Positions 1 to 42,932 of a DNA stretch of 42,932 nt are shown one piece after another (the first letter of the stretch is position 1; each line of letters starts with the position of its first letter). The translations under genes were made by a program, and so were the position numbers. The stretch lies in the IMG/VR virus record IMGVR_UViG_3300042402_001727, positions 1 through 42,932 of that record, one strand, 5' to 3'. Under the pieces are notes generated by a model. The model was not told where the DNA came from and searched no databases. It saw only the letters and a program-made list of their open reading frames with translations. The DNA is from a virus.

Positions 1-2
1 AT

Positions 3-86
3 TGGGCAACTGGAGTGCCTGTAGATTATGAATATCAAATACAGGTAAAATATATGGGCGACCATACCTGGTTAGAAATTGAATAA
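3..86 (+). CDS. C-terminal end of a truncated upstream gene
   Basis: An open frame enters from the left edge and ends at a TAA at 84-86. The last 27 residues include YEYQIQVKYMGDHTWLEIE. Too little is present to name it. Its position directly before a tail-type structural gene suggests another virion protein, which is inference. Confidence 0.5.
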   Translation, partial: WATGVPVDYEYQIQVKYMGDHTWLEIE

Positions 87-97
87 TCTTGTCGAAG

Positions 98-120
98 TTG
101 TGCGTGTGCGCACAAGTTTT
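98..120 (+). terminator. Hairpin with short T-run
   Basis: TTGTGCG (98-104) pairs with CGCACAA (109-115) around a 4-base loop and is followed by GTTTT. It lies just after the stop of the truncated gene and before the promoter-like TATAAT at 136-141, so it fits a weak intrinsic terminator. Confidence 0.5.
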
Positions 121-135
121 ATTAGACAAATCGTG

Positions 136-141
136 TATAAT
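136..141 (+). promoter_or_regulatory. Promoter -10 box for the structural gene
   Basis: A consensus TATAAT preceded by GTG lies 31 bases before the ATG at 173. No good -35 is seen 17 bases upstream, so this is a weaker call than the other promoters of the window. Confidence 0.4.
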
Positions 142-172
142 CATAAAATCATATTACTAGAAAAGGAAAATT

Positions 173-1072
173 ATGACAACAACAATTACAATCAAAGATA
201 AACCAATTAACGCTACATACCAAAATGTTACTGGATTGACCGGCGGAACCGGAACAGGTGCTGCTTTTGATGTTACTAAAACAGACGGAGTATACTCTGT
301 TGTATTAGATTCAGTGGCCGCAAGTGCAGGTACTGGCTATGTTGCAGGTGACACTATCACTCTTGCTGGTACTGCATTAGGCGGTACAGTTGCCAACAAC
401 TTGATTGTCACAGTGGCCACAGTTGGTACTGCTGGTAAAGTTGCTACCTTTGGTGTAGTGGGTACAGGTCGTGCAGGTGATGGCACAGTGGATATCACAG
501 TCGACGTCACTGGCACTACTGGTATTGACACTTACACTATGGGCGGCAAGAGTACAGAATTCACAGTTACTAAAACTGCTGACAACGTAAAGTTAGCCAG
601 CACATTGGTTAGCAACATGGAGTTTAACCTTGCCAACCACGAGCGTGTGGTGTTCACCGACAAGGCCATTGCTTATGATGCCACAGGTCGTGCAGGTGAT
701 GTCTACGCATTGTTAGCAGCCGCACTTGGCACAGCAGATGTTACCAACGCATACAAAGGCATTGGTATTGATCTCGCCGACAAAGGTTGGACAAACAAAC
801 AACTAGCAGAAGCCCTCTTGACCACAGCCGTTTACAAAGCAGATGCTGGTGGTGTTAGCGATGAAACATTCATCAAGCACGTTTACAAAAATGTCTACGG
901 CACTGATGCTACCTTGACACAGGTTACAGACTACACTGCATGGATGACCAACAGCAAGTTGAGTCAGGCTGATGTACTGGTTGCTGCTAGTGAGTTGGCA
1001 GCATTTGAAACTACTATTGGGTTAGTAGGTCTTGCAACCACTGGTATTGAGTATACTCCAGTAGTTGGATAA
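173..1072 (+). CDS. Phage tail/surface structural protein with DUF4214-like C-terminus
   Basis: 299 residues, starting at an ATG with AAAAGGAAA just upstream. The first ~120 residues are rich in Gly/Thr/Val/Ala and have the pattern GTGxxFDVTxxxGxYSVxL..GxGYxxGDTITLAGTxLGG, a repeat type common in tail-fibre and tail-appendage proteins of marine and freshwater T4-like phages. The C-terminal ~110 residues (YALLAAALG ... FIKHVYKNVYGTDATLTQ) resemble the helical DUF4214 domain found in extracellular and adhesive proteins. It is followed by a strong terminator, so it is the last gene of its unit. A structural, surface-exposed role is inferred; receptor binding is only a possibility. Confidence 0.65.
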   Translation: MTTTITIKDKPINATYQNVTGLTGGTGTGAAFDVTKTDGVYSVVLDSVAASAGTGYVAGDTITLAGTALGGTVANNLIVTVATVGTAGKVATFGVVGTGRAGDGTVDITVDVTGTTGIDTYTMGGKSTEFTVTKTADNVKLASTLVSNMEFNLANHERVVFTDKAIAYDATGRAGDVYALLAAALGTADVTNAYKGIGIDLADKGWTNKQLAEALLTTAVYKADAGGVSDETFIKHVYKNVYGTDATLTQVTDYTAWMTNSKLSQADVLVAASELAAFETTIGLVGLATTGIEYTPVVG

Positions 1073-1088
1073 TCAATTTTGATTTAAT

Positions 1089-1112
1089 AAAGGCCCTTCG
1101 GGGCCTTTCATT
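1089..1112 (+). terminator. Intrinsic terminator with UUCG loop
   Basis: AAAGGCCC (1089-1096) pairs perfectly with GGGCCTTT (1101-1108) around a TTCG tetraloop. A T-rich tail follows. It separates the structural gene from the ahpCD unit. Confidence 0.9.
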
Positions 1113-1169
1113 ATTAGTTTTTCCTATTACTGCCATTAAAAAATATTAGGCAAAACTAATGGAAAACCA

Positions 1170-1198
1170 TTGATTTATAGCGTAAATAAATGTATAAT
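1170..1198 (+). promoter_or_regulatory. Sigma70-type promoter for ahpCD
   Basis: TTGATT at 1170-1175, 17 bases, then TATAAT at 1193-1198. It lies 54 bases before the ahpC ATG. Confidence 0.75.
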
Positions 1199-1251
1199 AA
1201 CAGCATAGAACAGGATGTTCTTAATATTCATTTCACACACAAAGGAAAAAT

Positions 1252-1806
1252 ATGAAAACAGTTGGTGATAAATTAGAAAAATTTGCAGTCACAGGTGTTA
1301 AGCCGGGACAACCAGAAGATGCATTCTTCACAATTACAGATGAGAGCTTTCCAGGCAAGTGGAAAGTAATCGTTTACTATCCAAAGGACTTTACATTTGT
1401 ATGTCCTACAGAAATTGTGGCCTACGACAAGTTAGCACAGGACTTTGCCGATCGCGATGCAGTATTGCTCACAGGATCAACAGACAATGAGTTCTGTAAA
1501 GTAGCATGGCAGACAGCACATGCCGATTTGAAGAAAATCACTCATACACAGTTTGCTGATACACAGCGATGGAATGAGGTAACCGGTAATCTAAGTTTGA
1601 TCGAACAGTTGGGCGTATTCTATGCTCCAGCAGGCGCCGCACTTCGTGCCACATTTATTGTGGATCCAGACAATGTTATCCAACATGTCACAGTGAACAA
1701 CCTGAATGTTGGTCGTAGCCCAGAAGAAACCCTTCGTGTATTGGATGCGCTACAAACTGGCGAACTTTGTGCTTGCAATCGCACAGTGGGCGGAGAGACA
1801 CTATAA
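1252..1806 (+). CDS. ahpC: Alkyl hydroperoxide reductase C (2-Cys peroxiredoxin)
   Basis: 184 residues, the usual AhpC length. The family reduces hydrogen peroxide, organic peroxides and peroxynitrite. The peroxidatic cysteine is C51 in FTFVCPTE, with the T48/C51 active-site context intact. The C-terminal cysteines C173 and C175 in GELCACN match the mycobacterial-type AhpC that is recharged by AhpD rather than AhpF. SD AAAGGA precedes the ATG, its own promoter lies at 1170-1198, and its stop overlaps the ahpD start (TAATG). It probably protects the infected cell, or a redox-sensitive phage process, from peroxide; that role is inference. Confidence 0.93.
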   Translation: MKTVGDKLEKFAVTGVKPGQPEDAFFTITDESFPGKWKVIVYYPKDFTFVCPTEIVAYDKLAQDFADRDAVLLTGSTDNEFCKVAWQTAHADLKKITHTQFADTQRWNEVTGNLSLIEQLGVFYAPAGAALRATFIVDPDNVIQHVTVNNLNVGRSPEETLRVLDALQTGELCACNRTVGGETL

Positions 1807-2312
1807 TGGCATTCATTGACGCAATTAAAGGTGCGTTGCCAGACTACGCAAAAGACACCAAGTTAAACTTGGATGCTGTTCTTTTGCGTAGTACATTAGA
1901 TGCTGATGTGGCTATGGGCTGTGCTGTGGCCGCACTAGCCGCAACTGGTAACGGCAAAGTATTAAGCATACTGTTAGCAGATGCGCCAGTACACGCAGAG
2001 TCAGCAATGACAGCGGCAAGTATTATGGCACAGAACAACGTTTGGTATCCATTCGTTGAAATGGCAGACGATCCTGCACTAAAAGGATTGCCAGCACAGT
2101 TACGCATGAATGCCATTGCCAGTCACGGTGGAACTACTAAGTCAAACTTTGAAGCATTCAGTTTGGCGGCTAGTATTGTGGGCAAGTGTCACTTCTGTGT
2201 TAAGGCACATTACGAAACACTCAAGCAAGAAGGCTACACCGTAGAACAACTTCGTGACATTGGACGTATTGCGTCAGTTATGAATTCAGTGGCCAAAGTT
2301 TTGAACAGTTAA
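1806..2312 (+). CDS. ahpD: AhpD-like alkylhydroperoxidase
   Basis: 168 residues from the ATG at 1806, which overlaps the ahpC stop by one base and implies coupled translation; a longer frame from 1767 would run inside ahpC. AhpD uses a CxxC and a nearby His to pass electrons to AhpC. Here KCHFCVKAHYE supplies C128, C131 and H135, and E117 sits in the expected upstream position. The residues all match the known catalytic set. Neighbour order ahpC-ahpD is as in bacteria. A terminator follows at 2333-2357. Confidence 0.92.
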   Translation: MAFIDAIKGALPDYAKDTKLNLDAVLLRSTLDADVAMGCAVAALAATGNGKVLSILLADAPVHAESAMTAASIMAQNNVWYPFVEMADDPALKGLPAQLRMNAIASHGGTTKSNFEAFSLAASIVGKCHFCVKAHYETLKQEGYTVEQLRDIGRIASVMNSVAKVLNS

Positions 2313-2332
2313 TCTAGCAAGGCTTAAATATT

Positions 2333-2358
2333 AGGGAACTTAGGTTCCCTTTTATTTT
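2333..2358 (+). terminator. Intrinsic terminator after ahpD
   Basis: AGGGAAC (2333-2339) pairs with GTTCCCT (2344-2350) around TTAG, followed by TTTATTTT. Confidence 0.85.
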
Positions 2359-2369
2359 GGAGAAAAACA

Positions 2370-3164
2370 ATGCCTCAACGTATTTTAATCATGGGTCTGC
2401 CAGGAGCAGGAAAAACTTATCTAGCACAGCATATTGTAGATCATTTGCAAGCAGATAAAAAACGTGTAGGTTGGCTCAACGCAGATGATGTACGTAAAAA
2501 ATATAACGATTGGGACTTTAGCCACGAAGGACGTATACGTCAAAGTCTGCGTATGCGTGAACTAGCGGATGTGATGACTGATGTAGATTATGTTATTTGT
2601 GACTTTGTTGCTCCATTGGTTGAAATGCGTAATAACTTTAAAGCCGATTGGACTGTATGGGTTGATACAATTGATAAAGGTCGCTACGAAGATACCAACA
2701 AAGCATTTGTTCCTCCCGAAGTATATGACTTCCGTATTACTGAACAACGTGCAGAGAAGTGGGGAGAATTTATTGCCGCACATATTATAGACAATCGTAG
2801 ACGTCCTGTATTTGATTGGCAAAAAGAAACAGTTCAAATGTTAGGTCGTTGGCAACCTTGGCATGATGGACACAGGGCATTGTTTGAACGTGCTATTGCC
2901 AAAACTGGACAAGTGGTTATCCAAATCCGTGATTGTCAAGGATGGCAAGGTAGCAATCCATTTGAAATTGCAAAGGTTAACAACTTTATCAAACGTGACT
3001 TAGACATGCTGTATCAAGGTCAATACGAAATTCAAGTTGTGCCAAATATTGTAAACATTACCTACGGGCGTGATGTTGGCTATAAAATTGAACAAGAAAC
3101 TTTTGACGAAGCAACACATTCCATTTCTGCCACTAAAATTCGCCGGAGTATGGGTCTTGAATGA
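2370..3164 (+). CDS. APS-kinase-like / nucleotidyltransferase fusion
   Basis: 264 residues in two domains. Residues 1-~150 resemble adenylylsulfate kinase (CysC): Walker A GLPGAGKT at 9-16, LNADDVRKKYNDWDFS in place of the CysC LDGDxVR..LGFS segment, and CDFVAPLVEMR like the CysC AFISP...R stretch. Residues ~155-264 form a cytidylyltransferase/ATP-sulfurylase-like domain with GRWQPWHDGH (an HxGH motif) and the late ISATKIR motif. SD GGAG precedes the ATG. Together the domains could activate a small anion or sugar phosphate by nucleotidylation and phosphorylation. True sulfate activation is not proven, because the conserved GDxxR of CysC is altered to NADDVR. Downstream genes follow without a gap. 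Confidence 0.75.
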   Translation: MPQRILIMGLPGAGKTYLAQHIVDHLQADKKRVGWLNADDVRKKYNDWDFSHEGRIRQSLRMRELADVMTDVDYVICDFVAPLVEMRNNFKADWTVWVDTIDKGRYEDTNKAFVPPEVYDFRITEQRAEKWGEFIAAHIIDNRRRPVFDWQKETVQMLGRWQPWHDGHRALFERAIAKTGQVVIQIRDCQGWQGSNPFEIAKVNNFIKRDLDMLYQGQYEIQVVPNIVNITYGRDVGYKIEQETFDEATHSISATKIRRSMGLE

Positions 3165-3375
3165 ATCTGCTACTAGAAGCATAGTAAAGACAATAACATG
3201 GAGAATTACTGGGTCCTCAGCAACATTTTTAATTGCATATTTGTTAATTGGTGATTTTACTATTGCCGGAGTAATTGGTATTACACAGATGATTTCTAAT
3301 ACTATATTATATTATCTACACGAGCGTGTGTGGAACAAAATTGTATGGGGTAAAAGGAAACAATATGAATGTTGA
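3157..3375 (+). CDS. DUF2061-type small membrane protein
   Basis: About 72 residues. RSIVKTITWRITGSSATFLIAYL ... GVIGITQMISNTILYYLHERVWNKI matches the DUF2061 pattern: two membrane segments, with a charged ending YxHERxW. No ATG is available in a sensible place. I chose TTG at 3157, about 8 bases after GGAG (3145-3148), which overlaps the end of the previous gene. An ATG at 3070 lies deep inside that gene and is unlikely. The function of the family is unknown. In phages it often sits near sulfur-activation genes, which fits here. Confidence 0.7.
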   Translation: MNESATRSIVKTITWRITGSSATFLIAYLLIGDFTIAGVIGITQMISNTILYYLHERVWNKIVWGKRKQYEC

Positions 3376-4030
3376 TTATAAAGATACTTTTAAGTATTTT
3401 CACAGTCTGCACCCTGACATTGTGCAAGGAACTGTACTTGATTACGGCAGTAATTCTGGGACATTTCTAAAGTCAGCCGGCTCCCAATTTATTGAAAAAA
3501 ATTATACCGGACTAGATGTTGATAAATCTGCAATAGAATTTGGACAACGTGAATTTTCACAAGCCAGATTTGTTCATTACGATACGTTTAATCACATGTA
3601 CAATTTTTCTAATACATCAACCTGTTCAATACCTATTACTGATCGATTCGACACTGTGATAAGTTACAGTGTGTTTACTCACACTACCGAAGCAGACATG
3701 TTAACTCGAATTGACGAACTGTATGGATTATTAAATGTCGGTGGTAAGTTGTTGTTTACATATTTGAATCCGCAATCAGCAATCGCTGTTAATTATTTTT
3801 CTAAAAAAAGAACACAGATTTTTGGTCACTGTGACAATTTGGAAACCAGCACAATGTTATATCTTGTTGATGCAGATGTTAAACCTTATCCAGAGACCGG
3901 TAAAATGTTGGCAACATTTTACAATACTGAATATTTAAAATCAATATTGGCAAAATATCAGCCAACTGCTTATACTTGTCCTGCCAACTGTGTTAACTGC
4001 ATTCAAGACTGCATAGTTATTAACAAATGA
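3365..4030 (+). CDS. Class I SAM-dependent methyltransferase
   Basis: 221 residues from the ATG at 3365, which has AAAAGGAAA upstream; an ATG at 3326 lies inside the DUF2061 gene. Motif I is VLDYGSNSGTF (about residues 26-36), the acidic residue ending strand 2 is in YTGLDVD, and FDTVISYSVFTHT corresponds to motif IV/post-IV. LNVGGKLLFTYLNP is the usual late strand. The last 20 residues contain a Cys cluster (CPANCVNCIQDC) that may bind metal. The substrate is unknown. It overlaps the next gene by four bases (ATGA). Confidence 0.8.
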   Translation: MNVDYKDTFKYFHSLHPDIVQGTVLDYGSNSGTFLKSAGSQFIEKNYTGLDVDKSAIEFGQREFSQARFVHYDTFNHMYNFSNTSTCSIPITDRFDTVISYSVFTHTTEADMLTRIDELYGLLNVGGKLLFTYLNPQSAIAVNYFSKKRTQIFGHCDNLETSTMLYLVDADVKPYPETGKMLATFYNTEYLKSILAKYQPTAYTCPANCVNCIQDCIVINK

Positions 4031-4512
4031 TAAAATTAATAGATACAGTAAATGTTGAAACTATATTGACACAGTATCAACAGTTAGAAAACACAATTCA
4101 ATGGACTGACTACGGCCATAAAGGAAAGCAGACAGGACTTCAATACAAAGTAAATGAAGATCCTTGGACCAGTGCAGTGGGTCGCAGTCAAGGTCAAGAG
4201 ATTCAATACGACAATTTCAATTTATTTTTCAAAGGAACAGTGTTCGAAGAACTGATAAACGTTTATCAACTCAAACGAACTCGCCTAATGTGGATAGGCC
4301 CGTATGCATGTTACAGTATGCATAACGATGAAACACCTAGAATACACATACCGTTAATAACTAATCCGGAATGTTATTTTTTATTTCAGACTGGACAACT
4401 AACAAATTTAACTGTTAACAATGTCTGGTGGGTTGACACTAGACTTCGACATACATTTATAAACTGTAGTGATCATCCTCGACTTCATCTAGTGGGTATA
4501 GTAGAAAGTTAA
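4027..4512 (+). CDS. Aspartyl/asparaginyl beta-hydroxylase-like protein
   Basis: 161 residues. YSMHNDETPRIHIPLITNP carries the HxD iron ligands and the RxHIPL strand typical of aspartyl/asparaginyl beta-hydroxylase-type cupins. VWWVDTRLRHTFINCSDHPRLHLVGI supplies the distal His and the Arg expected to bind 2-oxoglutarate. The family hydroxylates side chains using Fe(II), O2 and 2-oxoglutarate. It overlaps the methyltransferase by four bases, so the two may act on the same target. It is the first of 14 such oxygenase-type genes in this window. Confidence 0.75.
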   Translation: MIKLIDTVNVETILTQYQQLENTIQWTDYGHKGKQTGLQYKVNEDPWTSAVGRSQGQEIQYDNFNLFFKGTVFEELINVYQLKRTRLMWIGPYACYSMHNDETPRIHIPLITNPECYFLFQTGQLTNLTVNNVWWVDTRLRHTFINCSDHPRLHLVGIVES

Positions 4513-4524
4513 CATTTTTAAATA

Positions 4525-4540
4525 GTGGCAAAAACGCCAC
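4525..4540 (+). terminator. Hairpin at the end of the operon
   Basis: GTGGC (4525-4529) pairs with GCCAC (4536-4540) around AAAAAC. There is no T-run after it, so it may be a processing or weak termination hairpin only. Confidence 0.35.
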
Positions 4541-4555
4541 ATTATCATTGGGTTC

Positions 4556-4584
4556 TTGACAAGAGATATAAATACTCATATAAT
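4556..4584 (+). promoter_or_regulatory. Promoter P1 of the tRNA region, with embedded late octamer
   Basis: TTGACA (4556-4561), a 17-base spacer and TATAAT (4579-4584): a perfect sigma70 consensus. The spacer also contains TATAAATA at 4567-4574, the T4-type late octamer, so the same site could fire early and late. Confidence 0.9.
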
Positions 4585-4641
4585 AGAGAGACTGTTAAGA
4601 AGTCACCGTTAAAAATTATTTGTCAGAATTGCAAATAGTGG

Positions 4642-4670
4642 TTGACAGAGGAACTAAATAACTGTACAAT
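4642..4670 (+). promoter_or_regulatory. Promoter P2 of the tRNA region
   Basis: TTGACA (4642-4647), 17 bases, TACAAT (4665-4670). The transcribed leader begins ACAAGTTAGCAAGCAA, nearly the same as after P3, so P2 and P3 look like a duplicated promoter-leader unit. Confidence 0.9.
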
Positions 4671-4740
4671 AGAAACAAGTTAGCAAGCAAGGTGTTCGAC
4701 GCTGTTGTAAAAATACAACAAAAAAGATATCCAAAACATG

Positions 4741-4769
4741 TTGACAGGGGCACTGCAAGGTGCTATAAT
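4741..4769 (+). promoter_or_regulatory. Promoter P3 of the tRNA region
   Basis: TTGACA (4741-4746), 17 bases, TATAAT (4764-4769): another perfect consensus. The leader repeats ACAAGTTAGCAGGCAA (from 4774) and is followed by the boxA-like site at 4792. Confidence 0.92.
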
Positions 4770-4791
4770 ACATACAAGTTAGCAGGCAATG

Positions 4792-4804
4792 GTGCTTACT
4801 AACA
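4792..4804 (+). promoter_or_regulatory. boxA-like antitermination site
   Basis: TGCTTACTAACAA resembles the proteobacterial rrn boxA TGCTCTTTAACAA. It sits about 20 bases into the P3 transcript and upstream of a strong terminator. NusB/S10-type antitermination of the long tRNA transcript is inferred. Confidence 0.5.
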
Positions 4805-4833
4805 AATTTTTAAAGAGATTTAAGAGAAACAAA

Positions 4834-5040
4834 ATGCAATCATTTAACAGACATCAGTTTAATACGATGCCCAAACAGGCAGGTGTAATAGCCTGCGGTT
4901 GGTTATCGATTAATGCGGGAAGTCTTTCATATGATCGCACACCAGAGATTTGCCAGGGGTCCCGGAGGACCGTAGTGTAATAGTATACACAACAACACTC
5001 CAAGGACCCCAGGATTAAAAACCCTGGGGTTTTTTGTTTT
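4834..5040 (+). promoter_or_regulatory. Structured leader with possible terminator/antiterminator switch
   Basis: A 48-codon frame (4834-4980) starts here but has only a weak SD and no recognisable product, so I read the stretch mainly as RNA. GCAGG..CCTGC and GGTCC-CGGA-GGACC hairpins occur in it. GGGGTCC near 4957 can pair with GGACCCC (5004-5010), and that pairing would consume the 5' arm of the terminator at 5007-5035. Two exclusive folds are thus possible, as in attenuators and riboswitches. Any ligand or leader-peptide effect is unknown. Confidence 0.45.
5007..5040 (+). terminator. Strong terminator at the head of the tRNA operon
   Basis: CCCCAGG (5007-5013) pairs with CCTGGGG (5023-5029), followed by TTTTTT. 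It stands between the promoters and the tRNA genes, so transcription must read through it or be rescued by antitermination. Confidence 0.85.
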
Positions 5041-5053
5041 CGAAACAAAGGTT

Positions 5054-5209
5054 ATGATAGAAACAGATAAGAAGAAACAACGAGAAGCCGAGTTTACACG
5101 CGAGCATACTCTATCTAAAGAAGATCTTCGCAAGATGATCTTAGCAAAGATGGAACGTGCAAAAGTGTATAGCAAAGCCGTTAGAAAGCGCGAGATTGCT
5201 CACGAGTGA
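5054..5209 (+). CDS. Small basic/charged hypothetical protein
   Basis: 51 residues, starting MIETDKKKQREAEFTREHT and ending KAVRKREIAHE. AAAGG lies just before the ATG. It is almost entirely helical and charged, with a coiled-coil look, and has no recognisable domain. It is the first gene after the leader terminator and the only clear protein gene before the tRNA array, so its expression is tied to that of the tRNAs. Function unknown; an RNA-binding or antitermination role is only a guess. Confidence 0.6.
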   Translation: MIETDKKKQREAEFTREHTLSKEDLRKMILAKMERAKVYSKAVRKREIAHE

Positions 5210-5211
5210 TT

Positions 5212-5408
5212 GTAGACCGCAAAGTGTGAACATACAGGAAACGAGGTCCTGGCTCTGCACTTAAAACACGGAGCAAACGGGCGGCGACTAGGATGGACTC
5301 CCTTTTGTGGGAGGAAAAATTAGATCGTATCGAAGCATTCTCAGGCTGTAAGGCAAGTGGGTTCATCCATGAAGAGTGCTTCGATACACACATTGGAAAC
5401 AGTGTGTT
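5212..5408 (+). ncRNA. Candidate structured RNA upstream of tRNA-Tyr
   Basis: No convincing gene lies in these ~200 bases. GTATCGAAGCA (5327-5337) pairs perfectly with TGCTTCGATAC (5377-5387), enclosing a smaller TTCAT/ATGAA hairpin. CTCCC-TTTTGT-GGGAG forms near 5309-5324, and ACACAtt/agTGTGT near 5387-5407. The 5' half has several long-range options (ACCGC with GCGG-type segments). It looks like a compact stable RNA co-transcribed with the tRNAs. Confidence 0.5.
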
Positions 5409-5410
5409 CT

Positions 5411-5499
5411 GGAAGTGTGCGCTGAATTGGTTGAAGGCAACGGACTGTAAATCCGCCACATAAGAAACGTTGTAGGTTCGAATCCTACCACTTCCACCA
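5411..5499 (+). tRNA. tRNA-Tyr (GTA)
   Basis: Acceptor GGAAGTG/CACTTCC, anticodon loop CTGTAAA, long variable arm as in bacterial tRNA-Tyr, T-arm GTAGG-TTCGAAT-CCTAC, CCA encoded. Confidence 0.93.
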
Positions 5500-5506
5500 A
5501 GTTTTT

Positions 5507-5581
5507 ACTCCGGTCGTCTAGTGGCTAGGACGCCAGCCTTTCAAGTTGGAGAAGCGGGATCGAAACCCGTTCGGAGTACCA
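5507..5581 (+). tRNA. tRNA-Glu (TTC), first copy
   Basis: Acceptor ACTCCGG/TCGGAGT with a G-U closing pair, anticodon arm CCAGC-CTTTCAA-GTTGG, T-arm GCGGG/CCCGT, CCA encoded. Confidence 0.93.
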
Positions 5582-5586
5582 TATAT

Positions 5587-5662
5587 GCCGTTGTAGTCCT
5601 CTGGGTAGGGCACCTGATTGTCTATCAGATTTAGGCGGGTTCGATTCCCGTCGACGGCGCCA
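5587..5662 (+). tRNA. tRNA-Asp (GTC), first copy
   Basis: Acceptor GCCGTTG/CGACGGC, anticodon loop TTGTCTA, discriminator G73 as expected for Asp, CCA encoded. Confidence 0.9.
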
Positions 5663-5667
5663 AACAT

Positions 5668-5742
5668 GGTCTGTTCGTATAGAGGTTATTACTGCGGATT
5701 GTCTATCCGCTTACGGGGGTTCGATTCCCCCACAGACCGCCA
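5668..5742 (+). tRNA. tRNA-Asp (GTC), second copy
   Basis: Acceptor GGTCTGT/ACAGACC, anticodon arm GCGGA-TTGTCTA-TCCGC, G73, CCA encoded. The body differs from the first copy, so this is not a recent duplicate. Confidence 0.92.
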
Positions 5743-5749
5743 ATTTTAT

Positions 5750-5828
5750 TCCGTGAAATCCAAGCATGGTGCAAGGACCTGACTGTTAATCAGTGATTAG
5801 GTGAGTTCGATCCTCACACACGGAGCCA
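5750..5828 (+). tRNA. tRNA-Asn (GTT), first copy
   Basis: Acceptor TCCGTGA/ACACGGA with one A-A mismatch, anticodon loop CTGTTAA, T-arm GTGAG/CTCAC, G73, CCA encoded. The D-arm is irregular. Confidence 0.87.
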
Positions 5829-5833
5829 AACAT

Positions 5834-5908
5834 GGGGGCAGTAGTGGACTACGGGTTTGCCTTGCAAGCATACTGTCTAGAAGGGTTCGATTCCCTCGGC
5901 CTCCACCA
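5834..5908 (+). tRNA. tRNA-Ala (TGC), first copy
   Basis: Acceptor GGGGGCA/GGCCTCC with a G-U at the third pair and a 7-66 mismatch, anticodon loop CTTGCAA, A73, CCA encoded. Confidence 0.85.
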
Positions 5909-5910
5909 AT

Positions 5911-5975
5911 TTTAGGATGCGAACAGCAAATTCAAAAATTCAACTTTTAATTGAAAAATAAGCATCCTGTTTTTA
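5911..5975 (+). ncRNA. Y-RNA-like element, copy A
   Basis: AGGATGC (5914-5920) pairs with GCATCCT (5962-5968). The conserved AACAGCAAA follows the 5' arm, and the 3' arm runs into GTTTTT. The loop is AT-rich (about 40 bases). One of seven copies with covarying closing helices; also ACAG could pair alternatively with CTGT. Confidence 0.6.
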
Positions 5976-5998
5976 AAAATGTTCATAAGGAGAACGAC

Positions 5999-6019
5999 AT
6001 GAAACGAGGTAAACTCTAG
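5999..6019 (+). CDS. Minimal leader ORF (6 codons)
   Basis: ATG AAA CGA GGT AAA CTC TAG encodes MKRGKL. It has a perfect SD AAGGAG (5987-5992) at 6-base spacing, which is odd for so short a frame within a tRNA operon. A 9-bp hairpin (6019-6027 with 6047-6055) begins at the stop codon. It could be a translated leader peptide controlling downstream RNA, or a ribosome decoy. Confidence 0.4.
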   Translation: MKRGKL

Positions 6020-6055
6020 TGTCATCCTAGACCCCCGTATGGTCCTGGATGGCAC
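6019..6055 (+). promoter_or_regulatory. Hairpin directly after the leader ORF
   Basis: GTGTCATCC (6019-6027) pairs with GGATGGCAC (6047-6055) with one G-U; GACC/GGTC stacks inside. No T-run follows, so it is not a classical terminator. Confidence 0.5.
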
Positions 6056-6081
6056 GTAAAAGAAAATCTATTACGAATCAT

Positions 6082-6157
6082 CCACAGCTGGCGTTAACGG
6101 TAGCGTACTCGGCTCTTAACCGATGAGGTGTCAGTTCGAATCTGACGCTGTGGACCA
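6082..6157 (+). tRNA. tRNA-Lys (CTT)
   Basis: Acceptor CCACAGC/GCTGTGG perfect, anticodon loop CTCTTAA, T-arm GTCAG-TTCGAAT-CTGAC, A73, CCA encoded. Confidence 0.92.
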
Positions 6158-6160
6158 TAT

Positions 6161-6235
6161 GGGGGTATAACTTAACGGCTAAAGTATCTGGCTTTTAACC
6201 AGGTAATCTGAGTTCGATTCTCAGTGCCCCTACCA
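6161..6235 (+). tRNA. tRNA-Lys (TTT)
   Basis: Acceptor GGGGGTA/TGCCCCT with a G-U first pair, anticodon arm TCTGG-CTTTTAA-CCAGG, A73, CCA encoded. The CA of CCA is part of the following spacer helix. Confidence 0.92.
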
Positions 6236-11585: not shown

Positions 11586-11877
11586 AGACCCCGTCTACAC
11601 TTCTACGTTAAGGAAGTGCGTCATTACAGTAACGATAACTGTACGGTGCATTGGATCTACCGCAAGGCCCTATTTAAGGGCGACTTGAGAAATCACAAAG
11701 GCAGGGACGCTATCCTGTCTAAATAGAAAAGAACGTGGACAGAGTAACCGCTCAGTCTAGGGCTCCTGTGGTGGGAGTGGCTAGACACTTTATTGAAGCA
11801 CATACCCTACGCCCGATTAGTAAGGGAGATAGCGACTAAACGCTGAAGAAAGGTTTAAATGTGTTTCAATAAAGTAT
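11586..11877 (+). ncRNA. Large multi-hairpin RNA between tRNA-Asn and tRNA-Gly
   Basis: 292 bases without a gene but full of helices: CACTTC/GAAGTG (11598-11618), TACAGT/ACTGTA (11625-11643), GCCCT/AGGGC (11667-11681), CAGG/CCTG (11702-11717), GTCTAG/CTAGAC (11755-11786) with CTCC/GGAG inside, and a 16-bp helix CTTTATTGAAGCACAT (11788-11803) with 11859-11874 enclosing CCCT/AGGG and AGCG/CGCT. It ends three bases before tRNA-Gly. Comparable large ornate phage RNAs near tRNAs (such as GOLLD) are known, but I cannot assign it to a family. Confidence 0.6.
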
Positions 11878-11951
11878 GCGGGGTTAGTTTAGTGGTAAAA
11901 CGAGATCCTTCCAAGTTCAAGTCGCGAGTTCGATTCTCGCACCCCGCTCCA
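11878..11951 (+). tRNA. tRNA-Gly (TCC)
   Basis: Acceptor GCGGGGT/ACCCCGC perfect, anticodon loop CTTCCAA, T-arm GCGAG/CTCGC, T73, CCA encoded. The anticodon stem has two weak pairs. Confidence 0.9.
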
Positions 11952-11974
11952 AATTTTTAACTACAAAGGTATAT

Positions 11975-12205
11975 ATGGCATTTAAACAACTCAGTCGTGG
12001 TCCCAGTGTAGACATTGAAAAATGTGTCGAACTGTCAGGAGGCAACAGATTTGATTTAGTTATTATGGCAGCAGTTCGTTGTCGTGAATTGGCTAAGCAA
12101 CATCGCAAAGCCGAAAATGGTTCGCAACTAAATGCTCCGGTTACTGCACTGCTTGAATTCCAAACAGGCAAAATTGGAAAAGAATATATCAAACGAGTAG
12201 TATAA
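11975..12205 (+). CDS. rpoZ: RNA polymerase omega subunit homologue
   Basis: 76 residues, close to bacterial omega (about 80-90). Residues 11-37, SVDIEKCVELSGGNRFDLVI followed by MAAVRCREL, match the omega signature VxxCxxxxxNRFxLVxxAAxRARxL. The segment APVTALLEFQTGKIG near the end matches the omega TVxALxEIxxGKI stretch. Omega assists folding and assembly of the beta' subunit and is a ppGpp contact in proteobacteria. AAAGG precedes the ATG. It lies between two tRNA genes without its own promoter. A phage copy could replace host omega or alter promoter choice; that is inference. Confidence 0.85.
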   Translation: MAFKQLSRGPSVDIEKCVELSGGNRFDLVIMAAVRCRELAKQHRKAENGSQLNAPVTALLEFQTGKIGKEYIKRVV

Positions 12206-12212
12206 GATCAAG

Positions 12213-12288
12213 GCCTGGTTGCGCAGAGAGGTTATGCATCTCCTTTACACGGAGAACGATGTCAGTTCGAGTCTGACACCAGGTACCA
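12213..12288 (+). tRNA. tRNA-Val (TAC)
   Basis: Acceptor GCCTGGT/ACCAGGT, anticodon arm TCTCC-TTTACAC-GGAGA, T-arm GTCAG/CTGAC, A73, CCA encoded. Confidence 0.92.
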
Positions 12289-12295
12289 ATTAATT

Positions 12296-12372
12296 CGGAG
12301 TGTAGCGCAGTCTGGTAGCGCACCTGGTTTGGGACCAGGGGGTCCAAGGTTCGAATCCTTGTACTCCGACCA
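12296..12372 (+). tRNA. tRNA-Pro (TGG), second copy, bacterial-like
   Basis: Acceptor CGGAGTG/TACTCCG, D-arm GCGC-AGTCTGGTA-GCGC, anticodon arm CCTGG-TTTGGGA-CCAGG, A73, CCA encoded. The sequence is far closer to proteobacterial tRNA-Pro than the copy at 7265, suggesting recent capture from a host. Confidence 0.94.
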
Positions 12373-12403
12373 AAATATATTTTAGCAGTTTAGCCAAAAT
12401 GTA

Positions 12404-12432
12404 GTGACAAGACAGTGCAATACTGTTATAAT
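12404..12432 (+). promoter_or_regulatory. Promoter P7 of the Ro-like gene and elements E-G
   Basis: GTGACA (12404-12409), 17 bases, TATAAT (12427-12432). The transcript starts with a GCAAG-GAAA-CTTGC hairpin and then elements E, F and G before the ATG at 12943. Confidence 0.8.
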
Positions 12433-12461
12433 AGATACATAGCAAGGAAACTTGCAAAGAG

Positions 12462-12632
12462 TTTTAGGATCGGTACAGCAACATTCATATTACTATGGAT
12501 CGTTGGACCCTATGGTAGTTCGCTGGAGTTGAAGGGCTTGCCCGGAGACGTTGAAGGTGTCTATTGAAATAGACCAACAAGCACAGAGTGATGGCCTGTG
12601 TAAAATAAAAGCAGTCAACAACGATCCTGTTA
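12462..12632 (+). ncRNA. Y-RNA-like element, copy E (large loop)
   Basis: AGGATCG (12466-12472) pairs with CGATCCT (12622-12628), again covarying; TACAGCAAC follows the 5' arm. The 150-base interior has GTTGG/CCAAC (near 12502 and 12573), GGGC/GCCC, GTCTAT-TGAA-ATAGAC and CACAG/CTGTG hairpins. A second GGATCG at 12497-12502 could compete for the 3' arm. Confidence 0.58.
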
Positions 12633-12868
12633 GTTTTGGATGACTACAGCAATTTAAAATCTACTAACGTAATTGCTATAGACGGTGGTCGAAGGACAGG
12701 CAGAAATGTTTTCTAGAAATAGACGCTCAAGGAATAGATAGGCCGGCAAAGTCCGGATATGATTTACATACAGAAAAACATGTAATAGGCAACATGAATG
12801 TTGATAGGGTCTGGGTGCTATAATTGGCCAGACCAGAAAATAAACAAATTGGCACGATCATCCTGTTA
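12633..12868 (+). ncRNA. Y-RNA-like element, copy F (large loop)
   Basis: GGATGA (12638-12643) pairs with TCATCC (12858-12863); TACAGCAAT follows the 5' arm and TGTT the 3' arm. Inside: AGCAATT/AATTGCT, CCGG/CCGG, TTACAT/ATGTAA and GGTCTGG/CCAGACC hairpins. A TATAAT-like string near 12829 lies in the last loop and is not taken as a promoter. Confidence 0.55.
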
Positions 12869-12870
12869 AA

Positions 12871-12931
12871 GTTTTAGAATGTTAACAGCAACTTTAAATT
12901 TCATTCATATCGAAAATAAAATACATTCTGT
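12871..12931 (+). ncRNA. Y-RNA-like element, copy G, next to the SD
   Basis: AGAATGT (12876-12882) pairs with ACATTCT (12923-12929). The conserved GGAT/ATCC has changed to GAAT/ATTC on both strands, a compensated change. AACAGCAAC follows the 5' arm. The SD GAGG (12932-12935) begins within three bases of the helix, so protein bound to G could block translation of the Ro-like gene. Confidence 0.58.
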
Positions 12932-12942
12932 GAGGTAATAAA

Positions 12943-14355
12943 ATGAACGCATTTGTAACAGCAATCGCAAATCAAGAAGCCCGTACTGCCAATGGCATGA
13001 AGGCACGTAAGTCAACAGCCAAGGCTACAGTTGACCTGTTCTATAAGATCGGTGCAAGCCGTGGTAAGAACATTGTAGGCGACTTCACTGCCGCTTACGT
13101 AGAAAATTCAGACGTTGCACTTCGCATCGCACAATGGGCACGTGATGTCCGCGGTGGTGCAGGTGAACGACAAATCTTCCGTGACCTTTTGGTTCACTTG
13201 GAAAAGACTGACCCAGATGCCGCTTTGGCTTTGCTAAAGAAGGTGCCTGAAGTTGGTCGCTGGGACGACATCTTTGTCTTCTCAACCCCTGCACTGAAGA
13301 CAGCAGCCTACACAATGTTAGGTGATGCGCTTCGTGTGCGAAATGGTCTTGCCGCCAAGTGGACTCCACGTAAGGGCAAGATTGCGGCTGAAGTACGATC
13401 ATTCTTTGGAATGACTCCTAAGCAGTACCGCAAGTCATTGGTATCAATGACAACAGTTGTTGAAACACAGATGTGTGCCAACGACTGGGATAACATCAAC
13501 TTCTCGCATGTTCCATCTGTGGCTGCTCGCAACTACAAGAAGGCATTCGGACGTCACACACCTGCATTTGCAGAGTACGTGGCCAAGTTAGTCAGTGGAG
13601 ATAAGACTGTCAAGGTTAACGCCAACGCAATCTTCCCACATGATGTACTGAAGGGTGTTATCAACCACTACGGTATGGACTTGAGCAAGGTTGACACTGA
13701 CCACATTGTGGCACAGTGGGACGCTTTGCCAAACTACGTAGGTGAAGCAAGTATTCTACCATTGGTAGACGTTAGCGGTTCTATGTCCTGCCCAGCAGGT
13801 AAGAACAGTAACGTGACTTGCATGGACGTTTCAGTTAGCCTTGGCTTGTACTTGGCTGACAAGAACAAGGGTGTGTTCAAGGACACATTCCTTACATTCA
13901 GTGATAAGCCTGCACTGATGACCCTAAAGGGTAACGTAGTCCAAAAGGCTGCACAAATGGTTAAGAGTGATTGGGGGATGAGTACTAATCTACACGCTGC
14001 CTTCACTAAGATCCTTGACGTGGCTGTCAAGGGTAATGCACCACAAAGCGATATGCCAGCAATGGTGTTGATCCTGAGTGACATGCAGTTTAACCAATGT
14101 GTCAATCACGATGACAGTGCAATGGCGATGATCGAACGCAAGTTCGAAGCAGCCGGATACACATGTCCAAAGGTTGTTTTCTGGAACCTAAACGCAAGTG
14201 ATAACGTTCCAGTTAAGGCAGACAAGAGTGGTGCCGCTCTTGTTAGTGGATTTAGTCCAGCCATCATGGCTAGCTTGCTAGGCGCTGATGTGGATCAATT
14301 CACTCCAGAAGGTATCATGCTGAAGACTGTAATGGTTCCACGCTACGATATCTAA
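12943..14355 (+). CDS. Ro60/TROVE-like vWA protein (DUF2828 type)
   Basis: 470 residues with SD GAGG seven bases before the ATG. The N-terminal ~265 residues are helical and carry DUF2828-type signatures: ARDVRGGAGERQIFRDLLVHL (67-87), PEVGRWDDIF (102-111), ETQMCANDWDNINFSHVPSV (174-193) and FPHDVL. A von Willebrand A domain follows, with a MIDAS motif DVSGSMS at 276-282 and a later LSDMQF. A helical repeat ring plus vWA is also the architecture of Ro60/Rsr (TROVE), which binds Y RNAs and misfolded RNAs. Kinship of DUF2828 with TROVE is inferred from architecture. The leader holds three copies of the repeated RNA element, which are likely ligands. A UUCG terminator follows. Confidence 0.75.
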   Translation: MNAFVTAIANQEARTANGMKARKSTAKATVDLFYKIGASRGKNIVGDFTAAYVENSDVALRIAQWARDVRGGAGERQIFRDLLVHLEKTDPDAALALLKKVPEVGRWDDIFVFSTPALKTAAYTMLGDALRVRNGLAAKWTPRKGKIAAEVRSFFGMTPKQYRKSLVSMTTVVETQMCANDWDNINFSHVPSVAARNYKKAFGRHTPAFAEYVAKLVSGDKTVKVNANAIFPHDVLKGVINHYGMDLSKVDTDHIVAQWDALPNYVGEASILPLVDVSGSMSCPAGKNSNVTCMDVSVSLGLYLADKNKGVFKDTFLTFSDKPALMTLKGNVVQKAAQMVKSDWGMSTNLHAAFTKILDVAVKGNAPQSDMPAMVLILSDMQFNQCVNHDDSAMAMIERKFEAAGYTCPKVVFWNLNASDNVPVKADKSGAALVSGFSPAIMASLLGADVDQFTPEGIMLKTVMVPRYDI

Positions 14356-14372
14356 AAAAACTAATGTTTTGA

Positions 14373-14398
14373 ATAGCACCTTCGGGTGCTATTTTTTT
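14373..14398 (+). terminator. Intrinsic terminator with UUCG loop
   Basis: ATAGCACC (14373-14380), TTCG, GGTGCTAT (14385-14392), then a T-run. Ends the Ro-like unit. Confidence 0.92.
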
Positions 14399-14401
14399 AG
14401 G

Positions 14402-14430
14402 TTGGCAAAACCAAAATTTAATGTTAAAAT
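14402..14430 (+). promoter_or_regulatory. Promoter giving a leaderless transcript
   Basis: TTGGCA (14402-14407), 17 bases, TAAAAT (14425-14430). The ATG at 14437 is seven bases after the -10 box, where transcription should start. Confidence 0.75.
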
Positions 14431-14436
14431 AACGAC

Positions 14437-14628
14437 ATGTATAAAGTAATAGGAAAAGAAGAAACCTTCAAGGTGCTTACACTGGCTGAGGCAATGAATG
14501 TTGCAAAGTCTATGAATGAATTTGTAGTTATCAAAGGTAAAGATTTTGAAGTATGTGGTATCTTTGGTGTTGATGAAGTAACTGATCCTACCTACGATGG
14601 TTGGATATCGAGAAAACAAGGAGTCTAA
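14437..14628 (+). CDS. Small hypothetical protein, probably leaderless
   Basis: 63 residues, MYKVIGKEETFKVLTLAEAM onwards, ending YDGWISRKQGV. A compact alpha/beta pattern with no family I recognise. There is no room for an SD because the ATG coincides with the predicted +1. The next gene begins two bases after its stop, so they form one operon. Function unknown. Confidence 0.65.
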   Translation: MYKVIGKEETFKVLTLAEAMNVAKSMNEFVVIKGKDFEVCGIFGVDEVTDPTYDGWISRKQGV

Positions 14629-14629
14629 T

Positions 14630-15097
14630 ATGCCGTGGATTGAAAATGTAGCAGCCGCTGATATACCTACTAGGTTCCATCACGAGGCCGGAGAGAACAG
14701 TATGCTGATCAGTATTGTTGATCCGGCAAGTTGGCGCCCCACGCCTGCCCACAAGTTCAAAGAACAACATAACTTTGAATTCTTGGATATTGAAGAAAAA
14801 GATTTTGCCCTAGATGAAGCAATGCGTTGTAGTCATGAGCAGGCCGCAGAACTTGTTCGTCTATTGCAACACGCTTTGGACAACCGTATGAATGTGGTTG
14901 TTCATTGCTACGCAGGTATTTGTCGATCGGGTGCGGTCTGTGAGGTTGGTGTCATGATGGGTTTTGAAGATACTAATCGTTTCCGCAGTCCAAATCTTTT
15001 GGTTAAACACCGTATGATGAAGGCATTGGGTTGGACTTATGATCCGGACGAAAAGCCTAATATTGATGATTGGCGGACTTTTAAATCAGTTGACTAA
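14630..15097 (+). CDS. Protein tyrosine/dual-specificity phosphatase
   Basis: 155 residues from the ATG at 14630, with SD AAGGAG. VVVHCYAGICRSG (about residues 89-101) is the HCxxGxxRSG P-loop of cysteine-based phosphatases, with the catalytic Cys and the phosphate-binding Arg intact. The fold and length suit a small dual-specificity phosphatase. It may act on phosphoproteins or on small phosphate esters and RNA 5' ends; the substrate cannot be read from the sequence. It precedes the zincin gene, which has its own promoter. Confidence 0.85.
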   Translation: MPWIENVAAADIPTRFHHEAGENSMLISIVDPASWRPTPAHKFKEQHNFEFLDIEEKDFALDEAMRCSHEQAAELVRLLQHALDNRMNVVVHCYAGICRSGAVCEVGVMMGFEDTNRFRSPNLLVKHRMMKALGWTYDPDEKPNIDDWRTFKSVD

Positions 15098-15118
15098 TTG
15101 CTCGTTCGGTGTTATAAT
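15090..15118 (+). promoter_or_regulatory. Promoter for the zincin operon
   Basis: TTGACT (15090-15095), 17 bases, TATAAT (15113-15118), overlapping the end of the phosphatase gene. Confidence 0.85.
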
Positions 15119-15144
15119 ATAACTTACACTAAACAGGAGCAAAC

Positions 15145-15549
15145 ATGGATTACCTTGTAGAAGCACATAGTAAGCAGAAGAAGCAATTTATTGAGGCTAT
15201 TCTCCCTTCTATGATCGATCAACTTGGACTAACTAATACTAGAAAATCTTTGGTTATTAGATTGGAAAAAGATTGCGAACAAATGGGCTATACTGTTCCT
15301 GTTGACATTTTAGATAGTTATGTGGTGGTTATCAAACCCTCTATGTCTATCAAATCAATTGGTATTACATTGGCGCATGAAATGGTTCATGTGCGGCAAA
15401 TGGCCAAAGGTATTCTTAAAATTAAGAATGGTGTTAATTATTGGTGTGGCAAACGGTATACCAAACGAACTAAGTATTTGGATCAACCTTGGGAACAAGA
15501 TGCGTTTGCTAGGCAAGAGTTAGTTTTTAGAAAAGCAATTACTGAATAA
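15145..15549 (+). CDS. SprT-like/zincin metallopeptidase-type protein
   Basis: 134 residues with SD AGGAG. LAHEMVHVRQMAKG (about 85-98) contains HExxH, the zinc-binding helix of zincins, with the two His and the catalytic Glu present. WEQDAFARQE near the end supplies an acidic residue that could be the third ligand. Size and layout resemble the short SprT-like or putative metallopeptidase proteins common in phages. The target is unknown. Confidence 0.75.
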   Translation: MDYLVEAHSKQKKQFIEAILPSMIDQLGLTNTRKSLVIRLEKDCEQMGYTVPVDILDSYVVVIKPSMSIKSIGITLAHEMVHVRQMAKGILKIKNGVNYWCGKRYTKRTKYLDQPWEQDAFARQELVFRKAITE

Positions 15550-15561
15550 AGGAACATCATC

Positions 15562-15735
15562 ATGGCTGGCAAAGCAAAATCAATCTATCTCACAATCTTG
15601 CCTAAGGGCAAACATATGAGCGTATTTAAAAAGGTATTCTTTGAGGCTAAGTCTTATAATGAATATGTCAAGACAGATGAATTCAAGGCCAAATGGCCTG
15701 CAGAAGAATTTGATATTGTAAAAGAAACTTATTAA
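15562..15735 (+). CDS. Small hypothetical protein
   Basis: 57 residues (MAGKAKSIYLTILPKGKHMS to FDIVKETY). SD AAAGGAA lies upstream of the ATG. It has an alternating strand-helix pattern and several Lys and aromatic residues. It lies 12 bases after the zincin gene and 15 before the metallophosphoesterase, so it belongs to their operon. Function unknown. Confidence 0.65.
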   Translation: MAGKAKSIYLTILPKGKHMSVFKKVFFEAKSYNEYVKTDEFKAKWPAEEFDIVKETY

Positions 15736-15750
15736 AGAAAGGAGGCGAAT

Positions 15751-16353
15751 ATGCCTAGTGTATTCTTAGTAAGCGACACGCACTTTGGACACATGGGTGT
15801 TTGCCGCTTTACTCGTAACGATGGAGTTACAAAATTACGACCGTATGAAAGTCCCGAAGAAATGGACGAAGATATGATCGCACGTTGGAACTCTAAGGTC
15901 AAGCCCACTGACAAGGTCTATCACTTAGGTGATGTTGTTATTAACCGCAAGGCATTAAAGACATTAGCCCGCTTAAACGGCGACAAGGTGTTAATCCGTG
16001 GCAACCATGACATCTTCCGTGATGATGAATATCGTGAATACTTCCGTGAATTACGTGCCTACCATGTGATGAACGGAATGATCTTAAGCCATATTCCATT
16101 ACATAGTGATTCAATGGGTCGCTTTGGTGTTAACATTCACGGACATACTCATGCTAACCGTGTGAAGAAGGCTCGTGGCGTTGATGCACGTACAGGAGAA
16201 ATCTTATACAGTGATGAAAACGATGTTCGTTATCATTGTGTCTGCGTTGAGCAAACTGATTTTGCTCCTATCTTATTCGAAGACGTCGTTGCACGTATTG
16301 AAGCAGAAGGTGGATCAGTTGGTTTTAAAAACGGCAACGGTCCAACAATGTAA
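15751..16353 (+). CDS. Calcineurin-like metallophosphoesterase
   Basis: 200 residues with a perfect SD AAAGGAGG. All metal-binding motifs of the family are present in order: SDTHFGH (8-14), HLGDV (~59), GNHD (~84), SHIPLHSD (~112) and HGHTH (~131). The family cleaves phosphomono- or diesters with two metal ions. Phage members act on nucleotides or RNA ends, and this short form resembles YfcE-like phosphodiesterases. A second, different member lies at 40614-41459. Confidence 0.9.
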   Translation: MPSVFLVSDTHFGHMGVCRFTRNDGVTKLRPYESPEEMDEDMIARWNSKVKPTDKVYHLGDVVINRKALKTLARLNGDKVLIRGNHDIFRDDEYREYFRELRAYHVMNGMILSHIPLHSDSMGRFGVNIHGHTHANRVKKARGVDARTGEILYSDENDVRYHCVCVEQTDFAPILFEDVVARIEAEGGSVGFKNGNGPTM

Positions 16354-16376
16354 CAAACAGATTGCATTTATTTTGT

Positions 16377-16405
16377 TTGACTTTTGTAATTTTTTTCTGT
16401 ACAAT
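16377..16405 (+). promoter_or_regulatory. Promoter for the restriction-modification pair
   Basis: TTGACT (16377-16382), 17 bases, TACAAT (16400-16405), 23 bases before the ATG at 16428. Confidence 0.82.
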
Positions 16406-16427
16406 AGTATTTTATTGAAAGTATATA

Positions 16428-17060
16428 ATGTCTATTGAACAGAAACTCAAAGAAGCATTTCGATTATTAAAAGAAGTGGTAGATGAAACTAAAGTTAATC
16501 TAATTGACAATTACAGTTATAGAGAATACACGACGACAGAAATTCTTAGAAGTTATCTTCCCAGCATCAAAAAAACAATTGGTAGAACCGGTGATGACGC
16601 TAACGCAGTTGATCAAGATTATCATCATATAGAACAAAAGTCTGGAACTAAAAAAGGCAAGACGTTGACAATGGCCATGTTTCCTGAGATGATGTTTGAC
16701 AAACAAAATGATCCAGCCCGTCGAGCATATATCTATAAGTATGATGGTCTGAGTCTTAGTTTTTTTGAATATTATAATCCTTATCCAACTGCTGTGGTAT
16801 TTGTGCCTAAAGATCACGTAACAAAAATTCATCCGCTTTTTAAGAAAAAACAAGATGAAAAAATAACACATTTTGCTAAACAATTGGCAGAAGGTAAAAA
16901 TATTGGACGTGATGCTATCTCTGTTGGTCTACAAGAAATTGTAGACGCAGTGGGGGCAGAAAATTTAATTTGTTGGCTGAACGGGGAACAAATTTCATCA
17001 ATTGAATTTTTCTATAAATTAAATAATAAACAAGTTAAAATTAACAATGACAACATATAA
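16428..17060 (+). CDS. Probable type II restriction endonuclease
   Basis: 210 residues. VDQDYHHIEQKSGTKKGK (61-78) contains E69-x-K71 in a strand, preceded by acidic residues, which fits a PD-(D/E)xK nuclease core, as do the following KTLTMAMFPEMMFD residues. The gene overlaps the downstream DNA methyltransferase by 14 bases, the classic layout of a type II pair. No close relative is recognised, so specificity is unknown. It could also be a methyltransferase-linked nuclease used against host or rival DNA. Confidence 0.65.
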   Translation: MSIEQKLKEAFRLLKEVVDETKVNLIDNYSYREYTTTEILRSYLPSIKKTIGRTGDDANAVDQDYHHIEQKSGTKKGKTLTMAMFPEMMFDKQNDPARRAYIYKYDGLSLSFFEYYNPYPTAVVFVPKDHVTKIHPLFKKKQDEKITHFAKQLAEGKNIGRDAISVGLQEIVDAVGAENLICWLNGEQISSIEFFYKLNNKQVKINNDNI

Positions 17061-17913
17061 AGTTTATAATCAATCGTGCATTGAAGGAATGCAACAACAT
17101 GTTGCAGATAATTCAGTAGACCTTGTGTTTACAGATCCACCATATGGTATTGACGGTGACGGATTGGATGTGCATTATCACAGAGACGAATCCAAAGTAG
17201 TTCCTGGATATATTGATGTACCACTGAATCAGTACGCTCAATTTAGTAGTGACTGGATCAACGAGTGCGCCAGAGTACTACGTCCAGGCGGCAGTATGTA
17301 CATTGTCAGCGGTTATAGTAATCTACATCATATCTTAAATGCTCTACATGCCACCGAACTAGAAGAAGTCAATCATATCATTGCCAAATACAGTTTTGGT
17401 GTTAGTACTAAGAATAAATTTGTCAGCAGTCACTATCATGTGCTGTTTTGGGCCAAGCCGGACAAGGGCCGACAGAAGCGCACATTCAACAGCAATTACA
17501 AGTATACTGATCAGAAAGACAGTTATCATGATCGATTGACTGTGCAAGACATGCCCAGGGCACACAATCCAGGACAGACTAAAAATAAGAATCAATTGAA
17601 CGAAGATTTTATTGAAAAATTTATTATGTACTCAAGCAATAGAGGCGACACTGTGTTAGATTGTTTTGGGGGTGGACTAACCACTGGCAGAACAGCATTG
17701 AGATGGGGCCGAAATTTTATTGGATTCGAAATGAATAAAAATGCGTATGATGCGTTTGTTCCTACATTAGACACCGTAGAACCATTGTTGGATCCAATTC
17801 CAGTTAGCCCTGATTCAAAAGAATTAGCCAAAAGAGAAAAAATGCGCGAAGGCTGGCGCAAAGACAGAGCCAAAAAAAAGTTATTGAATAATGTGTCGTT
17901 AGAAGAAAAATGA
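17047..17913 (+). CDS. DNA methyltransferase (beta class, N6-A/N4-C)
   Basis: 288 residues. Motif IV TDPPYG lies at 29-34 and motif I DCFGGGLTTG near residue 200. The order IV before I defines the beta class, which methylates adenine-N6 or cytosine-N4. The region between holds an aromatic- and Lys-rich target-recognition segment. RVLRPGGSMYIVSGY and NFIGFEMN are standard flanking strands. It overlaps both neighbours and most likely protects DNA from the nuclease encoded by the upstream gene. Confidence 0.9.
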   Translation: MTTYKVYNQSCIEGMQQHVADNSVDLVFTDPPYGIDGDGLDVHYHRDESKVVPGYIDVPLNQYAQFSSDWINECARVLRPGGSMYIVSGYSNLHHILNALHATELEEVNHIIAKYSFGVSTKNKFVSSHYHVLFWAKPDKGRQKRTFNSNYKYTDQKDSYHDRLTVQDMPRAHNPGQTKNKNQLNEDFIEKFIMYSSNRGDTVLDCFGGGLTTGRTALRWGRNFIGFEMNKNAYDAFVPTLDTVEPLLDPIPVSPDSKELAKREKMREGWRKDRAKKKLLNNVSLEEK

Positions 17914-18380
17914 TGAAATCAAAATGTTATCAACTCATAGGAGTCCCGGGCAGTGGAAAATCTACCTGGATTTCTAATCAAGACTGGGCATTAGGGTTAA
18001 CTGTAGTCTCTACAGATATGTGGGTAGAAATTTATGCTAAAGAACAAGGTAAAACTTATTCCGAAGTGTTTACAGATTATATGCCCACAGCAGTTGACCT
18101 AATGGCAAAACAAGTTGTATTTGCTCGTGAGCATGACCATACTATAATTTGGGATCAAACTAGTACTACTATAGCAAGTCGTGCTAAGAAGTTTCGTATG
18201 TTGCCCGACTATGAGCACATTGCAGTAGTGTTTCGTACACCAGAACGTAGTGAGTTGGATGTACGTTTATCAAGCCGGCCTGGTAAACATATTCCTAAAA
18301 ATGTTGTTGACGCAATGATCGACGGATGGGAAGAACCCTCTGAAGAAGAAGGCTTCACAGAAATTTGGTATGCAAGTTAA
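17910..18380 (+). CDS. P-loop kinase, polynucleotide-kinase-like
   Basis: 156 residues; the ATG overlaps the methyltransferase stop. Walker A is GVPGSGKST near residues 11-19. STDMWVE follows the expected strand, VVFRTPERSELDVRLSSRPGKHIP gives the lid arginines, and DGWEEPSEEEGFTEI matches the 'P..EGFdeI' ending of phage polynucleotide kinases and zeta-toxin-like kinases (AAA_33). It lacks the phosphatase domain of T4 Pnk. It could repair tRNA or DNA 5' ends, which suits a phage with a large tRNA investment. Confidence 0.8.
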   Translation: MMKSKCYQLIGVPGSGKSTWISNQDWALGLTVVSTDMWVEIYAKEQGKTYSEVFTDYMPTAVDLMAKQVVFAREHDHTIIWDQTSTTIASRAKKFRMLPDYEHIAVVFRTPERSELDVRLSSRPGKHIPKNVVDAMIDGWEEPSEEEGFTEIWYAS

Positions 18381-18406
18381 AAAGGACCTTCGGGTCCTTT
18401 TTTATT
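18381..18406 (+). terminator. Intrinsic terminator with UUCG loop
   Basis: AAAGGACC (18381-18388), TTCG, GGTCCTTT (18393-18400), then TTTATT. It marks the left border of the oxygenase cluster. Confidence 0.92.
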
Positions 18407-18423
18407 GGTTATAACATTTAACG

Positions 18424-18431
18424 ATTAAATA
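18424..18431 (+). promoter_or_regulatory. Late-promoter-like octamer
   Basis: ATTAAATA, a one-base variant of TATAAATA, five bases before the ATG at 18437. In T4-type late promoters the +1 falls about six bases after the octamer, that is at the ATG. Confidence 0.45.
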
Positions 18432-18436
18432 TTACT

Positions 18437-19267
18437 ATGAGCTCTTTAGATTTTTATCGCAAACTTATTAAACCTATTCGAAACTCCTATATCGATAATC
18501 TAATCAACACAATCGATTCTGCAGTATACAGTCCCTATGACAAAGAACTAACCTGGGATGAAAGAATAGCACCTATTAGCACTTTAAAACACAAGTTCTT
18601 AGATTGGTCCAAAGATTGGGTAACAGGTCTGGATCAGTTTCCATACATGTATGTTATGAACGGCAATACCGATAGCCTTAATACTATTTTTTCAAACACT
18701 CAAGATGGCATGAGTTGGCAAAAAGGAGACTACAGTTATTATAACTATTGGCATACTATACAACGTAAATCTTATAAAGAGTTAACTGCACCTGAAGCAG
18801 TATCTAATGTAGTAGTATCGTGGCCAGGATACTCATGGGGCAATCGAGACCAACTAGAGTTTGCTAAACAATGTAATGCCAACACAATGCATTTAGATTG
18901 TGCATACCTCGGTTTGGTAAAACCAGACTGTATAGATGCTGGCATATTTGATACTGCTAGTTTTAGTTTTAGTAAAACGTTATCTATTCCTTATAATAGA
19001 ATTAGTTTACTCTTTTCAAAAAAAGAAATACCTAGCCTTGTCATAATGAACAAACTAGGATACGTGAACTTATCCGGTGTGAAACTTGCAACACACCTAC
19101 TGAATAATATTGCTCCTACATACTGGTGGGACACATATAGTTCAAAATTAGATGGCTTATGTCTTAAAAATAATCTAAGAAAGACTGATTGTATTTTGTT
19201 CGCATACAACGGCGATCAGCGAGTTAGTCTTGCAGAATATTGGAAAGAATATGAAACTATACTATAA
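18437..19267 (+). CDS. PLP-dependent aminotransferase-like protein
   Basis: 276 residues, about 100 shorter than typical fold-type I aminotransferases. MHLDCAYLGL (D154) corresponds to the Asp that binds the PLP ring nitrogen. SFSFSKTLSIPYNRIS supplies K180, the likely Schiff-base lysine, and R188. WPGYSWGNRDQLEFAKQCN matches the usual 'P.Y....' strand. The small domain is reduced, so it may be a minimal enzyme or need a partner. It opens the oxygenase cluster and overlaps the next gene by 17 bases. Confidence 0.65.
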   Translation: MSSLDFYRKLIKPIRNSYIDNLINTIDSAVYSPYDKELTWDERIAPISTLKHKFLDWSKDWVTGLDQFPYMYVMNGNTDSLNTIFSNTQDGMSWQKGDYSYYNYWHTIQRKSYKELTAPEAVSNVVVSWPGYSWGNRDQLEFAKQCNANTMHLDCAYLGLVKPDCIDAGIFDTASFSFSKTLSIPYNRISLLFSKKEIPSLVIMNKLGYVNLSGVKLATHLLNNIAPTYWWDTYSSKLDGLCLKNNLRKTDCILFAYNGDQRVSLAEYWKEYETIL

Positions 19268-19799
19268 ATTAAACTTGCCAGCAATACCCATAAAAGAGAA
19301 TATTGTCTGGCCAGAGTTTGGCGACAGTAAAATTAACTTTGCAAATGCAGATGCAAACATAGTATTAACAGATGAGTTAAATGAGTGGTTCCGTAACATA
19401 GGTCTTGTTCCAGATGTATTGTTATTAATGACTCAACCCCTATCAACAATTGCAATACACAGTGATGGCGGACAAGATACTCCATCACTGTGTGCTATAA
19501 ACTGGACACTATTTGTAAATGATTATAAAATGCAATGGTTCAAAGCAGATAAGATGCCTTCAGTTACTACAGGAGACTTAGTATCAAAAACAATCTATCA
19601 AGCAACTTTCTATAATGAAAATAACTGTACACTCATAGATGAAACTTCTCAGACCGGACCAATACTAGTTAATAATTTTATTCCGCACCGAGTTGTAAAC
19701 TTAGAAAACAAAACAAGATGGTGCGTTAGTGTTAGAGTCAACCCAAGATTTAAAACTTGGGAAAGTGCAGTGGATTTTTTTAAACCGTGGATTGTATGA
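19251..19799 (+). CDS. 2OG-Fe(II) oxygenase-type protein 1 of the cluster
   Basis: 182 residues from the ATG at 19251, which has GGAAAG upstream. IAIHSDGGQD carries HxD; NNFIPHRVVNLENKTRWCVSVRV carries the distal His and the Arg for 2-oxoglutarate. AINWTL is the strand after HxD. Overall similar to the aspartyl-hydroxylase-like group. Coupled to the aminotransferase upstream and to the SGNH gene downstream (ATGA). Substrate unknown. Confidence 0.65.
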   Translation: MKLYYKLNLPAIPIKENIVWPEFGDSKINFANADANIVLTDELNEWFRNIGLVPDVLLLMTQPLSTIAIHSDGGQDTPSLCAINWTLFVNDYKMQWFKADKMPSVTTGDLVSKTIYQATFYNENNCTLIDETSQTGPILVNNFIPHRVVNLENKTRWCVSVRVNPRFKTWESAVDFFKPWIV

Positions 19800-20515
19800 A
19801 ACTATCTATCTTTGGTGACAGTTTTGCCGATGAAAAGTTTTTTAAGGAAAGTTATAAGAGTCAGGGTCTCAGTTGGATTGATCATATTAAACAAACCAAT
19901 CTGTACAGTATAGATAACTTTTCTGAACGAGGCGCGAGCCTATGGTGGTGTTATCAGCAGTTCTTAACACATCAACAGAATTATGATAAAATTATTTTTC
20001 TTGTTACATTTCCTAATAGAATCACATTGCCCGACACAACTAAACTAACCATACGTAGGCATCAACAGCCCTATAATGTAGAACTTCATTTACAGTTTGC
20101 AGATGATACCACACGTGGACAATATAAACTGATACAAGATTATTACGATAACATTCACGACAGAGATCGTGAATTATTCTTCCATGATACCCTAGTTGAA
20201 AAAATACAAGCCCTTCGACCAGATGCTATTTTATACCCGTGTAGTCGGCGTAGTATGCTCAATAATTTGGATTTACCATTGTTAGAAATAATGCAGTATG
20301 AAGACGAAACATGGGGAGGATTTGATATGTCTTATCGAAACCAAGGCAGAGACGACACTAGAATGTGTCATATGATTGAAGAAAACAATGAGTTAGTTGG
20401 CCAACTGTTTTTAAAAAAACTTAGTGGCATTAATAACATACTAACCGTAAATCACTTGTACAAACCTAAAAAACTTAGAGATCATTACCTTACTAGTGTA
20501 AAGTGGGGGACATAA
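19796..20515 (+). CDS. SGNH/GDSL-like hydrolase 1
   Basis: 239 residues from the ATG at 19796, overlapping the previous stop. The N-terminus MKLSIFGDSFADE matches block I (GDS with the nucleophile Ser), and NFSERGASLWWCYQQFL resembles block II. Block III and the C-terminal DxxH are not obvious, so catalysis is uncertain. The family removes or transfers acyl groups from lipids and glycans, which fits the presence of desaturases and acyltransferase-like genes in the cluster. Confidence 0.65.
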   Translation: MKLSIFGDSFADEKFFKESYKSQGLSWIDHIKQTNLYSIDNFSERGASLWWCYQQFLTHQQNYDKIIFLVTFPNRITLPDTTKLTIRRHQQPYNVELHLQFADDTTRGQYKLIQDYYDNIHDRDRELFFHDTLVEKIQALRPDAILYPCSRRSMLNNLDLPLLEIMQYEDETWGGFDMSYRNQGRDDTRMCHMIEENNELVGQLFLKKLSGINNILTVNHLYKPKKLRDHYLTSVKWGT

Positions 20516-20518
20516 ATA
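20511..20518 (+). promoter_or_regulatory. Late-promoter-like octamer
   Basis: CATAAATA, seven bases before the ATG at 20526, at a break in gene overlap. Confidence 0.5.
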
Positions 20519-20525
20519 GTTTATC

Positions 20526-21176
20526 ATGTATAACGAACTAAAAACTCTACTTGAAAATCGCAGGACTCCTCGATATGTTAGTCAAGATGATATTCCAGAA
20601 GACGATATTAATAAAATATTAAACATTATTAATCTAGCACCTAGTTTTGATAAAGTTTATCCTTATGAAGTGCATGTATTAACAAACAGTGCCGCAGGTA
20701 TTGTTAAAAAAGAAGCACTCGTAGATTATTATGTATGTTGCGGTCCTGACGGAATTACTGACACACCAGGAGATTCATGGAATGAACGAGAAATTTGTCA
20801 ACCTATATTAAGCGGGCTAGTCTTAGTTTATATTGCAACACCAAAGTTGTCAGCAACTTCTCGAGCAGGTCCTAATGAAAAAGCGTTCATTGCACATCGA
20901 GATGCTATGCTCTCAGCTACCTATGCTATGATCTCTGCTAAAAGTTTAGGATACGCTTCGGGAATGTTCGGGTCAGTAGCACATGGCGAAAGTCTTGGGT
21001 TGTTTACTAACAATGCATCTGCCAAAATTGTAACTTCAGTTACTATTGCCACCCGGGAACTTCCGTTTTCCACAGCCGACAATCGGCAATATATTTCCTA
21101 TAAAAATCAACAACCGTTTGTGTATACAAAAAAACATCAAGGAATAACTAGACATCCTAAAATAACAGTTGTTTGA
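20526..21176 (+). CDS. Nitroreductase-family flavoprotein
   Basis: 216 residues. LLENRRTPRYV near the N-terminus is the FMN-phosphate-binding 'RRS.R.F' segment. NLAPSFDKVYPYEVHVL matches the 'APS..N.QPW.F.V' strand. AMLSATYAMISAKSLGYASGMFG matches the central helix and GxxG turn. The family uses FMN and NAD(P)H to reduce nitro groups, quinones or enones, and some members desaturate peptides or heterocycles. It has no clear SD and probably starts from the octamer upstream. In this cluster a tailoring role is plausible. Confidence 0.7.
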   Translation: MYNELKTLLENRRTPRYVSQDDIPEDDINKILNIINLAPSFDKVYPYEVHVLTNSAAGIVKKEALVDYYVCCGPDGITDTPGDSWNEREICQPILSGLVLVYIATPKLSATSRAGPNEKAFIAHRDAMLSATYAMISAKSLGYASGMFGSVAHGESLGLFTNNASAKIVTSVTIATRELPFSTADNRQYISYKNQQPFVYTKKHQGITRHPKITVV

Positions 21177-21185
21177 TTGTTGCAT

Positions 21186-21193
21186 ATTAAATA
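21186..21193 (+). promoter_or_regulatory. Late-promoter-like octamer
   Basis: ATTAAATA, four bases before the ATG at 21198. Confidence 0.42.
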
Positions 21194-21197
21194 ACTC

Positions 21198-21842
21198 ATG
21201 AATATTAATAAAATACTTGCAACACCTCTAAAATTACCTAAATTAGAACCAGCCAGCTGGGATCACTTCTGGCAAGTATGGCGTCGAGACTCTAGACAAT
21301 ATACTAGACGATCCGCTGATAGTGCAGGTAACAATAAACTTTACCCAGGATGGAACGGGATTGTTTGGGAACTACATCCGCCTGAAGTGCATAAATGGCA
21401 AACAATGTGGGACGTAACAACTAAAGATTATTCTAGTGAGTTCCCTGAAATGCGGGCAATCATTGATGCGTTACCATTTAAAACTATCAGGGTATTGTTT
21501 CAAAGCAACTATGACGAAATCGGTGAGCATAGAGATGGCATGCCGTTTACGGATCATCTTCCATATGCCTGTGCTGTTCGATACATGTTCTATGATAGTA
21601 ATACTGAACCTAATTTTTATGTTTGCCGTACTGTAAATGGTGATCGCACATATTTAAAACTTCCCGAAGATACTAACGCATTTACTTACAACAATCCAAA
21701 AGTTTATCATGCTGCGCACTACTTGGGTAAATTAAAAATTGTTGCTCACTTTGTCATTGATACAATCGATGAAGAAAAATGGTTTAAGATATTAGAAGAT
21801 AGTGTTACTGCCTATCCTGATTCTTGTATAATAGAACAATGA
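21198..21842 (+). CDS. 2OG-Fe(II) oxygenase-type protein 2
   Basis: 214 residues. HxD is H111-R-D113 in IGEHRDGMP; the distal His is in KVYHAAHYLGKLKIVAHFVID. CAVRYMFYD is the strand after HxD. The N-terminal PKLEPASWDHFWQVWRRDS (a Pro/Trp-rich 'W..FW..W' segment) recurs in the proteins at 24451-27165, so these form one paralogous subfamily. Followed by a coupled oxygenase gene. Confidence 0.65.
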   Translation: MNINKILATPLKLPKLEPASWDHFWQVWRRDSRQYTRRSADSAGNNKLYPGWNGIVWELHPPEVHKWQTMWDVTTKDYSSEFPEMRAIIDALPFKTIRVLFQSNYDEIGEHRDGMPFTDHLPYACAVRYMFYDSNTEPNFYVCRTVNGDRTYLKLPEDTNAFTYNNPKVYHAAHYLGKLKIVAHFVIDTIDEEKWFKILEDSVTAYPDSCIIEQ

Positions 21843-22372
21843 CCCATAATAACTTTTATTTTAAGTCGTTAAACATTCCCAACATTGAACAGATCAATGA
21901 AGAAATCAAAATGTACGATCAAAGTAGAGAATCAACTACTGGCTTCTCTATGGTAGATCGCGATACTGTTCTAGAATCTTTACCTACACTAACTAAGTGG
22001 TTTAAAGAATCTAACATGATCGTTGATCGCGTTGCTGTGATAATAATTAAATCAAATACTATTCAGATGCCGCATGTTGATTACGGTTCACACACTCTTG
22101 CTATAAATTTTCCATTACAACACTGTGAAAATACTTGGACTAGATTTTTTAAAAATACTGGGCAAGTAGTTGAAAAGTTTACTCCAGATACTAAACTTCC
22201 TTATCTAGAGTTTATAGATGATAATAAGCAAGAAGAAACTCGTTACAAACTATCAGGACCAACGTTGCTTAACGTAAAACACCCACACTCTGTAGCGAAC
22301 ACAACTGCATTTGATCGTTCGAGTATTAGTTTTAGATTCAAAGAAGATCCTTGGTTTTTGTTAGAAGATTAA
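21839..22372 (+). CDS. 2OG-Fe(II) oxygenase-type protein 3
   Basis: 177 residues from the ATG at 21839, which overlaps the upstream stop. HxD is H79-V-D81 in MPHVDYGSHTLAINFPL. LNVKHPHSVAN gives H150, and SISFRFKEDPW gives R166. The ending 'SFRFK.DPW' and the 'NFPL' strand are shared with the protein at 23795-24439, a clear paralogue. Confidence 0.68.
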   Translation: MTHNNFYFKSLNIPNIEQINEEIKMYDQSRESTTGFSMVDRDTVLESLPTLTKWFKESNMIVDRVAVIIIKSNTIQMPHVDYGSHTLAINFPLQHCENTWTRFFKNTGQVVEKFTPDTKLPYLEFIDDNKQEETRYKLSGPTLLNVKHPHSVANTTAFDRSSISFRFKEDPWFLLED

Positions 22373-22373
22373 A

Positions 22374-23102
22374 ATGATGAATAACTTTGGCTTAACATTA
22401 ACTGACCATCCTAATACGATTACTCAAGACGAGTTGCGTAATCTGTTAACTACACACGGAGTTATTTGTTTTAGAGGGATTGAACTAACTGATACTGACT
22501 TATATGATACTATGTCTAAGCTAGGATCAGTTCAAGATTTTGAACAACAACAAGCACCTGCAACAGCAGCCGATAAAGATAACAATACTATAATAAATTT
22601 GCACAACGACGATTTCTTAGGCAGAAGCAGAATGGGCTGGCATATGGATCAAACATACCTAACCACTCCTTACTTGCCTATTAGATGCTTGTATGCACCG
22701 GTGGATCCAACGCCTGGAAATATTACATCATTTATGGATGTTAAAACTTTTACTTCTGTGATAGAAGAAGAATATCCCGAGCTGTTAAATGAGCAAGGAG
22801 AGTATTATATTGATAGTAAAAAAGAAAACTGTGTTATTAGACCTATCTTTAGCTATTGTGAACACGTTAATCTAAAGTTATTTAGATTAGACAGTCGCAT
22901 GAAATTTATTAACAGAACTATAGATTTTGAAAAATTTAAAGAAGTATCTATTAATGCATCTAATAAAGCAGCAAAATTCAACATTGAATGGAGCAAGTGG
23001 GACTTTGTGATATTTGATAATAATCAATGCCCGCATCGTAGAAGTGCAATGACAGGAGAATGTCGTTTGCAAAGATTAACTAGTACATTTTGGTTAACAT
23101 GA
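22374..23102 (+). CDS. TauD/TfdA-type dioxygenase
   Basis: 242 residues. MGWHMDQTYLTTP carries H90-x-D92, and CPHRRSAMTGECRLQRL carries H221 with R231/R234, the TauD HxD...H...R set. VICFRGIELTDTDLY at the start is the usual 'vvfRgq.lt...' strand. TauD enzymes hydroxylate small molecules such as taurine or lipids using Fe(II) and 2-oxoglutarate. It is the only TauD-fold member; the others are smaller. Confidence 0.85.
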   Translation: MMNNFGLTLTDHPNTITQDELRNLLTTHGVICFRGIELTDTDLYDTMSKLGSVQDFEQQQAPATAADKDNNTIINLHNDDFLGRSRMGWHMDQTYLTTPYLPIRCLYAPVDPTPGNITSFMDVKTFTSVIEEEYPELLNEQGEYYIDSKKENCVIRPIFSYCEHVNLKLFRLDSRMKFINRTIDFEKFKEVSINASNKAAKFNIEWSKWDFVIFDNNQCPHRRSAMTGECRLQRLTSTFWLT

Positions 23103-23791
23103 AACGTATAGTATCTTGCGGATGTAGCATAACTCACGGGTACTATGTTATTAATAATCAATCAGCATACCTAACAGCATATCCCGAAGTGTTTGCTCAC
23201 AAACATAATCACGAGATAATAAACCTAGCTAAACCTGGAAGTAGTAACTATTTTATTGCTAAACAAATCGAGTTTGCAGTTACATTAAATCCCGACTTAT
23301 TAGTAGTAGGATTCACTAGTCCTTATAGATTTGACTATCACGAACGAGATACTGAACATCTAAATCGTCGTCCTACTATCAAAGACTGGGAATATAAAAG
23401 CATGGGTAAAACAAAATATACTAATGAGACTGGTATATTAAATTCTAATCCTATTCCTAGACTTGTTACATTTCCACACAAAAAAGAATTTGTAGAATAC
23501 TCATTAAAATATGTAGATCCTAGTATGAGTGCGGATAAAGAACGATATGTTATATTAGGAATGTTAAAAAAGTTAGATAGTTTTAACATTCCTTATGTCT
23601 GCATCGACTGGCTTAATGTATTAGACTATGATGAAACTCCAAACAATGTTTGCAGAATCATGTCCTGGAAAACTTACGGAGACCGTTTTGGAAATGACGG
23701 TGGAGGACATTTTAATCAGCAAGGGCATGATTATGCCGCAGTAGAGTTAGAAGAGTTTATTAGTCAGAATAAACTTTGGATCTATAAATAG
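23099..23791 (+). CDS. SGNH/GDSL-like hydrolase 2
   Basis: 230 residues; the ATG at 23099 overlaps the TauD stop. SCGCSITHGYY is block I with the nucleophile Ser; NLAKPGSSNYFIAKQIE is block II; GGGHFNQQGHDYAA near the C-terminus is the DxxH-like block V with the catalytic His. More complete than the first SGNH protein of the cluster. Expected to hydrolyse or transfer an acyl group. Confidence 0.75.
   Translation: MKRIVSCGCSITHGYYVINNQSAYLTAYPEVFAHKHNHEIINLAKPGSSNYFIAKQIEFAVTLNPDLLVVGFTSPYRFDYHERDTEHLNRRPTIKDWEYKSMGKTKYTNETGILNSNPIPRLVTFPHKKEFVEYSLKYVDPSMSADKERYVILGMLKKLDSFNIPYVCIDWLNVLDYDETPNNVCRIMSWKTYGDRFGNDGGGHFNQQGHDYAAVELEEFISQNKLWIYK
23783..23790 (+). promoter_or_regulatory. T4-type late promoter octamer
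   Basis: Exact TATAAATA four bases before the ATG at 23795. It is also coding for the end of the SGNH protein, so chance is possible. Confidence 0.5.
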
Positions 23792-23794
23792 AAA

Positions 23795-24439
23795 ATGAAA
23801 GAGACCTTTATTTACAAATATCTAGATGTTCTACACACTGAAGAAATTCAACTAGAGTTAGATAAGTTTTATCAAACAGTAAAAGACAATCAAATATTCA
23901 ATACAACAAACAAAGACAATGCTCCCATTATGGAGTTAAATCTAAATAACTCTAAGTCTGTAATCGGGGTAGGAAGTTTAACAAAATATACGTTTGTTCA
24001 CTGTAATATAACAGAAACTATGCAACAGCTACCTATATTAAGTAAATTTTTTAGTTGTTGTGATTTACAAATATCTAGAATTGCTATAATAACTACTCAT
24101 CCAAACAGTGTGCAAGATACCCATGTTGACCAAGGAGAAGAAACCTTAGGTATTAACTTTCCATTATCTGGAACCAGTGCAACATACACACAGATTTTTA
24201 AAAATAAAGGCGAGTTAAGATATGTAACTTCTCATGATGAAAATAAATCTGGAATAAAACAACAACGCCGTTACTTAAAATATATAGACGATAGTCCAGA
24301 AGAAATTGGTAGATACGAACTTAATCGACCTGTAATGCTTAATGTTAAGATGCCGCATAGTGTAGTTAATTTAAGCAACGACGAACGAGTCGGTATAAGT
24401 TTTAGATTTAAAACTGATCCCTGGATATTGGTTCATTAA
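23795..24439 (+). CDS. 2OG-Fe(II) oxygenase-type protein 4
   Basis: 214 residues. HxD is H110-V-D112 in DTHVDQGEETLGINFPL. The distal His is in VKMPHSVVNLSNDERVGISFRF, with the expected Arg. Paralogue of the protein at 21839-22372, with an extra ~35 residues at the N-terminus. No SD; a late octamer sits just upstream. Confidence 0.67.
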   Translation: MKETFIYKYLDVLHTEEIQLELDKFYQTVKDNQIFNTTNKDNAPIMELNLNNSKSVIGVGSLTKYTFVHCNITETMQQLPILSKFFSCCDLQISRIAIITTHPNSVQDTHVDQGEETLGINFPLSGTSATYTQIFKNKGELRYVTSHDENKSGIKQQRRYLKYIDDSPEEIGRYELNRPVMLNVKMPHSVVNLSNDERVGISFRFKTDPWILVH

Positions 24440-24450
24440 GGAAAATATTA

Positions 24451-25197
24451 ATGCTGTTACGTCATAATCTAAAAATGACAAGTTATGTTAACTTGCCGCC
24501 GCTAAGTGAAGAACACATTATGTCACTTTTAGCATGGCACGATTCAACTAAAAAAACTTTAATTAATCCCGGAGCAATAGCTTTACAAAAACCTTGGTTA
24601 GGAAGTAGAATACGAGACTTTAAAGAAAACTTCAAATCTCCTATGGAAGTTGTCGACGGCATTCCTGGTAATCCTTGGAACTCTGATTTTGTAAATAGAT
24701 TTCCTGACCTCGTAAAAATATTTAATAACTTACCTTTTGATCGTATTGAGAAAATTCTTCTGTTACAAAATAATAAATTTTGTCAATCACACAACGATAA
24801 GAGTAGTTTTTTATATGATGACATTGCTACTGAACCTTGTAACTATAGGCTAACACTTCGAAGAAGTACAGCATCAGAAGGATTCTTTGTTCAACCAAAA
24901 CCTGTTGAAAGTTGGGGCTCGGCAAATGCATTATTATTTCGAGGGCTACGTCGGTTTTTTTGGGATGCAAGACCAGGGCATTGGTGGACACTAAATAATT
25001 TTTGTTGTCAGCACGGTAGTGATTGGAAAGAAGGCGACGACAAAGTTATTATAAGCATTCAAGGCACACCTAACAGAGAAAAACATTTAGAGTTGCTTAA
25101 AAACTCTGAACATCTAGAATGCCTAGAACATCCTGATATAATAAAATTTGAAACCTTTGAGAATATTAATTTTCAAAAAGAAGCTCCTAAACCATAA
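24451..25197 (+). CDS. 2OG-Fe(II) oxygenase-type protein 5
   Basis: 248 residues, with AAGGA upstream. HxD is H114-N-D116 in CQSHNDKSSF; the distal His is in NNFCCQHGSDW, followed by DKVIISIQG. It is the most divergent member of the subfamily and has a longer C-terminus (LECLEHPDIIKFETFEN). Coupled to the next gene by a TAATGA overlap. Confidence 0.6.
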   Translation: MLLRHNLKMTSYVNLPPLSEEHIMSLLAWHDSTKKTLINPGAIALQKPWLGSRIRDFKENFKSPMEVVDGIPGNPWNSDFVNRFPDLVKIFNNLPFDRIEKILLLQNNKFCQSHNDKSSFLYDDIATEPCNYRLTLRRSTASEGFFVQPKPVESWGSANALLFRGLRRFFWDARPGHWWTLNNFCCQHGSDWKEGDDKVIISIQGTPNREKHLELLKNSEHLECLEHPDIIKFETFENINFQKEAPKP

Positions 25198-25841
25198 TGA
25201 GTGTAGACCTTTCAACGATTGCCTACGTAGTTCCTAACTTGCCTAGATTTGAAGTTGATCGAGATCAACTGTGGGCATGGTGGGACAGCGTAACTATTCC
25301 TATTATTCGACTAAGAGAAGACAGCAGAGGCCATAGCAAAGGGTTTGATGGCGAATTTTGGGACGGAGTTACTATATGGCAACGACCAGAATATCAAAAT
25401 AACATTGTTTGGAAAGTTAACTACTGCCCAAATGAAGAGTTGTTCGGAAACATTACAGACAAAATTATTAACAGTTTGCCATGGTTTAATGTATTAGGGA
25501 TTACCTTGTGGTCACACAAAACTGCTATTCCACCACATAAGGATGGTTTACCTATAGACGCATTTCCTAGCGCACCTCGAATTAATTTAATAGATGAATG
25601 TAATCGAAGGTCTTTTTATTTGTTAGAAAAGAAAAAGTTTAAACTATTTAGACCAGACCTACAACAAGGTCCAAACTTGTTCTTTTTTAATAATCAAAAT
25701 TTTGATCATGGTGCAAGCGAAGTTACCAGTGGAAGAAAAATATTAATAAGAGTTGACGGACCGTTATTAGATCCTGCAGGGTTAAGAGAGTTCATAAATA
25801 CTGAAATTAACGCTGGCGCAAAATACGAAGGATTAAAATAA
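25197..25841 (+). CDS. 2OG-Fe(II) oxygenase-type protein 6
   Basis: 214 residues. PPHKDGLPID gives H114-K-D116; QNFDHGASEVTSGRKILIRVDG gives the distal His and basic residue. The N-terminal 'P.LPRFEVDRDQLWAWWDS' matches the W-rich segment of its neighbours. It overlaps both flanking genes by one base, so a single transcript is likely. Confidence 0.63.
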   Translation: MSVDLSTIAYVVPNLPRFEVDRDQLWAWWDSVTIPIIRLREDSRGHSKGFDGEFWDGVTIWQRPEYQNNIVWKVNYCPNEELFGNITDKIINSLPWFNVLGITLWSHKTAIPPHKDGLPIDAFPSAPRINLIDECNRRSFYLLEKKKFKLFRPDLQQGPNLFFFNNQNFDHGASEVTSGRKILIRVDGPLLDPAGLREFINTEINAGAKYEGLK

Positions 25842-26500
25842 TGGACTTGAGCAAAATAGGATACTTTATACCCGATGTGGCTCCTTTATATCCGCGTGAT
25901 ATGAAAACATTTTGGGAAATATGGAATAGTAAAAAAGAATTGCTGACAAAAATCAAAAACGATAACTTAGGTGGCGGCAATGATATTTCTTCATTGTACC
26001 AGGATGCGAATTTTGAAGGTATGATTACCTGGATGAAATCGGACGGTTATCTTAAAGGCAGTACATGGAAACAGAACGTGGTATTAGATGCTCCAGAAAT
26101 GTGGCAACAATACGTTAACGATCTTGAAGAACGTATGCCATGGTACGAGTGTGATGTAGTTGTGCTATGGGCATGTGTAAAAACTGTACATTATCATATA
26201 GATCCTGCTCCATTATTCAAAGGACCCGTTGCGATTAGAAGTTTAATATACGACGACAATCCTAGCCCTACGTTTAAACTTCGGCACAGTGCTAGTAGAG
26301 AAGAACAACATGTTCCTTATAACCAGCAGCAAAACTTATTTGCATTTAATAACATGAACTTTTTTCATGGAGCAGATTTTCATCCAGGTCATTACAAAAT
26401 TTTGATGAAGACGTTTGGCCGTGTTAAATATCCAGAATTGTTAAAGAAACAGTTAGATGAAACAAAAGAAAAAAGTTTCCCTATGTGGGAAGTTGCATAA
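25841..26500 (+). CDS. 2OG-Fe(II) oxygenase-type protein 7
   Basis: 219 residues. VHYHIDPAPLF gives HxD; NMNFFHGADFHPGHYKILMKTFG gives the distal His and basic residue. Starts MDLSKIGYFIPDVAPLYPRD with the W-rich 'FWEIWNSKKEL' segment shared with neighbours. Third in a run of four consecutive paralogues. Confidence 0.63.
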   Translation: MDLSKIGYFIPDVAPLYPRDMKTFWEIWNSKKELLTKIKNDNLGGGNDISSLYQDANFEGMITWMKSDGYLKGSTWKQNVVLDAPEMWQQYVNDLEERMPWYECDVVVLWACVKTVHYHIDPAPLFKGPVAIRSLIYDDNPSPTFKLRHSASREEQHVPYNQQQNLFAFNNMNFFHGADFHPGHYKILMKTFGRVKYPELLKKQLDETKEKSFPMWEVA

Positions 26501-26511
26501 AGAAGATCACC

Positions 26512-27165
26512 ATGGACAATATTAGTCAAGATACTTTAGTTTGGACAGCACTGGATGCTAAACCATTAGTTCCAAACGATTGGGAGTTGTTCTGGTCTGC
26601 ATGGAAAGAACATGCCGGGCCAAGTTATCTTGCTAAATCTGATCCGGCTGGCAATAGATTATCTGAAACAAGTAAGGATAAAGAGTTTTTTAAGGGTTTA
26701 AATATCTACGCTAAAGACGAGTCGGTACTGAATGACGGCCACTGGAGATTACCATATCTAAACTATAAAGAAATTTTTCCAAATATTCTAGATGATATTC
26801 ATGCAGCAATGCCCTGGGTAGGCGAAGTACACGTATGTCGATTATGGAATAGTACTATACCTATTCCTTATCACAAAGATTTTACTGCTGAACAAGTGGC
26901 TATTAGAGCTATGATTTACGACGAAAATCCCAAAGGTACATTCAAAGTATTCAAAATGGGCGCCGGAGTTAACTATGTTAATCTACCTAAAGAGACTAAC
27001 TGGTTTGCCTACAATAATGAAAAGTGCCTACACGGCTCAGATAAATCAGATGGCGTCGACAAGATCATATTACTTATTGTACACACTCTTAAAGATAAAG
27101 ATATGATGGAAGATCATTTCAAGAAGAGTGCTGAGAAGTTCCCCGATCACTATAGGTATTTTTAA
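26512..27165 (+). CDS. 2OG-Fe(II) oxygenase-type protein 8
   Basis: 217 residues from the ATG at 26512, which has AAGAAG upstream. IPYHKDFTAEQ gives HxD; EKCLHGSDKSDGVDKIILLIVHT gives the distal His and Lys. AIRAMIYDENPKGTFKV is almost the same strand as 'AIRSLIYDDNPSPTFKL' in the previous protein, so the two are recent duplicates. The 3' end overlaps the antisense DUF1289 gene by 47 bases. Confidence 0.65.
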   Translation: MDNISQDTLVWTALDAKPLVPNDWELFWSAWKEHAGPSYLAKSDPAGNRLSETSKDKEFFKGLNIYAKDESVLNDGHWRLPYLNYKEIFPNILDDIHAAMPWVGEVHVCRLWNSTIPIPYHKDFTAEQVAIRAMIYDENPKGTFKVFKMGAGVNYVNLPKETNWFAYNNEKCLHGSDKSDGVDKIILLIVHTLKDKDMMEDHFKKSAEKFPDHYRYF

Positions 27166-27304
27166 TACGTTCAACTATAATACGTTTATCGTCGTTAGAT
27201 AGTCTGGACCAGTTGGCTATTTCTTTAGTTGTTCGATTACAACCAATACAAACATCGTTTTTCATAGTGCAAATACTTTTACAAGGGCTTGGGACTAATT
27301 TCAT
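27119..27304 (-). CDS. DUF1289-type small Cys-rich protein, antisense
   Basis: 61 residues on the minus strand. SPCKSICTMKNDVCIGCNRTTKEIANWSRLS matches the DUF1289 pattern PCxxxC....CxGCxRTxxEIxxW, with all four Cys. These short proteins probably bind a metal; their function is unknown. It is flanked by plus-strand genes and fills an otherwise empty gap, overlapping the preceding gene end by 47 bases. A host-derived gene is possible. Confidence 0.7.
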   Translation of the reverse strand: MKLVPSPCKSICTMKNDVCIGCNRTTKEIANWSRLSNDDKRIIVERIKNTYSDRGTSQHSS

Positions 27305-27306
27305 TT

Positions 27307-27867
27307 ATGTACATTGATAAAGTTACGACATGGACCCACGATCCTATATTAGATAGTATCTATGAAAATCTCAGAAGCAAGCACTATGCTAATACTTCAC
27401 ACAGATTATACAATAACTACGGTCCCGAGCACGTAAGTGAACTTAGTGCTAAGAGTATTTATTGGGGGTTAGATGGTCAGCCAAAAATTGTATGTAGTAT
27501 ACTAGCAAGATCCTGCTGGCCGGCAAACACATATAGAATTCTTAATAGACTTTGGAAGCCTGAAATAAACTCAGACGATGCATTTTCTATCGATAAAGGA
27601 TTTGCATTGTTAATACAAGATCAATTTGACTGGTGTACATTAAAAGATGCCCGGGCAGTCTTTATGTCAAGGCAGACACCGGGAAGATGGCAAGAATGGG
27701 CTGCAGGTATATTAAGTAACATGACAGGTATATCTTTTCACTTACCTAATGAACAATTTTTAACATGTAGTAATGAAGACGATGACTCCTGTTGGCAACG
27801 AATAATTTTTACCGGTGATGTTGATCTGTTAAATAATTGGAAGAATAGGCCCGCCAATGCAAATTAG
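27307..27867 (+). CDS. Cluster protein of unknown function
   Basis: 186 residues from the ATG at 27307; an earlier ATG at 27289 overlaps the antisense gene. Starts MYIDKVTTWTHDPILDSIYE. The segment YWGLDGQPKIVCSILARSCWP..YRILNRLWKP has the look of an acyltransferase-like core strand pair, but no catalytic motif is secure. It overlaps the GNAT-like gene by 11 bases and probably works with it. Function not assigned. Confidence 0.6.
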   Translation: MYIDKVTTWTHDPILDSIYENLRSKHYANTSHRLYNNYGPEHVSELSAKSIYWGLDGQPKIVCSILARSCWPANTYRILNRLWKPEINSDDAFSIDKGFALLIQDQFDWCTLKDARAVFMSRQTPGRWQEWAAGILSNMTGISFHLPNEQFLTCSNEDDDSCWQRIIFTGDVDLLNNWKNRPANAN

Positions 27868-28441
27868 AAGACTAGACATTAATGATGCTGATCAATTAAC
27901 AGATCTAGTCAATTCAAAATCTGCAATTTCTGATGTAATCCCTGATAATCTTTCTGTAATAATGCAATATCGTGCCAAATGGTTAGAAGGCATGAAACGT
28001 TATTATTTGACTGACAACGATACACATTTTCTATATGGTGCATTTGACGGCACCGAACTGATCAGTTGTATGGGATGGAGATGCGATTTGCCAGCACCGT
28101 GGGACGACGGATGGGTAGTAGGCAATCTAAAAGCAAAACCAGGCCGTTCAATACGCACTAACGGTCTAGTCGAACTGTGGGCAATAATGTTTGATATATG
28201 CGAGGCCAGGGGGCTAAAGCGATGGCATATGATAATACCTGCTGGAAACAGTAGACGATATCAAGCAGTTGCAGATAGGTACTTTAAAGAAGTAGACAGT
28301 AGTTACGATTATGAGTGGAGTATGATTGTTCCTGCAAATACTATTCCTAATATTGACTGGGTTTGGGGCACCATGGGCAGAATTAAGTTAAATAGTGAAG
28401 TACGGGTGAGAACTGGAACAAAAAAATGCGAACAAATTTAA
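27857..28441 (+). CDS. GNAT-like acetyltransferase
   Basis: 194 residues. It begins MQIRRLDINDADQLTDLVNS, the usual GNAT first strand and helix. FLYGAFDGTELISCMGWRCD is the strand 2-3 hairpin. GLVELWAIMFDICEARGLKRWHMIIPAGNSRRYQAVADRYF fits the central helix and the 'N.....Y' acceptor region. The Q/RxxGxG/A loop is degenerate (AKPGRSIRTNG). The acyl acceptor is unknown. It overlaps the desaturase gene by 16 bases. Confidence 0.6.
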   Translation: MQIRRLDINDADQLTDLVNSKSAISDVIPDNLSVIMQYRAKWLEGMKRYYLTDNDTHFLYGAFDGTELISCMGWRCDLPAPWDDGWVVGNLKAKPGRSIRTNGLVELWAIMFDICEARGLKRWHMIIPAGNSRRYQAVADRYFKEVDSSYDYEWSMIVPANTIPNIDWVWGTMGRIKLNSEVRVRTGTKKCEQI

Positions 28442-29232
28442 AATTTAAAGACTATTTCAAAATAACATTTGGCTACAAGAATCTGTGGGGCGGCCTGATT
28501 CCTATGCATTTATTGGGTGCGTATGCGATCATATCAGCCTTTATGGGCAACTGGCAAACAATAAACTGGTTATACCTAGCAGCAGGCTATTTTTGTATAA
28601 TGATTTTAGGCGTAACTGTATGCTATCATAGATTTATCAGCCATAAAAGTTTTGAAACTTACAAACCAGTTGAGTATATTATACTGTTCTTTGCTATGTT
28701 AGCAGGTCAAGGTAGTCCTATTTTTTGGACTGCCACGCACAGAGATCTACATCATCCTCACGCTGACAAAGAGTTAGACCCGCATAGTCCTAACAAAGGA
28801 TTTTTTACCAGTTGGTTCCTATGGCTATGGAAAATAGAAGAAAGCGACATTCCATCTAGAAAAGTCATTGACTTGTTACGGAATCCAGTTTATGCATTTT
28901 GTCATAAACACTACATGATCTTATGGTGGTCAGCACACTTAATCTTTGCATTGATCAGTGTTGATTTTTGGTTATGGTTTGTTGTTGTTCCTAGCGTTAT
29001 TGCATTTAATAGTTATAGTATTACAAACAGTCTAACTCACTATCCTATTTTAGGCTACCGAAACTATGACACAGACGATAACAGTACTAATGTTCCATGG
29101 ATGTGGTTTTTTGTATTAGGTGAATGCTGGCACAACAACCATCATGGTGATGCTAAGGCCAGCAACTTTGGAAAAGTACGTTGGTGGGAGTTTGATCCGT
29201 CTGGATATGTAATATCATTGATTAAGAAATGA
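28426..29232 (+). CDS. Fatty acid (acyl-CoA type) desaturase 1
   Basis: 268 residues with four hydrophobic membrane spans. All three His boxes are present: HRFISH (about 66-71), HRDLHH (about 105-110) and HNNHH near the C-terminus (ECWHNNHHGDAK). This is the membrane di-iron desaturase family, which inserts double bonds into acyl chains and needs an external electron donor; no ferredoxin or cytochrome b5 is visible nearby. Coupled to the next oxygenase gene by a four-base overlap. Confidence 0.9.
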   Translation: MRTNLKFKDYFKITFGYKNLWGGLIPMHLLGAYAIISAFMGNWQTINWLYLAAGYFCIMILGVTVCYHRFISHKSFETYKPVEYIILFFAMLAGQGSPIFWTATHRDLHHPHADKELDPHSPNKGFFTSWFLWLWKIEESDIPSRKVIDLLRNPVYAFCHKHYMILWWSAHLIFALISVDFWLWFVVVPSVIAFNSYSITNSLTHYPILGYRNYDTDDNSTNVPWMWFFVLGECWHNNHHGDAKASNFGKVRWWEFDPSGYVISLIKK

Positions 29233-30365
29233 CCCAAGTAATAATCTATAAAAAGGACGTTCCTATTAATAGGCCATGCCATCTATGGGCTGAACAGACT
29301 CTACAACTTACTGCACAGATGGCTAAGTTAACTCCTAAGTATTCTGGAGAAAATATTATTCGTTTAAAGTTAGATTGGGATACTGATAAACTGCTTAGAC
29401 AGATTAACAAGTCAACTGAAAAACATAAATGGTGGGGGTGGGTCAATAAAAATATCAATACTGCTCACAGTGAATCAAATAAAGTTAGGCGACCAAACGA
29501 AGGAGTAGACTATCTCAATAGAGGATCGTATTACGGCGGCTGGTCAATAAAACAAAATCCAACCTACTGTCAGAGTCAAGGACTTACTCCTGAGGCCGCT
29601 GGGATGGGAGAACTGCCTAGTCCTATTAGTTGGTTCTTATTTTCTAGTCTCGGTTCTAAAGTTTACCAAAAACTTGAAGAGAGCCAGCAAATGTTGCCGT
29701 TGACACGCATTGCAGTTGAAGAAGGGTATCGAGCAGTTATTGATCAATTAATACATTTTAATATCATTACTCCTGATCAGGCAGATAATATTGTATTGCC
29801 TGTTGACGAAAAACTATCGGAATTTCATAAAGAAAAAGATAGTTATTACGATACTTGGAGTTTCACCGATTGGACTAACAGTGCTGCAGAAAGCGGCATC
29901 GAAGCATTGACTACAAACTCTAACTGTCAAGTTTTACGTAGTAGAGTAGCATGGCAACGTGGGTCATTTAGAGACTATAGAGTACAAAACAAAGACTACG
30001 AGAACAGCAACGATCGATGGACTTGGCACAGCGACGAACCTGTAGTGCATAACACACGATTGATAATTCCAGTTCAAACTTCTAATGCATATGCAATGGA
30101 AGTCAAAGGAAAAAAGCCTGAAGTGTTAGAAACTGGATATGCGTATACATTCAATACTAATATTGTTCACAGACAACTACAAGTCAACAATGATTCTAAG
30201 TTAGATAGGATATTTGTGATATTAGGTTTCAATCCGTGGTTTGATTGGGTTTCAGAAGAGCAAGCATGGGTTAGTAATGAGTACTACGGAAAAATTCATC
30301 CATTAGATATGCTAACAGAAGGATTGATCTTGCCAACAATTAAATTTGATAAAGAACTTGTATGA
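29229..30365 (+). CDS. 2OG-Fe(II) oxygenase-type protein 9 (large)
   Basis: 378 residues, the longest member. WTWHSDEPVVHNTRLIIPV has HxD and the RLIIPV strand of aspartyl/asparaginyl hydroxylase-like proteins; NTNIVHRQLQVNNDSKLDRIFVILGF has the distal His and Arg. The N-terminal ~220 residues have no family I know, with a Trp/Tyr-rich stretch near 95-115. It sits between a desaturase and a duplicated oxygenase module. Confidence 0.65.
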   Translation: MTQVIIYKKDVPINRPCHLWAEQTLQLTAQMAKLTPKYSGENIIRLKLDWDTDKLLRQINKSTEKHKWWGWVNKNINTAHSESNKVRRPNEGVDYLNRGSYYGGWSIKQNPTYCQSQGLTPEAAGMGELPSPISWFLFSSLGSKVYQKLEESQQMLPLTRIAVEEGYRAVIDQLIHFNIITPDQADNIVLPVDEKLSEFHKEKDSYYDTWSFTDWTNSAAESGIEALTTNSNCQVLRSRVAWQRGSFRDYRVQNKDYENSNDRWTWHSDEPVVHNTRLIIPVQTSNAYAMEVKGKKPEVLETGYAYTFNTNIVHRQLQVNNDSKLDRIFVILGFNPWFDWVSEEQAWVSNEYYGKIHPLDMLTEGLILPTIKFDKELV

Positions 30366-31105
30366 AAGGTATTGCCGGTAAACCGTTTTTAGATTGTCGA
30401 AACTTTCTTGATATCGAAGGGTTGAAAAATTTAAACTTAGAAATATGTTCAGGAATTGCGCTAAGTGATGTTAAAGCAGGTGTCTACGGACCAGGTGTTG
30501 ACAATGCTGACGTTTATGGAAACTTCTTAGCACTTAAAAGCAAACTCAGTAGTTCGGGACAGTACGGTTGGAATAGTATGACGCATAATCAGCAGAATAC
30601 ATTTGCTAAGTTATATTTAAAATTATACAATCCGTCTACCACTGTGTACCTTAGAGAACCCCAAAAAGGCCTCGAGCCTATATTAGCCTATAGAAAAAAA
30701 TCTTATAAAGACTTTTATAACTGGAATCAAAACATCGACAACTTTCCAGGGTTAAAAATTTGGTTAGATGATTTAATAGGACCAGTCTTTGAGCAATATG
30801 GTAGAATTATTTTCTTCGTCCACGAGCATGATTGTAAACTACTGTTACATCGCGACGGCCCTGGATACTTTCCCCATCATAACGAATTTATTTGGTTAAA
30901 CCCTATGATGCTTAAGACATTTTATGTCTATAATGAAGACACTAAAGAAAAACACATTGTTGATTCACCGGCAGCATTCTTTAATGATTTAGACATGCAC
31001 GGCGGTGAAGTGTGTCAATCTATGACATGGAGCCTTAGAGTTGACGGTGTGTTTTCGGAAGAGTTTAGAAAAAAACTTGAGATCGATAATATAAAAATTT
31101 ATTAA
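30362..31105 (+). CDS. 2OG-Fe(II) oxygenase-type protein 10, module copy 1
   Basis: 247 residues. KLLLHRDGPGYFPHHNEF has HxD; FFNDLDMHGGEVCQSMTWSLRVDG has the distal His and Arg. About half of the residues match the protein at 31516-32268 by eye. Its stop overlaps that of the convergent small gene at 31102-31458 through TTAA. Substrate unknown. Confidence 0.68.
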   Translation: MKGIAGKPFLDCRNFLDIEGLKNLNLEICSGIALSDVKAGVYGPGVDNADVYGNFLALKSKLSSSGQYGWNSMTHNQQNTFAKLYLKLYNPSTTVYLREPQKGLEPILAYRKKSYKDFYNWNQNIDNFPGLKIWLDDLIGPVFEQYGRIIFFVHEHDCKLLLHRDGPGYFPHHNEFIWLNPMMLKTFYVYNEDTKEKHIVDSPAAFFNDLDMHGGEVCQSMTWSLRVDGVFSEEFRKKLEIDNIKIY

Positions 31106-31458
31106 TCGGTTATTATTTCAATAGTATATCCACTAGCAGTGTTAGATAGATCAGTTTGTTTTCGAGAATAATATCTAACTAATTCATCTTTAATAGCACT
31201 AGCCTTGTCTGGATCAGTTTCTATAACTTCTAAAATAGTGACCCAGTTGATACTAGGATCTTCTTCAACTTTTTGTTGAACAACCTTAATAGGCATCGGT
31301 TTAAAATAACTAAATGCGTCAATTGCTTCATCTAATGTTTGCCCGCCTGTTTCAATTAGATGTTCTACTGCTGTTTTCTTTTTGCTAGCATCAATCATAC
31401 TAGCAGAGTTTGGGTTCCAAGTAACTCCATTCCTCCAAATTACCTTAATAGTATTCAT
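31102..31458 (-). CDS. Small convergent partner protein, copy 1
   Basis: 118 residues on the minus strand, MNTIKVIWRNGVTWNPNSAS onwards. Mixed alpha/beta, with no known family. The end VTILEVIETDPDKASAIKDE ... VRYYS parallels the end of the protein at 32265-32588, so these two are distant paralogues. Each converges on a paralogous oxygenase gene, which suggests a matched pair such as substrate carrier and enzyme, or enzyme and regulator. Confidence 0.6.
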   Translation of the reverse strand: MNTIKVIWRNGVTWNPNSASMIDASKKKTAVEHLIETGGQTLDEAIDAFSYFKPMPIKVVQQKVEEDPSINWVTILEVIETDPDKASAIKDELVRYYSRKQTDLSNTASGYTIEIITD

Positions 31459-31515
31459 AAGTTTTTTAGCCTCTGTTATAAAAGTTAAATATACTTATAT
31501 TATAGAGGAATCCTT

Positions 31516-32268
31516 ATGCAAGGTATTGACGGAACACCGTATATAGATTGTGAATCATTTTTAGACATGCCTGGCCTACAAGATTTAGAGATTGAAATTA
31601 CTTCGGGCATTGCTATGAGTAAAATGCAAGCAGGTATATATGGGCCCGGCATCGTTGAGGCAGCAAAGTACGGAAACTTTCTGTTTATGAAAAAAGAGAT
31701 TGAGTCTAATCCTGAACTGGTAAAAAAATACCGTTGGGATCAAATGGATACTAATCAGCGTCGTTTATTTTTAAAGTTGTATAAAAACTTGTATAGCCCA
31801 AACAACTCAGTTTATCTTAAAGAAGCTAAAGATATGACTAACTTACAAGTATATCTCGACAAGGCCAATGATACACTCTATACATGGAACGATAACATCA
31901 AGTACTTTTCTGGATTAAAAAGTTGGTTAGACGGATTAATAGGAACGGTGTTTACAAAGTTCGGAAGGACTTTATTCTTCATTCATGAGCATGATTGTAA
32001 ACTGTTAACACATAGAGACGGAACACAATACAGACCACACAAAACAGAATTCTTATGGATCAATCCTACTGGTAACAAATCATTTTACATATATGACGAA
32101 ACTACTGGCCAGCAGCATTATGTTCAGTCAAGGGCAGCATTCTTTAATGATTTAGACATGCATGGTGGAGACCCAACATCAAGTATGACATGGAGTCTTA
32201 GAATTGACGGTGTGTTTACAGATGAGTTTAGGAAAAAGTTAGGTGTTGAAAACTTAGTGAACTATTAA
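31516..32268 (+). CDS. 2OG-Fe(II) oxygenase-type protein 11, module copy 2
   Basis: 250 residues with SD AGAGGA. KLLTHRDGTQYRPHKTEF has HxD; FFNDLDMHGGDPTSSMTWSLRIDG the distal His and Arg. Strong paralogue of the protein at 30362-31105, including GIxGxPxxDCxxFLDxxGL at the N-terminus. The stop overlaps that of a convergent small gene, as in copy 1. Confidence 0.68.
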   Translation: MQGIDGTPYIDCESFLDMPGLQDLEIEITSGIAMSKMQAGIYGPGIVEAAKYGNFLFMKKEIESNPELVKKYRWDQMDTNQRRLFLKLYKNLYSPNNSVYLKEAKDMTNLQVYLDKANDTLYTWNDNIKYFSGLKSWLDGLIGTVFTKFGRTLFFIHEHDCKLLTHRDGTQYRPHKTEFLWINPTGNKSFYIYDETTGQQHYVQSRAAFFNDLDMHGGDPTSSMTWSLRIDGVFTDEFRKKLGVENLVNY

Positions 32269-32588
32269 ATTTGTTCAGATGTAACAGTAACAGTGCCTAA
32301 ATGATTATATTTAGAAGCAACGGTATTAGTATAGTATTCAACTACTTCAGTTTTAACTTGCTCAGACGGCACATCAAACTGCGTGATCCATGCAACTGAT
32401 GCGTCTTGTGCATCAGTTAGAGTTCGCACATTACTAACTCTAGATCCAATAAACAATAAATCGTTATATGTTTCAGAAGGGTTATGCGACATTGCCATTA
32501 AGAAAGACGTAAAGTCTGGCCATGCTGTTTCGTCCCACTTAACAGTGCTTCCGTTGATATTTTTCCAAGTTGCTGTAATCTTCCACAT
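32265..32588 (-). CDS. Small convergent partner protein, copy 2
   Basis: 107 residues on the minus strand, MWKITATWKNINGSTVKWDE onwards. Shares the 'K..W.N....W' start and the VAWITQFDVPSEQVKTEVVEYYT end pattern with the protein at 31102-31458. No known domain. Divergent from the gene at 32681, with a 92-base AT-rich gap between them. Confidence 0.58.
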   Translation of the reverse strand: MWKITATWKNINGSTVKWDETAWPDFTSFLMAMSHNPSETYNDLLFIGSRVSNVRTLTDAQDASVAWITQFDVPSEQVKTEVVEYYTNTVASKYNHLGTVTVTSEQI

Positions 32589-32680
32589 GATGAGTATCCC
32601 CTATAACGTATTTAGTTTTTCAAAACTTTAAAAAAATATTTGATAAACTGTTATATAATAGACTACAACCTGCATAAACT

Positions 32681-33307
32681 ATGATAGAAATAAAAAAACT
32701 CACACTTGACGATTGGACATTGGTTGAAGAAAAACTAAAGTCTGCTAACAACTTTTACATTGCACAAACTAAAGAACACATTGGGTTGGCTAGTTATATT
32801 GAATATACTGCTAAATCTTTTACAAATTCAGAAGATACTATATATGGATATTTTGTTGACAATGACTTAATCAGTATGACCACTGTTTATAACTTCAAAA
32901 TTATGCCAGCGTATTTGTTGAAAAACTTTAAACATTTTAGTCAGTCAAATTTATATAATCCGGTAACAAATGGTCTAGCGCCTACACTTAACAGAATTAT
33001 GGAGATTCAAGAATCTAAACATCTTTACACATTTTATATGGCAAAAACTTCTAATCCCAAAAGACTTAATCAAGAAAGATTGAGAAAGTTAATGTTTGAA
33101 GAAGGATGCCCAAAGGCTAAAAATTATATGATTACAGTAGAAGAAGTTCTACCGCCAGGTACACATTCTAGATTTGGGCTACACTACGAGGGCATTTATT
33201 TTAAAAGACCTATGAAAGAAGAGACAGCAGTTATTAGATTTACTCTACCACAAGAATTTAGATTAAATGCAAGCCAAGAGTTGGCACTAAAGATGATTAA
33301 TAAATAG
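32681..33307 (+). CDS. GNAT-like protein
   Basis: 208 residues. MIEIKKLTLDDWTLVEEKLK and IYGYFVDNDLISMTTVYNF fit the first helix and the strand hairpin of the GNAT fold, but the acetyl-CoA loop is not evident. The length and position next to a desaturase mirror the GNAT-like/desaturase pair at 27857-29232. A TATAAT box at 32654-32659 lacks a clear -35. Confidence 0.5.
   Translation: MIEIKKLTLDDWTLVEEKLKSANNFYIAQTKEHIGLASYIEYTAKSFTNSEDTIYGYFVDNDLISMTTVYNFKIMPAYLLKNFKHFSQSNLYNPVTNGLAPTLNRIMEIQESKHLYTFYMAKTSNPKRLNQERLRKLMFEEGCPKAKNYMITVEEVLPPGTHSRFGLHYEGIYFKRPMKEETAVIRFTLPQEFRLNASQELALKMINK
33299..33306 (+). promoter_or_regulatory. Late-promoter-like octamer
   Basis: AATAAATA, five bases before the ATG at 33312, overlapping the stop of the upstream gene. 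Confidence 0.42.
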
Positions 33308-33311
33308 TAGT

Positions 33312-34073
33312 ATGAAAACACTTACACCCTGGTTTCGAAGCCCACTATTCTTTTTTCACGTACTGAGTCATATCAGCATTATTCCAATGATAATGTATGC
33401 CGAAGCATGGCAATGGATAGTAACTGTAATAATGTATTATATGTTTGGATGCTGGGGTGTTGCTATTACATATCACAGACTTATTAGTCATAAAAGTTTT
33501 GAAGCACCTAGTTGGTTCAAAACTGTAGGAATGATTTTTGGATCACTCGGCGCAGTGGGATCAACCATACAATGGACTGCGGTACACCGTGATCACCACA
33601 GACACAGTGATGGCGGCAATGATCCACATAATCCTGCTGGTAGCGTTAGTCGATTTGTGCAGATGCAGTTCCTTGCCATGTTGGTTCCGTCTAGTCCTAG
33701 ATATGTTCCTGATTTGTTAAGAGATCCAGTGCATCAAAAGTTCCATACATATTACTGGGCTATACATGCAGCGTATGCAATGATACTGTATTTTATTGAT
33801 CCGTTTGCTGTAGTCTATGCTTATCTAGTTCCTGCATTTATATTGTGGCATGTAATGAGTGCCCTTGGAACTTTTGCTCACACTCCAAGTTTTGGAACGC
33901 AGCCGTTATCACAAAAAGATAAAAGTACTAATCTATGGATATTAGGATGGTTAGCGTTTGGTGAAGGTTGGCATAACAATCACCATGCACAGGCAAGTGA
34001 TTGGCAGTTTGGTAAGAGTAAATGGGAGGCAGATTTGTCTGCCTACATTATTAGACTAGTTAAAGTTAACTAA
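33312..34073 (+). CDS. Fatty acid desaturase 2
   Basis: 253 residues with several membrane spans. His boxes HRLISH (about 57-62), HRDHHRHSD (about 94 onward) and HNNHHAQ near the C-terminus are all present. Close in design to the desaturase at 28426 but clearly diverged. Its 3' end overlaps the convergent minus-strand oxygenase gene by eight bases. Confidence 0.9.
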   Translation: MKTLTPWFRSPLFFFHVLSHISIIPMIMYAEAWQWIVTVIMYYMFGCWGVAITYHRLISHKSFEAPSWFKTVGMIFGSLGAVGSTIQWTAVHRDHHRHSDGGNDPHNPAGSVSRFVQMQFLAMLVPSSPRYVPDLLRDPVHQKFHTYYWAIHAAYAMILYFIDPFAVVYAYLVPAFILWHVMSALGTFAHTPSFGTQPLSQKDKSTNLWILGWLAFGEGWHNNHHAQASDWQFGKSKWEADLSAYIIRLVKVN

Positions 34074-34884
34074 GGACTCTTTTTAAAATACAGTCATCCC
34101 CTGGTTCAGGATTGTCATTCTTTAAAAACTTTAACAGCAGAGGATGAAACTCTGGATTCATTTTAAATCCTGGTACTATTCCTTTAGTATCCCATGCTTC
34201 CATTATTAAATGATAACGTGGCAGATTGGGACTATTATTAAATGCGTCATGCATAACATTAGTTTTAAACAACCAAGCAGTGCCATCGGCTATCATGTGC
34301 GTTTTAAGTTCAGGCTCTGAATACCATATATGATAAGATTCATCGTTAGTAACTATGGGTATGTGCAGTCTAACGCTATAGTTGTTTACGGGACTATCAG
34401 TATGAGGTCCAATATGATGACCTCCTGGAGGTATATCCCATAGTCGAACTGCTACTGGGTAAAAACCAAGGTCGACGAATGTTTCTACAACTTCTGCAAG
34501 ATAACCTTTATACAGTTCAGTTTTGATAGTGTGTGCAAATCTTCCAAACTGTCCTTTGAATCCTTTTTCTCTAGCAAGATCTCTGTTCCATTTACCGTCC
34601 TTCATGCCCTTCCCAGATTCCCATCCGTCTCTCCAGTCCCCGGATGCATTAGTCAACGACCAGCCGCCATACTTATATTTCTCATCACCAAAGGGCAACT
34701 CTGGGTACACAGGCGCATAGTTTTTTACAATCTCAAACATTTCTGATTGCAACTTATCAATATCAAACTTTATGTTTGGTACCTGAGTTAGCAAGGGCAT
34801 ATCTGCATGTTCTTCTGGACTAAGGTTGGCCAGGTATCCGGGAAGCAACGGAATAGTAGACGGCGGGTAAGTGTATGTAGTCAT
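34066..34884 (-). CDS. 2OG-Fe(II) oxygenase-type protein 12 (Asp/Asn hydroxylase-like)
   Basis: 272 residues on the minus strand. GPHTDSPVNNYSVRLHIPIVTNDESY has HxD and the RLHIPI strand; TNVMHDAFNNSPNLPRYHLIMEAWD has the distal His and Arg. This is the clearest aspartyl/asparaginyl-hydroxylase-type member along with the gene at 4027. It is the third gene of the minus-strand operon, overlapping the desaturase by four bases. Confidence 0.75.
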   Translation of the reverse strand: MTTYTYPPSTIPLLPGYLANLSPEEHADMPLLTQVPNIKFDIDKLQSEMFEIVKNYAPVYPELPFGDEKYKYGGWSLTNASGDWRDGWESGKGMKDGKWNRDLAREKGFKGQFGRFAHTIKTELYKGYLAEVVETFVDLGFYPVAVRLWDIPPGGHHIGPHTDSPVNNYSVRLHIPIVTNDESYHIWYSEPELKTHMIADGTAWLFKTNVMHDAFNNSPNLPRYHLIMEAWDTKGIVPGFKMNPEFHPLLLKFLKNDNPEPGDDCILKRVLS

Positions 34885-35696
34885 GTATTTTTAAAAACTT
34901 TTTGTATAGTTAGCCCGATAAGATCAAACTCATCATCACGAACTTTCTCATCATATTTATTTGGGTTGTGGTGATGATTGTTATGCAATCCTTCGCCGAG
35001 CATATAGACCTGCATCCATTTATTGTTATAGCTATTATCGGGAGTATCGAAGTTTCTATAACTGCCAGGTAGTTTAATATGTGCGCCCAATGTAATAACC
35101 GCAGCATTTATGTAACCCCATGCTAACGGGCTCAATACAATAAACACAGCAAACTTCCAACTAATAATAAATGATACTAATAAAATTCCTAACCATATTT
35201 TGTAATAGTGGTCGTCTATGTATCTAACTGTAGTATCGCGTAGTAGGTCGGTAGGGACACGTCTTAACTTTTTTACATTGATGTAAAACTCGTAACTTTT
35301 CATAAGCCACAGCCCTGCAGCAAGCCATTTTGATTCTCTAGGGCTATGTGTATCTAATTCAGTATCAGCGTTAGCATGATGATGACGATGATGGGCTGAC
35401 CATCCTACAGGACTGCCTTGTCCTGCTAAAATACTAACCCATGCTAGAAACTTATGCTTAATAGGAGTTGTTTCGAAACTTCTATGACTAAAATATCTGT
35501 GAAGAGCAATTTGTGTAGATAATGCACTAACAATAAATTTTCCTATTAGAAACGATACTAATAGTAATATTAACTGGTTATAAAATACAGCATATAAAAT
35601 ACTAAAGAAAAATCCAACAAAACTTATAACAACTAGCAATCGCTGACTGATAATATTAATAGCAGTTTTTGAATTTTTATTCACGCTGGTGTCCAA
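34881..35696 (-). CDS. Fatty acid desaturase 3
   Basis: 271 residues on the minus strand with membrane spans near residues 20-65 and 165-205. His boxes HRYFSHRSFE, HHRHHHAN and HNNHHHNP are complete. It overlaps the radical SAM gene by 16 bases, so both are made from the same late-type transcript. Confidence 0.9.
   Translation of the reverse strand: MDTSVNKNSKTAINIISQRLLVVISFVGFFFSILYAVFYNQLILLLVSFLIGKFIVSALSTQIALHRYFSHRSFETTPIKHKFLAWVSILAGQGSPVGWSAHHRHHHANADTELDTHSPRESKWLAAGLWLMKSYEFYINVKKLRRVPTDLLRDTTVRYIDDHYYKIWLGILLVSFIISWKFAVFIVLSPLAWGYINAAVITLGAHIKLPGSYRNFDTPDNSYNNKWMQVYMLGEGLHNNHHHNPNKYDEKVRDDEFDLIGLTIQKVFKNT

Positions 35697-42932: not shown

Follow-up and report, generated by a model that had tools for sequence, protein, structure and literature searches.

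Large structured RNAs of phages include GOLLD and ROOL, which often lie near tRNA islands, GOLLD being composed of a conserved region and a less conserved one (PMC12286853). RNA C and RNA D of phage T4 have been described as RNAs whose function is unknown, with Northern blots as a check (PMC9697503). Few phage RNAs of comparable size and intricacy are known, and an established function is still lacking for GOLLD, ROOL and T4 RNA C and D alike. Here we describe an uncatalogued RNA family that sequence evidence places within the tRNA gene arrays of hundreds of uncultured phage contigs, the same evidence establishing its existence, conservation, fold and restriction to phages. The reading that we favour, at what we would call an even chance, is that it represents a stable, trans-acting phage RNA whose release is linked to that of tRNAs and which binds a component of translation or tRNA handling as a scaffold.

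The RNA lies in a 42.9-kb virus record, which was analysed as a whole (the window) and across which 35 tRNAs are called; the parts described between 11510 and 11951 are on the + strand. Its conserved core (subfamily 1), delimited with covariance models R1 and R2, spans about 204 nt (11588–11790). The best positional analogues are T4 rnaC (species 1) and rnaD (species 2), which lie in a phage tRNA cluster as the core does, rnaD only one base from tRNA-Arg. The T4 RNAs are, however, 119–139 nt long compared with about 204 nt for the core, and homology was rejected: with filters off, the best score of R1 and R2 on the T4 tRNA cluster was 8.0 bits, at a site outside both rnaC and rnaD. GOLLD resembles the window locus in combining a conserved with a less conserved part (PMC12286853), but many of its members exceed 800 nt, and the core differs from GOLLD and ROOL in being built of tandem H-type pseudoknots. 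Nor does the core have the length of several hundred nucleotides expected of these two families, some cores being bounded by tRNAs on both sides. The Rfam search proposed in the first-pass annotation, carried out with Rfam 15 at the gathering score across the whole window and at E up to 10 over 11300–12950, returned no known family for the RNA, GOLLD and ROOL included, and the caution with which that annotation had treated both names was well placed.

An RNA family in phage tRNA arrays

The first-pass annotation had described a single large, ornate non-coding RNA of about 290 bases between two tRNA genes. Its placement was exact: tRNA-Asn(GUU), with an encoded CCA, occupies 11510–11585, its 3' end forming the 5' boundary of the core, and the array continues with tRNA-Gly(UCC) at 11878–11951 (both by ARAGORN and Rfam). 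The absence of a coding frame also held, with no ORF of more than 40 aa overlapping 11586–11877. This interval folds to −96.6 kcal/mol, compared with −73.8 kcal/mol in dinucleotide shuffles (sd 5.4, z −4.2, 0/200). Several helices of the simple energy fold are not conserved. The 290 bases turned out to comprise two units rather than one, namely the core (11588–11790) and a 3' cassette (11787–11875).

Relatives were gathered with the downstream gene (12943–14352) as bait, which yielded 80 related loci; in a blastn comparison with these, the RNA was conserved as far as query position 218 or so, the last domain being variable. A pattern derived from the most conserved part then matched at least 120 IMG/VR stretches (subfamily 1), and a contig carrying two copies gave access to a diverged subfamily 2, likewise found in at least 120 IMG/VR stretches, on contigs of up to 524 kb; because the contigs, whose completeness is uncertain, are metagenomic and in several cases near-identical, these counts do not amount to independent events. 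The bait loci and the first pattern yielded 99 trimmed core sequences, 83 of which make up alignment A1. The window core, which was among the training sequences of the subfamily-1 model R1, scores 187.7 bits along the entire length of that model. R2, built independently for subfamily 2, likewise matches the RNA of the window from end to end (11590–11787; 42.6 bits, E 4.8e-12, E-values being rough), and each of the 16 subfamily-2 contigs tested gives in turn an R1 match to the RNA. Among fifteen large contigs, R1 detected one copy in 13, two in one and none in G007, a contig picked for its Ro-like protein. Compensatory changes, together with two subfamilies that are both present in 120 or more stretches of viral contigs, thus support the claim of a large, ornate phage RNA among tRNAs more strongly than the first-pass annotation could.

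Since all loci were reached through one array-near protein or through core patterns, divergent or differently placed relatives would have been missed. In 84,980 prokaryote genomes a first core pattern matched nothing, and a shorter one found a single match, truncated by a contig end (L222), on a 3-kb contig of a cyanobacterial MAG that is possibly a misbinned phage contig. Searches of cultured-phage records by blastn with both subfamilies gave chance matches only. We found no earlier description of the RNA in the open-access literature, and one may exist elsewhere. One further locus (L103) is peculiar in that the 5' half of its core cannot be aligned to the other members and seems to have been swapped for other sequence.

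Conserved fold of the core

Covariation supports a core in which four H-type pseudoknots stand one after another, with two conserved hairpins on their 3' side. In an all-against-all covariation scan, which was given no structure and which used a G statistic with average-product correction, the top ranks were taken by the closing hairpin, stem S2 of pseudoknot 3, S2 of pseudoknot 1, S1 and S2 of pseudoknot 4 and the short H1 stem, with columns that do not form base pairs mixed in, and the helices recovered cross in the manner of H-type pseudoknots. On A1, the 60 proposed pairs have 81.4% of cells paired and show changes on both sides in 46 of 60 cases; the covariation score is 0.404 compared with 0.186 in shuffles (sd 0.005) and at most 0.159 with slid partners, values that come from the same sequences that yielded the structure and from shuffles that do not preserve relatedness.

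Pseudoknot 1 (11592–11618) consists of S1 (11592–11594/11605–11607) and S2 (11598–11603/11613–11618). Pairs of S2 rank 4, 12 and 14 in the scan and one S1 pair ranks 33; all six S2 pairs change on both sides, S1 being weaker with 73.5% of cells paired, and an alignment-free pseudoknot search of individual sequences gives 22.5 for this segment against 7.6 in shuffles. Pseudoknot 2 (11619–11643; S1 11619–11621/11632–11634, S2 11625–11630/11638–11643) is less uniform in the same search, with 15.1 against 2.9 in shuffles and, under the stem-length limits used, none found in 11 of 47 distinct segments; support for its S1 is moderate. Pseudoknot 3 (11644–11698; S1 11644–11647/11659–11662, S2 11651–11656/11692–11698) carries an inserted hairpin (11663–11687). 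Two of its S2 pairs rank 3 and 7 and an S1 pair with a pair fraction of 0.99 ranks 37, and on A1 94.3% of S1 cells and 77.7% of S2 cells are paired. The lower A1 scores of pseudoknot 1 S1, of pseudoknot 2 and of part of the pseudoknot 3 hairpin reflect segment lengths that vary among types and the poor alignment of pseudoknot 2. Pseudoknot 4 (11699–11736; S1 11699–11706/11713–11720, S2 11707–11711/11732–11736) has pairs at ranks 6, 11, 22 and 29, its S2 being 82.4% paired on A1 with changes on both sides in 3 of 4 pairs.

The pseudoknots are followed by the most conserved segment of the RNA, UGGACAGAGUAACNGCUCA (11737–11754), which is also kept in subfamily 2. It contains a stem of two pairs (11741–11742/11751–11752), paired in 100% of A1, and a GUAAC loop; positions 11743 and 11750 exchange A.G for G.A, a non-standard change that ranks 9 in the scan. 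This GUAAC hairpin may bear some likeness to the GTPase-associated centre of 23S rRNA. The closing hairpin (11755–11786), with 11 pairs and a UGUGGUG heptaloop, has pairs at ranks 1, 2, 5, 10 and 19 when all column pairs are compared, and 99.9% of its cells are paired. The subfamily-2 alignment covaries at S1 and S2 of pseudoknot 1, S2 of pseudoknot 2, the pseudoknot 3 hairpin, S2 of pseudoknot 4 and the closing hairpin. The four pseudoknots are invisible to a plain secondary-structure reading, and the simple minimum-free-energy structure was rejected, since relatives do not keep its long-range helix (28 of 83 pair 11594/11785 and 20 of 82 pair 11598/11779).

Runs of pseudoknots are found in other RNAs. 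The upstream pseudoknot domain of tobamovirus RNA likewise comprises consecutive pseudoknots, beside a tRNA-like element, although its biology is different from the phage setting of the core. Type III antitoxins are RNA pseudoknots too, possibly arranged as 'beads on a string', and counter anti-phage RNases (PMC5772629). By analogy, the core could be a decoy or antitoxin mimic whose chain of pseudoknots neutralises a host ribonuclease, either a type III toxin of the ToxN kind or a defence enzyme that cuts tRNAs, which we hold to be unlikely but worth keeping in view, and we give the same modest weight to the outcome that it would have, the protection of phage translation. The series of H-type pseudoknots is indeed shared with ToxI-type RNAs, and a setting in a tRNA array would be compatible with a conflict over tRNAs. 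ToxI, however, is built of 36-nt repeats, whereas the four pseudoknots of the core are unlike one another in sequence and length and the core has no direct repeats, so that it lacks the tandem near-identical units of the type III antitoxin RNAs. The neighbours of the core, moreover, are tRNAs, and no toxin gene was noticed as a partner, though no dedicated search was made.

Boundaries of the core and the 3' cassettes

The limits of the core are set by tRNAs. Where a tRNA lies close upstream, as in 46 cores, its encoded CCA and the start of the core are no more than about 10 nt apart, irrespective of the identity of that tRNA (Thr being commonest). On the other side, the next tRNA begins no more than 25 nt past the closing hairpin in about a dozen cores; one core begins 4 nt after tRNA-Ala and ends 5 nt before tRNA-Met. 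The flanking tRNAs differ among loci on both sides, which makes a role in cis for one particular gene unlikely.

Where the next tRNA does not directly adjoin the core, one hairpin-closed cassette, or sometimes two in tandem, follows on its 3' side. The cassette of the window (11787–11875) is an inverted repeat with arms at 11787–11803 and 11859–11875. Its terminal helix had been noted in the first-pass annotation, correctly as to its presence and single G-U; we count 17 base pairs instead of 16, and two bases instead of three between the helix and tRNA-Gly. Among 73 distinct 3' tails, 61 close with at least 11 bp. As the cassette is missing wherever a tRNA adjoins the core, and as the window's type also occurs away from the core, at 7 places in other arrays, we regard 11787–11875 as a separate unit, contrary to the earlier assignment of this last domain to the same RNA. 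Some longer 3' cassettes (L031, L060, L190 and others) contain a T-loop-like segment, GGTTCGATTCC, which lends them a tRNA-like look inside the closing helix.

The core could also be a nuclease-resistant spacer that insulates tRNA processing units from one another, or blocks exonucleases, and that has no partner of its own; it lies inside the array and abuts a tRNA 3' end, and further gaps of the window's array hold hairpin-closed non-coding pieces. Invariant loop letters and a usual number of one copy per contig would nevertheless be unexpected of a mere spacer, and an element of this sort is lacking at most of the array's tRNAs; we think this explanation distinctly unlikely. The hairpin-closed pieces between tRNAs of the window, at 6236–6303, 7649–7753 and 8073–8234, have relatives in other arrays, and a related locus (L218:1590–1789) shows a group I intron match in its array, between tRNA-Asp and tRNA-Met.

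Candidate roles and neighbouring elements

On the reading that we prefer, 11588–11790 would be transcribed within the tRNA array and the core RNA freed by the same enzymes that process the tRNAs on either side, a release that we infer from the tRNA-set boundaries; its stability and its action in trans are inferred as well. The freed RNA of about 204 nt would fold into four H-type pseudoknots and hairpins with GUAAC and UGUGGUG loops, and this compact scaffold would act in trans during infection, binding a component of translation or tRNA handling, instead of regulating a neighbouring gene. That the target belongs to the translation or tRNA-handling machinery is our guess, favoured by the array setting, the invariant loops of the hairpins and a use of several pseudoknots that recalls tmRNA.

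A rival reading links the core to tmRNA (SsrA), which likewise contains several consecutive pseudoknots. The core itself is not a tmRNA, as models of tRNA and tmRNA give no match within 11586–11877 and an acceptor/T-arm domain and a tag are absent, but it could supply a pseudoknot piece in trans to, or otherwise partner, the phage's own permuted tmRNA, for which we see a slim chance. Permuted alpha-type tmRNA matches are present in 15 of 16 contigs tested, 5 of them above the cut-off (in the control, this model gave a signal in Caulobacter only), whereas RF00023 found nothing above its cut-off in 15 contigs; in related loci, nine genes for permuted tmRNA are called by ARAGORN, and AGAGUAAC and UGGACAG are common to the core and some permuted tmRNAs. 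These shared letters are, however, missing from part of the tmRNAs, the permuted genes lie elsewhere in the contigs, apart from the core, and two-piece tmRNAs elsewhere are not known to require a third RNA. Similarly slim is the prospect of a new class of RNA machine, in which the four-pseudoknot RNA and the permuted tmRNA would join on the ribosome for private ribosome rescue or translation control; if true, large phages would have such a system of their own, assembled from RNAs whose genes lie within the tRNA array and close to it.

Least probable of all, and in our view highly improbable, is that the core serves as a Y RNA for the Ro-like (DUF2828) protein, whose gene lies at 12943–14352: the two are neighbours, and databases and one phage record label the protein family RNA-binding or Ro-sixty related, but such a role is made unlikely by the absence of the protein from 6 of 14 RNA-bearing large contigs (including the 343 kb G003 and the 278 kb G005), six protein-bearing cultured phages lack an R1 match, this pattern of co-occurrence in contigs and cultured phages ruling out an obligate pairing, and YrlA (RF02553) has no match over 11586–11877, its weak full-length match (27.6 bits, below the gathering score) lying elsewhere in the window's array, at 8549–8669.

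For the RNA family as a whole, the compact fold, backed by covariation in two subfamilies, and the tRNA-set boundaries make in vitro synthesis, probing and imaging directly feasible. Permuted tmRNA, Y-RNA-like elements and hairpin cassettes occur in the same arrays, which makes the purpose of large-phage tRNA arrays testable.

Several neighbouring elements deserve mention in their own right. Circularly permuted tmRNA genes with plausible tags were seen in L101, L208, L209, L211, L236, L240, L248, L269 and L294 and in contigs G001–G025. The YrlA-like stretch at 8549–8669 contains tRNA-like parts in permuted order and belongs to a repeated array element, TTTAGGATnnnNACAGCAAA ... nnnATCCTGTTTT, with similar copies near 5914–5971, 6463–6521, 7427–7489 and 12466–12867; elements of this type may serve the Ro-like protein as Y RNAs. 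The gene for that protein, 1.1 kb downstream of the RNA, corresponds to PHROG 850 ('RNA-binding protein') and Pfam DUF2828/DUF7788; a search by sequence found no solved structure for it, and its AlphaFold2 model (pLDDT 47) was not usable. Directly 5' of it, about 570 bases of conserved non-coding sequence (12372–12942) recur in most related loci and include an extended −10 promoter-like site (12404–12432). Tucked between tRNAs at 11975–12205 is a small ORF with a match to RNA polymerase Rpb6/omega (27.1 bits, cut-off 26), and tRNA-like stretches that ARAGORN does not call are present at 5743–5833, 11107–11211 and 7170–7254, the last scoring 44.1 bits as tRNA-Sec, slightly under the gathering score of 47.
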